A stretch of 64,000 nucleotides of DNA from Chroococcidiopsis sp. CCMEE 29 (lineage in GTDB: Bacteria; Cyanobacteriota; Cyanobacteriia; Cyanobacteriales; Chroococcidiopsidaceae). This document shows, one piece after another, positions 1-64,000 of the stretch. The translations under genes were made by a program, and so were the position numbers. How positions within the stretch are numbered: position 1 is the stretch's first letter; every line of letters starts with the position of its first letter. A model generated the notes under the pieces. It was not told the origin of the DNA and did not search any database. It was given only the letters and a program-made list of their open reading frames with translations. The DNA lies in contig NZ_CP083761.1 of NCBI RefSeq assembly GCF_023558375.1, forward strand, positions 1,353,001 through 1,417,000. Direction: 5' to 3'.

Positions 1-492
1 TCTTGCTCAACTCCAGGAGTAATTACTTGCCCATTTCTTACCAGAAAAATATTCATTCCAGAGGCTTCACAAACTTTGCCCTGAGCATTCATTAAAATTG
101 CTTCATCAAATCCGGATTCAACAGCTTCAGTTTTAGCTAGAGCAGAAGTTATATAAGCTGCACTGATTTTACCACGCAATGGAAAACTAGAGTCCTCTTG
201 TCGATACCAAGAACTAATCCGACAGCTGACTCCTGCGGGAGATAAATAATCTTCTAATTCTATCCCATAAACAGAAAAATCTTTCTCAATTTTATGAAGT
301 CTAGGAGCAATGCCCAAATCTGAGGTGTAAACAAAGGGTCGAATATAAAAAGGCTTTTTTGGTCGATTGATTTTGACAAATTCAACAATAATATGTTTAA
401 TTTTATCAGCTGGCAAATTATAGTTTAGAAACTTAGCACTGTCACTTAACCTTTGGCAATGACGGTCTAATCTAAATAACAAAGTTTGTTTA

Positions 493-1433
493 GAAACTGT
501 TTGTAAATGTATATGAACAGGAAGCTACTTTAGCCCATAGATGCGCGATATCAAGAGAAGCCCTGTCACCTTACTTCAGGATATGAGCCAGCCATACTAC
601 GACACAGACCTCACCGATGAGGAATGGGAGCAGATTAAACCTCTGCTGCCCCCAGAAAAGCCCCAGGGCAAGCATCGAGAAGTGGATGTGCAGGAGGTAC
701 TTAATGCCATTTTCTACCGAGCGGACAATGGGATCAAATGGCGTGCCTTACCGAGCGATTTTCCGGCTTGGCAAACTGTGTATGGGTACTTCCGGTTAGG
801 GGTGCGTCTAGGGATTTGGGAGCAAATCAACGGAGTACTCGTGCGCCGAGTACGAACTGCTGAGGGACGGGATGCAGACCCTAGCCTGGCAATTATAGAC
901 ACTCAGTCCGTTAAACTCGGACAAAAAGGGGGGAGGAACAAGGCTTTGATGGGAACAAAAGGGTCAAAGGACGCAAGCGCCATATTGTGACCGATGTTTT
1001 AGGGTTAGTGCTGGGTTGTTATGTCCCCTCTGCCAACACGGCGGATGTCAAAGCAGCCCCTGCGGTCTTGCTATGGGTATTAGAAATGTTCAAGCAAATT
1101 GTCAAAGTGTTGGCTGACCAAGGATATCGAGGGGATTTAGGAGCATTGATTGAGCAGTTTTTTGCTCAGCAACAGCGGCAAGTCCAGTTGGAGTTGAGCC
1201 AACGTCCTAGCGATGCAAAAGGCTTTCAAGTGGAACACAAGCGGTGGATTGTTGAACGCACATGGACATGGTTGGAAAATGCTCGTATTCTTACTCGTGA
1301 CTATGAACGGTTACCGGAGAACCACGAGGGGATGGTTTATGTTGTCATGATCCGGCTCATGCTTCGGCGACTAACAAAGAACTGCCGAACCTGGCAACCT
1401 AAAACTGCTTAATAAGCATTTACAAACAGTTTC
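493..1433 (+). mobile_element. IS5-family insertion sequence (941 bp) inside ilvE
   Basis: The ends are 17-bp perfect inverted repeats, GAAACTGTTTGTAAATG at 493-509 and its complement at 1417-1433. They are flanked by a TTA duplication (490-492 and 1434-1436). A 3-bp TNA duplication fits the IS1031-like part of the IS5 family. The element carries two overlapping transposase frames. Confidence 0.85.
541..1412 (+). CDS. IS5-family transposase in two frames (541-990 and 987-1412)
   Basis: The first frame holds the N-terminal domain typical of IS5 transposases (LTDEEWEQIKPLLPPEK, then WRALPSDFPAWQTVYGYF) and the first catalytic Asp in IIDTQSVKLG. The second frame holds the second Asp (VLADQGYRGDLG) and the Glu region (VERTWTWLENARILTRDYERL). 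The frames overlap by four bases, but the homology passes from one to the other earlier, near the A5G6 run at 922-932, where a -1 shift would give GGEEQGFDGNKRVKGRKRHIV. This may be programmed frameshifting or slippage, as in other two-frame IS5 elements, or a simple disabling indel. The single-protein product would be about 290 residues. Confidence 0.8.
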
Positions 1434-1803
1434 TTAGGATCTTGAGGAGCGGGAATACCCCGTAATCCACCAAAAGCTAGAGTTCCATAATGCAAGGCAT
1501 GGGTAGCAATGGAAATTTTCGCCTCATTGAAAGGAATAAATTGGTTTTGAAAATAAGCATTTGATAAAAATTTATACATGCCAAAAATCAAAATAATGAA
1601 TATTATCAGTTGTTCTATAGCACTTCCAAATGATTCATGGACCAAAACATTTTGCCGCTAATTGTTCATTGCCAATAGCCATTAACAGCCGAAGCTAGGA
1701 CCTTCACAACTCACATAGAATTAATTGCTATAGAAGTTTAGTGCTACTAATTCAGAAATATATGCTGGATGAAATTCTTAGTCAATAACAATATCTATAA
1801 CGA

Positions 1804-4317
1804 TCAAGTCAAAATTGTACCACCCATCAACTTTTGATAACGATACTCCAACTCAGCCTGCAATAAAGACCAACGCTGAAGCGTTGAATCTTTGGCTATA
1901 ACCTTTTCAGCTGCCTGCCGCGCTAACTCTAAAACTTCTTGGTCTTCGATTAAACTTGCCAAAGTAAAGTCCGGCAACCCTGATTGACGACTCCCCAATA
2001 CTTCACCAGGACCACGAAAGCGCATATCCATCTCAGAGATGAAAAAGCCATCCTGGGACTGCTCCAACACCCGCAACCGTTGACGAGCGGTTTCAGTCTT
2101 AGAACTGCTCATTAATAAACAATAAGATTGAGCCGCACCACGGCCAACACGACCCCGCAGTTGATGCAATTGAGATAAACCAAAGCGCTCGGCATTTTCA
2201 ATCATCATCACCGTAGCATTCGGGACATCCACGCCCACTTCAATTACAGTTGTGGAAACAAGGATCTGCGTCTGATTATCGCGGAATTGATTAATCGCTT
2301 CATCCTTTTCAGCTGAGGTCATGCGACCATGCAGTAGCCCCACCTGAAACTGAGGAAAGATACTTTCCTGAAGCCGTTGATGCTCCTCTACAGCGGCGCG
2401 AACATCTAGCTTTTCTGATTCTTCCACCAAGGGCAATACAATATATGCTTGCCGCCCTTGAGCTACTTCACGGCGGATAAGATCGTAGGCGTGAGCGCGA
2501 TCCTTTCCCGTTAGCGCTGTTGTATGAATTTTTTGCCGACCTGGTGGCAACTCATCAATTTGACTCACATCTAAATCACCATGCAAGGTCAGTGCCAGTG
2601 TGCGGGGAATTGGCGTTGCTGTCATCGTTAGTACATGGGGAGATTCACCTTTTTGCTGTAATCGAGCCCGTTGACCTACCCCAAATCGGTGCTGCTCGTC
2701 AATTACAACCAAGCCTAGCCGCTGGAAGTTTACTGGGTCTTGAATTAGGGCATGAGTACCTACCAATAGAGGCAGTTCACCTGTTTCTAACTGGGCATGG
2801 ATTTGCCGTCGTTTTGTGGCTTTAGTTGAACCTGTTAGCAGTTCCACTGGCAAATGCAGGAGATTGAACCAGCTGACTAACTTACGATAGTGCTGTTCTG
2901 CTAAGACTTCTGTAGGAGCCATTAGAGCAGCTTGGTAGCCTGACTGAATCGCCGCTAGGATTGCCACTACCGCCACAACAGTTTTACCGGAACCGACATC
3001 TCCTTGTACCAAGCGATTCATCGGCACAGGCTTTTGCAAATCATTGAGGATATCGTTGATTACTCTTTGCTGTGCGCCAGTTAATTTAAAGGGTAGCAGT
3101 TGGTATAACTGGTCAATCAACTGACCTGTGGCAGCAAGAACGGCACTAGTTTGGATTTGGCGTGCTTTGTGTTGTCTTTGGAGCAGACCTAGTTGTAAGT
3201 AGAAAAACTCATCGAAGACAAGGCGGCGACGGGCAACTTCCAAGGCAGCGCCGTCTGAGGGAAAGTGAATGTTGGCGATCGCTGCCGATAACTCCATCAA
3301 CCCATACTGGTTTCGCAGGATACCTGGCAGAGGATCTTTAAGTTCGGCAACTGCCGGGAGAGCGGCAAGCACCGCTTTTCTCACCATGTCTGCCCCCACT
3401 CCTTCTGTCAGGGTATAAACTGGTACAACTCGACCAATCGTGAGAGAATCAATTGTGTCTCCTGGGTGAGCCAAAATTTCCAATTCTGGATCTTCCAAAG
3501 TCAAACCGTATTTACTTTCTTTCACCAACCCCGACGCTGCAACCACTGCACCAGCTGGATAACGACGTTTTTGCTGTTCTTGCCATCCTCGATGGGAGTA
3601 GCGATGACCAGCGAAAAAGCGGTTAATGCGGATTTGACCCGTGTTGTCTTTCAATATCAGCTCTAAAATCGTCAATTTAGAATTACGAGGGCTACTGAAG
3701 CACGTACAGCGCTTCACTGTTGCCACCAGTGTTACCGTTTCACCAGCCTCCAATTCTCGAATACTCACCTGACGGGCATAGTCAATGTGATCGCGGGGAT
3801 AGTAGAACAGGATGTCCCGTACTGTGTATAATCCCAACCGTGCTAAATACTGACCCCTTCTTACTCCCACTTCTACTAAACCAGTCAATGGTTGCTCAAG
3901 ACTAGGAGCAATTCGCCGAGTTATCTCAACTTGGTTACGCTGAATCAAGGGAGTTGTGCGGGGTGAAAGAATTTTGGATTTTGGATTTTGGATTTTGGAT
4001 TGGGTTTGCTCCTCTGCTCCCCCTGACTCCCCTGCTTCCTTACTTTCTTTATGCAGCTGGTGTAGATATCGGCGAGCTTCCGCTACTAAGTGTTGCCGCT
4101 CTTCAAGTGTTAATTGAGGATAACTGGCAAATTGAGCCGCCATTTCTTGCCAGCGGCGACGCTCATCTGTGGGTAAGGTAACTGGGAGTTTACCAAAACT
4201 AAGGCAGAGAAACTCGCTGAAGCGATATTGTTTCCCCATAAGATCTGTAAAGCCCCGGTCTGCTTCTACTGCCAACGCTTTCTGCAATCGCACCCAGTCT
4301 GGTGATTCTGTCTGCAT
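1804..4317 (-). CDS. recG: ATP-dependent DNA helicase RecG
   Basis: RecG reverses stalled forks and processes Holliday junctions in the cytoplasm. The 837-residue protein has an N-terminal cyanobacterial extension, a wedge/OB domain (about residues 130-330: VGVRRGQYLARLGLYTVRDILFYYPRDH, split here as a family hallmark), then SF2 helicase motifs: Walker A GDVGSGKT, the DEQH box in VIDEQHRFGVGQR, motif III TMTATPIPRTLAL, and the C-terminal motif QLRGRVGRG. The RecG C-terminal block (GEVLGSRQSGLPDF) is complete. Residues near 105-120 (IQNPKSKILSP) are encoded by a short tandem repeat and look like an in-frame insertion. The start ATG at 4317 gives the usual length for cyanobacteria. Confidence 0.97.
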   Translation of the reverse strand: MQTESPDWVRLQKALAVEADRGFTDLMGKQYRFSEFLCLSFGKLPVTLPTDERRRWQEMAAQFASYPQLTLEERQHLVAEARRYLHQLHKESKEAGESGGAEEQTQSKIQNPKSKILSPRTTPLIQRNQVEITRRIAPSLEQPLTGLVEVGVRRGQYLARLGLYTVRDILFYYPRDHIDYARQVSIRELEAGETVTLVATVKRCTCFSSPRNSKLTILELILKDNTGQIRINRFFAGHRYSHRGWQEQQKRRYPAGAVVAASGLVKESKYGLTLEDPELEILAHPGDTIDSLTIGRVVPVYTLTEGVGADMVRKAVLAALPAVAELKDPLPGILRNQYGLMELSAAIANIHFPSDGAALEVARRRLVFDEFFYLQLGLLQRQHKARQIQTSAVLAATGQLIDQLYQLLPFKLTGAQQRVINDILNDLQKPVPMNRLVQGDVGSGKTVVAVVAILAAIQSGYQAALMAPTEVLAEQHYRKLVSWFNLLHLPVELLTGSTKATKRRQIHAQLETGELPLLVGTHALIQDPVNFQRLGLVVIDEQHRFGVGQRARLQQKGESPHVLTMTATPIPRTLALTLHGDLDVSQIDELPPGRQKIHTTALTGKDRAHAYDLIRREVAQGRQAYIVLPLVEESEKLDVRAAVEEHQRLQESIFPQFQVGLLHGRMTSAEKDEAINQFRDNQTQILVSTTVIEVGVDVPNATVMMIENAERFGLSQLHQLRGRVGRGAAQSYCLLMSSSKTETARQRLRVLEQSQDGFFISEMDMRFRGPGEVLGSRQSGLPDFTLASLIEDQEVLELARQAAEKVIAKDSTLQRWSLLQAELEYRYQKLMGGTILT
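3970..4002. repeat. Heptamer tandem repeat (ATTTTGG units) inside recG
   Basis: Four to five copies of a GGATTTT heptamer run through the recG coding region. In the recG frame they encode an IQNPKSKI-like peptide. Such heptamers are the short tandemly repeated repetitive sequences common in cyanobacterial intergenic DNA. Here the repeat keeps the frame open. Confidence 0.8.
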
Positions 4318-4385
4318 AGTGTCATTTCATCGTGTTGAGGCTAGAGAAGTTTTTTGTAAGAAACTTCGATTTCTAATACTTTTCT

Positions 4386-4432
4386 CTAATCCCTACTTCT
4401 TCCCCTATCCCCTAATCCCTAATCCCTAACCC
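4386..4432. repeat. CCCTAAT-type heptamer repeats between recG and its neighbour
   Basis: The 47 bases hold imperfect copies of CCCTAAT/CCCCTAT directly after the stop of the downstream minus-strand gene and before recG. This is again a cyanobacterial short tandem repeat tract. Confidence 0.7.
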
Positions 4433-5329
4433 CTAGTCATCAAACCAACTTGTACGCCATGCAGCTTCTGCTTCTGCAACTATTCGCTCCCGCTGCTTGT
4501 TTTGATACTCTCGTCTTAGCGAACTGACCCTTACTTCGAGGTTTCGAATTTGATTGCGTGCAGCTCTCACGGTTACATCAGCGAACTCGATTTCCGCCAG
4601 CCGCAAGTGAATGGCAATGATTTGTGTCACGGTCGAGTGTTCCGGCTGTTCTGGATTTTCCGCTTCAATCAATAAGTTTAGTAGGTTAGGCGGTCCAGCC
4701 ATAACCTCGGCAGAGGCTTCTGATGCAGTCGCGGCAGCTTCCAACAGCGGTGCTGGCAATTTTTGAGGTAATATCTCAGCTTGCTGTAACAAGCTATTCG
4801 TTTCAAGGGAGAGAGTTTTGAGCGTGTAAGCGATCGCTGCTTCTAGGTTCTGTTGCCACTGAGCCAATTGCTCTGGACTAGAAAGAGAGCCAGAGTTTTG
4901 AGAGGTCGTTGTAGGTGGAATTGCACTTCCTGTTATGCCAGTGGTTGCATCTAGAATCTCTTGTGACTCTTGTACAAACGGATTGTTCTGAATCGCCTGG
5001 ATTCCAACAGGTATCTCTATTAAACCCTCCTCCACAGCTCCTGACTCTTCAGTATTAATATAAGCGAGCAATTGCTCAGCTGCCTGTTGCCCCAACTTGC
5101 GGATGGCTTGCTGTAACTGTTGCCGCTGGCTGAAAGATAAGCCAAGAAATGCTTTGGGATATCCTTGAGTACACAGATGATAGCTTGCCAGAATCAGCTG
5201 TTGCCGCATGGCTTGTCCCAAAGCCTTTAAATAACTGGCGTAGGCGCTGCGGAGTTCTACCGCGATCGCGCTTACTACCTCTTCGAGCGCGGCAATATCC
5301 TGCTCAATTTGCTCAACTGCTCTTGCCAT
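4433..5329 (-). CDS. Conserved cyanobacterial hypothetical protein, helical, between tsf and recG
   Basis: I do not recognise a functional family. The protein (about 298 residues from the ATG at 5329, MARAVEQIEQDIAALEEV) is rich in Ala, Gln, Glu and Leu and is predicted to be largely helical. It has an N-terminal part that looks like a coiled coil, a low-complexity Thr/Ser/Pro linker (around residues 135-155), and a C-terminal coiled coil ending RIVAEAEAAWRTSWFDD. An in-frame start ten codons further up (5359) is possible, but it would begin in the spacer after the tsf terminator. The gene lies between tsf and recG on the same strand. No signal peptide or membrane segment is visible. Confidence 0.75.
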   Translation of the reverse strand: MARAVEQIEQDIAALEEVVSAIAVELRSAYASYLKALGQAMRQQLILASYHLCTQGYPKAFLGLSFSQRQQLQQAIRKLGQQAAEQLLAYINTEESGAVEEGLIEIPVGIQAIQNNPFVQESQEILDATTGITGSAIPPTTTSQNSGSLSSPEQLAQWQQNLEAAIAYTLKTLSLETNSLLQQAEILPQKLPAPLLEAAATASEASAEVMAGPPNLLNLLIEAENPEQPEHSTVTQIIAIHLRLAEIEFADVTVRAARNQIRNLEVRVSSLRREYQNKQRERIVAEAEAAWRTSWFDD

Positions 5330-5375
5330 AACCGTACTACCAGACTTGTGCTCCCACAATTTAGGATAACCAGTT

Positions 5376-5420
5376 AAAACTAAAACAAAGACAGGTCAGC
5401 CTCAAAGCGGTTGACCTGTC
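5376..5420 (-). terminator. Rho-independent terminator after tsf
   Basis: On the minus strand a perfect 9-bp stem GACAGGTCA/TGACCTGTC (5412-5420 with 5390-5398) with a 13-base loop is followed by a T-rich run (TTTGTTTTAGTTTT). It lies about 30 bp after the tsf stop and separates rpsB-tsf from the next gene. Confidence 0.85.
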
Positions 5421-5451
5421 CTGGTAATCAAGCAGAGCAAGTTTACGTCGA

Positions 5452-6111
5452 TTATTTACTGCCCATTTGAGCAGCAACTTCTTCGGCAAAGTTGCTTTCC
5501 TGCTTCTCAATGCCTTCACCCAGCACGAACCGCACAAAGCGACGAACTTGGATATTCTCACCCATAGTTGCTACGCCTTGCTTCACTAGCTCTTCCACTG
5601 TGATGCTTTGATCGCGAATGAAAGGCTGAGCCATCAAAGTCATCTCTTTCAGGCGTTTTTCAATCCGACCCTGAACGATCTTTTCTTTGATGTTATCTGG
5701 CTTGTTAGCCAAGTCATCCCGCCCCATTTCAATGTCTTTTTCTTTGCTACTAATTTCGGCTGGGATATCTTCTACGTTCACGTACTCAACGTTCGGACAA
5801 GCCGCGATTTGCATGGCGATATTCCGCACCAGCGTTTTAAACTCTTCACGACGAGCCACAAAGTCAGTCTCACAATTTACTTCCACTAACACACCAACTC
5901 GACCGCCAGTGTGGATGTAACTATCTATGAGTCCTTCTGCCGCCACGCGACCAGCTTTTTTATCGGCGGAGGTGATACCCTTTTGCCGCAGCCATTCCAT
6001 AGCTTTGGTCATATCACCATCATTTTCCTTCAGCGCCCTCTTGCAGTCCATCATGCCAGCGCCGGTTCTTTCGCGTAGCTCTTTGACGACTTGTGCAGAT
6101 ATTTCCGCCAT
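5452..6111 (-). CDS. tsf: Translation elongation factor Ts
   Basis: EF-Ts is the nucleotide exchange factor for EF-Tu. The 219-residue protein has the N-terminal UBA-like module with the family signature [16 protein letters not shown], then [10 protein letters not shown], and the core block [22 protein letters not shown] that contacts EF-Tu. The length is that of the short cyanobacterial/plastid form (about 218 residues), which lacks the second half of the E. coli core. It follows rpsB on the same strand with a 174-bp gap, the usual bacterial order. Confidence 0.97.
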
Positions 6112-6227
6112 TTTGCCTCAATTCCTACTTGACTGACACTTTTTTCGTCGTTATTACTAAATCCTCAGTATTATCTATCTTACTCAGGACTCAACACTTA
6201 TTGCTTTGTAGAGGTGGGATTTGACAT

Positions 6228-6255
6228 TGAATCAGCAGCTAGGGCAGCTGATTCA
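6228..6255 (-). other. Hairpin in the rpsB-tsf spacer
   Basis: A 9-bp perfect stem, TGAATCAGC/GCTGATTCA, with a 10-base loop lies about 30 bp after the rpsB stop. There is no clear T tract in the minus direction. It may be an attenuator, a processing site or a stability element between rpsB and tsf rather than a full terminator. Confidence 0.5.
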
Positions 6256-6285
6256 GTTTAGCAAAGAGCACCCCTACGGTCAGGA

Positions 6286-7095
6286 CTACTCCTGTGTTTC
6301 TTCCTCTTCTTGGTCGGGAATTAGCGAGTCGGTATACTCGCTTTCGCTCTCGTCGTCGTCAAAGTCTTCTTCAGCACCCTCGTAATCTTCATAATCTTCT
6401 TCTGCATCCAGCTGCCCATGACGACCTTCATAGATGGCATCAGCCAATTTGCCTACTATCAGCTTAATCGACCGGATCGCATCGTCATTTGCTGGAATGG
6501 GAATATCAACTACATCTGGATCGCAGTTCGTATCTAGCATAGACACAATCTCAACCCCTAGTTTCTGGCATTCTTGAACTGCGTTATATTCCCGCCGCTG
6601 GTCTACAATTACCACCGCATCGGGTACTTTCCGCATTGTCTTAATGCCGCCTAAGTATTTCTGAAGTTTCTCCATCTCGCGGCGCAGCACAGAGGCTTCT
6701 TTTTTCGGCAGCAAATCAAGTGCTCCACTTTCCTCCCGGCGTTCCAAGTCTTTCAGCCGTTCTACACGCGTCTTGATCGTCGCCCAGTTGGTGAGCATTC
6801 CGCCTAACCAGCGTTGGTTAATGTAGTGCGATCCACAACGAGCTGCTTCTTGTGCCACAATTCCCGCTGCTTGCCGCTTAGTGCCGACGAAGAGAAATTT
6901 TTTCCCCTGCTCTGCTTCTGAACGGATGTGGTTATAAGCCTCTTCCATCAACTGGGCTGTCTGTACCAAGTCAATGATATGAACTCCATTGCGGGCTGTG
7001 TAAATATAAGGAGACATTTTTGGGTTCCACCGGCGGGTTTGATGCCCAAAGTGAACTCCAGACTCCATCATTTGGGCCAAAGAAACAACTGGCAT
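6286..7095 (-). CDS. rpsB: 30S ribosomal protein S2
   Basis: S2 binds late to the 30S head and is needed for S1 binding. The 269-residue protein shows the family signatures [15 protein letters not shown] at the N-terminus and the C-terminal block [20 protein letters not shown] followed by [18 protein letters not shown]. The last 40 or so residues are very acidic ([18 protein letters not shown]), an extension seen in many cyanobacterial S2 proteins. The start at 7095 is preceded by a good ribosome binding site (AGGAGTT). Confidence 0.97.
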
Positions 7096-7395
7096 ATTTT
7101 GAACTCCTGATTCGGGTTAATCCTCCACCCAGGCGCATTTCTCTCTAAGAAACACCCGAACATACTGGATGTGCGAATTTAGACAACTTTACTAGAATAG
7201 CACACTTTACTAGAGGCTAGGAGGTTTTCGATGCTCCAATAGCTGCGGACAGCTTGAGCAATTTGTTGAGCACACCTAGACAAGACTAAGCTGTGAGGCA
7301 TCTATCCTCTGTGTCTGGGACCATTTAAACAAATATCAATAGTGATTGCGTGCCATTATGGGGGCACTCTAGTTTTATTTGTCGTGCCGAATATG

Positions 7396-7782
7396 ATGCA
7401 AGCAACCAGAATCCATCATGTTGCTATAATTGGCTCCAACTATGAAAATTCTAAAAGATTTTATGTAGAAGTTTTAGGATTTTCAATCATTAAAGAAACT
7501 TTCAGAGCGGCAAGAAACTCTTACAAATTAGATTTAAGAGTTGGTAGCTTCGATCAAATTGAGCTATTTTCGTTTCCTCATCCTCCCAAAAGAGCTGATA
7601 GTCCTGAAGCTTGTGGTCTTAGACATCTAGCTTTTGCCGTCGATAATCTAGACAAAGCTGCCTCTCACTTACAATCTCAAGGTGTGCAGGTAGAAGATAT
7701 CAGAATTGATAAGATTACAGGCAAACGGTTTACTTTCTTTAAAGATCCAGACGGTTTGCCGTTAGAAATGTATGAAAACTAG
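7396..7782 (+). CDS. VOC-superfamily protein, YaeR-like glyoxalase family
   Basis: The protein is about 128 residues from MQATRIHHVAIIGSNYE. It closely follows the pattern of E. coli YaeR: an N-terminal HHVAI with the first metal His, YVEVLGFSIIKETF, QIELFSFPHPP, ACGLRHLAFAVD with the second His, and FFKDPDGLPLEMYEN with the terminal Glu ligand. It is thus a single two-module VOC chain that probably dimerises. The substrate is not known for this family. ATG codons at 7393 and 7396 are both possible, and the longer frame from 7342 has no family support. Confidence 0.85.
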   Translation: MQATRIHHVAIIGSNYENSKRFYVEVLGFSIIKETFRAARNSYKLDLRVGSFDQIELFSFPHPPKRADSPEACGLRHLAFAVDNLDKAASHLQSQGVQVEDIRIDKITGKRFTFFKDPDGLPLEMYEN

Positions 7783-7945
7783 TAGTTTGTTCTGATTAAC
7801 AGAGCAGGTAATTGGAACTTATTAACCTCATGTCAACGTCTAGTTTTATGTTGATATTTAACCAAGAGCGTAAAGTAAACTTTACAGTCCTACTTGTTTA
7901 GGTTTGCTTCCTCTCGGCTAAAAATTTTTCTCTTTGACATGGGTC

Positions 7946-8755
7946 ATGAAAGCTATTTTTAAGAATTGCTTTACTCAACAGCAACAATCGATTTCCATTC
8001 TAGTTTTGACCGGCATGCTGTCTTTAAGCACTAGTTTTACATGGCTGCAAACAGCAACTGCTGCATCTAATAACCCTGCTCCAGCAGCATCTAGCCAAAT
8101 GCTAAAAGCCAAGGATAAATTGATCAGTGAACGTCAGCATGAGCGACGTCGCCCTCAACGTTTACCTCGTCCCGTAGCCAATGCTGTGCGCCAAGACTTG
8201 TCTCGCTGGGTAGGAATCCCTCCTGGGCAATTGAGAATCATTAAATATAGTCGGGAAACCTGGCCCGATAGTTGCCTTGGACTCCCTAGACCGGATGAAT
8301 TCTGCACCCAAGCATTAGTTGAAGGTTGGCGTGTAGTCGTGTCTGATGGTCGCCAAACTTGGGTTTATCGCACCGATAGCCAAGGACGAAACTTACGCTT
8401 AGAAAATCAAAAAGCCTCTAATGACTTACCCAAATCAGTCGAGAATGCCGTTTTGCGTGATGCTTCCCGGCGGTTGAGAATACAAATTTCTGAATTGCGT
8501 ATCGTGCAAGCGGAACGGCGACAGTGGTCAGATGGTTGTCTGGGACTGGGTGGTCCTGGTGTTGTCTGTACAGCAGTCGTTGTACCTGGCTGGCAAGTGA
8601 CTGTAGAAGCGAGGCAACAACGCTTGGTGTATCGCACTGATGAATCTGGTAGTAATGTGCGGCTGGATCAAGCTGCTAGCAAAATCAGTGCGCTACCCGC
8701 TGGCAGTAGGAAGCATAAATACCTGGCGAATTCAATTCGCGGCTACACAAACTAA
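7946..8755 (+). CDS. Secreted protein with two copies of a Cys-pair domain
   Basis: I do not recognise a named family. From the ATG at 7946 the protein has about 269 residues. A basic N-terminus and a hydrophobic stretch (ILVLTGMLSLSTSFTWL, ending ATAAS) form a likely signal peptide. Two homologous units of about 80 residues follow (near residues 65-145 and 150-235). Each has the pattern P-x-VxNAVxxDxSRxx, WxDSCLGL or WSDGCLGL, a second Cys (DEFCTQ, GVVCTA), GWxVxV, and YRTDxxGxNxRL. The paired Cys in each unit could form a disulfide outside the cytoplasm. A TTG start at 7934 is a weaker alternative. It is followed by strong hairpins. Confidence 0.75.
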   Translation: MKAIFKNCFTQQQQSISILVLTGMLSLSTSFTWLQTATAASNNPAPAASSQMLKAKDKLISERQHERRRPQRLPRPVANAVRQDLSRWVGIPPGQLRIIKYSRETWPDSCLGLPRPDEFCTQALVEGWRVVVSDGRQTWVYRTDSQGRNLRLENQKASNDLPKSVENAVLRDASRRLRIQISELRIVQAERRQWSDGCLGLGGPGVVCTAVVVPGWQVTVEARQQRLVYRTDESGSNVRLDQAASKISALPAGSRKHKYLANSIRGYTN

Positions 8756-8772
8756 GCCCACCTGCGTGGGCT
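8755..8772. other. Hairpin at the 3' end of the duplicated-domain gene
   Basis: The sequence AGCCCA-cctgcg-TGGGCT forms a 6-bp stem that begins in the stop codon. It is the first of three hairpins in 82 bp. Confidence 0.5.
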
Positions 8773-8784
8773 ATTAGAACCTAC

Positions 8785-8813
8785 AAGCCTGCGAAGGCAG
8801 GCTTTGTCTGTTT
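8785..8813 (+). terminator. Rho-independent terminator
   Basis: A perfect 8-bp stem AAGCCTGC/GCAGGCTT with a 4-base loop is followed by TGTCTGTTT on the plus strand. It is about 30 bp after the stop of the secreted duplicated-domain protein. Confidence 0.7.
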
Positions 8814-8815
8814 AG

Positions 8816-8836
8816 CCTCAGACTTTCAGTCTGAGG
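8816..8836. terminator. Symmetric hairpin, possibly a bidirectional terminator
   Basis: A perfect 9-bp stem CCTCAGACT/AGTCTGAGG with a TTC loop directly follows the terminator. The run TAAACAGAC lies on its minus-strand exit side. It could stop transcription arriving from the right. Confidence 0.45.
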
Positions 8837-8946
8837 GCAATTAGTGATTCGTACAAGAAGTCTATTCTGTTTGCTACTTTAATGTACGGTTTACCTATCG
8901 GGATATGTTTGTATTGAGCCAGAAGTTCTGCTAGAATTTTTTCCAT
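8818..8946 (-). CDS. Possible small protein of 42 residues
   Basis: The frame reads MEKILAELLAQYKHIPIG and ends in ESLIALRLKV, with the stop inside the 8816-8836 hairpin. It has no recognised family and no clear ribosome binding site. The amphipathic composition makes it plausible but unproven. Confidence 0.25.
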   Translation of the reverse strand: MEKILAELLAQYKHIPIGKPYIKVANRIDFLYESLIALRLKV

Positions 8947-9063
8947 AGTAAATATATCTACTGGTATATGAGCGTTCAGCCTGGACACTTTCAAGACTGT
9001 TTCGCACCCTCTCACAAGTTGGCACGCAATTTGAGACTGCAACAACAGCAACCCACAGAGCCA

Positions 9064-9564
9064 ATGTTTTATTACTTTGCCTACGGCTCTTGTATGTGTC
9101 CAGTAGATCTAAAGCGATCGCTCGGGGAAAAGACCCATATTTATGTTATTGGTCCCGCAACGCTCAAAGGCTATCGACTGGGTTTTTATTCCTATTCCTC
9201 GCTGCGTAACTGCGGGGTACTCGATGTCATTAAAGACGAAAATAGTTCAGTAGAAGGTGTACTTTATCAGTTGCCCTGGCGATTGAGCTATGCCCTGGAT
9301 GAGCGCGAAGGCGTTCACAAAAATTGGTATCAACAAGAATTGGTAAGTATCTACAAGCACGGTCAATTTTACAAAGACGTTCGCACCTATGTGGTGGTTG
9401 ACAAATTAGCAGAAGAACTCGCCCCGAGTGACTGGTACTTCAACGTTGTCCTTCGGGGTGCTGTCACCTGTGGACTGCCAGAGCAATATTGCTGGAAGTT
9501 GTTTAATCATATGCACCAGCTGCAACAGCGCCACTGGGAAAACCAGACACGGCGAGTGGCTTAG
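9064..9564 (+). CDS. Gamma-glutamylcyclotransferase-like protein
   Basis: The fold (AIG2/GGCT-like) is shown by the N-terminal nucleotide-loop-like motif FYYFAYGSCMCPVDLKR and by the segments VEGVLYQLPWRLSYALDEREG, where the last Glu matches the catalytic acid position, and YVVVDK. Family members release 5-oxoproline from gamma-glutamyl amines or peptides, though many bacterial ones have no known substrate. The protein has 166 residues from the ATG at 9064. A longer frame from 8968 has no family support. The C-terminus (LFNHMHQLQQRHWENQ) is ordinary. Confidence 0.8.
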   Translation: MFYYFAYGSCMCPVDLKRSLGEKTHIYVIGPATLKGYRLGFYSYSSLRNCGVLDVIKDENSSVEGVLYQLPWRLSYALDEREGVHKNWYQQELVSIYKHGQFYKDVRTYVVVDKLAEELAPSDWYFNVVLRGAVTCGLPEQYCWKLFNHMHQLQQRHWENQTRRVA

Positions 9565-9758
9565 GAACTACAAATCCCACTGCATGCGCGGCGTGGGGGT
9601 GTCAAGCTACCCAGAGACAGAACTACAATCTGCAATGGAGCGATCGCAGCTCCGACGCTACGTTTCTGTACAGTCGGAAGATTATGCCGCGATCGCCACG
9701 ATGTATGATACTGCTATCAGGGCAGGCTATGAAAGACTCGGCTAAGGCAAGGACTAGC

Positions 9759-10598
9759 ATGGAACAGCGTCAGTTCGGTTCCACGAAGCACGAGGTTGCG
9801 GTAATCGGTCAAGGAACCTGGCAAATCGAGGGTCGAGATCGCGGCGGTGCAGTCTCCGCTTGGCGCCGGGGCCTTGATCTCGGCATGACTCATATTGACA
9901 CCGCAGAGATGTACGGCACCGCTGAGGAAGTGGTCGCCGAGGCAATCGCCGGGCGACGCGACGAAGTTTTCCTGGTCTCCAAGGTTCTTCCCCAGAATGC
10001 CTCTCGGAGCAGAACGATCGCCGCCTGTGAGCAGTCACTCGCTCGCCTTAAAACCGACCGGCTGGATTCCTACCTGTTGCACTGGCGCGGTCAGCACCCA
10101 CTGGAAGAAACGATCGCGACCTTCGATCAGCTTCAGCGCGAGGGAAAGATCCTCTCCTGGGGTGTGAGTAACTTCGATGTTCCCGACCTAGAAGCAGCCT
10201 GGAAGATCGCCGACAAGGGTCGTCTCGCCTGCAATCAGGTTCTCTACCATTTGAGTGAGCGCGCGATCGAGCACGGCGTGCTCTCCTGGTGTGAGAAGCA
10301 CGGCGTCGCTGTGGTCGCCTACAGCCCCTTTGGTCACGGACGCTTTCCTGGTCCGCGCACGACCGGAGGCAGCGTGCTGCAAAAAATTGCCGCCGCGCAC
10401 AACGCGACCGCTCGTCAGGTCACGCTCCGCTTCTTGGTGCGGCGACCCTTGCTCTTCGCGATCCCCAAAGCTTCTAGCCCAGAGCACTCCGCCGAAAACG
10501 CAGGGAGCGGAGAGCTTCATCTGACCGAAGCTGAGCTCGCCCAGATTGACGAGGCTTTCCCGCTGGGTCCCCGTCCTCGCGAGCTTCCAATGCTGTAG
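9759..10598 (+). CDS. Aldo/keto reductase
   Basis: This NADPH-dependent oxidoreductase of about 279 residues keeps the AKR tetrad: Asp and Tyr in THIDTAEMYG, Lys in FLVSKVLP and His in SYLLHW. It also has the C-terminal cofactor segment LFAIPKASSPEHSAENAG. It belongs with short bacterial AKRs of the 2,5-diketogluconate reductase type. The physiological substrate is not known. The start MEQRQFGSTKHEVAVIGQGTW at 9759 fits the family, and the longer frame does not. Its base composition is clearly GC-richer than the genes on either side (many GCG, CGC and GCC codons), which suggests transfer from a high-GC donor. Confidence 0.9.
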   Translation: MEQRQFGSTKHEVAVIGQGTWQIEGRDRGGAVSAWRRGLDLGMTHIDTAEMYGTAEEVVAEAIAGRRDEVFLVSKVLPQNASRSRTIAACEQSLARLKTDRLDSYLLHWRGQHPLEETIATFDQLQREGKILSWGVSNFDVPDLEAAWKIADKGRLACNQVLYHLSERAIEHGVLSWCEKHGVAVVAYSPFGHGRFPGPRTTGGSVLQKIAAAHNATARQVTLRFLVRRPLLFAIPKASSPEHSAENAGSGELHLTEAELAQIDEAFPLGPRPRELPML

Positions 10599-10708
10599 TC
10601 CAATATCAATTTCAACCAAACCATCTAGCTTGGTTCACTCAGTTGCACAGACAATCCAGCAACATTGTAAAGGGAACTGGGGAGTTGTACTGAGCGTTGT
10701 CGTAGATA

Positions 10709-10746
10709 GCAGGCTACGCCAACGCGTAGCGAGCGTCCCGTAGGGA
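10709..10746. repeat. Cyanobacterial interspersed palindromic repeat
   Basis: The GGCTACGCC-AACGCGTAGCG-AGCGTCCCGTAGGG string is a composite of small palindromes (CTACGC/GCGTAG and TCCCGTAGGGA) that recurs between genes in filamentous and unicellular cyanobacteria. It lies in the 265-bp spacer before the first IS1595 copy. I see no gene in that spacer. Confidence 0.65.
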
Positions 10747-10863
10747 AGTGTACCCACTAAAGAGCCCCAGAGCGGCATTCCTCACCCACCAATGCGATCA
10801 AGTCGCTTTTCTAACAGTGAATTTCGCGCAATAATTAAGAATATTTCCTGTTTAATAAAAGGA

Positions 10864-11922
10864 GGCTCTTTATGGATTCCAGGGATCTAGAGTTTCGGTG
10901 GCAGTCAGGAGGGTATAATACCTACTCTGATTAGCTTCGAGAACTGACCAATCTGTGACCATCCCTGTGCTGATTAATCTCCAAACCTTGATTGACGAAC
11001 AAAAGTGCTATGAAACCGTGCGCCAGCTACGATGGTCAGAAGGTGTAACTTGTAGCAAATGTAATTCACAGCGTGTGGTCAAACGAGGTTTCGATGAGAC
11101 TCAGCCTCATCGTCAGCGATACCAGTGTCAGGCGATGCCTTTCCCGATTCGACGACTTGAGTGGTACGATTCTGGCTGGTCATCATCAGCCCTTGCAGAC
11201 CTGGATTCTCTGTCTGTACTTGATGGGCTTAAATCTCTCGACACACCAAATTGCTCAAGAACTCGACCTGAACAAGGATGACGCGCAGCAGATGACTTGT
11301 CAACTGCGAATGGGCATTGTGGAGAAGAAACCCGAAGTCATTTTGAAAGGAGAAGTGGAATTGGACGAACTCTACTTGATTGCTGGTTTCAAAGGTCAGC
11401 CATCCGAAGTGAGAAAAAGGGGCGACTTGGTCGCCCAAGGCGGTTGAAAGCCAAGCCAGGGCGAGGAACATTGGCACAAGAAAAGCCTCCCATTTTCGGC
11501 ATGATTCAGCGAGGAGGAGAGGTTGTTGTGCAGATGCTGTCCAACCTTAAGCAAGCAACTATTGCACCTGTGATTCAGAAGATGGTCTCACCTGGTACGC
11601 TCATCTACACCGACGAATACAGCATCTATGCTCGCATAACTGAGTGGGGATATGGTCACAAGACAGTGAATCATGGACAAGGGGAATATGCTCGGGACGA
11701 GGATGGAGACGGGTTTTACGAAGTCCACGTCAATACGATGGAAGGCTTCTGGTCATTGTTACGTTCTTGGTTGAGACCACACCGAGGGATTTCCCAAGAT
11801 AAACTGCCGCTCTATTTGGGTTTTTTTGAGTTCGTTCACAATGTCAGAAAACGGGGTAAAACCCTGTTGTCATCTCTATTAGAGTGCCTTCTTAGCTAGA
11901 TCCCTGGAATCCATAAAGAGCC
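10864..11922 (+). mobile_element. IS1595-family element, copy 1 (1,059 bp)
   Basis: The ends are perfect 27-bp inverted repeats that begin GGCTCTTTATGGATTCC. The element is a base-for-base copy, as far as I can read, of 13105-14163. The 8-bp flanks (TAAAAGGA and TTCCTGTT) are not duplicates of each other, so the original target duplication is lost or rearranged. Confidence 0.9.
10955..11899 (+). pseudogene. IS1595-family transposase with two frameshifts, copy 1
   Basis: The parts are an N-terminal zinc ribbon (GVTCSKCNSQRVVKRG and then RQRYQC), a helical middle, and a DDE domain with the segments VELDELYL, IYTDEYSIY and VNTMEGFWSLL. The reading passes from frame 2 to frame 3 near 11130 (a +1 shift inside the second zinc pair) and back near 11410 at an A5G4 run (a -1 shift). 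The second site could be slippage-prone. The first looks like a plain indel. No single continuous frame exists, so the copy probably cannot make active transposase alone. Confidence 0.85.
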
Positions 11923-12201
11923 TTCCTGTTTTACTTGCGCCTTACAAAATCTCTCTGCCCCCTTTTTAACTCGGTTGGGGGATCGAAAAACGTGTAACCT
12001 TAAGCAGAATTGGTATCCGGCTTGCTCCAACCCCAACTCCAGCATTTGCCACAGGCGATCGCTCTAAACCAGGCACAAAACCACCCTTAATAGAGAATCG
12101 CACCTTTAAAAAAATCATTCATCGATAGACGCAGCCAGTAAAGTGAACACTGCCCATGACTATAAATGATCTTCAAACATTAGTAACTCAATGACATAAC
12201 C

Positions 12202-12393
12202 ATGTCACGGTTTCGCTTTGATCGCATTATCAATCGACAAACCCGCCGTGACGTTGCAGGGCTGAAGGTTGAGGCATGGGATAAAGATTTGATTTTTGAT
12301 CGCCTAATTGCCAGTGCCATGACGAATGACAACGGCAACATTCAGAAAGAGTTTGATAAGTCCTATTTTGAGCAATGTTTTGCAATTGGTGCT
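12202..12393 (+). pseudogene. 5' fragment of a transthyretin-like (carboxypeptidase-regulatory type) protein
   Basis: The frame reads RFRFDRIINRQTRRDVAGLK followed by VEAWDKDLIFDRLIAS, TNDNGNIQKEFDKSYF. This is the beta-sandwich pattern of proteins that start with a transthyretin-like domain. The match stops near codon 60, where the minus-strand mazF gene begins. The fragment is probably what remains of a larger gene at the mazEF insertion point. About 280 bp before it (11923-12201) hold nothing I can identify. Confidence 0.45.
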
Positions 12394-12404
12394 CTGACCC
12401 AAAA

Positions 12405-12749
12405 CTATTCCCCTTCCGATTCAAGCAGTGTTCCGAGTTTTTGCAATACCTCAGCGATCACTACCTCAGGCAGCGTACAGACATACACAGCATTGCGGAT
12501 TCGCCAGTCCAGATTCTTCACCTGATCCGCCAGGATGACACCTGTCACCGCCAAACCCTCGGGAATGGCAACCTCAAATGGATAGCCCTTAACTTGGTTT
12601 GTAATGGGGCAAAACAGGGCCAGACCAACTTTGCCGTTGTAGGCTTTCGGCGACAACACTACGGCAGGTCGTCTTCCTGCTTGCTCATGCCCTGCCTGCG
12701 GATTCAGGTTGATCCATACCGCATCCCCTCGATCAGGAATATAAGTCAT
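12405..12749 (-). CDS. mazF: MazF/PemK-type endoribonuclease toxin
   Basis: The 114-residue protein has the PemK/MazF layout: PDRGDAVWINLNPQAGHEQAGRRPAVVLSP near the start (read as two abutting motifs, GDAVWINL and GHEQAGRRPAVVL), the CPITNQVKGYPFEV segment, and GVILADQVKNLDWR with the catalytic Thr/Ser region. MazF toxins cut mRNA at short sites when not bound by MazE. The gene starts 3 bp after mazE, as is usual for the pair. It is intact and may be active. Confidence 0.9.
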   Translation of the reverse strand: MTYIPDRGDAVWINLNPQAGHEQAGRRPAVVLSPKAYNGKVGLALFCPITNQVKGYPFEVAIPEGLAVTGVILADQVKNLDWRIRNAVYVCTLPEVVIAEVLQKLGTLLESEGE

Positions 12750-12752
12750 CCA

Positions 12753-12995
12753 TCACCACACTTCGTTACCCACCGCAGAGCCGGTATCTACTTCTGCGTG
12801 AATATTTTCAGCAGTGACACCTGCCAGCAAGCCATCCAGCGTTACGGATGGCGCAGAAATGGGGGTAACCACAAGTTGACCATTCACCAGTGCCAGCTCA
12901 ACCAGCGCATTCGACTCCAGCCCAACCTCATTAGCAAAAGACTTCGGAATCCGCAGCGCCAAACTATTTCCCCATTTTTGAATTCGGGTCTTCAT
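12753..12995 (-). CDS. mazE: MazE-type antitoxin (AbrB fold)
   Basis: The 80-residue protein begins MKTRIQKWGNSLALRIPKSF, the classic SpoVT-AbrB/MazE DNA-binding segment, followed by VGLESNALVEL. The acidic C-terminus (AGVTAENIHAEVDTGSAVGNEVW) would wrap the toxin. A longer frame from 13046 adds 17 residues that do not belong to the family. The pair is probably autoregulated. Confidence 0.9.
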   Translation of the reverse strand: MKTRIQKWGNSLALRIPKSFANEVGLESNALVELALVNGQLVVTPISAPSVTLDGLLAGVTAENIHAEVDTGSAVGNEVW

Positions 12996-13104
12996 CGGTA
13001 TCTGCCTAGCGTTGTATCTACAAAGAAGATACTTTGGTTGAGGCAATTAGTCAAGCTAGCGGAAACGGCAAATCAAGTTATCCAAGCTAACTCCTAATGA
13101 GTGA

Positions 13105-14163
13105 GGCTCTTTATGGATTCCAGGGATCTAGAGTTTCGGTGGCAGTCAGGAGGGTATAATACCTACTCTGATTAGCTTCGAGAACTGACCAATCTGTGAC
13201 CATCCCTGTGCTGATTAATCTCCAAACCTTGATTGACGAACAAAAGTGCTATGAAACCGTGCGCCAGCTACGATGGTCAGAAGGTGTAACTTGTAGCAAA
13301 TGTAATTCACAGCGTGTGGTCAAACGAGGTTTCGATGAGACTCAGCCTCATCGTCAGCGATACCAGTGTCAGGCGATGCCTTTCCCGATTCGACGACTTG
13401 AGTGGTACGATTCTGGCTGGTCATCATCAGCCCTTGCAGACCTGGATTCTCTGTCTGTACTTGATGGGCTTAAATCTCTCGACACACCAAATTGCTCAAG
13501 AACTCGACCTGAACAAGGATGACGCGCAGCAGATGACTTGTCAACTGCGAATGGGCATTGTGGAGAAGAAACCCGAAGTCATTTTGAAAGGAGAAGTGGA
13601 ATTGGACGAACTCTACTTGATTGCTGGTTTCAAAGGTCAGCCATCCGAAGTGAGAAAAAGGGGCGACTTGGTCGCCCAAGGCGGTTGAAAGCCAAGCCAG
13701 GGCGAGGAACATTGGCACAAGAAAAGCCTCCCATTTTCGGCATGATTCAGCGAGGAGGAGAGGTTGTTGTGCAGATGCTGTCCAACCTTAAGCAAGCAAC
13801 TATTGCACCTGTGATTCAGAAGATGGTCTCACCTGGTACGCTCATCTACACCGACGAATACAGCATCTATGCTCGCATAACTGAGTGGGGATATGGTCAC
13901 AAGACAGTGAATCATGGACAAGGGGAATATGCTCGGGACGAGGATGGAGACGGGTTTTACGAAGTCCACGTCAATACGATGGAAGGCTTCTGGTCATTGT
14001 TACGTTCTTGGTTGAGACCACACCGAGGGATTTCCCAAGATAAACTGCCGCTCTATTTGGGTTTTTTTGAGTTCGTTCACAATGTCAGAAAACGGGGTAA
14101 AACCCTGTTGTCATCTCTATTAGAGTGCCTTCTTAGCTAGATCCCTGGAATCCATAAAGAGCC
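13105..14163 (+). mobile_element. IS1595-family element, copy 2 (1,059 bp)
   Basis: This copy has the same 27-bp terminal repeats and interior as copy 1, offset by exactly 2,241 bp. The flanks (ATGAGTGA and ATGTGGGT) are not a duplication. The right end abuts a Uma2 coding sequence that has lost its 5' part. Confidence 0.9.
13196..14140 (+). pseudogene. IS1595-family transposase with two frameshifts, copy 2
   Basis: It is identical to copy 1, including both frame changes. It therefore shares the defect rather than having gained it independently. Confidence 0.85.
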
Positions 14164-14702
14164 ATGTGGGTTTGTTCTATGGGCTGAATCAACCGCCGCT
14201 CGTACCGGATGTTCTTCTCAGCTTGGAGGTAAACGTTCCTGAAGATTGGACTCAAAAGTACAATCGCTCTTACTTTGTCTGGCAAGTTGGTAAACCTCCA
14301 GAGGTTGCGATTGAGATTGTCTCTAACAAAATAGGGAATGAACTTGACAGTAAATTAAGAGACTATGCTCGAGCTGGAGTTGCCTACTACGTAGTATTCG
14401 ATCCTCTGCAACACCTGGGAGACAAAGTGCTACAAGTTCATGAGTTGCACGGAAACCGCTATAGATTGCTGGATGATTACTGGTTGGAGCAAATTGAGCT
14501 GGGACTCACCTTGTGGGAGGGAACTTTTGAAGGTAAGCACTACACTTGGTTACGCTGGTGCGATCGCCAAGGTAATTTGTTATTGACAGGTGACGAACGT
14601 GCCGAGCAAGAACGACAACGGGCTGAGCAAGAACGACAACGTGCCGAGCGACTAGCAAAGTTGTTGAGAGCCAGAGGGATCGATCCAGATGAAGTCGTGT
14701 AG
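14164..14702 (+). pseudogene. Uma2-family protein (PD-(D/E)XK-like), 5' truncated
   Basis: Uma2 proteins are an expanded cyanobacterial family with a restriction-endonuclease-like fold. The retained part starts inside the core (FYGLNQPPLVPDVLLSLEVN with the catalytic Asp), then has PPEVAIEIVSNKIGNELDSKLRDYARAGVAYYVVFDP, which holds the ExxS/T..K part of the active site (given here as contiguous family blocks EVAIEIVS and KLRDYARAG). It ends in a typical charged repeat (RAEQERQ twice). The N-terminal 50-60 residues are missing because the IS1595 right end sits at 14163. The apparent GTG at 14166 is not a real start. Confidence 0.75.
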
Positions 14703-14707
14703 GGTTT

Positions 14708-14735
14708 AGTAAGATAGCGATCGCTATTTCTTACT
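14708..14735. terminator. Hairpin built on a HIP1 site after the Uma2 fragment
   Basis: AGTAAGA-TAGCGATCGCTA-TTTCTTACT folds into a long near-perfect stem centred on GCGATCGC a few bases after the stop. A second 12-bp palindrome, TCTCCCGGGAGA, is at 14750-14761 and is followed by GAAAGACTTTTTG. One or both may end transcription. Confidence 0.5.
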
Positions 14736-14869
14736 CTGCAACTGTTACATCTCCCGGGAGAGAAAGACTTTTTGACTTGCTTAGTAGATGCCACTTTATT
14801 TCTACCTTTAGATTGACTTATTCAAGTTTTTGAATTAGTTAGTATACTTAAATTTAAAACAATCTTAAT

Positions 14870-16150
14870 TTGAGCTTAAACAGTTTGTTGCAACTGCTAA
14901 CTGTTCCGGTTTTTCCATCTGCTGTTTTTAGACTGGACAATGGCTTAACCTTTATTCACCAATATCTTCCTGCTACACCTGTAGTGGTGGCGGATATTTG
15001 GCTAAGTGCTGGTGCTACGCGAGAGCCTGAAGACTGTTCAGGCATGGCTCACTTTCTAGAACACATGATCTTCAAAGGCACTGAAGTACTGCCACCTGGG
15101 GTATTTGACCATGTGATTGAAAACCGTGGTGGGATGACCAATGCGGCTACCAGCCACGACTATGCCCATTATTTCCTCACCACAGCAGCACCCTATCTAG
15201 AAGATACCCTGCCCTACTTGGCAGAGTTGCTTTTAAATGCAGCAATTCCAGAAGATGAATTTGTTCGAGAACGGGAAGTGGTGCTAGAAGAAATTCGTCA
15301 ATCCTATGATGACCCCGATTGGATAGGATTTCAGGCTCTTAGCGAGAGTGTTTACCAGCGCCATCCCTATGGGCGATCAGTGCTGGGTACTGAACTTAAT
15401 CTGATGCAACACTCACCAGAGGCAATGCGGTGTTTTCACCGCGCTCACTACCAACCAGAAAACATGACGGTGGTGATTGTAGGAGGAATCGCCCAAGAGC
15501 CTGCTTTGGAACTGGTGAACCGGACGTTCCAGCAGTTTTTGGAGCGGTCTGCTTGTCCTCAGGCGGAAGTGATAGCAGAGCCACTACTAGCTGGAATTCG
15601 CCGCCAAGAACTGTATTTACCGAGACTAGAGCAAGCACGGTTAATGATGGCATGGACAGGACCAGGAGTAGAGCAGTGCCGCAGTGCCTATGGCTTAGAT
15701 TTGCTCTCAGTGCTCTTAGCAGCGGGACGGTCTTCCCGCCTAGTTCGGGAGTTAAGAGAAGATCAGCAATTAGTGCAAGCAGTCAGTAGTAATTTTTCGC
15801 TGCAACGAGAGTCTAGTCTATTTACGATTAGTGCTTGGTTGAAGCCGCACCAGTTGGAGCGTGTTGAGTCTTTGATTTGCGCCCACTTAAATGAATTACA
15901 AACTACACCGATTTCACCCGAGGAACTTGCCCGTTGTAAGCGCCTTCTATGTAATGATTATGCGTTTTCTACGGAAACACCTAGCCAACTTGCAGGTTTG
16001 TACGGGTATTATAGTACGCTTGGCGAAGCTGGATTAGCAGTGAGTTATCCAGAGCAGATTAAATCTTTTGACAGCGAAGATCTCCAGTGTTTAGCGCAAC
16101 AGTACCTCTCACCTCACTCCTACGCGGTTACAGTGCTAAAACCTTGCTAG
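14870..16150 (+). CDS. M16-family zinc peptidase, catalytic type
   Basis: The 426-residue protein keeps the inverted zinc motif HxxEH as HFLEH (residues 61-65) and the distal Glu near residue 141 (VVLEEIRQSYDDP). The middle and C-terminal M16 domains are present (RLEQARLMMAWTGPG; AAGRSSRLVRELRE). Such peptidases degrade or process peptides and in cyanobacteria come as a pair of genes. The first in-frame start here is a TTG at 14870. No strong binding site is visible, so the exact start is uncertain. It is followed by the second M16 gene on the same strand. Confidence 0.9.
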   Translation: MSLNSLLQLLTVPVFPSAVFRLDNGLTFIHQYLPATPVVVADIWLSAGATREPEDCSGMAHFLEHMIFKGTEVLPPGVFDHVIENRGGMTNAATSHDYAHYFLTTAAPYLEDTLPYLAELLLNAAIPEDEFVREREVVLEEIRQSYDDPDWIGFQALSESVYQRHPYGRSVLGTELNLMQHSPEAMRCFHRAHYQPENMTVVIVGGIAQEPALELVNRTFQQFLERSACPQAEVIAEPLLAGIRRQELYLPRLEQARLMMAWTGPGVEQCRSAYGLDLLSVLLAAGRSSRLVRELREDQQLVQAVSSNFSLQRESSLFTISAWLKPHQLERVESLICAHLNELQTTPISPEELARCKRLLCNDYAFSTETPSQLAGLYGYYSTLGEAGLAVSYPEQIKSFDSEDLQCLAQQYLSPHSYAVTVLKPC

Positions 16151-16307
16151 CCTCAATAGAAGGCAGGGGAAGCAAGGGAGGCAGGGGAACTCGGGGTCCC
16201 CACGAAGTGGGGATTAGGGGCAGCAGGGGAAGCTTTCTTGAGCAGGGGGAGAAAATTCAATCCCAAATCCCCTAACCCCTAACCCCTCGTCCCTCGCCCC
16301 TCAACTA
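16151..16307. repeat. G-rich and CCCTAAC-type repeats between the two M16 genes
   Basis: The spacer holds GGCAGGGGAA-type purine repeats, a small palindrome (TCCCCACGAAGTGGGGA at 16197-16213), and CCCTAAC heptamers just before the next start. This is cyanobacterial repeat DNA in an otherwise operon-like gap. Confidence 0.65.
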
Positions 16308-17603
16308 ATGACAACGAACAACGGACAACAAGCTGTGACAAACTCGCTACAAAATCAAACTATCCATCGCACTGTTTTGAAGAATGGCATTGTGGTACTT
16401 GTGGCAGAAAATCCTGCTGCGGATATCATTGCCGCTCGTATTTTTGTCAAAGCTGGTAGCTGTTGCGAGCCAAAGGAGCAGGCTGGACTAGCACATTTAC
16501 TTTCGGCAGTACTGACGAAGGGAACGCCCGAACTGTCTTCTTTTGAAATAGCAGAGCGGGTGGAATCGGTGGGGGCAAGTTTGAGTGCTGATGCGGCAGC
16601 AGATTATTTTTTGCTGGGTTTGAAAACAGTTTCGGCAGATTTCCCTGAAATTTTAGAATTAGCAGGGCAATTGTTGCGATCGCCCACGTTTCCCGAAGTT
16701 GAGGTAGAACTGGAGCGACGGCTGATGCTACAACACATTCGCTCTCAACAAGAGCAGCCTTTTAGTATCGCCTTCGAGCAGCTGCGGCAAGCAATCTACC
16801 AAAATCACCCCTATGCCTCCTCAGGTTTAGGTTGGGAACCAACGGTGTCGCAACTGACTCGCGCTGACCTCCAGCAATATCATCAAACATATTTCCGCCC
16901 GGATAATGTAGTGATTAGTCTCGCTGGTCGAGTAACACTGGCAGATGCTGTTACCTGGGTAGAAAAATTTTTTGGTGACTGGCAGGCACCGCCAACACCG
17001 TTACCTACTCTAATACTGCCGGCCCTAAAGCCTCAGCCTTACCAGACGATGACGGCCCAACAGACGCAGCAATCTGTTGTCATGCTAGGCTATCTGGCTC
17101 CAGCGGTACAAAAGGCTGATTATACAGCTTTGAAGTTACTAGCCACCTATTTAGGGAATGGGCTTTCCAGTCGTTTGTTTGTGGAATTGCGGGAGAAGCG
17201 GGGCTTAGCTTATGACGTTTCAGCATTTTACCCCACACGCCTAGAACCAGCGATGTTTGTAGTCTATATCGGTACAGCGCCAGAAAATACGGCGATCGCG
17301 ATGGAAGGACTTTTGACAGAAGTTAACCGATTGTGTAGTACTCAACTAAGCGAAGATAACCTCCAGACAGCCAAAAACAAGTTACTGGGTCAGTACGCCT
17401 TGGGCAAACAGACTAATGGACAAATCGCGCAGGGGTTTGGTTGGTATGAAACTCTGGGGCTAGGCATTGAGTTTGATACCCGATTTCAGCAACAGGTTAC
17501 CAATGTCAATGCAACTGATGCTCAGCAAGCAGCATGTCGATATTTGCGCGAACCCTATATATCTATAGTTGGCCCAGAGGGAGAATGGGGCATACGAAGG
17601 TAA
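16308..17603 (+). CDS. M16-family peptidase-like protein, non-catalytic type
   Basis: The 431-residue protein aligns with M16 domains (TVLKNGIVVLVAENPAADII, then AGLAHLLSAVLTKGT, where HxxEH has become HLLSA). The zinc ligands and the catalytic Glu are lost, so it is probably a partner of the upstream catalytic chain, like the two subunits of the mitochondrial processing peptidase. The C-terminal M16 half has the usual segment LGNGLSSRLFVELREKRGLAY, whose Arg-Tyr pair contacts substrate in related enzymes. Confidence 0.9.
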   Translation: MTTNNGQQAVTNSLQNQTIHRTVLKNGIVVLVAENPAADIIAARIFVKAGSCCEPKEQAGLAHLLSAVLTKGTPELSSFEIAERVESVGASLSADAAADYFLLGLKTVSADFPEILELAGQLLRSPTFPEVEVELERRLMLQHIRSQQEQPFSIAFEQLRQAIYQNHPYASSGLGWEPTVSQLTRADLQQYHQTYFRPDNVVISLAGRVTLADAVTWVEKFFGDWQAPPTPLPTLILPALKPQPYQTMTAQQTQQSVVMLGYLAPAVQKADYTALKLLATYLGNGLSSRLFVELREKRGLAYDVSAFYPTRLEPAMFVVYIGTAPENTAIAMEGLLTEVNRLCSTQLSEDNLQTAKNKLLGQYALGKQTNGQIAQGFGWYETLGLGIEFDTRFQQQVTNVNATDAQQAACRYLREPYISIVGPEGEWGIRR

Positions 17604-17614
17604 CGCTTGTTGGC

Positions 17615-18256
17615 TCAGACGTTCCCTTCCACTGGAGGCGCAGAGTAGTGAATGGTAGCGAGAAACCGAATGGGTAGCTCAACCAGTTTTTCAGGACCGT
17701 GAGGAATATCGCCTCGAAAGGTGAGCGCATCGCCCGGCTCCAATAAATAGATTGACTGCCCGTGACGATACTCAATCTTCCCTTCCAGCATGTAGATAAA
17801 CTCAATTCCCGGATGCTCGAAGGTGGGAAAAACTTCGGAGGCATCATCCATCGCGATCAGAAAAGGTTCAAACAATTTGGTCGGACCCTGATCGTACGCC
17901 AAGAGATGATAGGTATGTCCGCGTTTAGTACCCCGACGCACGACTTCCATACCTTCTCCATTTTTGACGAGCTGTGCGCCTCCTCCAGGCACGTCGTAAT
18001 TACGGAACAAGGCTGATAGCGAGATTCCTAGAGCACTCGCCAGCTTTGCCAGTGTCTCCAGACTGGTTGAGGTTTGAGCATTTTCAATCTTGGACAGCAT
18101 CCCTCGAGAAATCCCAGTTTGCTCAGCAATTTCGGCAATAGTTAATCCATGTTTCTGCCGCAGTTCTCGAATAGTGTTGCCGATATAGCGTTCTAATGAG
18201 TGATCTGCCGTTTGCCCGGTTGCTGGCTCAATGCGATTTGCTGTGGCATCTGTCAT
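17615..18256 (-). CDS. XRE-family regulator with cupin sensor domain
   Basis: The 213-residue protein has an N-terminal HTH (residues about 25-80: IRELRQKHGLTIAEIAEQTG, then ISRGMLSKIENAQTSTSLETL) and a C-terminal cupin (FEHPGIEFIYMLEGKIEYRHG and then YLLEPGDALTFRGDIPHGPE). Regulators of this shape often sit beside catabolic operons for amines and amino acids. Here the gene is divergent from the sox/gmaS-like operon, with a 223-bp shared promoter region holding a 10-bp inverted repeat, so it probably controls that operon. It appears intact although its target operon is broken. Confidence 0.88.
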   Translation of the reverse strand: MTDATANRIEPATGQTADHSLERYIGNTIRELRQKHGLTIAEIAEQTGISRGMLSKIENAQTSTSLETLAKLASALGISLSALFRNYDVPGGGAQLVKNGEGMEVVRRGTKRGHTYHLLAYDQGPTKLFEPFLIAMDDASEVFPTFEHPGIEFIYMLEGKIEYRHGQSIYLLEPGDALTFRGDIPHGPEKLVELPIRFLATIHYSAPPVEGNV

Positions 18257-18332
18257 CGGTTACCTCACGATTTGTGGAGCTGGAGAGGAATAGCTGCCCC
18301 TCTCTCACCATCCTGTCTGTTATTCGAAGCAT

Positions 18333-18395
18333 AACAGGAAACATTGTTGATACTCATGAATAAAAGGTGCATGATGTTCATTAAAGTTTCCTGTT
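18333..18395. promoter_or_regulatory. Inverted repeat in the divergent promoter region, candidate operator
   Basis: AACAGGAAAC (18333-18342) and its exact complement GTTTCCTGTT (18386-18395) flank a second imperfect dyad (CATGAA and TTCATTA). They sit midway between the XRE-cupin start and the soxB start. The cupin regulator is the likely ligand-responsive binder. This is inference from position and symmetry. Confidence 0.45.
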
Positions 18396-19686
18396 GGGAA
18401 TCTTATGGATGCCATCCGTTAGAAGCTATTTTTTGTGTCTGTCCTACCCCCGACGGTTGTATTTCGGTAGAAGAGATCGATGCCTTTAAACCTGCTGAAG
18501 TTTGCGCTTTCTAAACAGCATCCGGAACCCGCAATGTTCCGCCATCACGATCGCCTCAAATCCAACTACGATGCGGTAATTATCAGCGGGGGTGGGCATG
18601 GATTGGCAGCCGCTTACTATCTGGCGCGAGATTACGGGATGACGAATATTGCGGTCCTCGAGAAAGGTTACCTTGGCAGCGGCAATACGGGACGCAACAC
18701 GATGATTATTCGCTCGAACTATCTCACCTCAGAAGGCGTGAAGTTTTACGATCAGTCGGTGCGACTCTGGCAAGATTTATCGCAGGATTTTGACCTGAAT
18801 GTGTTCTATTCCACACGCGGTCATTTCACGCTGGCTCATACGGATGCTTCGGTGCGAACCATGCGCTGGCGAGCAGAGACCAACAAACACTTTGGCATTG
18901 AGAGTGAATTCGTTGAACCGGATGAAGTTAAAACAGCCTGTCCGCCTATGGATCTGTCCTGTGGAGGAAAGGCTCCGGTGATGGGTGCGTTATATCATGC
19001 ACCCGGTAGCATTGCCCGCCATGATGCCGTGGCATGGGGCTATGGTCGCGGTGCGAATCAACGAGGAGTTGAGATTCATCAGCAAACAGAAGTGCTTGGT
19101 ATCCAGGTTGAAGCGGGCAAAGTGACTGGATTGCAAACGACTAAAGGCGCTATTTCGACACCACGGGTACTGTGTGCAGTTGCCGGATTTACACCGCGCC
19201 TGTTGCAAATGGTGGGGTTGCGATCGCCCCTTTACATCCATCCCTTACAAGCAATGGTGAGCGAACCCATGAAACCCTGGCTCGATCCCATTATTGTTTC
19301 AGGTAGTCTGCACGTTTATGTGAGTCAAACAGCACGCGGTGAGTTAGTCATGGGAGCCTCTCTCGATCCCTATGAACTCCATTCCACCCGCTCGACCCTA
19401 GTAGACCACCACGCTGATTTTGACAAGCGGAATGAGATTGGAGAAACTAAAGAAAAACCAGAAACTCCAATGCCAGAAAAATTCATTGTCAACCTCAATA
19501 CAGAAGAACGAGAATACTTGCATCAATTAACGCATAAGGGTAAATGTCCAGCTCGTGTGTTCAAGCGAGCACATATCCTGTTGCTTGCCGATGAAGGACA
19601 TGCTGATGAAACAATTGCTCAAATGCTACATGTGGGAGAATCAACGGTACATCGGACTCGTCAAAAGTGTGTAGATGGTGGAGTTA

Positions 19687-20802
19687 CTAACCAGAGCATA
19701 GATTAGTTAACATAGTAGCTGTAGCCACGTCCGGAGTCTGCCATGAAACTCAAAGACGCTCGCCATCTGTCAGCCAAAGCTCAAGAAGCACTTCGCTACC
19801 GAGTGGTAAATGCAGTCGAGAGCGGTATGAGTAAATCAGAAGCAGCGCGTGTTTTCAACGTTTCGCGTACAGCAGTGCATAACTGGACAAAAGTGGTAGC
19901 TTCCAGCGGTGCGACATCGTTGAAAGCAAGAAAGCGTGGTCCTCGTGCTAGCTCACGTCTGCTCCCCCATCAAGCGGCAACAGCAGTGAGGTTAATGGAG
20001 CAAAAGTGTCCAGACGCTTTAGGATTACCATTTTACTTATGGACACGCGAAGCAGTGCAACAGTTTTTGGCTCAACGGTATGAGCTATCGGTGTCAGTGT
20101 GGACAATAGGGCGTTATCTCAAGAAATGGGGTTTTACACCACAAAAACCGCTGCGTCGGGCATACGAACAGGATCGCAAGGCAGTGCAGTACTGGTTAGA
20201 AACTGAGTATCCCCAGATTTGTCGTAAAGCCCATCAAGAAAAAGCACAAATTCACTGGGGAGACGAAATGGGAGTCCGCTCGGATTATCAAGCAGGACGT
20301 TCCTATGGACGAACTGGACAAACGCCAGTTGTGTTAGGGACAGGTAAGCGCTTTAGCTGCAATATGATTTCAACAATTACCAATCGTGGCAAGCTGTACT
20401 TCAAGTTATTCACACAACGGTTTGATGCCGCGCTCATGCTTGATTTCCTGCGGCGTTTGATTCGTCAGTGTGACCAAAAGGTGTTTCTGATTGTAGATAG
20501 TCATCCTGTGCATCGCTCTCACGTAGTTAAAAGCTGGGTTGAGCGTCATGCCGCTCGCATCCGCCTGTTTTTCTTGCCTTCTTATAGCCCTGAACTAAAC
20601 CCAAATGAGCTACTCAACCATGATGTTAAAGCCAATGCTGTTGGGCGGCAACGTCCCAGAAATCAAACACAGATGATTAACAACATCCGTAGCTATTTAC
20701 GTAGCACACAACGTCACCCTAACGTTGTGCAAAACTTCTTCCACGAGAAACACGTTGCTTATGCAGCTGCCTAGACTGTTCACTATTTAATGCTCTGGTT
20801 AG
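19687..20802 (+). mobile_element. IS630-family element (inner), 1,116 bp
   Basis: The ends CTAACCAGAGCAT and ATGCTCTGGTTAG are flanked by TA on both sides (19685-19686 and 20803-20804). It sits inside the outer IS630 transposase gene and has a different sequence from it. Confidence 0.9.
19743..20774 (+). CDS. IS630-family transposase (inner element), intact
   Basis: The 343-residue protein has an N-terminal HTH (KSEAARVFNVSRTAVHNWTK), a winged-helix part (LSVSVWTIGRYLKKWGFTPQ) and a DDE catalytic domain: HWGDEMGVRSDY, FLIVDSHPVHRSH and SYSPELNPNELLNHDVK. The length is normal and I see no stop or frame change. Among the IS630 copies here this is the one most likely to be active. Confidence 0.92.
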   Translation: MKLKDARHLSAKAQEALRYRVVNAVESGMSKSEAARVFNVSRTAVHNWTKVVASSGATSLKARKRGPRASSRLLPHQAATAVRLMEQKCPDALGLPFYLWTREAVQQFLAQRYELSVSVWTIGRYLKKWGFTPQKPLRRAYEQDRKAVQYWLETEYPQICRKAHQEKAQIHWGDEMGVRSDYQAGRSYGRTGQTPVVLGTGKRFSCNMISTITNRGKLYFKLFTQRFDAALMLDFLRRLIRQCDQKVFLIVDSHPVHRSHVVKSWVERHAARIRLFFLPSYSPELNPNELLNHDVKANAVGRQRPRNQTQMINNIRSYLRSTQRHPNVVQNFFHEKHVAYAAA

Positions 20803-22062
20803 TAAGTTTGCCTTGAGCGAGCAACCTCGTCCAGGCGGAAAACGTAAATTGGATGGACGCGCAGAAGCTTTTCTGATAGCAACGGCTTGTAGTGATGCGC
20901 CGACAGGACAGAAACGATGGACGATGCAGATGTTAGCAGATCGCCTCGTGGAACTACAGCTAGTGGACAGCATCTCAGACGAGACGGTACGACGAGTGTT
21001 AGAAAAAACGACATCAAGCCGTGGTTAAACCAACAGTGGTGCATTTCACAGGTGAATGCAGATTTTATCTGGCGGATGGAGGAGGTTTTAGACTTGTACG
21101 AGCAACCCTACAATCCATGTGAGCCGGTGGTTTGCTTTGATGAGCGCCCCGTGCAACTAGTGAGCGAAACCCGCACCCCACTTCCTCGAGAACCAGGAAA
21201 ACCAAAGCGTTATGACTATGAGTACAAGCGTGAAGGCACGTGCAATCTATTTGCCTTTTTTCAACCGTTAGCACAGTGGCGACATATCAAAGTGACTGAC
21301 CAACGCACTGCACAAGATTTTGCCTTGTGTATGCAGTATTTGGTGGATGTCTTATTCCCATTTGCACACCTAATTCATGTTGTGTTGGACAACTTGAACA
21401 CCCATACGCCCGCTGCTTTGTATCAAACCTTTGACGCGGTTGAAGCTCGTCGTATTCTCGAGAAGTTACAGTTTCACTACACTCCAGTTCATGGCAGTTG
21501 GTTAAATATGGTCGAACTGGAACTATCGGTTTTATCTGGTCAATGTTTAGAGCGTCGCATTCCGTCCACTGAAGAACTGTCTAGAGAAGTCGCAGCATGG
21601 GAAGCATCTCGTAATCAGGCTCAAGCAAGCGTGAACTGGCGTTTCACTAACACTCAAGCACGAATCAAGCTAGAACGTTTGTATCCTCAACCAAGCCTGT
21701 CAGAATCTAGCCTGTCAAAATTGTAGTGGTGGTCTACTAGATTTTGTCGAAGGACTGGCGGCACACATGCTTGAACTCTTTCCGCTTCTCTCTCACGTTA
21801 AAGTTGTGCGGCAATGGGCAGGGATGGCAGATATGACCCCTGACTTTGCACCCATCATGGGCAAAACCGCGATCAATGGATTTTATCTGGATGCCGGTTG
21901 GGGCACTTGGGGCTTTAAGGCAACACCGGTGTGTGGCAAAACGATGGCGTATACCGTGGCGAACGATCGCAATCACGAATTAATTCAAGACTTCTCCCTC
22001 GATCGATTCAAAAATTATGCGCTGGTTGGTGAAAAGGGCGCAGCATCAGTGGGGCATTAACA

Positions 22063-22326
22063 ATGAAAGTGATGACCTGTCCGATCAACGGAGCAAGACC
22101 TGTTTCTGAATTTGTTTATGGGGGCGAAGTTCGCTCTATGCCCGATCCACAAGCGGTAGATGATGCGACGTGGGCAGAGTATGTGTTTAACCGCAACGGT
22201 GCGCCTGGAATTAAACAGGAATGGTGGTGTCATACGCCGAGTAATACCTGGTTGATTGCAGAACGAAATACGTTAACCGATGAGATCTTACGCACCTATT
22301 TATACGGTGAGGAGAATGTTGCATGA
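22063..22326 (+). CDS. soxD: Sarcosine oxidase delta-subunit-like protein
   Basis: The 87-residue protein starts MKVMTCPINGARPVSEFVYGG with the Cys and spacing of SoxD, and continues EYVFNRNGAPGIKQEWW and then HTPSNTWLIAERNT. SoxD binds zinc and closes the SoxB-SoxA interface in the heterotetramer. The start is 2 bp after the soxB stop, and the stop overlaps the soxA start (ATGA), so translation is coupled. Confidence 0.92.
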   Translation: MKVMTCPINGARPVSEFVYGGEVRSMPDPQAVDDATWAEYVFNRNGAPGIKQEWWCHTPSNTWLIAERNTLTDEILRTYLYGEENVA

Positions 22327-25247
22327 GCAATCGCCTGCCGCCCATTTCCGGTGAGTGGATTGAGCGCAGCCAGCGCATTGATTTTACCTTTGAAGGAAGT
22401 TGCTTTTGGGGCTATGGCGGAGATACGGTTACGAGTGCGCTGTGGGCATCTGGGCAACGAGTGCTGGGGCGTAGTTTCAAATACCATCGTCCCCGCGGAA
22501 TTTTGAGTCTGGCAAATCACGATATCAATGCCTTGATGCAAGATGGGCAGAAGCTGAATATCCGAGCCGATGTCACCCCTTTAGAAGCTGGGATGTCTCT
22601 CTCGGCGGTGAATACAAATGGCGGAGTGATGGGCGATCGCAACAGCATCCTGAACTTTTTCTCCCCGTTTCTCCCAGTTGGGTTTTACTACAAAGCCTTT
22701 CATAATAAACGGCTGTTTCCCTTCTGGGAGCGGATGATTCGCAAGCTTAGCGGATTAGGCAAAGTAGATGTTTCTACACCGCATATTCGCACCGCAAAAC
22801 AGTATGACTTTTGTGATGTGCTGGTGATTGGCGCAGGTGTTGGGGGATTGTCGGCAGCGTTAGCCGCAGCCGATGCTGGGGCAGATGTTGTGATTGTGGA
22901 TGAAAATGCGCGGGCAGGTGGCTCCGGTGGCTATCAACGGGGTGGTGAATGGTTGACAGAGCAGACGAACGAACTGGTGAAAGCGGTTGAAAACCACGAT
23001 CACATCCGTCTCTACACCGAAACGGTAGCTGCTGCCTATTACGCGGATAACTGGATTCCATTAGTTGATCGAGATCGCCTCACCAAAATGCGAGCAAAAG
23101 CCGTGGTTATGGCAAACGGTGCTTATGAACAGCCTGCAGTGTTTCGCAACAACGATTTACCGGGAGTGATGTTAGCCTCTGCTGCACAACGGTTAATTTA
23201 TCGCTATGCTGTTAAACCCATGAATCGCGCAGTCGTGTTGACTGCCAACAGTGATGGTTATCGGGCTGCCTTAGATTTAGCCCAACATGGTGTTGAGGTG
23301 AAGGCGATCGTGGATCTACGCCAGAGCTATACAACTACTCTCATCACTCAAGCATTGCAGACACGTGGGATTCCCATCCTTACCAATCATTGTGTTTATG
23401 AAGCAAGGACTAATCCGGCAAGTGATGGCGTTTCCAGTGCCGTGATTTGTCCGCTCGATGCCAATGGCAAACCACAAACTGAATTTAAACAAGCGATTGC
23501 CTGTGATGGCATTGCCATGAGTGTCGGCTGGGCACCCGCAGCAAACTTGCTGTATCAAGCCGGAACGAAGATGCGCTTTGATGACCACTTGCAGCAGTTC
23601 GTTCCCGATCGGTTGGCTCCGGGTGTATTTGCCTGTGGGCGCGTCAATGGGGTGTATGAGTTTGAGCAAAAATTGCGGGATGGCCGTCGGGCAGGATTAG
23701 AGGCTGTCGCTGTTCTAGGATTGGCACAAGTGGAGATTGTTGTTGCATCCATCTCAGAATCCCCCTCGCATGGGTGGGCGATCGTGGAGCATCCGGCAGG
23801 CAAAAACTTTGTAGACTTCGATGAAGATCTTCAGTTCAAAGACTTCCCGAATGCAGCTCAGGAAGGATTTGACAATATTGAATTGCTCAAGCGATTTACA
23901 ACCGTAGGCATGGGACCGAGCCAGGGTAAGCATTCCAATATGAATGCGCTGCGAATTCTGGCGCGAATCACCAATCAATCTCCCGGTGAAGTGGGCACAA
24001 CCACTGCTCGGCCGTTCTTCCATCCGGTTCCCTTATCGCACTTAGCCGGACGGGGATTCACCCCAGAACGGCACACTCCCTTGCATAGTCGTCATGCTGC
24101 CTTCGGTGCTCAGTTCATGCTGGCAGGGGTATGGCGACGACCCGAGTACTACACCCAACCCGGAAAAAGCCGCGAAGACTGTATTCGTTCTGAAGTCGAA
24201 GCGGTTCGGACTCGTGTTGGATTGATTGATGTTGGGACGCTGGGAAAATTAGAATTACGCGGGGCGGGCGCTGCCGAATTTTTAGAGCGAGTTTACACCG
24301 GACGCTACAGCAATTTGAAAGTTGGGATGTCGCGCTATGCGCTGATGCTGGACGAGGCAGGCGTAGTGATTGACGATGGTGTGATTGCGCGACTCGGAGC
24401 CGAGTATTTCTATTTCACAACGACGACTTCTGGTGCAGCCGCAATTTATCGAGAACTATCGCGGCTGAATATCATGTGGCAGATGGATTGCGGACTGGTG
24501 AATGTAACCGGAGCGCGATCGGCAATTAACCTTGCCGGACCTTATGCCCGTGATGTCTTAGCGAAGCTAACAGATTGCGATCTTTCCAGCCCTGCCTTTC
24601 CCTATCTGGCTGTACGGAAGGCAGTAGTCGCAGATATTCCTGCCATCTTAATGCGGGTCGGTTTTGTAGGCGAGTGGGGCTACGAAATTCACGTCGCAGC
24701 GGAATCAGCGATCGCCCTCTGGGATGCTTTTTGGGAGGCAGGTGCAGCTTATGGGATTGCGCCCTTTGGTGTGGAAGCCCAGCGAGTTTTGCGGCTGGAA
24801 AAAGGACACCTGATTGTGGGGCAAGATACCGATGGCTTGACAACTCCGAAAGAAGCCAGCTTGGGGTGGGCAGTCAAACTGGATAAACCCTTCTTCATTG
24901 GTCAACGCAGTCTGCAAGCCATTGCTAAACAACTCATCAAGCAAACTCTAGTCGGTTTCATGCTCGATCCAGCCTTTCAGGGAACGCCACCCCAGGAGGG
25001 TCATTTAATCATTGAGGGAAATGAGATTGCAGGTCGCATTACCAGTATTGCCTTCAGCCCAACTCTGAAACGGTATATCGGGCTCGCCTATGTCAAACCA
25101 GAACTGGCAGATATCGGTAACAACCTTTCGATTCGCTTGTCCGATCGCTCACTGATCGCAGCAACCGTCAGTCCTACACCATTCTATGACCCTGGCAACC
25201 AACGTCAGAAGGAAACGGTGATGCAACGCGAGGAGATTATTGTATGA
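22323..25247 (+). CDS. soxA: Sarcosine oxidase alpha-subunit-like protein
   Basis: The 974-residue protein has an N-terminal ferredoxin-like domain without an obvious 2Fe-2S cysteine set (SCFWGYGGDTVTSALWASG), an NAD/FAD Rossmann domain (DVLVIGAGVGGLSAALAAA, then ANGAYEQPAVFRNNDLPG), and a C-terminal aminomethyltransferase-like domain that binds tetrahydrofolate (VRTRVGLIDVGTLGKLELRG; VGFVGEWGYEIHVAAE). This is the full layout of SoxA or MgdC. It receives the methyl group as 5,10-methylene-THF in the known enzymes. The gene is intact, but its SoxB partner upstream is broken. Confidence 0.93.
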   Translation: MSNRLPPISGEWIERSQRIDFTFEGSCFWGYGGDTVTSALWASGQRVLGRSFKYHRPRGILSLANHDINALMQDGQKLNIRADVTPLEAGMSLSAVNTNGGVMGDRNSILNFFSPFLPVGFYYKAFHNKRLFPFWERMIRKLSGLGKVDVSTPHIRTAKQYDFCDVLVIGAGVGGLSAALAAADAGADVVIVDENARAGGSGGYQRGGEWLTEQTNELVKAVENHDHIRLYTETVAAAYYADNWIPLVDRDRLTKMRAKAVVMANGAYEQPAVFRNNDLPGVMLASAAQRLIYRYAVKPMNRAVVLTANSDGYRAALDLAQHGVEVKAIVDLRQSYTTTLITQALQTRGIPILTNHCVYEARTNPASDGVSSAVICPLDANGKPQTEFKQAIACDGIAMSVGWAPAANLLYQAGTKMRFDDHLQQFVPDRLAPGVFACGRVNGVYEFEQKLRDGRRAGLEAVAVLGLAQVEIVVASISESPSHGWAIVEHPAGKNFVDFDEDLQFKDFPNAAQEGFDNIELLKRFTTVGMGPSQGKHSNMNALRILARITNQSPGEVGTTTARPFFHPVPLSHLAGRGFTPERHTPLHSRHAAFGAQFMLAGVWRRPEYYTQPGKSREDCIRSEVEAVRTRVGLIDVGTLGKLELRGAGAAEFLERVYTGRYSNLKVGMSRYALMLDEAGVVIDDGVIARLGAEYFYFTTTTSGAAAIYRELSRLNIMWQMDCGLVNVTGARSAINLAGPYARDVLAKLTDCDLSSPAFPYLAVRKAVVADIPAILMRVGFVGEWGYEIHVAAESAIALWDAFWEAGAAYGIAPFGVEAQRVLRLEKGHLIVGQDTDGLTTPKEASLGWAVKLDKPFFIGQRSLQAIAKQLIKQTLVGFMLDPAFQGTPPQEGHLIIEGNEIAGRITSIAFSPTLKRYIGLAYVKPELADIGNNLSIRLSDRSLIAATVSPTPFYDPGNQRQKETVMQREEIIV

Positions 25248-25894
25248 ATACGCCTCTTCGTCTGAGTCCGATTTACGATTCACTCCAGTCAGTCAACGGC
25301 TCGTGGCGTGAGATCAACGGCATGCCATCTCTAGTAGCACTGCCAGCAGATCGGCATCGTATCACTCATTTAGGAATTGCAGATCTATCCTTTTTAACCC
25401 GCTTTGGTGTGAAAGGAGCGAATGCAGCCGAGTGGTTAGCCAATCAGGGAATGCCTATTCCTGATCGCCCTAATACCTGGCATTGTTTACCGGAAAGCGG
25501 CATGATTGCCCGGTTGGGACTGACAGAATTTCTGATTGAGGATAGTGTCAACAGCGCGATCGCTCCCCAGTTAGCAACCGCCTGTCAGTCTCCGGCCAAA
25601 GTTTACCCGATCTTACGATCAGATCTGGCGCTGGGGTTAGTGGGCGATCACGTCAATCACCTTTTACGCCAAACCTGTAGCTTTAACTTTCAGGCGTTAT
25701 CGCTTGGCGATCGTCCGGTTGTTCTGACTTCCATGATTGGGGTAGCCGTGACGGTGATTCTGGGTGAACGCAACGGAGAATCTTTCTACCGGATTTGGTG
25801 TGATGGCACATTTGGTACCTATTTTTGGCAAACCCTGATTGAGATTGCCACCCAGTTAGGAGGTGGCGTAATAGGCACAGAATCAGTTTTGTGA
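25244..25894 (+). CDS. soxG: Sarcosine oxidase gamma-subunit-like protein
   Basis: The 216-residue protein overlaps the soxA stop by 4 bp. It has the weakly conserved SoxG pattern, which resembles the GcvT fold: [19 protein letters not shown], then [12 protein letters not shown], and [20 protein letters not shown]. The identification rests on operon position as well as on sequence. Confidence 0.85.
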
Positions 25895-26820
25895 CCAAGC
25901 TACTGTATTCGAGGAACGTAAACCAGGAGCAAACCGAATGAATTTAGCAGCAGCAAAAACATTTCTCGAATCGCATCAAGTTAAGTTTGTGCTGGCGCAA
26001 TTTGTCGATATTCATGGAGTTGCCAAAACTAAAGCCGTACCCGTTTCTCACTTTGAAGATATTCTGCATCCGGGAGCCGGATTCGCCGGATTTGCGGTGT
26101 GGGGATTGGGTATGGACCCGCACAGCCCAGATTACATGGCAGTCGGGGATCTCTCGACCTTATCACTCGTCCCCTGGATGCCCGGATTTGCTCGGATTGT
26201 TTGTGTCGGTCACGTTAAAGGTGAACCTTACCCTTACGATGCTCGCTATGTCTTGATGCAGCAGATTGAGCGGCTGAAGCAGCGAGGATGGACACTCAAT
26301 ACCGGAGTCGAGCCAGAATTTGCCTTGCTCCGTAAAGATGAACAGGGGCAGATTTACCCGTTTGATGCCACCGATACTTTAGAGAAACCCTGCTATGACT
26401 TCCGGGGTTTGTCTCGCAGCGCGGTTTTTTTAGAAAAACTCGTTACCTATTTGCAAACGGTTGGCTTTGACATTTATCAAATCGACCACGAAGATGCAAA
26501 CGGGCAGTTTGAGATTAACTACACCTACACTGATTGCCTCACGACTGCCGATCGCTACATCTTCTTCAAAATGGCAGCGTCAGAAATTGCCAAAGAACTG
26601 GGGCTAATTTGCTCATTCATGCCGAAACCGTTTGCCAACCGCACGGGAACGGGAATGCATATTCACATGTCAATTTCCGATGGCAACTCTAATCTGTTCG
26701 CTGACAACACCGACTCACGCCATTTGGGACTCTCCAAACTAGCGTATCATTTTCTCGGTGGCTTACTTGCCCATGCAGGCGCACTCACTGCCATCTGTGC
26801 CCCAACCATCAATTCCTATA

Positions 26821-27721
26821 GAACCCATTTGAGATCTTGAGGATGCCAGATTAAACTAGAGCAAAAATGGTATACTCCAGCAGCCTGAGCGACCAAGAAT
26901 GGAAACTCATCGAGCCACTTTTGCCGCAAAAGAAGCAGACTAGACCACCAGTGTGGAGCAAACGTCAGATCCTCGATGGCATCTTCTACCAGCTCAAAAA
27001 CGGCTGCAATTGGTGTGACTTACCCAGAGACCTGCCGCCTTACTCAACGGTTTTCTGGTACTACAAACAGTGGCGAGAAACTGGAGTCTTAGACGAGATT
27101 ATGGACAAGCTCCACGGCAAAGTGCGCGAACAAGCCCAAAAAAACCGAAGTGGACAACCCTAATTATGATCGACTCTCAGGCAGTTAAGAACACCTGTAA
27201 TGCTAGCATTGCGTCCAAGGGTTTTTGTCATTACAAAGCAACGAATGGCATCAAACGGCATCTGGCTGTCGATACGCTGGGGTTTCCCTTGTTCACTCAC
27301 TGTACCAAAGCCAATGTCACTGACGACCAGGGACTGATTGAGATGCGATCGCAAAATATCAACTATTTCAAAGCCAAACCCGTGAATATTCCCAAGATTA
27401 CAATTCTGCTAGACCACGGTTATCATCCCGAGACAATCACCCAAGCGCTGCAAGAAATTTATCCCCACCTGACCAAAATTCGGTTTGAGCGCTCCCCAAA
27501 ACCTTCAAAAATTGAAAAGGTAGCTCAGGGCACATCTGGATTTGTTCCAGTCGCGACCCGATGGGTGGTTGAACGCTCGAATGCTTGGATGGAACGCTGC
27601 AAGAGTCTGGTGAAAAACTTTGAGTGGACTTTAGACAATGCTAGGGCAAAACTCAATCTTTGCTTTATCAGGCTAATGCTTAAGCGCTTAGCCGCAGCCT
27701 AAAAAGATCTCAAATGGGTTC
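26821..27721 (+). mobile_element. IS5-family element (901 bp) in the gmaS-like gene
   Basis: The ends GAACCCATTTGAGATCTT and complement are flanked by TATA on both sides (26817-26820 and 27722-27725). Removing one TATA restores the NSYKRL glutamine synthetase motif, so the duplication is 4 bp. Confidence 0.88.
26867..27702 (+). CDS. IS5-family transposase, two frames joined by a -1 shift
   Basis: The first frame (26867-27163) has SLSDQEWKLIEPLLPQKKQ and CDLPRDLPPYSTVFWYYKQW. The second has the catalytic blocks MIDSQAVKNTC, LLDHGYHPETIT and RWVVERSNAWMERCKSL. The junction lies at CAA AAA AAC C near 27140, an A AAA AAC heptamer. A -1 shift there gives KKPKWTTLIMIDSQ with no break. The element has no other lesions and may be active by frameshifting. 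Confidence 0.85.
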
Positions 27722-27754
27722 TATAAGCGCCTTGTGGTGGGACGATCGCTCATA

Positions 27755-28879
27755 CTAAATCGCCATCAAAGAGGTAAGATTGTAACATTCGTAAAGATGT
27801 TCCAGTCCCTTGAAGCTATGGCACGTGTCAGTCGAGTTCTGCCCCACTTGTCTGAAGCTGAAATCCGAGAAAAAATTCGCACCACTAGCAACTTTAGACG
27901 ACAACAAAAATGGCGGATTGTCTACAATGCCCTAGTTGACCCTAGACCCGCCGCCGAGATTGCTAAACATGTTGGTAGCACCGTCCGCATGGTGCATCGC
28001 GTTGTCAGTGAGTACAACCGCAACGGCACAAGCGCGATTGAAACTCCTGGTTCAGGTGGCAGACGGCGCAGTTACTTAAGCTTAGAGCAGGAGCAAACGC
28101 TGCTCAACCAACTCACCCCGGAGGCAAAAGCGGGTAGACTTACGACTCGAGCCAAGATTAAGCAAGCCTTGGAACGACAAGTGGGACACAAGGTTCATAA
28201 AAGCACGGTCTACCGACTGCTGCAACGGTATCAGTGGGGTAAGCGTAAACCTCGACCAGCGCATCCCAAAGCTGACCCCGACGAGCAAGAGAGCTTCAAA
28301 ACCACCTTTGAGCAGCAAGTACAATCATTAGTCGAGCAACGATCCCGCGCTGATACTCGCCCCGTCCTAGTCATGGCGGCTGATCAAGGGCGCTTTGGTC
28401 GCACAGGTGAACTGAGTGCGTGTTGGTGTCCGCCGGGATTTCGCCCCACCATAGCTCGTCAACAGGTCAGGCAATACATCTATGCCTTTGTCGCTGTTGC
28501 ACCACTGTTGGGCATGATGAGTTGTTTAGTGCTACCCTATGCCAACACCGTAATGATGAATCTATTTTTGCAGCAAGTTTCGATTGAGTTTGCAGACTAC
28601 TTCATCATCCTGCAAGTTGATCGGGCTGCTTGACATCGAGCCAAGCAGTTGCAGGTGCCGGAGAACCTTCGATTGCTACCGCAACCTGCTTATGCACCTG
28701 AATTGATGCCAGTTGAGCATGTGTGGGATGACATTCGAGAGCAGCATTTTGACAACCGCATCTTCAAATCGTTGGATTTGGTGGAAGACACATTATGTGG
28801 TGCGTTGAAAGAACTGATTGACGAGCCAGAACGATTACAGTCAATGACTTTTTTCCCGCATATAAGAATTACCGTTTAG
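27755..28879 (+). mobile_element. IS630-family element (1,125 bp) that clips gmaS and an AraC gene
   Basis: The left end (CTAAATCGCC) follows a TA in the gmaS-like gene. The right end, read inward, is CTAAACGGTAAT, similar to the left. It is not followed by TA and borders the end of an AraC reading frame, so a deletion next to the IS has removed the rest of gmaS and the 3' end of the AraC gene. Confidence 0.75.
27797..28879 (+). pseudogene. IS630-family transposase with one nonsense codon
   Basis: The frame has an HTH (PAAEIAKHVGSTVRMVHRVV), KVHKSTVYRLLQRYQWGKRK, and catalytic segments VMAADQGRFG, IILQVDRAA and the Glu in APELMPVEHVWDDIR. A TGA at 28631-28633 sits where the family has Trp (AAWHRAKQL). 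The frame stays open on both sides, so this is a single G-to-A type change that inactivates the protein between the second Asp and the Glu. Confidence 0.85.
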
Positions 28880-29639
28880 AACGCAACTTGGTATGAGTGT
28901 GATATTGATGCGGGGATACTCCGGTTGATTGCTTGAATTGCCGTGCGAAATAATAGGGACTCATACCGACTTGTGCTGCGATGTCTGCCAGGGTGATGTC
29001 GATTTCTAGGTGCTCCTGAATGTAATCAATTGCCTGTTGCAGCTTATACGGAGGCAATCCTAGTGTGTGCTGTGCTTGTACACGTGGGGTGGCAGAATGA
29101 TGTTTGAGCAGATGCGCCACCAAGACGTTCGTGAGCGAGTCCACATAGAGATGTCCGCTCGGATGCTCGGCTAATAGTTCCATTAATAGCGCTTGCCCTA
29201 GCTGCTCGGTCATCGGGTCGGGCACGCTGAACTGATGGACGAGTTCGACCTGATTAGAATCGATTTCCAGCACTTGCTCCGCAATGATATCGACAAAGGC
29301 TGGATCAAGCCGCAAATGCAGCACATTCACGTTGTTTTGCCAATGCCATTCGGTTGCCCGACCTGCTGGCGTGAGGATCATATTGCCTTTAACGACTCTT
29401 GCCTGCTGCGTTCGACCCTCGAACTGTTGAGTTAACGTGTAGGGGCTACCAAAGTTCAAGGTGACTAAGTGCTGCTGAAGTTGGGGTGAAATCAAGCGAT
29501 TTGGGCGATGATGGTACTGTTGGGCAACGATGCCCGTCCAGTTATACGGCTGACTCGAAACGGTTGGTTGCTCAGGCAGAACCTCGAAAAGCTCGGCGGT
29601 ACTAGTAAATTCTGGGGTTGTAGATTCCGTTTCGGTCAC
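28869..29639 (-). CDS. AraC-family regulator, C-terminus lost
   Basis: The 256-residue protein has an AraC N-terminal ligand-binding region and the first HTH of the DNA-binding domain (ITLADIAAQVGMSPYYFARQ, then FKQSTGVSPHQY). After HQY the family continues with a linker helix and a second HTH of about 50 residues. Here the frame ends HTHTKLRSKR, and the last codons are encoded by the end of the neighbouring IS630. DNA binding is thus probably weak or lost. The N-terminal effector part is intact. Confidence 0.85.
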   Translation of the reverse strand: MTETESTTPEFTSTAELFEVLPEQPTVSSQPYNWTGIVAQQYHHRPNRLISPQLQQHLVTLNFGSPYTLTQQFEGRTQQARVVKGNMILTPAGRATEWHWQNNVNVLHLRLDPAFVDIIAEQVLEIDSNQVELVHQFSVPDPMTEQLGQALLMELLAEHPSGHLYVDSLTNVLVAHLLKHHSATPRVQAQHTLGLPPYKLQQAIDYIQEHLEIDITLADIAAQVGMSPYYFARQFKQSTGVSPHQYHTHTKLRSKR

Positions 29640-29803
29640 AGCACTTGCCTCAACTTATCTCTGGGTCTTCAGACCCATTTCTAAAATTAGATTGAATGCG
29701 TGCAACAGAATTGCAATCTAGATAAAGACAGAGATTTATCAAAACAGTAAGATTGTACTCCCCCAACCATTAGATACGCCCATGTGTGGCTGTGTGTATC
29801 GCT

Positions 29804-30367
29804 TTACTCTAACAACCAACCAAATATCAACCCTACACTTAAATTCAACTCATTAGCAAATGAGGGGACTGGAAGTGTCTGCTCTGACTGGTCAAACACT
29901 TCTGGTTGCTGCTTTGGAAGATACACAAAAACAGTTTGCTCATCGGGGTCAATCAACCAACCCATCTGAGTTCCATGATTAAGACAATGCAGAATGTTTT
30001 TGGTTACTTTCGTTTGACTTTGATCGGGTGAGAGGATTTCAATAGTCCAGTCAGGAGCGATTGGAAAGGTATTAGCAACCTCACCATTTTGGTCACGGGG
30101 AACCCTCTTCCAAGTAAACACAGACACATCTGGAACCGTTGAACGCCCACCAAACGTACAACGTAGCTCTGAAAACGCTCGTGCAATCTGTTGAGGTTTA
30201 AGACTCACATTGATAGTAGTAGAAAACTCGGTTTGAATCGTGCTGTGCTTTCCCTGTGGCATTGGTTTCTGAATAATCTGCCCATCGACATACTCGTTAG
30301 CAGGCTTAGTTTCTGGCAGTTTCAGAAACTCCTCCAAGGTGATGGGTTTAGATGGAGACTGTACCAT
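29804..30367 (-). CDS. Uma2-family protein, probable integron cassette gene
   Basis: The 187-residue protein has the Uma2 order: ITLEEFLKLPETKPANEYVDG, the catalytic Asp in STVPDVSVF, and APDWTIEILSPDQSQTKVTKN with the Glu-x-Ser and Lys. It resembles a PD-(D/E)XK nuclease but has no proven activity. The start at MVQSPSKPITLEEF (30367) fits the family, while a frame from 30445 runs into the attC-like site upstream. It lies directly downstream (minus direction) of that site, as expected for a cassette gene. Confidence 0.85.
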   Translation of the reverse strand: MVQSPSKPITLEEFLKLPETKPANEYVDGQIIQKPMPQGKHSTIQTEFSTTINVSLKPQQIARAFSELRCTFGGRSTVPDVSVFTWKRVPRDQNGEVANTFPIAPDWTIEILSPDQSQTKVTKNILHCLNHGTQMGWLIDPDEQTVFVYLPKQQPEVFDQSEQTLPVPSFANELNLSVGLIFGWLLE

Positions 30368-30426
30368 TTGAACTCTCTTATGACGGGAGTTAGATAGGGC
30401 TTGTACCAATTCTAGGAGATAAGCAC

Positions 30427-30510
30427 GTCTAACGACCAAGCTCACCGGACGCAGATGACATTTGTACCGCCGATAACCTCAATAGGTTCTGGTGCAGCGC
30501 AATGTTATGC
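30427..30510 (-). other. attC-like integron recombination site 1
   Basis: Read on the minus strand, the site begins GCATAAC and ends GTTAGAC, the second matching the GTTRRRY core exactly. The inner arms GCGCTGCACCAGA and TCCGGTGAGCTTG pair with one extrahelical G, the feature that sets strand choice in attC sites. The site is 84 bp and lies 72 bp after the stop of the YunG-like gene. Confidence 0.7.
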
Positions 30511-30582
30511 GGCTGCCTCACGGCTACTTTTCACTTCACCTAAGGATCTCAACTTGGTACAGTGTTCATCTGCTAACTTGAC

Positions 30583-30942
30583 TTAGCACTTGATCAATCG
30601 CTTGTAGAGATAAGCGTATTGAGCTTGATTAGTATCAGCAAACGCTTCCTCTCGACTAGAAGGAAGATCGAGATAATCAGGTAAACTTTGGAATTGATCC
30701 ATCGTTAGATCGTATATTTTGCCATCAACACGATTGTAAAAGTGCCATCTTCCATCCACAGGCGTTTTAAGAATCTCGCCGCCAAATTGATCTTGAATGA
30801 CGATCACCGTGACACTACATTGACCACACGCAGGATTCTGCTCAGTCCACAAGGAGCTAGATCCGATAGACCAGCATTGCTTGAGTAAGATTTTCACAAT
30901 TTGCTCGTCAAATCTCTGTATTGCAAATCCCATATGCATCAA
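30583..30942 (-). CDS. YunG-like protein, probable integron cassette gene
   Basis: The 119-residue protein has the pattern WTEQNPACGQCSVTVIVIQD, then QFGGEILKTPVDGRWHFYNR and DLTMDQF. This resembles proteins annotated as YunG-like, whose role is unknown; the Cys in GQCSVT and the following His could be part of a papain-like site, which is only a suggestion. A start at MGFAIQRFDEQ (30933) is also possible. The gene lies between two attC-like sites in the same orientation. Confidence 0.65.
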   Translation of the reverse strand: MMHMGFAIQRFDEQIVKILLKQCWSIGSSSLWTEQNPACGQCSVTVIVIQDQFGGEILKTPVDGRWHFYNRVDGKIYDLTMDQFQSLPDYLDLPSSREEAFADTNQAQYAYLYKRLIKC

Positions 30943-31037
30943 CGCTCTGCTACTTATTGCTCACTTCTGCGATAGCACTTTAGCCTTGAATTTCAACTAA
31001 TAGCTCATCAACCACACCCTCACTGATTACCAAAGCC

Positions 31038-31124
31038 ATATAACGATGCAGTTGAGCGGCTGCAAGTAGCTTTTGCATCTACACCATTGGTTCTCAGCGG
31101 TCCGCTCCAACCGAATTGTTAGGT
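31038..31124 (-). other. attC-like integron recombination site 2
   Basis: Read on the minus strand the site starts ACCTAAC (a perfect RYYYAAC) and ends GTTATAT. The arms CGGTTGGAGCGG and CCGCTCAACTG pair with a single extrahelical G at the same relative place as in site 1. It is 87 bp and lies 95 bp upstream of the YunG-like start. The cassette that once preceded it has been replaced by IS1 sequence from 31257. Confidence 0.65.
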
Positions 31125-31284
31125 GGCATTTCACTAGAGTTGTCGGGAAATAAAACAAAAAATCCTTGAAAGCCTTACATAGCAAGTGTTTTCATTGATT
31201 TTGAAAAAAATCGTTATACCCTTTGTGTAGCAGAACTTTCAGCCATTTTTCTCGTTGGTAGTGTTATAGATTTATTGTTTGTCC

Positions 31285-31794
31285 TTAAATTGGTAGACCA
31301 AATTCATAGCGATTGATAAATAATCCAATGACCCCTTCGTGCATCACCTCTGTCTTGGAAAAGCAAATTGTCTTACGGGCTAGTCGCTTGATGCGCGTTC
31401 TCAATCTTAGATTTTTCCGTTCGATTCTCTAAGTTTTGCGTTTACCTACTTCATGAATTTCTGCTGGCAAATGCCGTTCGTAAGCTCCCCAGCCATCAGT
31501 ACAGAACCGTCTAATTCCAAACGGTTCTAGCAAATTTTTCAGTTGAAGAAATACCTCATCTTTTCGGCGACCAAAGACATATGCTAGTACTTTACCAGTG
31601 CTACGGTCAATAGCGTGCCAGAGCCAGCGTGGGGTTTTCTTACTGCTGACATAGCTCTACATTTCATCAAGTTCAGATTCCTCAATGCCAGATTCTTCTG
31701 CCTCTTCGACTCGGATGATATCTACTTCAATCTGCTCCGGTTTTAATTGTTGTAACAGTTTCTGATTAACTGGTTGAAGATGTCTGAGTTTTTT
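31285..31794 (-). pseudogene. IS1 insB-like transposase with two amber codons
   Basis: The DDE-like IS1 domain can be followed through WLWHAIDRSTGKVLAYV, DEVFLQLKNLLEPFG, and RRFCTDGWGAYERHLPAE to RYEFGLPI. TAG codons replace Trp in ELDEM-SYV (near 31660) and Gln in KRKT-RIERK (near 31427). An A8 tract marks the insA-insB overlap. Confidence 0.8.
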
Positions 31795-32056
31795 TTAATT
31801 CCTGAATCACCGTAGTAGGGCTAACATGTAAAACTCGTGCAATGTCTCGAACACCACTACCGTTAAGAGTCATCTCCACAATTTGCTGTTTTACTTGTCT
31901 GCTTCTTTCCGGATAAGTTTGATTCAGAATGAAAGTGCGATAAGGGCAGTCTAGATTTTGACAACGGTAGCGTTGCTTTCCCTCTGCTGATTTCCCATTC
32001 TTAATCACCTCTGTGCTATGACAGTGTGGGCATTGCACGGGGAGCCAAACAGCCAT
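31766..32056 (-). CDS. IS1 insA-like protein
   Basis: The 96-residue protein has the zinc-finger part (QCPHCHSTEVIKNGKSAEGK, then QRYRCQNLDC) and an HTH (NGSGVRDIARVLHVSPTTVI). Alone it would act as an IS1 repressor. It is intact but its insB partner is not. Confidence 0.85.
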   Translation of the reverse strand: MAVWLPVQCPHCHSTEVIKNGKSAEGKQRYRCQNLDCPYRTFILNQTYPERSRQVKQQIVEMTLNGSGVRDIARVLHVSPTTVIQELKKTQTSSTS

Positions 32057-32146
32057 AATGCTTAACCAAACAACTTCTGTTAACTTCCTTTTCCTGTTCC
32101 TTATTATAGTTGAACACCAGATCTAGAACACCACCGATAGTAGATG

Positions 32147-33049
32147 AGACTTCTTGCAAAAGGTTATTGAGTTAGCTGGATTTCATAGTTGTACAAACCA
32201 GCAATCAAGTTAAAGCGTAGACCAAAACGCTTTCTGCGATTTCTATAGCGGTCAGATAAAATCTTAAAAATCGTCAGAGAGCGATTAACATGCTCACCAA
32301 CAACTCTAAGTTTGGCTAACTGCCGATTCAAGTGCTTGTCTTCGACACTGAGACTGGCTTTCCTCGGCTTTTTCTTGGGTATACGGCTATTGGGATGAAT
32401 CTTAGCAATGCCTTGATACCCTTTATCTGCCAAACACTCCACAGCGGTTAGCATTTTCACCTGGCTGGTTTTGAATAAATGGAAATCATGTTCGCGTCCC
32501 TTGCCATGTGCGGTACAAACGATCTGTTTTGTCAATTGGTCTACCACTACTTGGGACTTGAGTGTATGCTGTTTCTTTTTGCCGCTGTAGTAGCGTTTCT
32601 GTTTTTTTGAGGACGTTCAATCGGACTTTCAGTCACGTCAACTACCACTACCTCAATGGTATGCTCTGGCTCCAGGAGTTTCTTCTTTCCTGGGAGGCTG
32701 AATTTCCCTGAGCTAATCAGGGTGTCTTCTACACTGCGAATGATGCGGTAGGCTGTGGACTCATAAACGCCCCAAGTTTGAGCAATATGAAAATAAGTGC
32801 GGTACTCCCGTAGGTATTCTAGGGTCATCAATACTTGGTCTTCCAGGCTAAGTTTGCTGGGTCTACCTGGTTTCAATTGTTGCTTTGCTTGCTGCATCAC
32901 TATTACGATTTGGTTAAAGGTTTCAGGGTGCACGCCGCATAGCCGTTTAAATTCTTCTGGCTTGAGATGCTTGATTCGTTCGTAGGTCATAGAATTTCCT
33001 CCTCTAACCTACTACATGCCATCTCTTCCTACCCTTTTGCAAGAAGTCT
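32147..33049 (-). mobile_element. IS5-family (ISL2-like) element, 903 bp
   Basis: The ends AGACTTCTTGCAAAAGG and complement are flanked by ATG on both sides (32144-32146 and 33050-33052), a 3-bp duplication. It starts 12 bp from the end of the decayed IS1. Confidence 0.82.
32164..32990 (-). CDS. IS5-family transposase, two frames with a -1 site
   Basis: The first frame (32547-32990) has an HTH_Tnp_4-type part (EEFKRLCGVHPETFNQIV, LSLEDQVLMTLEYLREYRTY) and the first Asp in VVVVDVTESPIERPQK. The second frame (32164-32547) has GREHDFHLFK, CLADKGYQGI and RLVVGEHVNR-like text (KLRVVGEHVNRSLTIFK). The frames join at CAA AAA AAA CAG, where a -1 shift yields KKQKRYYSGKKKQHTLKSQ. The related element at 55745 has the same slippery string, so the site is probably programmed. 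Confidence 0.85.
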
Positions 33050-33437
33050 ATGGATTCTGATGACGATGCTACCGAAGGTTGTGTTACAAAAACTTCTTAA
33101 GTTCAGAAAATCCCTCTTAGCGTAAAACCCCAACTCTGGCAATCAGTTCAGGCTTATTCCTGTTTTTTGTTCCATTACTTATCGATACCTTAGTTGAAAG
33201 CAATCGGAAGAATGATATTTAACCTAATTAACAATTAATCGTTCAAATCAACTACCATTTTTTAAAGCCTTTCATATCGTTAAAATCTTTTGCAAGAGAT
33301 ATACTATTTTGTCTAATTTAGCTTATCTAAATTATCTATTTTCAGGTGCATATCTCTATCACTTATACTCGATGCAAAACTGAGATATATCCGCGAAGGT
33401 TATCTGAGGTGAGTAATCATTAGCTTAGAGAGGTTTT
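33050..33437. other. Spacer without a recognisable gene
   Basis: The 388 bp between the IS5-type element and the split membrane-protein gene are AT-rich, with no long frame, repeat or hairpin that I can support. Confidence 0.5.
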
Positions 33438-33472
33438 GTGAAAAGATTATTCTTATCAAAAAGGTACTGTTT

Positions 33473-34777
33473 CTTAGTGATGCAGAAAACTTAGACGGTC
33501 TCATTGTGAGAATCTAACCACCTTCGAGAATTCAATCCGGCAGTCTAAGGCATCTCGTTTACGGTGAGAAGCACAGGCAGGAGGCGGATTATTCTTGGGC
33601 AGTGCCAGGAGTTTGGGCAGGGAGAGTCGCGCATAGCAGAGTCGCGCTAGTTCGCGTAGACCCAGTTGCAGAAAACTCAAGCCCCGTTCCCCATGCCAGT
33701 CGAGACGGGAACGTTCTCCCATTTGCACCAGCATCATGCCGAGCATGAGGGCTATCAAGGAGGCACAATCCAGCAGCATGAATAAGCAGGTTAGAGCTTG
33801 GGCATTGCGTAAGCCGGAGTGCAACACCCCGAAGGCAGCCGACTTATAGTCCTTAAAGTGAGGTTCAATCCCACCAAATCGCTTACCATAGAGTGCAAAG
33901 CTTTGTAGGGAAGGTGGTTGGTCAGATAACACTGCCCAGGGGTCTTTGGTAGCTGGCACCGTAGCGGTGACCAGATGGCAACCGATTCCATCCAAGACCT
34001 GCACGTTCTCAAACAAATAGGCCTGCTGTTCGGGGGGCACGAGTTGCTCGACCGATTGAGTGCACCCGTTTGCCAACGTCACCTGCAAGTTCGACTTTAC
34101 CCGAATTGCCCACGACCATTGCTGTTGCTGTAACCAGTGGATCAAGTTGCCATGCTCAAAGCCTCGGTCGGCCAGTAAGCTCACTTGAGCGTGGGACGGT
34201 AATACTCGTTTAGCACACTCCAACACACTCTGATACTGCTCAAAACCGACGGTCGCACTGCCATGTTCGAGCACCACTTGAGCCAGAGTGAAGGAACGTC
34301 CTCCCCAGACGAAGCATACTTCAATCAGACAAAATTGATCCCACAGCATACTGGTATCGAGGGTCAGCAACACCGACTCTCCAGCAAATGCCGACAGGAC
34401 ATGGCGCAGTATCGGCTCATAGAACCGCTCGGCATTGATCTGCTGATTGTGCAGGAAGTAGCTTAACCGTTCCCAGTGAGCACGCGCTTGGCAGTCCCGA
34501 TGGCTCAAATAGGGAATCCATTTCCCCAGCACCGCACTGCCCGATTGCAAAATGGCAGCCAAGATTTCAGAAAATACTTGCAGATGTCGTTGGTCAATCG
34601 GGTGCACCCATTGACGCAGTTGGTCTTGCAGTTGACGATATAACAGGGGTGTTTCCATGAGATTGGCTTTGAGTTGGGGAACTTAAGCCTCTCATGAAAT
34701 GCCCCCTTTAAGCTATCTCAGTCTCATTTAAGACTCACCCTATACCATGCCTTTCAGGACTTTTCTGCACCACTAAG
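33473..34777 (-). mobile_element. IS4-family element (1,305 bp)
   Basis: The ends CTTAGTGATGCAGAAAA and (inverted) CTTAGTGGTGCAGAAAA are flanked by a perfect 10-bp duplication GGTACTGTTT (33463-33472 and 34778-34787). A relative lies at 53180-54485. Confidence 0.92.
33501..34658 (-). CDS. IS4-family transposase, intact
   Basis: The 385-residue protein has the N-terminal part RQLQDQLRQWVHPIDQRHLQ, the first Asp in LLTLDTSMLWDQFCLIEV, the second in SLLADRGFEHG, and the Glu region RFGGIEPHFKDYKSAAFGV, which fits the IS4 Y-(2)-R-(3)-E-(6)-K signature loosely. No frame change is visible, in contrast to the second copy. Confidence 0.9.
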   Translation of the reverse strand: METPLLYRQLQDQLRQWVHPIDQRHLQVFSEILAAILQSGSAVLGKWIPYLSHRDCQARAHWERLSYFLHNQQINAERFYEPILRHVLSAFAGESVLLTLDTSMLWDQFCLIEVCFVWGGRSFTLAQVVLEHGSATVGFEQYQSVLECAKRVLPSHAQVSLLADRGFEHGNLIHWLQQQQWSWAIRVKSNLQVTLANGCTQSVEQLVPPEQQAYLFENVQVLDGIGCHLVTATVPATKDPWAVLSDQPPSLQSFALYGKRFGGIEPHFKDYKSAAFGVLHSGLRNAQALTCLFMLLDCASLIALMLGMMLVQMGERSRLDWHGERGLSFLQLGLRELARLCYARLSLPKLLALPKNNPPPACASHRKRDALDCRIEFSKVVRFSQ

Positions 34778-35213
34778 GGTACTGTTTAAAGCATTCTAAT
34801 CTACTCAAATGTTCTAGTAGTGTTTTTGCTTTGGTAGGTGGTAATTTACTGGCATCAAATATAAATACTAGTGAGTTTGGGTTTTTGTTTTTGGCATTTA
34901 GTTCAAGTCAAATGCTTGTAGCTAGTATCTTAGAGCGTGATAAGCTCATGATTTTCTATTCAGCTTCACTCTTTTTATTTGTTGATTGCTTGGGAGTGTA
35001 TAGGTGGATACTAACTTAATGTTGACTCATTTCACCCATTAGCTTTTTGCTCAATTTATAAAAATATTGGTGCATAAGCAAATTGTTATTAGATGCTCAA
35101 CATCAACCCGTGACAGTTAATAAATAATCCGCTCGCTAAGTTATGCATTTCCTTAGTTTGAAAACCTATTTAACAATACTGGAAACAACAATATATAGTC
35201 TGAGGAGCGTTCA

Positions 35214-35609
35214 ATGGATATCCATATTCGTCCAATGAGGCAAGAAGATGTTGAAATATGTGGGCTGATATGTTACCAGGCTTTTAAAAACAGTGCTGAC
35301 TGTCATAACTTTCGCCCAGATCAGCCGTCTCTAGAATTCAGTATTCAGTTGGCGCAATCTTGCTTCGCTAACCCACAGATATTCAGCATCGTTGCCGAGA
35401 GTAACGGCAAAATTATCGGCTCTAACTATCTGTCGGAATATGACATTGTTCGGGCTGTTGGTCCGCTTGCTATTGACCCAAATGTTCAATCAGAGGGCGC
35501 GGGTAGAGAATTGATGAAAGTAGTTATTAAACGCGCCATACATAGCAAAAGTATTCGTTTAGTTCAAAACGCTTGGGAGCATAACAAATCAGGATGTTTT
35601 GTAGTATAG
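35214..35609 (+). pseudogene. GNAT N-acetyltransferase, 3' truncated
   Basis: The frame starts MDIHIRPMRQEDVEICGLIC and has the acetyl-CoA loop in GPLAIDPNVQSEGAGRELMK. After IRLVQNAWEHNKSG the family would continue with ALYxxLGF and 60-70 more residues. Here it ends CFVV, so the C-terminal part of the fold is missing. The 278 bp that follow contain nothing I can identify. The substrate is unknown. Confidence 0.7.
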
Positions 35610-35887
35610 AGGCAGAGAAGCAAAAGTTATTGAGAATAATCAACGGAAAATTGGGCTTTTTACACTTATTTTCTCAGTAATTAGCCTTTAAAGTATTACG
35701 AATGTGACAAGAACAGCTCGATTTGTTACGCTCCCATTGAGCACTTGAGTTGATAATACCGTTTGCTTAGCAATCGACGAAAGGTGGATCTCGATTCTAA
35801 CTTTCGTTGAGGCAGGATTCGAGACGTTCTTCAGATGCTTATCCCTAGCAAAATTCTTACGATGAGTTCATTGCTTGACTTGATGAT

Positions 35888-36850
35888 GTGAACCATAACT
35901 CAACCGCTTTAGCTCCTATGAGTAAACAGAACCCGGCAATTGCTGCATCCTCTTCTATAGATGCGTCTAGTACATCAATCCCGATAAAAGCAGCTCAAGT
36001 AGAACTTGTCGAAGACTTGACCCACGATGAAGCACGCGATCGCTCACAGTTAGAGTTGAGGGTAGGGCAAGCATTCTATCAGGCAGGTAAAGCACTAGCC
36101 CAACTGCGGCAGCGACGGCTGTATCGTTCAACCCACAGGACGTTTGAGGCTTACTGCCAAGATAGATTTGGGTTCACTCGCCGTTACAGCGATTATTTGA
36201 TTCGTGGTGCGGTAGTCGTAGAAAACTTGCAACAAACGAGAACGATTCATTCTCAAAATCAGTTGAACGAACAGAAGGAAACGAATGAGAATCTCAGAAC
36301 GATGCCGGCTGCCATCCTGCCTACTAAGTTAGAGCAAATAAAGCCTTTAGCCAACCTCAAGCCCCAGGAGCAGCAGCAAGTCTGGAACAAAGCTGTAGCA
36401 AAAGCCAATGGCAAAGTCCCTTCTGGTCGAATTGTTAGAGGAATTGTTGAGCAGCTAAACCAAAAGTCCTCAGTGTCTACCAACAGTGTGTTTCAAGCGG
36501 GTGATGTATTTATTCTGGTTAGACTAGCAGGTAAGGAAAGAAAATATAACGGGTGTTGGGCGATCGCAGTAGAGCAAAGCGAATATGCAGTAATTGTTGA
36601 CGTACACAATACAACTCTTACTGTAAAACTAAAAAACTTGAACAAGATTGATTTGTTCAAAGCCCAGCAGCAGTTACCGCAGATTTTGCAGCGGATGAGA
36701 CGACTACACGCGGTCGGTATCTTGGATCGAGGAGCAGACAACGTTCTAGAAGATTTAGCAAAGCAGACTGATTTAACTCCCGTGGAAGAAGGTCTGTTGT
36801 CTTGGCTAGAGAAATACTACAAAGTCGATGCACAAGCAAGCGAATCGTAA
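35888..36850 (+). CDS. Plasmid-type conserved cyanobacterial protein with an HTH-like region
   Basis: I know no function for this 320-residue protein. Residues near 65-115 (QAFYQAGKALAQLRQRRLYR, then HRTFEAYCQDRFGFTRRYSDY) resemble the DUF3102/ParB-like regions of plasmid and phage proteins and could bind DNA. A Gln-rich linker follows. The C-terminal half has AGDVFILVRLAGKERKYNGC and VEEGLLSWLEKYYKVDAQ. A decayed copy of its last 45 residues lies at 49840-49973. The start may be the second Met (35918). Confidence 0.6.
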   Translation: MNHNSTALAPMSKQNPAIAASSSIDASSTSIPIKAAQVELVEDLTHDEARDRSQLELRVGQAFYQAGKALAQLRQRRLYRSTHRTFEAYCQDRFGFTRRYSDYLIRGAVVVENLQQTRTIHSQNQLNEQKETNENLRTMPAAILPTKLEQIKPLANLKPQEQQQVWNKAVAKANGKVPSGRIVRGIVEQLNQKSSVSTNSVFQAGDVFILVRLAGKERKYNGCWAIAVEQSEYAVIVDVHNTTLTVKLKNLNKIDLFKAQQQLPQILQRMRRLHAVGILDRGADNVLEDLAKQTDLTPVEEGLLSWLEKYYKVDAQASES

Positions 36851-36949
36851 TTACTTAGCGATACAGACTGTGTTGCCAAGACTTATCAAGGACAGAAGTT
36901 TTCCGTCAGTTGAACCGAGTTACGCATACTTACGTTAGTAACATCCACC

Positions 36950-37652
36950 ATGCAACAACAGCGCCCTACCTCGCTCGTGATCGGGATGATATTATTTCCA
37001 AATTTGACACAACTGGATTTCACTGGTCCCTGTGAAGTCTTTTCTCGTTTACCAAATGCCAAAGTCTATTTATTAGCTCCAACTCTCGCTCCGATTTACT
37101 CTGAATCTGGTCTACCGCTTATGCCCAATACCAGCTTCTCGCTTTCGCCAACTCTGGATGTGTCATTCGTTTCAGGTGGTCTAGGTGTCTAATTATAAAT
37201 TGCAAGATGATGAATTTCTTCAGTTTTTAAAAACTCAGGGCGATCACGCTGGTTACGTGACTTCAGTTTGTACAGGTTCGCTGTTGCTAGCAGTGGCTGG
37301 CTTACTTCAAGGTTATCGCGCTACCACTCACTGGTGTTTTATGGGATTACTGGCAATGTTGTTCGGAGTGGAAACGGTTGCAGAACGAGTTGTGATTGAT
37401 CGCAATCGGATTACAGCTGGAGGAATTACGGCTGGAATTGATTTTGGCTTCGTATTAGCAGCCGAACTCTTTAGGGATATTGTGGCTCAAGAGATTCAGT
37501 TATGGATGGAATACAATCCAGCGCCTCCCTTTACCAGTGGCTCTCCCCAAACAGCTAGCCCTCATGTCCTCAAAAGCGTACGAGATCAAGGTCAGCATCT
37601 ATTAGAAACGCGAAGACAAATTATTCAACTTAAAGCAAAATCTTTACCTTGA
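36950..37652 (+). pseudogene. DJ-1/PfpI-family (isonitrile hydratase-like) gene with a frameshift
   Basis: The first frame (36950-37192) has SLVIGMILFPNLTQLDFTGP and then CEVFSRLPNAKVYLLAPT, ending SGGLGV. The second (from about 37190) has YKLQDDEFLQFLKTQG, the nucleophile Cys in YVTSVCTGSLLLAVAGLLQG, YRATTHW and ITAGGITAGIDFGFVLAAEL. The family reads PGGPGV followed by a charged helix at the break, so one short indel separates the halves. It lies just upstream of narK and nos on the same strand. Confidence 0.82.
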
Positions 37653-37706
37653 AATTGCCGGTATTTAAAATCAGCAATCGCACAAAACCTTCAAAAGGAG
37701 CAAACC

Positions 37707-39224
37707 ATGTTGCAAGCTTTATTCTCGTTTCGCGATCGCTACCGCATTCTCCATCTCACTTGGTTCGCTTTTTTTATCTCATTTGTGGTTTGGTTTAGCT
37801 TTGCTCCCTTTGCAACAACGATACAGCGCGAACTGCACCTTACGTCACCGCAACTGAAAGTCTTAGCAATTTGCAATTTGGCGCTCACCATTCCCGCTCG
37901 GATTGCGATTGGCATAGTACTCGATCGCTATGGACCTCGATTAACGTTTTCGGCATTACTCGTTTTCGCCGTGGTGCCTTGCTTGCTGACTGCGACCGCA
38001 CACGATTTTAATCAACTGGTTTGGAGCAGTTTGATTAACAGCATCATGGGAGCCGGGTTCGTGGCCGGCGTTCGCATGGTTGCAGAATGGTTTCCATCCA
38101 AAGAAATTGGTCTGGCGCAAGGAGTCTACGGCGGTTGGGGCAACTTTGGTGCAGCAGCCTCTCAGTTTTGTCTGCCGGTGCTAGCCATGACGATCGCATA
38201 TTTCACAGGTGGAACATTGAACTGGCGGATTGCGATCGCCACGATTGGGTTCGTAACAACTCTCTACGGCAGCATTTATTTTCGTTACACCCAAGACACT
38301 CCACCTGGCGAAGTGTACCAGCGTCCTCAGCGACATGGTGGATTAGAAGTCACAAGCCAGCGCAGTTTTTGGGCAATGACACTGTTGGATTTAGGATTGC
38401 TCGTTTCGCTAGGATTGCTGACCTATCCGCTGGCTCAGAACAACATTAACTTCTTGAATTGGGTTCAAGTGCAGTTCATCTGCGTCTTTCTGGGACTACT
38501 GTATGTATTTCAGTTCTACAAAGCTTGGCAGGTCAATCGGGAAATTGTAGGGTCGCTCAACCCTTTCAGTTCAGACTTTCTACAACCTAGTCAGCACTAT
38601 CCACCTAACCAACGTTACCAGATGCGGCAAATCGCGCTGCTCGATTTCACTTATTTAACAAACTTTGGCTCTCAAATTACCGTGATATCCATTTTGCCAA
38701 CTTGGTTTGAACAAACGTTTGGACTAAATCCGGTGACGGCAAGCTTGGTTGCAACCGCTTATCCTGTTTTGAATTTAGTGTCTCGTCCTAGCGGTGGGCT
38801 GATCAGCGATCGCGCTGGCAGTCGGAAATGGACAATGACAGGGCTAACGATCGGCATTGGGATCGGCTACTTGCTAATGAGCAAGCTTGATTCTCACTCA
38901 AATCTCACCGTTGCAATTGGGGTAACGATGCTCTGCGCCTATTTTGTTCAAGCTGGAGCTGGAGCAACCTTTAGCATCGTGCCATTAATTCGCAAGTCCG
39001 CGACCGGACAAATCGCGGGAAGTGTGGGTGCTTATGGCAATGTCGGCGGCGTGATTTATTTGCTGGTCTACAGCCTCAGCAATGCTCAAACACTGTTTTA
39101 CAGCATGGGCATTACGGCTCTAATTTGTGCCAGCTTATGTGCTTTTTTCTTAAAAGAACCTCAGAGTTCCTCTGCGACAAACTTTCTTGAAGCGGCAGTC
39201 ACTTCCACTAAACATCCCTCATGA
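37707..39224 (+). CDS. MFS transporter of the nitrate/nitrite porter (NarK/NrtP) type
   Basis: The 505-residue protein has about 12 membrane helices. It shows both nitrate-signature glycine-rich segments of the NNP family: VYGGWGNFGAAASQF in helix 5 and IAGSVGAYGNVGGVIYL in helix 11, plus AGVRMVAEWFPSKEIGLAQG and LDRYGPRLTF. These features support nitrate, nitrite or a related anion as substrate, but the exact ion is not settled. A binding site AAAAGGAGC precedes the start. The nitric oxide synthase gene starts 4 bp after its stop, so the two are almost certainly cotranscribed. Confidence 0.85.
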   Translation: MLQALFSFRDRYRILHLTWFAFFISFVVWFSFAPFATTIQRELHLTSPQLKVLAICNLALTIPARIAIGIVLDRYGPRLTFSALLVFAVVPCLLTATAHDFNQLVWSSLINSIMGAGFVAGVRMVAEWFPSKEIGLAQGVYGGWGNFGAAASQFCLPVLAMTIAYFTGGTLNWRIAIATIGFVTTLYGSIYFRYTQDTPPGEVYQRPQRHGGLEVTSQRSFWAMTLLDLGLLVSLGLLTYPLAQNNINFLNWVQVQFICVFLGLLYVFQFYKAWQVNREIVGSLNPFSSDFLQPSQHYPPNQRYQMRQIALLDFTYLTNFGSQITVISILPTWFEQTFGLNPVTASLVATAYPVLNLVSRPSGGLISDRAGSRKWTMTGLTIGIGIGYLLMSKLDSHSNLTVAIGVTMLCAYFVQAGAGATFSIVPLIRKSATGQIAGSVGAYGNVGGVIYLLVYSLSNAQTLFYSMGITALICASLCAFFLKEPQSSSATNFLEAAVTSTKHPS

Positions 39225-39228
39225 CATC

Positions 39229-40440
39229 ATGAAACTCAGTAATAAGCAGATCCGTGAACGAATTGAAGATGCACAATCGCTGCCGATGTTGTTACTAGAA
39301 GCGAAGGACTATCTCCGGTTATTTTATCAAGAGCAGTCGCTTCCAGAAGCTCAGTTGCAGGAACGTCTTGTAGAGATTTATCACGACTATCGGCGATCGC
39401 GCACTTACTGGCAGACCGAGGATGAATTGATTTATGGTGCAAAAGTGGCTTGGCGCAACAGCATGCGCTGCATTGGACGTATCTTTTGGGAGTCGCTGAG
39501 GGTGCGAGATCTGCGCCATCTCACCAGTGCAGAAGAAATCTTTGCCGCGATCGTCGATCATATTCAACAGGCGACCAACGGCGGGAATATTCGATCAACC
39601 ATTAGTATCTTTGCGCCCGACGTACCTGGACAGCCAGGGATTCGCATTTGGAATCCCCAGTTGATTCGTTATGCCGGGTATCGTCAGCCCAATGGAACGA
39701 TCGTCGGCGATCCTGCTCAAATGGAACTCACTGAACTTTGTCAACACTTCGGCTGGCAAGGAAGAGGAACCCAATTTGATGTTCTGCCGTTGATTATTCA
39801 GATGCCCGGACAGAAACCGCAACTGTTTGAACTACCGCCAGAAGCTGTGATGGAAGTCTCGATGACGCATCCCGATTATGACTGGTTTGCAGAACTCGGA
39901 CTCAAATGGCACGCGCTTCCTGCCGTTTCAGACTGGCGATTAGAGATTGGCGGCATCTCCTATTCCTGTGCTCCCTTCAACGGTTGGTACATGAGTGCTG
40001 AAATTGGTGCTCGCAATTTTGGGGATGTGAAGCGCTACAACCTTTTACCCACGGTCGCTGAACGGATGGGGTTGAATATTCGGTCAAAGCTATCGCTGTG
40101 GCAGGACCGAGCACTGATTGAGTTGAATCGAGCCGTTTTGCATTCATTTACAACGTGTGGCGTGACGATCGCCGATCATCACACAGCGTCCGCTCAGTTC
40201 ATGCGGCACTGGCACCAAGAAGCCGAGGCTGGACGCATGGTGCCTGCAGATTGGGGCAGAATCGTGCCACCGCTCTCTGCGTCCACAATGGAAGTCTTTC
40301 ATCAGGAGATGCAAAATGTTTGCCTCAAACCCAATTTTTTTCAACTGCCTGTGCCTTGGAAAGGATGGAACAGGAAACAATCATTCTCCATTGGGTCTAC
40401 TCTTAACAATTCACAGTTAAAGCAATGTCCTTTTCATTAG
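39229..40440 (+). CDS. nos: Nitric oxide synthase, oxygenase domain only (bacterial NOS)
   Basis: Bacterial NOS converts L-arginine to citrulline and NO. The 403-residue protein has the haem-ligand region VAWRNSMRCIGRIFW (Cys81), the substrate region APFNGWYMSAEIGARNF with the arginine-binding Glu258, and DRALIELNRAVLHSFTTCGV and DHHTASAQFMRHW for the pterin and dimer face. No reductase or globin domain is fused and none is encoded nearby, so an outside flavodoxin-type donor would be needed. The start is taken at 39229 because the longer frame overlaps narK. The last 25 residues after PVPWKG look like an added tail. Confidence 0.93.
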   Translation: MKLSNKQIRERIEDAQSLPMLLLEAKDYLRLFYQEQSLPEAQLQERLVEIYHDYRRSRTYWQTEDELIYGAKVAWRNSMRCIGRIFWESLRVRDLRHLTSAEEIFAAIVDHIQQATNGGNIRSTISIFAPDVPGQPGIRIWNPQLIRYAGYRQPNGTIVGDPAQMELTELCQHFGWQGRGTQFDVLPLIIQMPGQKPQLFELPPEAVMEVSMTHPDYDWFAELGLKWHALPAVSDWRLEIGGISYSCAPFNGWYMSAEIGARNFGDVKRYNLLPTVAERMGLNIRSKLSLWQDRALIELNRAVLHSFTTCGVTIADHHTASAQFMRHWHQEAEAGRMVPADWGRIVPPLSASTMEVFHQEMQNVCLKPNFFQLPVPWKGWNRKQSFSIGSTLNNSQLKQCPFH

Positions 40441-40464
40441 CTGCTCATTAGACATCTCCGAAAT

Positions 40465-40614
40465 ATGTTACTCATGTTTTCGTGTAAAAAAACTTCTCAA
40501 GCTGTTCGAGAATTTAGGGCAGAAGCTGTGTTTTGGGGAGCCAACAGTACAGTAGCTCAGGTTGTTGTCAAGGCTTGTTTGGCAAAGGGAATTTCAGCCG
40601 ATAAAGCAACCTGA
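40465..40614 (+). CDS. Possible short protein or gene remnant of 49 residues
   Basis: The frame reads MLLMFSCKKTSQAVREF and goes on AEAVFWGANSTVAQ and ACLAKGISADKAT. I do not recognise it. It could be the 5' end of a gene cut by the IS1-type element that starts at 40630. Confidence 0.25.
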   Translation: MLLMFSCKKTSQAVREFRAEAVFWGANSTVAQVVVKACLAKGISADKAT

Positions 40615-40629
40615 GATGCTTGAGGAGTG

Positions 40630-41535
40630 GGTCATGCTCTACAGAAGTGTGGGATAGGTAGCGATGTCATTCCAAGTCCAAGGACAATCAGCTAGCTCTG
40701 CTCGCTGTGCCGCTGTAGTTACTAGGCATGAATGCAGCCCATACCAATTGAAATAGCTAATAACAAGCCTTAAAGTAACTTTCGTCTGCTGCCACATTTT
40801 CCCAAACTTGTTCTGTCGTCGATGCCAACGACCAGTTTGTTGGCGAAGGATGCCGTTGGTACGCTCCAATCGTGGCGTCAAGGCTTTGCTAATATAGTGG
40901 TCAACTTCAGAAGGCAAAACGCGCCCATATCCTTGCCAACCATCCGTGCCCCATTCTTTGCAGTCGGTCTTACCTTCAGTAGTGCTGATCAATTCCTGTG
41001 CCAACTCGTCGGTATGCTTGCCCCCACGACCGCAGAGGATCAAGCCACTCAACTGAGCTAAGCTTAATGCTATCCAGCAATCTCCGGCAACGAGTTCTTC
41101 AGGCAAGCAGTGATGAATGTTTTTTTCCACAAACGACCACAATTCATCAGCAGCAATAGCATCCGTGTCTACATCTTGAACCTCGGCATTGTGTACCATT
41201 TGCGCTTTCTCTGCTGCTGCTTGCACAATACTGACGACTGTCTCGTAGGCTAAACCACTTATCCGACTGATGCCGCGTAAACTACTGCCTTCTGCATGGG
41301 CTTGCAGCACAATCCGCACTTCTTCTTTGCTTACTTGGCGACGATAGTAGAGCGTGTCGAAGGTATCAGTAAAGGTTTGTTGGCATTTGTGACAGAAATA
41401 GCGTTGACTACCTTTACTCGTCAAACCATGTTTATGCGGTTTCTCATACCCACACAGAGGACATTTCATTTCACTGTTCAAGAGCGAGTACACCTTGTTC
41501 AGTCTAGCAGTCCCACACTTCTATCCTGCACGACC
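40630..41535 (-). mobile_element. IS1-type element with single-frame transposase (906 bp)
   Basis: Imperfect 25-bp ends (GGTCATGCTCTACAGAAGTG versus GGTCGTGCAGGATAGAAGTG, both followed by TGGGA) define the element. The inner 12 bp AGAAGTGTGGGA match perfectly. I see no target duplication. An orphan end of the same type lies at 55551-55575, which supports these outer borders. Confidence 0.7.
40639..41469 (-). CDS. IS1-family transposase (single frame)
   Basis: From the ATG at 41469 the 276-residue protein has a zinc part (KCPLCGYEKPHKHGLTSKG, then RYFCHKCQQTF), an HTH (GSSLRGISRISGLAYETVV) and an IS1-like catalytic domain: IAADELWSFVEKN, TDGWQGYGRVLP and LTPRLERTNGILRQQTGRW. The DDE order of IS1 InsAB' is complete in one frame, so no slippage is needed. 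Confidence 0.88.
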   Translation of the reverse strand: MKCPLCGYEKPHKHGLTSKGSQRYFCHKCQQTFTDTFDTLYYRRQVSKEEVRIVLQAHAEGSSLRGISRISGLAYETVVSIVQAAAEKAQMVHNAEVQDVDTDAIAADELWSFVEKNIHHCLPEELVAGDCWIALSLAQLSGLILCGRGGKHTDELAQELISTTEGKTDCKEWGTDGWQGYGRVLPSEVDHYISKALTPRLERTNGILRQQTGRWHRRQNKFGKMWQQTKVTLRLVISYFNWYGLHSCLVTTAAQRAELADCPWTWNDIATYPTLL

Positions 41536-41878
41536 ATTCGTTTTCTTGCGTACATAACTCCACAATTCAGTCATGTGGATTGTCAAGGGGATCTACTACA
41601 ATCAGCTCAATCATTGTTACTCACCCCACGTCCTGTTTCAGGTAGATATAACTCGATTCAAGGACCTTCTCGACAATCAGTCATTCGTAGTCACTGTCGT
41701 AACAGTGCTACACTTTCCTCGTTCGTTGTGAAGGAGCTGCGCCTCAAACATCAAAACGTGGTCGCCAAGCGCTCACCGAAATGTGGACGGGGTCACAGCA
41801 GAAAAATCTGTCGATGCATCCTGAAAATGAGCTGTTAATTTTTCGATAATTTGACTAAAACAATCGCCTTTCTAGTCT
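41536..41878. other. Non-coding stretch beside the IS110 transposase, possible bridge-RNA region
   Basis: These 343 bp lie between the IS1-type end and the stop of the IS110 transposase. They contain a hairpin (GTAGTCACTGT-CGTA-ACAGTGCTAC, 41687-41711). Plus-strand frames through it match nothing I know. IS110-group elements carry a structured guide RNA in a non-coding end, upstream in IS110 proper and downstream in the IS1111 group, so part of this stretch could hold it. This is inference. Confidence 0.3.
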
Positions 41879-42949
41879 TTAAGCTGTAGTAAGAGCCTTA
41901 GAATTTCGATATTCCATCTGGTAATTAACTTGGTTGTGGAAAGCTGCCCGAATCCGACCAATCAGTTTTCTAGCAACAGCAACAATCGCTCGCTTTTTGC
42001 CAGTGCGAGGATAGAGTCTCTCAAAGAACTCCCCTAAGGCTGTATCTTTCTCAATCGCCCGCCACGCGCTCTCTACCAGTATTCCTCTCAAGCGGCTATT
42101 GCCTTGTCTACTGATATGCCCTCGACGGATGTTATCGCCACTAGAATATTCGGCGGGAGTCAGCCCTGTAAAGGAAAACAGTTGACGTTCATTGTTGAAT
42201 TGCGACATATCACCTAATTCATTGGCAAGTATGCGAGCAGAGAGTGGACCTACCCCAGGTGCAGAACGGTAAGTTGCTTCGTTGGGGTCTGTCTTCGCTT
42301 GCTCCTTAATCGCTTGAGTCAGCTTGCAAATCTCCTCGTCTAACTTCCTCCAGATGTTCCAATGGGCTTCAATCACAATTCTCAACTCAGAGGATGAAGT
42401 ACCATCAACAATCTCCCGAACCAGTTTGTGACTCATCGGTCGGTTCTCGTCATACTGAATCAGTCCCAGTTGATGAAATTTCATTCTGATTTTATTTTTG
42501 ATTGCGGTTCGTTCTTCAACCAGCTGTTGTCGGGTTCGCGTTAGCATTCGCCGTTGCTCTTGCTGCTCAGTAGGAATGCGATTGCCTCTTACTCGCCCCG
42601 CCTCAAGCAGAGCTGCCATTTTTTGAGCATCCCGTTTGTCTGTCTTGACTCGGTCATTGGCAGCAACTTCAATTGCAGCGGCATGAACCACGATGTTGTC
42701 AATCCCATATTTCACTAACTCTCGATGCAGCGCAAATCCTGAAAACCCTGCTTCATAAACAGAATGGATGGTTGCTCCACTAAAGTATTTTTGCAGCTGT
42801 TGTGATAGTTCTTTCGGTGAAGCAACTGTTGTCCATTTCTTGATTACTTCTTTGTCTACTCTGGCGACTACTGAATAACTTTTCTTGTGAACATCAATTC
42901 CGATGAAGACTTCTTTTCCGGTGTATGAAGCTTGTTTCAGGCTTTTCAT
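41879..42949 (-). CDS. IS110-family transposase (DEDD recombinase)
   Basis: The 356-residue protein has the RuvC-like DEDD part: VFIGIDVHKKSYSVVAR (Asp), SVYEAGFSGFALHRELV (Glu) and VKTDKRDAQKMAALLEAG (two Asp). The C-terminal Transposase_20 domain follows: RSAPGVGPLSARILANELGD and RGHISRQGNSRLRGILVESA with the conserved Ser. It is intact. IS110 elements lack the usual inverted repeats, and I could not set the element's borders. On its upstream side it abuts a truncated IS1 (43045), whose insB it has probably cut. Confidence 0.92.
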   Translation of the reverse strand: MKSLKQASYTGKEVFIGIDVHKKSYSVVARVDKEVIKKWTTVASPKELSQQLQKYFSGATIHSVYEAGFSGFALHRELVKYGIDNIVVHAAAIEVAANDRVKTDKRDAQKMAALLEAGRVRGNRIPTEQQEQRRMLTRTRQQLVEERTAIKNKIRMKFHQLGLIQYDENRPMSHKLVREIVDGTSSSELRIVIEAHWNIWRKLDEEICKLTQAIKEQAKTDPNEATYRSAPGVGPLSARILANELGDMSQFNNERQLFSFTGLTPAEYSSGDNIRRGHISRQGNSRLRGILVESAWRAIEKDTALGEFFERLYPRTGKKRAIVAVARKLIGRIRAAFHNQVNYQMEYRNSKALTTA

Positions 42950-43044
42950 AAAACACCACCCGTTTCTACAACAACTAGGTTATCTACAAGAAGTTTGACA
43001 TTGCCTTTAACCTCATACAATCCAGCATAGGAACATCCAACTCA

Positions 43045-43496
43045 CTTTCTGCCACCCCTTCCAATGCTTCTTCTTCAACCCATCGAATTTCTACCTCTAC
43101 TTCTTGAGATTGAATTGTCTCCAACAAATTCTGATTTACTTGTTCGAGTTGCGGCGACTTTTTTTTAACTCCCTAATCACTGTTGCTGGACTCACATGCA
43201 GTACCCGCGCAGTGTCTCGAACCCCACTGCCATTAACAGCCATATCTACAATTTTTTGTTTAACTTCCCGCTTCCGTCCTGGCTGTTGAGTGTCCAGGAC
43301 AAAAGTCCGACGAAGGCAGTCCGAGTTCCGGCACAGATAGCGCTGTTTTCCTTCAGGTGATTTACCGTGCTTGATGATATCATCCAAACCACAATCTGGA
43401 CACACAACCGCAAGCCAAACAGTCATAGCAGCGCCTCAAATCGCTCGTTTATCTCATTTATATTTTACCCTCTTCCAACAGTTTTAGAACACCACC
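43045..43496 (-). mobile_element. IS1-family element, truncated by the IS110 side
   Basis: Only the insA end remains. The right border is GGGTGGTGTTCTAAAAC (inverted, 43480-43496). insB begins KKKSPQLEQVNQNLLETIQS and is lost after ESELD, where the sequence diverges. Confidence 0.75.
43136..43426 (-). CDS. IS1 insA-like protein
   Basis: The 96-residue protein has VCPDCGLDDIIKHGKSPEGK, RYLCRNSDCLRRTF and NGSGVRDTARVLHVSPATVI. It is intact, while the insB part that should follow is cut. An A8 tract lies at the frame overlap. Confidence 0.8.
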   Translation of the reverse strand: MTVWLAVVCPDCGLDDIIKHGKSPEGKQRYLCRNSDCLRRTFVLDTQQPGRKREVKQKIVDMAVNGSGVRDTARVLHVSPATVIRELKKSRRNSNK

Positions 43497-43883
43497 CAAA
43501 TTTGCTATTCCTATTTTACCAAAAAAAACTTGAGAGATTTCCGGAAATAGCTCTTATTTATTTGAAGATCATCATAAGCAAATTGATTTGGGTTTCAACA
43601 AATCTGCTCAAAACTCATATAGAGGTACAAGTAAAACTTTTAATATCCACCTGAACAAAGAGCAACGGATAGGCGAGCGACAACAAAATTTCTAGCGTTG
43701 CAAAAAATTAGATAACCGCTATTTTGTAGCATTGAAGTATATACTACAGCATATAGTAAATAAATAATTTTTTCTAATACAATCTTTTTTCACTGCCCAT
43801 GCAGCGAACGAGATGCGAACTCAAACATTGCCAATTTGCTAAAAACTCAGACACATTTATACCAGAAATTGTGGAGATAGCTC
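43497..43883. other. AT-rich spacer upstream of the ferric-reductase-like gene
   Basis: I see no gene or clear repeat in these 387 bp. They should contain the promoter for the genes from 43884 onward. Confidence 0.5.
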
Positions 43884-44438
43884 ATGTTTGTATTAGATTC
43901 ATTTCCACTACCTAATTTTCTCGGTTTTCTAGCATTATTCAGCTACGTTATCACTTTACTTCCCACGATTCTGAAAATTGTTTTTCCTAAAACTAAAGAA
44001 ACAGGCATTCCTAAATGGTTGCTGAAACATCGCAGATTCATTGGTGTAATGGCGTTCTTTTTGGCATTAGCTCATGGATATCTGCTAATCGAAAAAAGAC
44101 AGCTTGATTTTTTTGATCCAAAAACGTTCTGGGTTTACGTACAAGGCATATCTACTTTCACTATTTTTACAATCCTAGCTATAACCTCTAACGACTGGAG
44201 TGTAAAGAAGTTGAAGAAAAACTGGAAGCAGTTGCATAAACTGACTTATTTAGCTATGTTTTTTTTAACTTGGCATATCTGGGATAAAATGGCAGGTCAT
44301 TGGACGTATTTAACACCTATTGGCATTGTGTTAATTGCTGGAATAATTATTTTATTTCTCGTCCGGCTCCAGCTCGAACGCCAAAATCAACAACAAAAAG
44401 ACCTGACTAAAACATCTCCAACAAAAATTGCTCAATAG
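43884..44438 (+). CDS. Ferric reductase-like transmembrane protein (MsrQ/YedZ-like)
   Basis: The 184-residue protein has five or six membrane helices with His residues in pairs typical of this haem-binding fold: LLKHRRFIGVMAFFLALAHG in one helix hairpin, and WKQLHKLTYLAMFFLTWHIWD in another (given as LHKLTYLAM and LTWHIW). Members carry electrons across membranes, for example MsrQ for methionine sulfoxide repair. No FAD or NAD domain follows. It lies 44 bp upstream of a WD40 gene on the same strand. Confidence 0.75.
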   Translation: MFVLDSFPLPNFLGFLALFSYVITLLPTILKIVFPKTKETGIPKWLLKHRRFIGVMAFFLALAHGYLLIEKRQLDFFDPKTFWVYVQGISTFTIFTILAITSNDWSVKKLKKNWKQLHKLTYLAMFFLTWHIWDKMAGHWTYLTPIGIVLIAGIIILFLVRLQLERQNQQQKDLTKTSPTKIAQ

Positions 44439-44482
44439 CGCCGCTAGCGATCGCTCTAATTTTACCGAAGAGGTACTTTGCC

Positions 44483-45541
44483 ATGCTGTCAACACTATTT
44501 CCCCAAAATAAATTTATAGCTTTAGCGATCGCCACAACAACAGTCATCGTTGGGTTCAGTTCTTTTGGGTTATTTTCTCAAAAAAATCGCACATCTGCTG
44601 GCATGTCTTTGACAAGTCCTCAACCTATTCACACGCTCAAAGGACATTCAGTTTGGATTTATGCGATCGCGATTAGCCCAGATAGCAAGACATTAGCTAG
44701 TGGCAGCTATGACGGCACGCTTAAGATTTGGAATCTGCGTACTGGCGAATTGCTCCATACTTTTAAGGCTCATGCTGATGCAGTTAAATCTCTTGCGATT
44801 AGCTCTGATAACAATATCCTTGCTAGTGGCAGTTGGGATAACCGGATTAAGCTGTGGAATCCGAAAACGGGCAAGTTGATACGTACCTTCAATGGTCATA
44901 CTGATGATATGGAAACTATTGCCCTCAGTCCAAATGGTCGTTTAGTTGCCAGTGGTGGTGCTGATAATACTATGAGGCTCTGGGATTTACAAACTGGTAA
45001 AGAACTTTATACAGTTCAAAATAACAGCCCTTTGGAGTCTATTGCCTTTAGTCCTGATGAGAAGTTCTTAGCCAGTGGCAGCAATGACGGCACGATAAAG
45101 ATATGGCAACTAGACACTCAGCAAAAAAAAGCAAGTGTGGTATTGTTACGCACTTTGGTAGGACATACTAATGAGGTCTTATCTGTTGCCTTTAGCCCAA
45201 ACAGCCAGCTTCTAGCTAGTGGCAGTGCTGATCGGACGATGAAGCTGTGGCAGGTAAATGATTGCAGAGTGCTGCATACTCTAACAGGACATAATGGGAA
45301 AGTTTTGTCGGTTACTTTTAGCCCTGATGGACAGACCTTAGCCAGTGGTAGTGCAGATCGGATAATTAAGCTGTGGAATCCGACTACAGGGAAAGAATTA
45401 AACACTATTGCAGGACATACTAAACCAGTTTGGTCTGTTGTTTTTAGCTCAGATGGTCAGACTCTTGCCAGTGGCAGTAGCGACGAAAGTATCAAGATTT
45501 GGTCGCTGCCCATTAATAAAACTTATCAAGCTAACAATTAA
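44483..45541 (+). CDS. WD40-repeat protein with an N-terminal membrane anchor
   Basis: The 352-residue protein has an N-terminal hydrophobic helix (IALAIATTTVIVGFSSFGLF) that could be a signal peptide or an anchor, then seven WD40 repeats, enough for one seven-bladed propeller. Each repeat runs GHxxxV..(A/V)FSPDxxxLASGSxDxTIKLW, the fourth being the most diverged (NNSPLESIAFSP). Such propellers serve as binding platforms outside or at the membrane. The neighbouring membrane reductase may be its partner, but only the gene order suggests that. Confidence 0.9.
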   Translation: MLSTLFPQNKFIALAIATTTVIVGFSSFGLFSQKNRTSAGMSLTSPQPIHTLKGHSVWIYAIAISPDSKTLASGSYDGTLKIWNLRTGELLHTFKAHADAVKSLAISSDNNILASGSWDNRIKLWNPKTGKLIRTFNGHTDDMETIALSPNGRLVASGGADNTMRLWDLQTGKELYTVQNNSPLESIAFSPDEKFLASGSNDGTIKIWQLDTQQKKASVVLLRTLVGHTNEVLSVAFSPNSQLLASGSADRTMKLWQVNDCRVLHTLTGHNGKVLSVTFSPDGQTLASGSADRIIKLWNPTTGKELNTIAGHTKPVWSVVFSSDGQTLASGSSDESIKIWSLPINKTYQANN

Positions 45542-45681
45542 AGTTTCACCTGTTGATTTTCATAGGAAATTATGACTCAAAACCCTTTAGGTTCACGAGC
45601 TGGACCTGAGAGAAGAATAACCTATCTCTCAAATCGCTGTGATTTCAGACCTAAGTTCAAGTTTTCATTTAGGAGTAAACA

Positions 45682-46941
45682 ATGAACGTAATCATTGAGT
45701 GGAATAACGTTTTTTTAGAAACCATTCGTAAATTTGGTGGTGCCCCTTCTCCAATCGCCCGCGTCGGAGCAATGATGCACATCGCTATGTATGATGTCAT
45801 CATTGCCCTTGAGCCAACGCCTACCTATCAATCTTATTTGTCTAATTTGCCGACAGTAGTGCCTGGAACTTTGGCAGCAGCAGCAGCGGTTTTTGCTGCT
45901 CACCAAGTTTTGTGTAAAGTCTATCCCAGCCGGATTAATGATTTTGACGTTGCCCTGAACGCTTCTTTAGAACAACTTGGAGCGGCACCAGGAGGATCGG
46001 AGGAAACGTTAGGACGTGCCGTTGCCGATCTGATCGTCGAACAACGCAATGGTGACGGCTCGGAACTTCCCCCTCGCTACCAGCCAGGTAATAACCCTGG
46101 GGATTGGAGACCTACTGGCTCCGGCGATCCTGTTACGCCGCAATGGCCTGGCGTAAGACCTTTCAGCATCCGCCCTGGTGAGTTCGGCGACCTGACCCCG
46201 TTTCGTCCCCCCTTACCTGGCAACTATCCTAATAAGGTAGAAATGTTACGTAGCTCAGAATATGCAGCGCAATTTAATGAAGTGAAACAATTAGGTTCGG
46301 CAAATTCACAAGTTCGTACCCCCGAACAAACTGAAATTGCTTTCTTCTGGGCGAATGATGTTGATGGCACTTATAAACCACCTGGTCATTTATTCCGCAT
46401 TACCCAAATTGTTGCCCAACAGCGCCAATTATCGCTAATAGAAACAGCCCGTTTATTTGCTTTAGTTGCCATCGCTTTAGCAGATGCGGGAGTTGTTGCC
46501 TGGGATGCCAAATACTCCTCAACAATTGATTTGTGGCGACCTGAAACCGCTATTCGAGAGGCAGATACTGACGGTAACCTGCTCACGGAAGCAGACCGCA
46601 ATTGGCAACCCCTTTCGATCGATCGACAGCAACAACGGTTTAGTCCTGCTTTCCCTGCCTACGTTTCCGGTCATGCTACTTTTGGAGCAGCCCATGCAGG
46701 TATTATGCAGAATTACTTTGGTACCGATAATGTGACTTTCAGTGCTGATACGGACGATCCTAATGCTGAAGGAGTCAAGCGAACCTATAACAGTTTCACC
46801 GCAGCAGCACTAGAAAATGCCAGAAGTCGCGTTTATCTGGGTGTCCACTTTCAGTGGGATGGGGATCATGGTTTTCTGTCGGGAACATATTTAGCGGATT
46901 TTGTCTTCGCTCGGGTTCTTCAACCTTTGCAAGCTTCTTAA
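45682..46941 (+). CDS. Vanadium-dependent haloperoxidase (PAP2 superfamily)
   Basis: The 419-residue protein keeps the vanadate-binding set: Lys and Arg in WDAKYSSTIDLWRPETAI, the PAP2 motif FPAYVSGHATFGAAHAG with the catalytic His, and Arg-His in ARSRVYLGVHFQWDGDHG. The helical N-terminal half (IARVGAMMHIAMYDVI) is typical of bacterial vanadium chloro/bromoperoxidases. These enzymes oxidise halides with hydrogen peroxide. The halide preference cannot be read from sequence here. I see no signal peptide. A good binding site (AGGAG) precedes the start. Confidence 0.9.
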   Translation: MNVIIEWNNVFLETIRKFGGAPSPIARVGAMMHIAMYDVIIALEPTPTYQSYLSNLPTVVPGTLAAAAAVFAAHQVLCKVYPSRINDFDVALNASLEQLGAAPGGSEETLGRAVADLIVEQRNGDGSELPPRYQPGNNPGDWRPTGSGDPVTPQWPGVRPFSIRPGEFGDLTPFRPPLPGNYPNKVEMLRSSEYAAQFNEVKQLGSANSQVRTPEQTEIAFFWANDVDGTYKPPGHLFRITQIVAQQRQLSLIETARLFALVAIALADAGVVAWDAKYSSTIDLWRPETAIREADTDGNLLTEADRNWQPLSIDRQQQRFSPAFPAYVSGHATFGAAHAGIMQNYFGTDNVTFSADTDDPNAEGVKRTYNSFTAAALENARSRVYLGVHFQWDGDHGFLSGTYLADFVFARVLQPLQAS

Positions 46942-46953
46942 AGGAAGAGTGAC

Positions 46954-47791
46954 GGTATTGTCAAGTTAAAGGTGGGTGACAGGAGAAAGCAAAAACTGGG
47001 ATAATTCTCCCATGAGCACAAAGTCCAACTTATACCACCGTCACCGTTTCCCAGCCGAGATCATTAGCTACTGCATCTGGCTCTACAACTCTTTCTCGCT
47101 TAGCTACAGGAACATTGAGAAGATGATGCTGTATCGAGGTATTTTCGTTACCTACGAAGCCATTCGCTACTGGTGTCGTAAGTTCAGTCAAACCTTTGCC
47201 AACGAGATTCGTCGCCGTCGCCTCAGTCCAGGGAAGAAGTGGCATCTGGACGAAATGCGGGTGGAGATTAAGGGTGAAGTGTTTTGGTTATAGCGAGCAG
47301 TAGATGAAGATGGCAACGTGCTAGACATCCTCATGCAGCAACACAGAAATAAGGCAGCAGCCAAGAAGTTTATGAGAAAACTGCTCAACAAACAAGGCTT
47401 TGCCCCTCGTGTAATCGTGACGGATAAACTCAAAAGCTATGCGGCTGCGAAAAAAGAGCTGCTGCCTGGCGTGGAGCATCGACAACACAAAGGGTTGAAC
47501 AATCGTGCCGAAAACTCGCATCAACTAACACGGTTGAGAGAGAAGAAGATGCGCAGATTCAAGTCGGTCGGTCAAGCACAGAAGTTTTTGGCTGCCTCAG
47601 AATTGATCTATCAGCATACTCAACCGAAAAGACATCGTTTACCTGCTTTTATGACCAGACATGTCATGCTACAACGAATGCGCTCTTGGCAAGAGATGAC
47701 TGGGATTAGTGTATCTATTTAAAGGCAGGTCGATTGTTTTTGTAGGGGAATTGTGGCTGATATTTTTCTGCTAACTTAATTTGACAATACC
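46954..47791 (+). mobile_element. IS6-family element (838 bp)
   Basis: The ends GGTATTGTCAAGTTAA and (inverted) GGTATTGTCAAATTAA differ at one base in 16. There is no 8-bp duplication, so it may have come by replicon fusion or lost a flank. Confidence 0.85.
47012..47722 (+). pseudogene. IS6-family transposase with one nonsense codon
   Basis: The frame has HRFPAEIISYCIWLYNSFSLS, the first Asp in WHLDEMRVEIKG, the second in VIVTDKLKSYAAA, and the Glu in GLNNRAENSHQLTRLREKKM. A TAG at 47291-47293 replaces the Trp of LWRAVDEDG. The rest is open in the same frame, so a single base change has stopped the protein after about 93 residues. Confidence 0.88.
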
Positions 47792-47815
47792 AGTATTTGC
47801 TCTGGATAATTACAA

Positions 47816-48322
47816 ATGCAGCACCTATCAATGCTAACTCAAGCTATTGGCAAAGCTTCAAACTTCCAAAGCAAGCTAACTCTGGCACTTGAGTACATAT
47901 GCGAACTAACTGCTTGGGACTATGGGGAAGTATGGATTCCCTGCTCCCAAGACATTCTAGAACTTAGTCCAGCATGGTACAGAAGCACTTGTAGAGGCAG
48001 TACCTACACTCATGCTTTGGAGCAATTTCGTTTATGTAGCGAAGAGTTTATCTTGTCTCCAGGTATTGGCTTACCAGGACGAGTTTGGTCTGCGCAGCAA
48101 TCCGAATGGATTTATGATGTCTCTACCCAGTCAGAAAAGTATTTTTTACGTAACTACATCGCTAAAGCCTTTGGCATCAAAACTGGACTGGGAGTACCAA
48201 TTTTTGTTAACCATCAACAGATCGCAGTTGTTGCCCTTTTTTCTTTGTCAGCTAGACCGGAAGACGAGCAATTAATTATAACAATTGAAACTATGCTAAG
48301 GCAAGTAAGTGCGTTGTTGTAG
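47816..48322 (+). CDS. GAF-domain protein
   Basis: The 168-residue protein is one GAF domain: LTLALEYICELTAWDYGEVW near the start, SPGIGLPGRVWSAQQSEWIYD in the middle (given as GIGLPGRVW and EWIYDV), and GLGVPIFVNHQQIAVVALFS. There is no kinase, cyclase or HTH output. It may be a stand-alone sensor or the remnant of a histidine kinase cut by the IS6 element 25 bp upstream. No Cys for a bilin is in the usual place. Confidence 0.75.
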   Translation: MQHLSMLTQAIGKASNFQSKLTLALEYICELTAWDYGEVWIPCSQDILELSPAWYRSTCRGSTYTHALEQFRLCSEEFILSPGIGLPGRVWSAQQSEWIYDVSTQSEKYFLRNYIAKAFGIKTGLGVPIFVNHQQIAVVALFSLSARPEDEQLIITIETMLRQVSALL

Positions 48323-48557
48323 AAGTTGACCTTGCAGCTCAATATTTCAGTTATTAGAAGAAAGTATTTGAGAATGAATCGTTCTCAAGTTTTCTTAGCT
48401 GGTTCCAAGTCCAATTTCTGAGAAAAAAAGCATAAATTTTAACAACAAGTTAACGCGTGAAAAAATATACTTCTTTGGATATATGAGCTTTAGCCTCCTG
48501 TGGTAAGCTAGCACTTTTCAAATAGACGGTTAGAAAGCATACGTTACCTTTTGACTC

Positions 48558-49766
48558 ATGCATCGACGGATACTCTTTTCTGTATCGTGGCTGGCAACGG
48601 TGAGCGCAGGGTTCAGCGCAACGTTGTTCGGCGTGTATCTGCCACCAATAGTACAGGCGCTTTACCCAACAGCAACGCGGGATGATGTCGCCCAGGTCGG
48701 CTCGTTCGCTGGAGCGGCGTTCCTGTTTGGATGGGCATTGGGCGGTCTGCTGCTTGGCGGATTGGGCGATCGGCTGGGACGTAAAGTGGCGTTCGTCACG
48801 AGCATGATCGCTTGCAGTCTGGGTATGCTGGGTACGGCTTTCGTGCAGACGCTCGCGTCCCTAGTTCTCTGGCGAATGGTGACGGGAGCCGGAGCTGGGG
48901 GTATCCTTCTGACCACGGCTGTTTTTGCTAGCGAGGTGTGGGCGAAGGATAACCGCGCGCGAGTCGTCGGTATCCTAATCAATACGTTCCCCTTGGGCTT
49001 CGTACTGACGGGTTTGTGCCAAGCAAGCATCGCCAACTTTCGCACGGCGTATATGCTGGGTAGTCTCTCCATCTTTCTCGTCTTCCTCGTCCTCCTATTC
49101 GTGCAAGAAAGCGAGATTTGGAAGGCACACAAAGAAACCAGGCAGGAATTTGTCGCCGCGCGATCGCACGTATTTCAGCCGCAATACCGTAAAGATCTGG
49201 TGATCGGCGTGGGGCTCTACGGCAGTATGCTGGTGGGATTGTGGGCTGCCTATACATGGATACCTGCATGGGTGAGCAGCCTAAGCCCGCCGATGCAAGC
49301 GCAAGCTAACCGCAGCCTGAGTGCGATCGCGCTTGGCATCGGCGCAGTCGTGGGCGGATTAATCAGCGGAGCGGTCTCGAATGCACTGGGACGCAAGCGT
49401 GCAGCAGCTATTGGTTATATCTGTGTCTTCACGACATCGGCGCTGCTGTTCGCGACGATACAAGAGATCGCGCCGTTCTTATTCGTTCTTGCCTTCTTGT
49501 TATCTTTCTTCATCGGGTTCAATCAAGGCATACTGTCGGGCTACATCCCTGAGCTATTTCCCACGCGCATTCGTGCCACTGCCACGGGTATTAGCTTCAA
49601 TGCCGGACGGCTGCTGACGACAATCGCTGTGTTCTTCGTGGGTGTCACGATTCAAGTGCTGGGTGGTTACGAGCGAGGCATCTTCACGTTTGCTTTTGCT
49701 TATCTCATCGGATTGATCGTGCTCATCCCCGCTCGCGAAACGAGAGGCAACGACCTGCCGCGCTAG
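48558..49766 (+). CDS. MFS transporter (organic-acid/sugar porter type)
   Basis: The 402-residue protein has about 12 helices and the MFS motif A as GGLGDRLGRKVAF between helices 2 and 3. The second-half motif is NALGRKRAAA, and a segment PELFPTRIRATATGISFNAGR before helix 11 is typical of porters related to aromatic-acid and sialate carriers. The substrate is unknown. Codon use is GC-richer than in the neighbours, which suggests transfer. Confidence 0.85.
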   Translation: MHRRILFSVSWLATVSAGFSATLFGVYLPPIVQALYPTATRDDVAQVGSFAGAAFLFGWALGGLLLGGLGDRLGRKVAFVTSMIACSLGMLGTAFVQTLASLVLWRMVTGAGAGGILLTTAVFASEVWAKDNRARVVGILINTFPLGFVLTGLCQASIANFRTAYMLGSLSIFLVFLVLLFVQESEIWKAHKETRQEFVAARSHVFQPQYRKDLVIGVGLYGSMLVGLWAAYTWIPAWVSSLSPPMQAQANRSLSAIALGIGAVVGGLISGAVSNALGRKRAAAIGYICVFTTSALLFATIQEIAPFLFVLAFLLSFFIGFNQGILSGYIPELFPTRIRATATGISFNAGRLLTTIAVFFVGVTIQVLGGYERGIFTFAFAYLIGLIVLIPARETRGNDLPR

Positions 49767-49839
49767 TCATTTGTCCGCTAGACCGAGCGGCACGATTCGT
49801 CTATTTCCAGCTCATGTTTCACCTGTATAGCCCTGGTTT

Positions 49840-49973
49840 ACAAATGCTACTTCTACCGACAATGCTCTAAAATCTCTAGGCAAGCATACCACTCTAACTT
49901 CTTTTGTGGAAGAGGGTTTGATGTCCTGGCTATAGACTACTTCAAGGTTTACGAACAGGAAAGCAAATCTTAA
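49840..49973 (+). pseudogene. Decayed 3' end of the plasmid-type protein
   Basis: TDNALKSLGKHTTLTSFVEEGLMSWL (here broken at SFVEEGLMSWL) followed in another frame by DYFKVYEQESKS matches the end of the 35888-36850 product (VEEGLLSWLEKYYKVDAQASES). One indel or stop separates the two pieces. The rest of this copy is gone. Confidence 0.6.
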
Positions 49974-50456
49974 AAACAGTAGTTATCAAAATTTCTGTAG
50001 CATAAGCACCCAATCGGCCTTTAGCTGTCAGCTATTACCTTTGTCAAATTATTCTTTATTTCACAACTTCTATTGTGACAAATGTAATGGTGTTAATATG
50101 ACATTTATCAGATGCAGGCGATCGTTCCTTATCGATAAATTGTGACTACAACAACTTGGACTACTTTAGCTTGTTATCGCTTCTCAGCTCAGTTAGATTT
50201 TAATCAATTGTTTATCTTTAAAGATTTACGTAATTGTAAATTTGCCTTACAATTCTTAAGGTGATTTATATTCATCTCGATAAGTATAACTTTTCATACT
50301 ATCAGTACCTTCTGTTAAACTTTTAAAATTTGCGTTTTAACTTTACTAAAGTTTTCACATTATGAAAGTGCTAAGTTAATCTGCTCCCTCATTACTACCA
50401 GTTTCTATTCTTGTTAATTCTGCCTTACCTGTTTTCCGATCTTCTGTACGGATACC
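49974..50456. other. AT-rich spacer
   Basis: These 483 bp have no frame longer than a few tens of codons and no repeat or hairpin that I can support. Confidence 0.5.
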
Positions 50457-50657
50457 ATGTCATTAAATAAAACAGCTTCAGGAAAAATAATTCTTTCAAT
50501 TTTAGTCTTTACCTACCTGGCTGTTATTGGAGTTAGGCTGAGACGCAACTTTTCTCAAATTCAAAGCGCACAAGCTTTTATTAACGGGGATACCGTTTTT
50601 GTGCGGGCATCTATTCCAGGTGAGTTAATGCTTCAACTCAAATACGCCCATCAATAG
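50457..50657 (+). CDS. Small protein with one membrane helix, unidentified
   Basis: The 66-residue frame reads SGKIILSILVFTYLAVIGVR (membrane helix) and then NGDTVFVRASIPGELMLQLK. The layout recalls the N-terminus of a membrane-fusion or HlyD-like protein, so it may be a gene fragment. It lies 26 bp before the symporter fragment. Confidence that it is expressed is low. Confidence 0.35.
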   Translation: MSLNKTASGKIILSILVFTYLAVIGVRLRRNFSQIQSAQAFINGDTVFVRASIPGELMLQLKYAHQ

Positions 50658-50683
50658 ATAAAACAATTTGAAGGAGAAATCGC

Positions 50684-51451
50684 ATGAGAACAAGCCAGAA
50701 AAAAAGTAGCGCAGAGGGACGCTCAGGTCTTGCTAGCTTAGTATGGGAAAAAACCAAATTATTGACCTTTAACGACAAGAATAATAACGGAAGAATTGAA
50801 CTAACGCCCGATAAAAATACCAGCGCAATTATCATCGACCCCGATATTATTGTCTTATCTACACCAGAAGTAGCTAAGTTAGCGCCTTGGGTGATCGGAC
50901 TAGTTGCTGCGGGAGGATTAGTCGCAGCTTTATCGACAGCTAGTGGTTTGCTGTTGGTAATTTCCAGTTCTGTCGCTCATGATATTTACTACCGGATAAT
51001 TAATCCCAACGCCTCGGAAACCCAAAGGGTGTGTGTCGGTCGGATTATGGTGGGGTTAGCCGTGGTACTGGCGGGGTATTTTGGGATCAATCCGCCTGGA
51101 TTTGTGGCGCAAGTGGTTGCCTTTGCCTTTGGTTTAGCGGCGGCTAGCTTTTTCCGCGCAATTGTCCTGGGGATTTTCGATAAGCGGACAAATCGAGAAG
51201 GGACAATTGCTGGTATTGTAGTCGGTTTAATTTTCACCCTGTTCTACATCGTCGGGGTGAAATTCTATGGGATGCAGCCTTGGTTTTTTGGTGTCTCGCC
51301 GGAAGGGATCGGTACTGTCGGGATGATAATTAACTTTATCGTCACGCTTGTGGTTTCCCGCCTCACACCACCACCTGTTGCCGTACAAGAAATGGTAGAA
51401 GATTTGCGCTCTCCTGCGGGTGCGGAATTACCCGTTAAAATATTGCATTAA
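50684..51451 (+). pseudogene. Sodium:solute symporter, C-terminal half with a foreign N-terminus
   Basis: From LLTFNDKNNNGRIELTPDKN onward the protein matches the last third of SSS-family carriers of the acetate/ActP type: VLSTPEVAKLAPWVIGLVAA, GGLVAALSTASGLLLVISSS, VAHDIYYRIINPNASETQR and then about five helices. The first 25 residues (RTSQKKSSAEGRSGLASLVW) are not from the family, and some 300 N-terminal residues with the sodium site are missing. There is a good binding site (GAAGGAGA) and an ATG, so a short product could be made. Confidence 0.7.
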
Positions 51452-51594
51452 TTCTTATCTGGTAGAGGTACTAGAGGGTGCGCCCCTACCATATTGCAAT
51501 AGCTTTAGATAGGATAGATATCATGTCTCATAGCTCTCAAGCGATTTTTTAAGCTGCCATTTATCTACAAGTTATTTTTCAAGCTATTATTTAC

Positions 51595-51831
51595 TTGGCA
51601 GCTGAGTGTACGAATACCCCAGCAGATAACGCTACTACTGCCCTGTCAGATGCTCAGCAAGCTATGTCGTTATTAGAAATGCTGCTGACCGAAGTCAAGC
51701 CAAGTTCAATTGAAAAGCAAAAACTACTGACAGTTGAAGCAGCATATACAGATCTCGAATTATTTATTGAGAAGTTACAAATAGCATTAGATATGCTCAG
51801 CTTCGATTGGGCTGGATGCGAAACAAATTAA
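51595..51831 (+). CDS. Possible small helical protein (78 residues)
   Basis: The frame starts at a TTG and reads NATTALSDAQQAMSLLEMLL and then KQKLLTVEAAYTDLELFIEK. It is acidic and helical. I know no family and see no strong binding site. Confidence 0.35.
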   Translation: MAAECTNTPADNATTALSDAQQAMSLLEMLLTEVKPSSIEKQKLLTVEAAYTDLELFIEKLQIALDMLSFDWAGCETN

Positions 51832-51892
51832 GCAGTTGATGAATAAATCAATCATCTCTTCGCACATTGAAGGTGGTAATGGAGAAACGCTT

Positions 51893-52142
51893 ATGACTGA
51901 GGCAGAACTGCTAGAGATAATTGAACGAGCAGCAAAATAGGGCGTAACGCAACTTGACCTGGCTGGCAATCAGTTGACGGTTTTACCACCGGAAATTGGA
52001 CAACTCACTAACTTGCGATCGCTCGATCTAGATACTAATCAACCTAGATACTAATCAACTAAGCACTCTACCCAACGAAATTGAAGATGTCTGTCTGCTC
52101 ACAAACCCAATGTTTATTGAAGAACCTACTATAAATGCAACT
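51893..52142 (+). pseudogene. Leucine-rich-repeat protein remnant
   Basis: The start MTEAELLEIIERAAK is followed by a TAG (51938-51940) in place of Glu, then by GVTQLDLAGNQLTVLPPEIG and QLTNLRSLDLDTNQ, two leucine-rich repeats of the COR/ROCO-associated type. A 16-bp tandem duplication (CTAGATACTAATCAAC at 52028-52043 and 52044-52059) then shifts the frame to QLSTLPNEIEDV. The rest of the gene is absent. Confidence 0.75.
52028..52059. repeat. 16-bp perfect tandem duplication in the LRR remnant
   Basis: CTAGATACTAATCAAC occurs twice in a row. Removing one copy restores the leucine-rich frame. Confidence 0.85.
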
Positions 52143-52148
52143 TAATGT

Positions 52149-52583
52149 ATGATTCCAGTAGTTAAAACTCCCAAAGATTACCAAGCTTATCGTATTAGTT
52201 CCGATGCTACGAATCGGTTAGCGATCGTGTTTGATCGGGTAAGTGCTAACGTCTCCCCGACCGTTTGTGTAGAAATTTTTGACGTGGGCGGGAAGCAGCG
52301 CCCAAACCGGCATGAGTGGGCGGTGGAAATGTTTTTCATCCTGAAAGGAGAAGGACTAGCTCACTGTGATGGTAAGGCAGTACCGATTCAGGCAGGCGAC
52401 AGCCTTTTAGTGCCTCCTACTAGCATACATTTTATTGAAAATACTGGTTCGGGTCGCTTATATGCCCTATGTATTATGGTGCCAAACGAACACTTCGCTG
52501 AACTAATTCGCAGTGGAATTGAGGTGGAACTGGATGAGGAGGATTTAGCAGTTTTGCGCCGCACTCCATTTACTCCCCTATAA
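52149..52583 (+). CDS. Cupin-domain protein
   Basis: The 144-residue protein is one cupin: GKQRPNRHEWAVEMFFILKGEG with the first metal-ligand set (His, Glu), and IQAGDSLLVPPTSIHFIENTG with the second His. A metal site is therefore likely. The reaction or ligand is unknown. The start at 52149 lies 7 bp after the LRR remnant. Confidence 0.8.
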   Translation: MIPVVKTPKDYQAYRISSDATNRLAIVFDRVSANVSPTVCVEIFDVGGKQRPNRHEWAVEMFFILKGEGLAHCDGKAVPIQAGDSLLVPPTSIHFIENTGSGRLYALCIMVPNEHFAELIRSGIEVELDEEDLAVLRRTPFTPL

Positions 52584-52780
52584 CCGCTTACAACGAATAG
52601 ACGGATTGCTTTTGGATCGCTGTTGGAATCGTATTTGTTTTTTCAATAATCTTGCTTCTTTAGAGGGCAATGGAGAAAAGTCAAGTTAGATAAATAGAAC
52701 TATGCCAAGGTTTACGGTTATGCCGATCGGCGAATGTTACTAGGACTTATGCACTGTACAAATCCTCGCGCCTTCCGCAC

Positions 52781-52824
52781 ATTGGTACTCCTAGTTTCCG
52801 AAATTGGTACTTTTAGTTTCCGAT
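52781..52824. repeat. Two tandem 22-bp repeats
   Basis: ATTGGTACTCCTAGTTTCCG and ATTGGTACTTTTAGTTTCCG (each plus two bases) are adjacent and differ at two or three positions. They lie in a 472-bp spacer (52584-53055) without a gene. The spacing resembles paired transposase-binding sites at an element end, but no element is attached. Confidence 0.6.
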
Positions 52825-53179
52825 TAGGTCGTTGCCTTTCTAGCTGACTTGGAATTATTTTTGTAGCTATTAGTGCTGGCAGGAAATCACGCGGCTCAGT
52901 CGTATAATTGTTTTTATGTCAATGCGTAAGTTCTATTTAATATACACTATTCCGAACTAGCATTATCCCAAGTTGTATGTAAAAAAGTCACCACTTTATT
53001 AAGGAAAATCTCACTTGCTCTTGACTCGGCGCTGGGGTGCAGGGCGATTATTTAAGAGGACGTTTGAGAAGGTAGTGGTTGAGTAAAAAAGCTCTCAAGG
53101 CATACGCTGTTAATACTGATGTACAGCACCGTTGAGAGCCATGTGTAAAGCGTACTCGAGTAACTTGACTCAAGCACAG

Positions 53180-54485
53180 CTTAGTGGTGCAGAAAAGTCT
53201 TGAAAGTCCTACTATAGCTGGAGTCTCAAATGAGACAGGGGTAGCTTGAAGGGGGCATTCCATGAGACGCTTAAGTTCCCCAACTCAAAGCAGTCCTATG
53301 CCAACACCCCACCTGTATCGTCAACTACTAGAACAATTGCGTCAATGGATAAAACCAAAAGACCAACGCCATCTACAAGGGTTTGCAGAGGTGGTTGCCG
53401 CGGTCTTGCAATCTGAGAGTGCCTGTCTGAGTCGATGGCTCCCCTATTTGAGTCACCGGGAGTGCAAAGCCCGCAGTCATATGGAGCGATTAACTTATTT
53501 TGTCCACAACGAGCACATCTGTGCTCAAACGTTCGCGTGCTGCCTTGCTGAAGCAATTTCTCCAGGCCTTTGCTGGGGAGGCTCTCGAATTAACCCTGGA
53601 CACCAGCGTCCTATGGGACCAGTTCTGTCTGGTCGAAGTGTGTCTGATTTGGGGAGGACGCTCGATTAGCTTGTCCCAAGTCGTGTTGGAGCATAGCAGT
53701 GCCACGGTTGGTTTTGAGCAGTATCAATCCGTGTTGGAAACCGTACTCGCTGTATTGCCACCAAACAGCACCGTCACCTTACTGGCAGACCGAGGGTTTG
53801 AACATGGCGAATTAATTCGTTGGTTGCAAAGAAACAATTGGTCTTGGGTGATTCGGGTGAAGTGCGATCTGCAAGTAACGTTATCGACGGGCATCACCTG
53901 GAGCGTGGAACAACTCTTGCCACCCTCGGAGCAAGCCTATTTATTCCAGAATGTCACCGTGTTAGGCCATATTGCTTGCCACCTGGCTACGGCAAAGGTG
54001 CCAACCGCTAAGGAGGCATGGGCAGTACTGAGCGATCAACCTGCCTCGTTGCAGACCTTTGCGCTCTACGGCAAACGCTTTGGCGGGATTGAACCCCATT
54101 TTAAGGATTACAAGTCTGCTGCCTTTGAGGTCTTGCGTTCTCACCTGCGCCATGCCCAGGCACTCACCTGTTTGTTTATGCTGCTCGACACTGCCTCCTT
54201 AATCGCTCTAGTGCTGGGGATGCTGCTCGTGCGCTTGGGGCAACGGGAATGGCTCGATTGGCACACTCAACGCGGTTTAAGTTTTCTCCAACTCGGTTTA
54301 CGGGAACTTCAACGGTTGTGCTATCAAGGGCAGCCGTTGCCTAGCTTGGAGGCGTTACCACGCTGCAACCCACCTGCTGCCTGTGCTTCTAAACGCAAAC
54401 GTGACCAGTTAGATTGCCGAATTGAATTCTCTCGGGTTACTACTTTCTCATCTTGAGTCTCAACTGAGTTTTCTGCACCACTAAG
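53180..54485 (+). mobile_element. IS4-family element (1,306 bp) inside the IS5 element
   Basis: The ends CTTAGTGGTGCAGAAAA and complement are flanked by a perfect 9-bp duplication CAAGCACAG (53171-53179 and 54486-54494). It is related to 33473-34777, with the same ends but a clearly diverged interior. Confidence 0.92.
53298..54456 (+). pseudogene. IS4-family transposase with a frameshift
   Basis: The first frame reads MPTPHLYRQLLEQLRQW to VHNEHICAQTF. The second frame then carries LLKQFLQAFAGEALELTLDT, SVLWDQFCLVEVCLIWGG, TLLADRGFEHGELIRWL and RFGGIEPHFKDYKSAAFEV. The break is near 53535, and no slippery run is there, so it looks like an inactivating indel. Confidence 0.85.
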
Positions 54486-55279
54486 CAAGCACAGTGAGAA
54501 TTGCTTGAGTCTTTAATTCCGCCTGCAAAACCCGGTGGACGTCCTCGTGAAGTGGATATTTGGGCGGTACTCAATGCCATCTTCTACGTCTTGACTCAGG
54601 GGTGTACTTGGCGCAACTTACCTGCAGACTTTCCCAACTGGCACACCGTCTACACCTACTTCCGCAACTGGCGTAAAGACAAAACCTGGGTCAAAATCCA
54701 TGACCAGTTGCGTGAATGGGTACGCCTTGAGCATGAGCGAGAAGCGAGTCCATCCGAAGCGATCATCGACAGTCAAAGCGTCAAAAGTGCCGCAATGGTA
54801 AGCAAGCAGGTCGGGTTTGATGCCGGAAAATTGATCAAGGGTCGCAAACGGTTCTTGAGCGTCGATACATTGGGCTAGTGTTGCGCGTCTTCGTGACAGC
54901 AGCAAGCCTGGGTGAGCGCGAAGGCGGTAAACGAGTGCTTAAGCGAGTCAAACGCATGGGCAAAGCGGTATCAGGGCTGCACACGATTTGGGTCGATGGT
55001 GGCTTCGACGATGAGCCATTCATGATGTGGGTAATGGACGTTTGCCGGTGGATTGTGCAAGCGGCGTTGCGACCCGAGCAAACCAAAGGCTTCGTGCTGC
55101 TCAAAAAACGGTGGGTGGTGGAGCGCACGTTCGGTTGGCTGATGGGGTCGCGACGACTAGTCAGAGACTATGAGTTGTTGCCCCAAACCTCAGAGGCGTT
55201 TATTTACCTGTCCATGATCCGCGTGATGGTGCGGCGGTTGGCGTAATTTTTGACCGCTCAAAACTTTTCAAACGTTCTC

Positions 55280-55740
55280 TAAAAAGTACAATTCATAAAA
55301 TAAATAAAAATGCTTTATAATCTATAAGGTAATTTGGATTCGAGCTTGAAAAATAAATTTTAATTTGATTACAATCGCGCAAAACTATTAGCAATTATTT
55401 AAATAGGGTTGCCAAATGCGTAAACAATCTTTGATTTACTTACTATTAATTTTAGCAGCTTACGAGAGTTCAACCGCATCTTTGTTAGATTTGGTTGGAG
55501 TAGTTATGTACGGGCTTTTACCGTGATTCACTACTCAACGAATCGCAGCCTATCCCACACTTATGTAAAGCACGACCCACCAACTTCACACCCAGCATGA
55601 TTGTAAAGATTATTTCTTGACAAATCCTAAGTACTCTTGATTGAACAACATTAAACGGTTGGTTTCGACAAAGATACGAACTTTTACGAATAACTTCATA
55701 CCCTTCGCCCGAAGAAGATCCGAATTACTCTAACTGGTTT
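55280..55740. other. Spacer with a possible short frame and an orphan IS end
   Basis: These 461 bp are AT-rich at the left. A 36-residue frame (55416-55526, RKQSLIYLLLILAAYESS) with a hydrophobic start could be a leader-like peptide or a cut gene. An orphan IS1-type end follows at 55551-55575. Confidence 0.35.
55551..55575. mobile_element. Orphan end of an IS1-type element
   Basis: TCCCACACTTATGTAAAGCA followed by CGACC matches the terminal 25 bp of the 40630-41535 element at about 21 positions. No transposase or second end is nearby. Confidence 0.5.
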
Positions 55741-55744
55741 CAAT

Positions 55745-56691
55745 AGACCTCCTGCATGAATAGCAAAGCCGTGTGGCAGTTTGCGTTCGTAGCGTTGGAC
55801 AATGATGTAGAAGTAGGAAAGCATCAAGCCCAGGAGAAGTCGTGAAGCGGTACGCGCAGTTAGAATATCTTGCCGATGGTGAGTTCAAACGCTTGTGTGG
55901 AGTTAGCCGTAACACCTTCAGGGAGATGGTCGAAGTGTTACGCCCCCAACTGGCGCGGCAAGGGCAAAGAGGCGGACAAGCCAAACTGAGTGCCGAAGAC
56001 CAACTGTTGGTGGCGTTGGAATATTGGCGAGAGTATCGCACTCAGTTTCACATTGGGGTGGGTTGGGGGATACATGAAACCACTGTAGGGCGAATTGTCA
56101 AAAAGGTGGAGGACTTGCTGGTCAAGTGCGGTAAGTTCCGGCTACCGAGCCAACGTTAGTTGTATCAACCGGGGTGGGAGTGGAAGGTCATGACGGTCGA
56201 TGTCGGTGAGATGGAAATCGAGCGTCCCCAAAAAAACAGAAACGCTACTATAGTGGCAAGCAAAAGTGCCACACGTTGAAAGCCCAAGTGTTAGTGGAGT
56301 TTAAAACCGGACAAATTATTTGTACAGGCGTTGACAAGGGCAGAACGCACGACTTTAAGTTGCTGGGGCGCAGTCGTTTGCCGTTGGTATCGTCTCAACT
56401 GTGTTTAGCCGACAGAGGCTATCAGGGGTTTGCCAAACGTCATGCGGGAGCTTGTACTCCCACCAAGAAACCGCGCAAGCAACCCTTACCGGTGGATGAA
56501 AAGCAGCATAATCGAGCCTTAGCACGACTACGGGTTCGAGCCCTTGCATGTGATTCGTCGCTTCAAGCTCTTCCGCATTTTTTCAGGATGCTATCGCAAT
56601 CGCAGACGGCGGTTTGGTTTACGCTTAAACCTGATTGCTGGCTTACTGAATTACGAACTGGCACATGCTTCTTGATTCATGCAGGAGGTCT
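55745..56691 (+). mobile_element. IS5-family (ISL2-like) element, decayed
   Basis: The ends AGACCTCCTGCATGAAT and complement are perfect repeats. They resemble the 32147 element (AGACTTCTTGCA). No clear 3-bp duplication remains. Confidence 0.8.
55842..56675 (+). pseudogene. IS5-family transposase with an amber codon, a -1 site and a later indel
   Basis: The frame has DGEFKRLCGVSRNTFREMVE, LSAEDQLLVALEYWREYRTQ and FRLPSQR, then a TAG (56157-56159) in place of Gln before LYQPGWEWKV. At CAA AAA AAC AG the frame changes by -1 as in the 32164 gene, leading to KAQVLVEFKTGQIICTG, CLADRGYQGFAKRHAG and EKQHNRALARLRV. Near 56540 another indel moves the final part (NLIAGLLNYELAHAS) into a third frame. 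Confidence 0.85.
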
Positions 56692-56900
56692 ATTGCTATA
56701 TCTGTAAAGGGCGTTGCTGATTCCATAATGAAATCTAATCAATGCGAAACGTGAAACTATAATTTTTTCGTAAACAGCAGCCTGAAAATCATCACACTTT
56801 CAGCAGCGCCCTGTAAAGTAGTGGGTTTGGCAGTCGGGAACACCGAAGTTTGGATAAGTCATGTAGGAATGCAGTCTTTTTGACAAAAAGAGGAAAAGCG

Positions 56901-57419
56901 ATGTCAGAAAACTTGGAAGCAACTCAGCTGTCAGAGCTGACTCAATTCGTCGGCAAGCATTTCATCTATACTTACGATAATGGCTGGCAGTACGAACTAT
57001 ATGTCAAGAACGCTAGAACCATAGACTATCGAATCCACAGTGGGATGGTTGGCGGGCGGTGGGTCAAAGGTCAGCAAGCCCATATTGTGCGGCTGTCGGA
57101 TGAGATCTTCAAAATTTCTTGGGATGAACCAACTGGAACTTGCGTCAGTGTTGCCTTTATATTAAGCACTCGTCAGATTCATGGGGTAATCTTCTTCCCC
57201 GCATGGATTGCAGAAAATCCGCAGCTCACTGTCTGCTTTCAGAACGAGCATGAAGATGAGATGTATCGTTATCGCGATGCTGGTCCAACTTATCCTAAAC
57301 TCGTAATCGATGAGTTTGCATCCATTACCTTTCAGGAAGATGTTGGCTCGGATAGGGAAGATATTATCGCCTGCTCTCCAGAGCAACTACCGGAAAACTA
57401 CGCTTCTAGACGCAATTGA
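56901..57419 (+). CDS. padC: Phenolic acid decarboxylase
   Basis: The enzyme removes the carboxyl group of p-coumaric, ferulic or caffeic acid to give vinylphenols, as detoxification. The 172-residue protein follows B. subtilis PadC closely: [56 protein letters not shown], and [20 protein letters not shown]. The Tyr, Arg and Glu residues that bind the substrate in the lipocalin-like barrel (YTY, RIHSG, WDEPTGT) are present. The start at 56901 follows AGGAAAAG, and a longer frame from 56850 is not supported. This is unusual in a cyanobacterium. Confidence 0.92.
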
Positions 57420-57451
57420 GATGGTAATATATAGCATTTGAGAAAATTTTG

Positions 57452-57468
57452 GGGTGGCGTTCTAAAAC
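57452..57468. mobile_element. Orphan IS1-type end next to another IS1
   Basis: GGGTGGCGTTCTAAAAC differs from the end of the 43045-43496 IS1 at one base in 17. It abuts the left end of the next IS1, so one IS1 has inserted at, or recombined with, the end of another. Confidence 0.55.
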
Positions 57469-57496
57469 GGTAGTGTTGTAGATGAATTGAATTAGC

Positions 57497-58000
57497 TCAA
57501 ATCTCTACCCCAAATTCATACTTGTTAATGAATAGCCCAATCACTAAATCATGCATTTGAATCGATTTAGAGAAGCAAATTGTTTTCCTTGCTAATCGTT
57601 TGATTCTTGTTCTGAATGTCAAATGCTTTCTCTCAATCCTCTGCATCTTATATTTACTCACTTGCCGCATCTCCACTGGAAGATGTCTTTCGTAAGTTTT
57701 TAAACCATCTGTATAAAATTTTTTGATTCCAAAAGGCTCTAGCAACTTTTTTAATTTCAAAAATACTTCATCTTGTCGCGAGCCTAGCACATAAGCTAAT
57801 ATCTCTCCGGTACAGTGATCTATTGCATGCCACAACCAGCGCTGATTTTCCTTTTTTCCGACAAAACTTTGCATTTCATCGACCTCAGCTTTCCTCTTTG
57901 TGTCCTCTGTCTTCTCTTCTTTTTCTCTCTCAATCTCGGCTCGCTGTACTGTTACAATCACTGTATCTGTGTTAAGCGTTGCTAACACTTGATGATTCAC
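57497..58000 (-). CDS. IS1 insB-like transposase
   Basis: The frame has KAEVDEMQSFVGKKENQRWL, WHAIDHCTGEILAYVLGSRQ, KFYTDGLKTYERHLPVEM and RIERKHLTFRTRIKRLARKT, ending FINKYEFGVEI. It is open throughout. It overlaps insA by 29 bp and is in the +1 frame relative to it, with an A8 tract in between, so the fusion InsAB' would need slippage. Confidence 0.85.
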   Translation of the reverse strand: MNHQVLATLNTDTVIVTVQRAEIEREKEEKTEDTKRKAEVDEMQSFVGKKENQRWLWHAIDHCTGEILAYVLGSRQDEVFLKLKKLLEPFGIKKFYTDGLKTYERHLPVEMRQVSKYKMQRIERKHLTFRTRIKRLARKTICFSKSIQMHDLVIGLFINKYEFGVEI

Positions 58001-58286
58001 GCTCTCTAGTCTTTCTTCTTTTTTTTAATTCATGAATAACTGTAGAGGTGCTAACCCCTAAAACTCTTGCCGTATCCCGGATTCCACTTCCATTGACAGC
58101 CATGTCCACAATTTGTGCTTTAACTTCTTGACGACGACCAGGATAAGCGTGAGGTTCTAAAGTAAAAGTGTGGTAAGGACACTCACGATTGTTACAAGCG
58201 TATCTTTGCTTGCCTGTCCGAGTTTTACCAAATTTAGAGAGGTCACATCCGTGACAATGAGGACAACGAACAGGAATAATAGCCAT
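57972..58286 (-). CDS. IS1 insA-like protein
   Basis: The 104-residue protein has VRCPHCHGCDLSKFGKTRTG, RYACNNRECPYHTF and NGSGIRDTARVLGVSTSTVI (zinc part and HTH). It is intact and followed by insB. Confidence 0.85.
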   Translation of the reverse strand: MAIIPVRCPHCHGCDLSKFGKTRTGKQRYACNNRECPYHTFTLEPHAYPGRRQEVKAQIVDMAVNGSGIRDTARVLGVSTSTVIHELKKRRKTRERESSSVSNA

Positions 58287-58363
58287 AAGTTAAAATATAT
58301 TTAACTCAACTTCTCACTCTCTATATTAATCTACATATCAACTTATCTACAACACTACCAGAC

Positions 58364-60064
58364 ATGGAGGAGTTAATTGAAGCAGCTGCTTTAGATGAAG
58401 AACAAGAACTAAAGCTACAACGGCAGTTTACACGCGAATACACGATTATCACTGACAGCGATCACCTAGAGAAGATCGCCGCAGATATTGTGGCTCACTT
58501 CCTGGGACGAGGACACCAGGGTAAAGCAATGGTAGTATCCATTGACCGCTACACCACCGTCAGGATGTATGACAAGGTACAGCAACATTGGCAACAGCAT
58601 CTGGACAATTTGCAAACTCAACTGAATACCTGTGAACCTTCTGAACGCGGACAGCTGGCGGCGAAGATTCAGTATATGCAAGAAACGGACATGGTCGTTG
58701 TCATGTCCCAGTCACAAAACGAAATTGAAGCTTTCCAGAAAAAGAAACTGGATATCGCGCCTCACCGCAAACGCATTTTCAACGAGGACTTAGACGAGAA
58801 ATTCAAGGACGAAAATAACCCATTACGGATTGTGTTTGTCTGTGCCATGTGGATCACGGGCTTTGATGTACCTAGTTGTTCCACTATCTACCTCGATAAG
58901 CCAATGCGGAACCATACTTTAATGCAGACAATCGCACGGGCAAATCGAGTATTCCCAGATAAAGTAAATGGGTTGATTGTAGATTATATCGGGGTGTTCC
59001 GCGATTTGCAAAAGGCGTTGGCTATTTACGGCACTGCTTCGGGGGGTGGGGTTGAAGCAGGCAAAACTCCGGTACAAGCTAAAGCAACACTTGTAGAACA
59101 GTTAAGGACTGCGATCGCAGAAACTCAAGCATTTTGTACAGAACATGGTATCAATCTATCCCAGAGCCAAACGGCTCAAGGGTTCGAGCGGATTGCTTTC
59201 ATGTCTGATGCGGTTGAAGCCATTTTGGTTAATGACGAATCGAAGCAGCGATATTTAGCACTGACTAGGCACGTAACCAAACTTTACCAAGCAATTCTGC
59301 CCGATCCATCTGCAAATGAATTTGGGGCGATGCAGAATCTCTTTAATGCGATTGCCGAGCGGATTTACTTGCTAAATCCAGAAGTAGATATTTCGGAAGT
59401 CACAGAAGCAGTATCAGAACTGATGGATGATTCGATTACGGCAGTAGAGTATGTCATCCATGAACCGAACCAACTCATTGACTTGAGCCAGATAGACTTT
59501 GAAGCACTTAAAATTCGTTTTGCCCAAGGGCGCAAACGAACTGAGGCAGAACAACTCAAAGGGGCAATCACCAGCCAATTAAAACAAATGGTGCGGTTAA
59601 ACAAAAGTCGGGTTAATTACTGGGAGCGATTTCAGAAACTGATTGATGAGTACAACGCTGGTTGCCATAACATAGAGACGTTCTTCTCTTCACTGGTGGA
59701 CTTTGCCCAAGAATTGAACGTTGAGGATAAAAGAGCGATCGCAGAACAGCTGAATGAGGAAGAACTAGCTATCTTCGATTTGCTAACCAAACCAGATGTC
59801 ACGCTGACCAGGAAGGAAGAGCAGGAAGTGAAGAAAGTTGCTAGAGATCTGCTAGAGACGCTTAAACGGCAGAAACTTGTACTAGATTGGCGCAAACGGC
59901 AGCAGTCGCGGGCAGCAGTGAAGTTGGCAATCGAAGAGATTTTAGATCGATTGCCGCAGAATTATTCGTCTGATTTGTATGAGCGTAAGTGCCAAGCTGT
60001 ATACCAGCACGTCTACGACTCTTACTATGGACAGGGACGGAGTATTTATGCACAGGCAAGTTAA
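58364..60064 (+). pseudogene. hsdR: Type I restriction enzyme R subunit (HsdR), 5' truncated
   Basis: The 566 residues cover the second RecA-like helicase lobe and the C-terminal domain: GKAMVVSIDRYTTVRMYDKV, RIVFVCAMWITGFDVPSCST, LDKPMRNHTLMQTIARANRV with the motif VI pattern QxxxRxxR, and GLIVDYIGVFRDLQKAL. The nuclease domain and the first lobe (Walker A, DEAH) are missing, since the IS1 end lies 4 bp before the apparent ATG. A full HsdR has about 1,000 residues. No hsdM or hsdS follows. Confidence 0.88.
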
Positions 60065-60228
60065 GAACTATAAGCTAAACTTAAATGCGCTCACATTCAC
60101 CTTCAATAGTCAGGAGCTAGGCTACGCCACCTAACTAAAAGAGTTTAAGGAAATGACACAAAGTCATTTAACTCTAACAATAGAGATAAATTTGATATAG
60201 TAATAATTGAGAATAGCTAGAACTTAAA

Positions 60229-60303
60229 GCCAGACTAGCTTCCAGCCGCCTCGCATCACCCTTGGTAAGGGTGAGGTCACGAGTTCAATCCTCGTCACGG
60301 GCT
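60229..60303 (+). pseudogene. tRNA-Thr(GGT) remnant with intact 3' half
   Basis: The anticodon arm CACCC-TTGGTAA-GGGTG (anticodon GGT), the T arm ACGAG-TTCAATC-CTCGT and the 3' acceptor strand CACGGGC plus T are perfect. The 5' acceptor (GCCAGAC where GCCCGTG is needed) mispairs at three of seven positions and the D arm is about four bases short and not foldable. There is no encoded CCA. A 3'-half remnant is what site-specific integration into a tRNA gene leaves. Confidence 0.65.
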
Positions 60304-60522
60304 TTGAGTAAAACCCTCTTCTACAGAAGGTTTCCACGTTTTTATGTCTGCCTACTTAGTAAATGAATAAAAGTAGAAAGTGAACTACCCAGTGCTAAAG
60401 CTTCGCTTATAGCGTGGGCTTGCATCTACCCTCCACCTCAACTGAAATACGATCGCACTGGCTCAGGCTGTCCATTCTTTAACAAAGCAATTCTGCTTGT
60501 TGCAGCACAGTATAATTCTGGC

Positions 60523-61287
60523 TTACCAGAGCAGACGGCTGCCATCCCAAGAGAAGAACTGCCCGCTATCATCCGGTCGCAACGCCTCAATTACCGCCAG
60601 TAATTGGGTCACACTCTGTTCTACGGGAAATAACTTGTCGGGGAGTACACTGCGCTGGAAGGGCTGAGACAAGCGTGTATCTGTCGTGCCAGGATGGAGC
60701 ATGACCACAAGAGTTTGGGGACTCTTGCGACTGTATTCAATGGCCGTCGTCCGCATGAACATATTCAGCGCCGCTTTCGAGGCTCGGTAGCCATACCAGC
60801 CTCCCAAGTGATTATCTCCAATACTGCCAACCTTAGCGGAAATACTGGCAAACACACTGCGATCGCTATGCTTGAGTAATGGCAGTACATGTTTGGCAAG
60901 CAGCACCGCGCCGATGCTATTAACCTGAAAGTAGCGCAGTAAATGTTCGGCACGAATTTGCTGTAAGCTTTTTTCTGGTTGAATGCTGCCTTCATGCAGA
61001 AAACCGACGCAATAGAGCACAAGGTGTAGTTTGTCAATTTGGTGCTGGATTTGAGCTATTCCTTGGGCAATTTGCGCTTCATCGGTGATGTCCATTGAGA
61101 TTAGATCAAGGCGGTGCGGATATTGTCCCCAGAGCGTAGTTAATTCTGCGCTCGCTAAATTACGATGGGTGACACAGACTCGCCCTATGCGATCGTCGCG
61201 CAACAGATTTTGCACAAATCCGAGTCCAATCCCTTGATTGGCACCCACAACCAGCACGTTGACTGATTCGCTCTCAAACACAGACAT
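60523..61287 (-). CDS. Short-chain dehydrogenase/reductase (CsgA-like)
   Basis: The 254-residue protein has the nucleotide-binding motif VNVLVVGANQGIGLGFVQNL, the segment VLYCVGFLHEG, and the catalytic Ser-Tyr-Lys in SISAKVGSIGDN and YGYRASKAALNMF. The C-terminal segment LHPGTTDTRLSQPF is typical of this classical SDR group. The substrate is unknown. Confidence 0.88.
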   Translation of the reverse strand: MSVFESESVNVLVVGANQGIGLGFVQNLLRDDRIGRVCVTHRNLASAELTTLWGQYPHRLDLISMDITDEAQIAQGIAQIQHQIDKLHLVLYCVGFLHEGSIQPEKSLQQIRAEHLLRYFQVNSIGAVLLAKHVLPLLKHSDRSVFASISAKVGSIGDNHLGGWYGYRASKAALNMFMRTTAIEYSRKSPQTLVVMLHPGTTDTRLSQPFQRSVLPDKLFPVEQSVTQLLAVIEALRPDDSGQFFSWDGSRLLW

Positions 61288-61423
61288 ACTTCAATCTATT
61301 CTCCACTGACCTCTGATTGTACATAGATCTGAGAACTGAGCTGATGGAGTAGCTTAACGTTACAGAAGTAGGGTTCCAATTATCGACCTTAATACAGAAG
61401 CGCGAAGAGTGCGATATCATTGC

Positions 61424-61603
61424 CTAGAAGCTGCGGCGATCGCGCTTTGGGTAGCAAGTAATTAAACTTGCTCGTGTGATCGCTACAATTAAACAATCTG
61501 AAAAGTCGGCTCTTCCCTGCTTAGCTCTCTGCAATGCTTGATAAACCGCAGAACGGTTCTCGAACTCAAAAGCAGGGCTTTGCAGCATCATCGGGACAAA
61601 CAT
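61424..61603 (-). pseudogene. PIN-domain (VapC-type) toxin remnant
   Basis: The frame reads MFVPMMLQSPAFEFENRSAV, then YQALQRAKQGRADFSDCLI with the conserved Asp, and TRASLITCYPKRDRRSF before a TAG. It fits the middle and end of a PIN domain whose N-terminal Asp part is lost. The end runs into a HIP1-like GCGATCGCG. The other 430 bp of spacer (61288-61723) show no gene. Confidence 0.5.
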
Positions 61604-61723
61604 TGTTCTAGTTGCTGGATTCCTCTGGGTATCGTTGACTGGCTGGAGTGTAGTGCAAAAATACTTGCCTTAAGCCTGGGGATAGAATAGCTGATGCGCC
61701 TGGTTGTAAAAACAAGCGAAGTG

Positions 61724-62233
61724 TTAGACTAAACCCTCAAAGCCATAATAGATACAGGCGCTGGCACCAACTAAATAGACAAACCAGGTGAGAAAAAAGC
61801 CAATTGCCCGCCCCGGAGAGGGACCGTAAGTCTGGATTACACCATAAGCATGAGCAATCCGGGCTAGGGTGAGAGTACCTCCAAGAAGCCATAACAGCCA
61901 AGTCTGCGAATGCATTAACTCAAGCGCGATGATGAAAAGCAATCCAATCGGCACATATTCTGTGAAATTCTCATGAGCGCGGACTTTGCGCTGTAAAACA
62001 CCATCATCCTTAGGTTTGGTTACTACGAGCTTTTGAGTCCTGCTCTCGAAAAATGCTGCCCACGCATTGGGGCTGTCAAGATAGTCAGGCTGCATTACAA
62101 CATCTTCTTTTGATTCACCATGCCAAACCCTTGTTCTTGTTCGTTCCATTGCCACAATATAGGACAGTACAAAGGCGATAAGACCGTTTAGCCCAATAAA
62201 GAGAGTCGATATCGAAATAGTATTGGTGCCCAT
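61724..62233 (-). CDS. MAPEG-family membrane protein
   Basis: The 169-residue protein has four membrane helices and the MAPEG signature LQRKVRAHENFTEYVPIGLL after helix 1, where the Arg-His-Asn-Glu set binds glutathione or a similar thiol in relatives. A GPSPGRAIGFFLTWFVYLV segment leads into the last helix. Between helices 1 and 2 is a loop that is longer than usual (residues about 35-75). The role is probably in thiol-conjugate metabolism. Confidence 0.85.
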   Translation of the reverse strand: MGTNTISISTLFIGLNGLIAFVLSYIVAMERTRTRVWHGESKEDVVMQPDYLDSPNAWAAFFESRTQKLVVTKPKDDGVLQRKVRAHENFTEYVPIGLLFIIALELMHSQTWLLWLLGGTLTLARIAHAYGVIQTYGPSPGRAIGFFLTWFVYLVGASACIYYGFEGLV

Positions 62234-62247
62234 CTGAAAATTATAGA

Positions 62248-62369
62248 AAGCATAGAAGGAGATTGCTGAATCTAGCGATCGCCCTCTGTTCTTGTCTTGC
62301 CTATTCTAAAGCATAGAAGGACATTGCTGAATCTAGCGATCGCCCTCTGTTCTTGTCTTGCCTATGCTT
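62248..62369. repeat. Direct tandem duplication of 61 bp
   Basis: The unit AAGCATAGAAGGAGATTGCT (and on through TCTAGCGATCGCCCTCTGTT and CTTGTCTTGCCTAT) occurs twice with a period of 61 and one or two differences. Each unit carries a HIP1-like site. It lies upstream of the MAPEG gene. Confidence 0.85.
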
Positions 62370-62398
62370 CCGAAAAATGTCCTAATCTTGTGAAAACT

Positions 62399-62883
62399 TT
62401 AAAGCGTGTCCCTATAAACCTTTGGTGTCGTCATGGTGTGTTGGCGAAAGACTCTGGTGAAGTGACTTTGGTTTTGAAAGCCAACTTCCTGACAAATTTC
62501 TACAATTGTCAACTCTCGCTGAAGCAACAACTGTTTTGCTTTTTCAATGCGACACTTAGTTACATACTAATGAGGTGTAAGCTCTGTAGATTGCTTGAAT
62601 AAACTGGCAAAATAATGCGGACTCATCTGTACTGCGCTACTCAGTTCAGCTAGAGTCGAATTTTGGTCTAAATGTTCTTGGATGTAGGCGATCGCTTCTA
62701 TTTAGGCAATCCACCCGGATAGTCTCTAATCTCCGGTTGGCGTGACGAGTATCGCCGCAGCAAATGCACGGAAAGCGCCGTTGCCATAGACTCTGCATAA
62801 AGCCTAGTGTCTGCGCCTCCTGCTTCAAGTTCAGCCTTCAGTGCCAGCCCCATGTGCTGAATCAAAGGATGGCGTAACTTCAA
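62399..62883 (-). pseudogene. AraC-family regulator, decayed
   Basis: The N-terminal remnant reads KLRHPLIQHMGLALKAELEA and ATALSVHLLRRYSSR, ending YPGGLPK. A small deletion then shifts the frame to AIAYIQEHLDQNSTLAELSS, AVQMSPHYFASLFKQSTELT, and PH followed by TAG in place of Gln, then YVTKCRIEKAKQLLL and VGFQNQSHFTRVFRQHT. Both HTH motifs can be traced. The start of the gene is missing. Confidence 0.82.
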
Positions 62884-63052
62884 TGCTCTCTATTCTCCCA
62901 GTTCATGCACGTAAGCTAGTTGTGGAAAAAGTTAATTTAGTAGAACATTATCAGTTGTCCAATCGCTGGGGCATGGTGCTTGAGTGGAAATTTTTGGAAC
63001 TAAAGCTACGCCCAATGCTATCTTTGAACCGTGATCGCTTGATTTAAATCTC

Positions 63053-64000
63053 ATGTTTCAACCAAACAGGCTAAGGCGTGGCATCGCGCTACTACTATTC
63101 TTGCTGATCACAATCATCCTGGTCACAGTAGCATCAGCCCAAATTAGTCTAGGCACACCTAAACCTGAAATTCGCGGCGTTTGGCTTACCAATGTTGACA
63201 GTGATGTCTTGTTTTCTCGTCAAGGGACAAAAGCAGCCTTAGCTCGGCTTGCTAAACTCAACTTTAATACCGTCTATCCTACCGTTTGGCAAGGTGGCTA
63301 TACCCTTTACCCCAGCGCCGTGGCAAAACGGGTGTTTGGCAAGTCTTTAGATCCAACGCCAGGACTACAAGGGCGAGATATTCTGAAAGAAATTGTCGAT
63401 CAGGGTCATAAAAAAGGCTTAACAGTTATTCCCTGGTTTGAATTTGGCTTCATGGCACCAGCGGATTCTGAATTAGCCAAGCAGCATCCTGATTGGCTAA
63501 CCAAGCGTCTTGATGGTACGACGATAAAAAATGAAGGTAGAGATGAGCGAGTTTGGCTCAATCCCTTTCATCCAGAAGTACAGCAGTTTATTCTCGATTT
63601 GATCGCTGAAATTGTTAGTAAATACGATGTAGATGGAATTCAGTTTGACGATCATTTCAGTTTGCCTGCTGAATTTGGCTATGACGAATTAACGGTGGGA
63701 ATGTACAAGAAAGAAATTAATGTATCTCCCTCCAATGACTTTCAGGAAACTTTCTGGGTTCGCTGGCGAGCCGATCAAATTAATAATTTCATGCAGCGGG
63801 TTTTCTCTACTATCAAAGCGATAAAACCAGATTGTATTGTTTCCCTATCTCCTAATCCTTTGCATTTCTCTTTACCGGCTCAATTACAGGATTGGTTTAC
63901 TTGGGAAAGGCGGGGTTGGATTGAGGAAATTGTCTTACAGGTGTATCGCGATGAGCTAAAACGTTTTACAACTGAATTAGAGCGTGCAGAAGTTGAGCTG
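63053..64000 (+). CDS. Family 10-like glycoside hydrolase (GHL10/DUF187), runs past the window
   Basis: The frame is open for 316 codons to the window end. A signal peptide (RLRRGIALLLFLLITIILVT, cut after ASA) leads into PEIRGVWLTNVDSDVLFSRQ, FNTVYPTVWQGGYTLYP, LTVIPWFEFGFMAPADSELA, VWLNPFHPEVQQFILDLIAE and DGIQFDDHFSLPAEFGYDE. These are the blocks of YngK-like proteins, a TIM-barrel family thought to act on cell-wall or surface polysaccharides. The acid in FDDH is a likely catalytic residue. The substrate is unproven. Confidence 0.92.
   Translation, partial: MFQPNRLRRGIALLLFLLITIILVTVASAQISLGTPKPEIRGVWLTNVDSDVLFSRQGTKAALARLAKLNFNTVYPTVWQGGYTLYPSAVAKRVFGKSLDPTPGLQGRDILKEIVDQGHKKGLTVIPWFEFGFMAPADSELAKQHPDWLTKRLDGTTIKNEGRDERVWLNPFHPEVQQFILDLIAEIVSKYDVDGIQFDDHFSLPAEFGYDELTVGMYKKEINVSPSNDFQETFWVRWRADQINNFMQRVFSTIKAIKPDCIVSLSPNPLHFSLPAQLQDWFTWERRGWIEEIVLQVYRDELKRFTTELERAEVEL

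What the first reader, a model, noticed from the sequence alone, without database searches (positions are those of the whole stretch)
30427..31124. Two attC-like sites flank a YunG-like gene: an integrase-less cassette array
Both sites read in the minus direction, with 7-bp boxes at the ends (GCATAAC...GTTAGAC and ACCTAAC...GTTATAT), inner arms that pair, and one extrahelical G at the same place. Each lies where a cassette model expects: site 2 - YunG-like gene - site 1 - Uma2 gene, all in the same orientation. No integrase is in the window. This would be a CALIN-type cluster in a cyanobacterium. The cassette before site 2 was overwritten by an IS1.
Basis: partly seen in the sequence, partly recalled or inferred. 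Interest (0 to 1): 0.7.

Follow-up and report, generated by a model that had tools for sequence, protein, structure and literature searches.

The report
Integron gene cassettes lacking an integrase
A cyanobacterial chromosome carries a small, genuine set of integron gene cassettes (genes tagged with hairpin recombination sites) whose matching integrase has decayed; this is a solid example of a known kind of element.

Summary
Two attC sites lie at 30427-30510 and 31038-31124, both reading on the minus strand, one on each side of a YunG-family gene. A covariance model built from 14 sites in other cyanobacterial genomes finds these two stretches and nothing else in the 64-kb window (69.7 and 50.0 bits). 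A second model, from Gemmatimonadota and gammaproteobacterial sites, also finds only these two (29.4 and 20.3 bits).

The genome holds 49 attC matches at E<=1. Two cassettes exist in two near-identical copies (99.5% and 99.3%), with identity starting, and for one also ending, at attC R' boxes; one of these is on both replicons. That is the footprint of integrase-made movement. No intact intI was found in the genome, only two short fossils. A YunG relative in a cyanobacterium of another family also sits between attC sites.

Cyanobacterial integrons and CALINs are already described, so this is a new member of a known kind. Open: how cassettes moved recently in a genome whose own integrase is wrecked; an integrase supplied from outside is my likeliest answer.

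The parts
   Evidence: model R1 69.7 bits, E 5e-19; model R2 29.4 bits, E 9.3e-6; four similar stretches elsewhere in the genome at E <= 4.5e-5
   Evidence: model R1 50.0 bits, E 6.4e-13; model R2 20.3 bits, E 0.0029
30433..31043 (-). one cassette unit of 611 bp, from the expected cut in R' of site 2 (G|TT, recalled) to the cut in R' of site 1: YunG-like gene plus site 1
   Evidence: sequence; same gene-between-attC layout in G448, L122
30583..30939 (-). cassette gene of the YunG family (118 aa from ATG); stop 72 bp before R'' of site 1
   Evidence: PF24585 120.1 bits against cut-off 27
29804..30370 (-). Uma2-family gene (188 aa from ATG), next downstream of site 1; probably the following cassette gene, its own attC missing
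   Evidence: PF05685 136.7 bits; a relative lies between attC sites in G637, L165
31257..32135 (-). IS1-family copy (InsA ORF 31766-32056) next to site 2, where the preceding cassette gene would lie
   Evidence: InsA domains 44.4 and 41.8 bits; ends GGTAGTG and CACCACC read by eye from the sequence, left end also the start of a 74% match to another copy in the genome; no flanking duplication seen

Best explanation
It is a CALIN: a remnant integron cassette array of two attC sites without an integrase. Each gene plus the attC behind it was once a circular cassette inserted by an integron integrase (IntI), which recombines the folded bottom strand of attC at the G|TT of the R' box (recalled mechanism). 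The 611-bp unit 30433-31043 is the cassette of the YunG-like gene. Uma2 is the likely next cassette, its attC lost. The cassette before site 2 is gone, with an IS1 in its place.

The genome's own integrases have decayed to two fossils, so the array is not expected to be mobile in cis. Its sites could still be used by an IntI arriving on a plasmid or from incoming DNA.

Shown: site identity, cassette geometry, no intI match over the cut-off in the genome, footprints of past cassette movement elsewhere in the genome. Inferred: that these two particular sites still work, and that integrase in trans moved cassettes recently.
For: Two attC models, neither trained on this genome, find exactly these two sites in the window. 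Across the genome, 34 of 42 sites have a same-strand ORF of at least 80 aa ending just before R''; the opposite reading gives 12 of 42 and random positions 5.0 +/- 2.1, with a maximum of 14 in 2000 trials.

A BrnTA cassette (420 bp, 99.5%) and a GNAT cassette (689 bp, 99.3%, chromosome and 673-kb contig) are duplicated. Identity starts at R' in both and also ends at R' in the GNAT case; the alignments stop there.

A YunG relative lies between attC sites in G448, and a Uma2 relative between attC sites near an intI remnant in G637.

No TIGR02249 match reaches the cut-off (best 61.6 of 265 bits). There are two intI fossils: 41 aa with the box II Arg changed to Cys, and 31 aa with stops.

In 386 cyanobacterial genomes, attC matches go with intI: 20 of 22 intI genomes against 66 of 364 others, Fisher p 2e-12.
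Against: Single-strand folding energies are ordinary for three of the four strands. R boxes pair at only 5 of 7 positions in each site. The consensus fold of six sites of this genome recovers the R and L pairing but its covariation term is slightly unfavourable (+0.28). No gene precedes site 2. No attC follows Uma2. YunG relatives in G553 and G558 have no R1 match in the 12 and 8 kb held, and the 15 loci show one weak 45-base match only. The R1 seeds were chosen with my own pairing scan, so R1 is not blind to pairing. R2 is weak: in five other loci of this genome it recovers 10 of the 22 sites that R1 finds there. Only 2 or 3 of 11 fetched Uma2 relatives lie by an attC, and Uma2 genes come in several copies per genome.
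Confidence: 0.94

Rival explanations
1. The sites are copies of a dispersed palindromic repeat (a REP or MITE-like element) that is unrelated to integrons and resembles attC by chance.
For: There are 49 matches spread over both contigs, many of them single, and IS copies are frequent around them.
Against: Arms differ in sequence but keep pairing and the extra base (the sites were picked for pairing). Sites follow genes in one orientation, 34 of 42. They co-occur with intI across the phylum. One duplication runs from R' box to R' box and another starts at R', genes included. A model made mainly from a Gemmatimonadota integron recognises them.
Confidence: 0.03
2. (Origin only.) The sites are attC, but they reached this locus by off-target insertion of cassettes into the chromosome (attG-type insertion) rather than as the rest of a resident integron.
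For: Many attC in this genome are single or in pairs far from the intI fossils. The copy of the GNAT cassette on the 673-kb contig has no attC match on its upstream side. Such insertion has been reported (Loot 2024, seen only as cited in PMC11023631 and PMC12901181).
Against: No empty site could be shown for the window. Of window ORFs of 90 aa or more, only Uma2 matched the 11 loci around Uma2 relatives at 40% identity or more. IS copies beside site 2 may hide a larger array or an integrase.
Confidence: 0.35
3. (Origin only.) The array was moved here as a piece of a larger integron by IS-mediated rearrangement.
For: IS1, IS5-like and IS4-like copies are stacked right beside site 2, and the IS1 lacks a flanking duplication. 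A seven-site array with an intI fossil lies elsewhere.
Against: Among the 21 other attC loci compared, only one shares a stretch of 110 bp or more with window 24001-36000, and that is the IS1.
Confidence: 0.25

Closest known systems
CALIN (cluster of attC sites lacking an integron integrase), as defined in IntegronFinder 2.0 (PMC9024848, passages)
   Same: Two attC sites 527 bp apart in one orientation, with a gene between them and no integrase found; meets the two-site minimum.
   Different: Very short; next to stacked IS copies; one flanking gene (Uma2) without its own attC.
Cyanobacterial integrons (G005, G636, G637 of the same family; G185 and others of the phylum)
   Same: Same attC type, same layout of genes and sites; intI and the array in divergent orientation in G185.
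   Different: No intI match over the cut-off in this genome; relatives range from full-length to broken intI.
Gemmatirosa kalamazoonensis plasmid integron (NZ_CP007129.1)
   Same: attC with pairing arms, the extra base and R boxes of the same plan; R1 finds its sites and a model made mainly from them finds the window's.
   Different: A large array beside a full-length integrase match; its sites are longer and more alike than those here.
Kovacikia minuta CCNUW1 plasmid pB integron (NZ_CP083584.1)
   Same: Cyanobacterial attC sites; one of them (L151:5959-6047) has arms like the window's site 1.
   Different: Plasmid-borne, with an annotated integron integrase matched over its full length.

Membership tests
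attC site | R'' and R' boxes (RYYYAAC...GTTRRRY, recalled consensus) | tested here: met
   AAC and GTT cores intact in both sites; one departure from consensus in one R box of each site
attC site | L''/L' arms that pair, with an extrahelical base on the L'' side and a second one 6-8 nt on (PMC2727003, passages) | tested here: met
   site 2 fully, site 1 with one A.C mismatch (second base read by eye). The extra base is G on the coding strand, so C on the bottom strand, where the sites described in that paper have G; the paper reports that its identity is not essential
attC site | score above background with a covariance model of attC sites | tested here: met
   models R1 and R2 built here; the published HattCI and IntegronFinder models were not available
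attC site | lies just downstream of a gene in the same orientation | tested here: met
   YunG stop 72 bp before site 1; site 2 has no gene left before it; genome-wide 34 of 42
attC site | bottom strand is bound and recombined by IntI | not testable with these tools
   no experiment possible; duplicated cassettes show past recombination at other sites of this genome
CALIN | at least two attC sites clustered, without integron integrase | tested here: met
   two sites 527 bp apart; no intI match in the window and none over the cut-off in the genome
complete integron | intact intI next to the array | tested here: not met
   best TIGR02249 match 61.6 bits against cut-off 265; only two fossils. An attI site was not looked for

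The most novel reading that the evidence does not exclude
In this cyanobacterial family, integron cassettes behave as a shared pool that outlives the integrases. Resident intI genes break again and again while cassettes keep moving within and between replicons, driven by integrases that visit on plasmids (or, less likely, by another recombinase). In this genome the integrase is reduced to scraps, but two cassettes were copied recently.
Probability: 0.3. Interest if true: 0.55.

Novelty: new member of a known kind. Interest (0 to 1): 0.4.

Why it matters
It shows that part of the flexible gene content of this cyanobacterium is organised as integron cassettes that ordinary annotation could miss, because the integrase is gone. 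All 14 high-quality genomes of the family, this one included, carry attC matches at E<=1e-6, while 7 of 19 have an intI match over the cut-off, 4 of them full-length without stops. The family is therefore a good natural setting to ask how cassettes move and persist without a resident integrase. It also puts two little-understood protein families, YunG and Uma2, in the cassette pool. It does not change what is known about integrons in principle.

Tried and rejected
Rfam search of the region found nothing; I believe Rfam has no attC model (recalled), so this says nothing. Folding energies alone were uninformative. Of the 15 YunG loci, one had an R1 match, a 45-base weak hit that I do not count as attC (E 0.068). 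The best TIGR02249 hit (C2:616486, 61.6 bits) matches the profile at 75-182 and 239-299 but not between, where the fossil at C1:111465 lies (181-210), so I do not count it as intI. Comparison of window proteins with 11 loci around Uma2 relatives, to find an empty site or a conserved flank, matched only Uma2. A PDB sequence search with the YunG protein gave no match. The promoter scan found one site, fewer than shuffles give on average. A defence-gene scan of YunG gave nothing; Uma2 matched only candidate models PDC-S03. A literature search for YunG or Uma2 with integrons showed nothing relevant in the 20 of 50 papers listed.

Rows dropped: R1 was built from 14 of the 22 hits printed, picked by eye for the L-box pattern, so the pairing counts are biased upward. 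R2 used 12 of 25 printed Gemmatirosa hits and 1 of 5 Thiodictyon hits. The 42 sites are 41 of the 49 plus one seen only; the simple caller misplaces the bulge in some. One search scored 150 of 1417 candidates, and one search scored at most 11 per genome with stricter filters, so counts are lower bounds. For one search I copied the genome handles from the listings and took the two draws of 386 as the same set.

Full report
What was checked. The boxes, the pairing arms and the extra G are all present. Site 2 pairs fully in its inner arms; site 1 has one A.C mismatch. Each site has one R box that departs by one base from the consensus as I recall it, and 5 of 7 R positions pair. A second unpaired base, A on the coding strand and so T on the bottom strand, follows the first by 7 nt in both sites (read by eye). 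The literature describes a conserved T 6 to 8 nt after the first extrahelical base (PMC2727003, passages read).

Is it more than chance? I fetched the surroundings of intI matches in other cyanobacterial genomes, picked 14 attC-like sites there by eye from 22 scan hits and built model R1. None of the 14 comes from this genome; one comes from G005, of the same family. R1 finds in the window only the two stretches: 69.7 and 50.0 bits on the minus strand, 23.3 and 15.5 on the plus strand. To test this across phyla I built R2 from 12 sites of the Gemmatirosa kalamazoonensis plasmid integron and one of Candidatus Thiodictyon. R2 again finds only the two, at 29.4 and 20.3 bits. R2 is the weaker model: in five other loci of this genome it recovers 10 of the 22 sites that R1 finds there. 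Folding energy alone gives weak support. The consensus fold of six sites of this genome shows the R and L helices, with a slightly unfavourable covariation term.

The genome. The window is C1:1353001-1417000 of a 6.39-Mb genome in two contigs, of 5.72 Mb and 673 kb. R1 finds 49 matches at E<=1, 46 of them at E<=3.2e-4. The largest array has seven sites on one strand at C1:2427139-2436401. Others have four (C1:63179-67274 and C1:3093706-3101459) or two, and many are single. In 34 of 42 sites an ORF of at least 80 aa on the same strand ends within -110 to +35 bases of R''. The opposite reading gives 12 of 42, and random positions 5.0 +/- 2.1, with a maximum of 14 in 2000 trials. Genes before attC sites that I named by Pfam include BrnT and BrnA, a PIN protein beside a weak Phd match below its cut-off, and GNAT, GST, GFA, ABM, APH-type kinase and DUF4440 proteins.

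Footprints of movement. A BrnTA cassette is found at C1:2433205-2433624 and again at C1:4155889-4156308, 99.5% identical over 420 bp. A GNAT cassette is found on the large contig (L032:7183-7871) and on the 673-kb contig (L127:15089-15777), 99.3% identical over 689 bp. The two attC before the BrnTA copies differ, and identity begins at the R' box. The GNAT identity begins and ends inside the R' boxes of the copy on the large contig. I read this as what IntI leaves and transposition does not. On the 673-kb contig no attC match was found directly upstream of the GNAT cassette. The BrnTA copy in L031 is cut short within brnA.

The integrase. No match reaches the TIGR02249 cut-off; the best is 61.6 of 265 bits. 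Two fossils exist. One is 41 aa at C1:2428850-2428972, between the first and second sites of the seven-site array, with the Arg of the HTxRHSFATHLL motif read as Cys. The other is 31 aa at C1:111465-111557 with stop codons, covering the ALERKYP segment. Across 386 cyanobacterial genomes, 22 have intI over the cut-off and 86 have attC matches at E<=1e-6. 20 of the 22 are among the 86, Fisher p 2e-12, and 49 of the 86 have no intI match at 1e-25. In the family, 16 of 19 genomes have attC matches (14 of 14 high-quality ones). Seven of 19 have an intI match over the cut-off; in 4 of these it is full-length without stops, in 3 it holds a stop or is split, and further broken copies occur. Ten of the 16 attC genomes have no intI over the cut-off. 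Loss of integrase with survival of cassettes therefore looks common here, though some of these assemblies are fragmented.

The window's own cassettes. The YunG-like protein matches PF24585 at 120.1 bits and the next gene matches Uma2 at 136.7 bits. YunG matches occur in 4 of 378 class genomes, this one included. In one, G448 of another family, the gene lies between attC matches at L122:1333-1419 (21.3 bits) and 1882-1968 (60.1 bits), beside a ParE-like toxin gene. In the other two no attC match was found in the 12 and 8 kb held. A Uma2 relative in G637 lies between attC matches of 49.1 and 28.7 bits, with an intI remnant (53.2 bits) about 1.4 kb beyond the first. In G636 a relative follows the last attC of an array whose intI is broken. 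Of 11 fetched loci with Uma2 relatives, 4 hold any R1 match, and in 2 or 3 it is close to the gene. In the window no attC follows Uma2, so its cassette status is inferred. Beyond site 2 an IS1 begins 132 bp away, with no ORF of 50 aa or more ending between and no target duplication seen, followed by IS5-like and IS4-like copies (family names recalled).

How it works. By established knowledge, IntI binds the folded bottom strand of attC and cuts at R'; cassettes leave as circles and re-enter at attI, at other attC, or at off-target sites. The literature states that CALIN cassettes can still be excised or captured by IntI in trans (PMC9668308, passages read), and three origins of CALINs have been proposed, including loss of intI and off-target insertion (PMC8618304, passages read). 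The fossils here favour loss of intI for the genome as a whole. For the window alone I cannot separate resident remnant, off-target insertion and IS-borne transfer. The contrast between very reduced intI fossils and 99% identical cassette copies suggests a visiting integrase. The integron on a Kovacikia minuta plasmid shows that such a source exists in cyanobacteria. The age of the fossils and of the copies was not measured.

Known or new. Integrons in Cyanobacteria were reported by 2008 (PMC2426708, passages), and a Cyanobacteria-specific attC model exists (PMC8352920, passage). CALINs are a standard class (PMC9024848, passages). My searches listed no paper whose title is devoted to cyanobacterial cassette clusters, but the listings were capped and the library lacks most subscription journals. 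The finding is correct and ordinary in kind.

Noticed in passing
L030:1326-3222 (G000 C1:2425326-2427222): An AAA ATPase plus a DUF4276-like gene, matching the candidate defence pair HEC-01A/HEC-01B (533 and 228 bits), ends 53 bp before an attC match of 47.6 bits whose R' box is degenerate: a two-gene defence candidate that may be an integron cassette.
   Followed up: partly
42 attC sites of G000, incl. window 30427-31124: The first extrahelical base is called G on the coding strand in 32 of 42 sites (a simple caller), so C on the bottom strand; the sites described in PMC2727003 have G on the bottom strand. Gemmatirosa sites look the same as here (by eye).
   Followed up: partly
L151 (Kovacikia minuta CCNUW1 plasmid pB, NZ_CP083584.1): A 58.5-kb cyanobacterial plasmid with an annotated integron integrase and five attC matches (35 to 74 bits): a plasmid-borne integron that could supply integrase in trans.
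   Followed up: partly
L127:15089-15777 (C2:67088-67776): The GNAT cassette copy on the 673-kb contig has no attC match on its upstream side; the copy on the large contig does. It may be an off-target insertion.
   Followed up: partly
L164:6105-6773 (G636): A broken intI in several pieces at the head of a three-site array that ends in a Uma2 gene.
   Followed up: partly
window 25938-26867: An ORF that looks like a glutamine synthetase (by eye, no search) stops just before a transposase-like ORF at 26867.
   Followed up: no
window 31257-34777: Three insertion sequences (IS1, IS5-like, IS4-like by eye) stacked close together next to site 2.
   Followed up: partly
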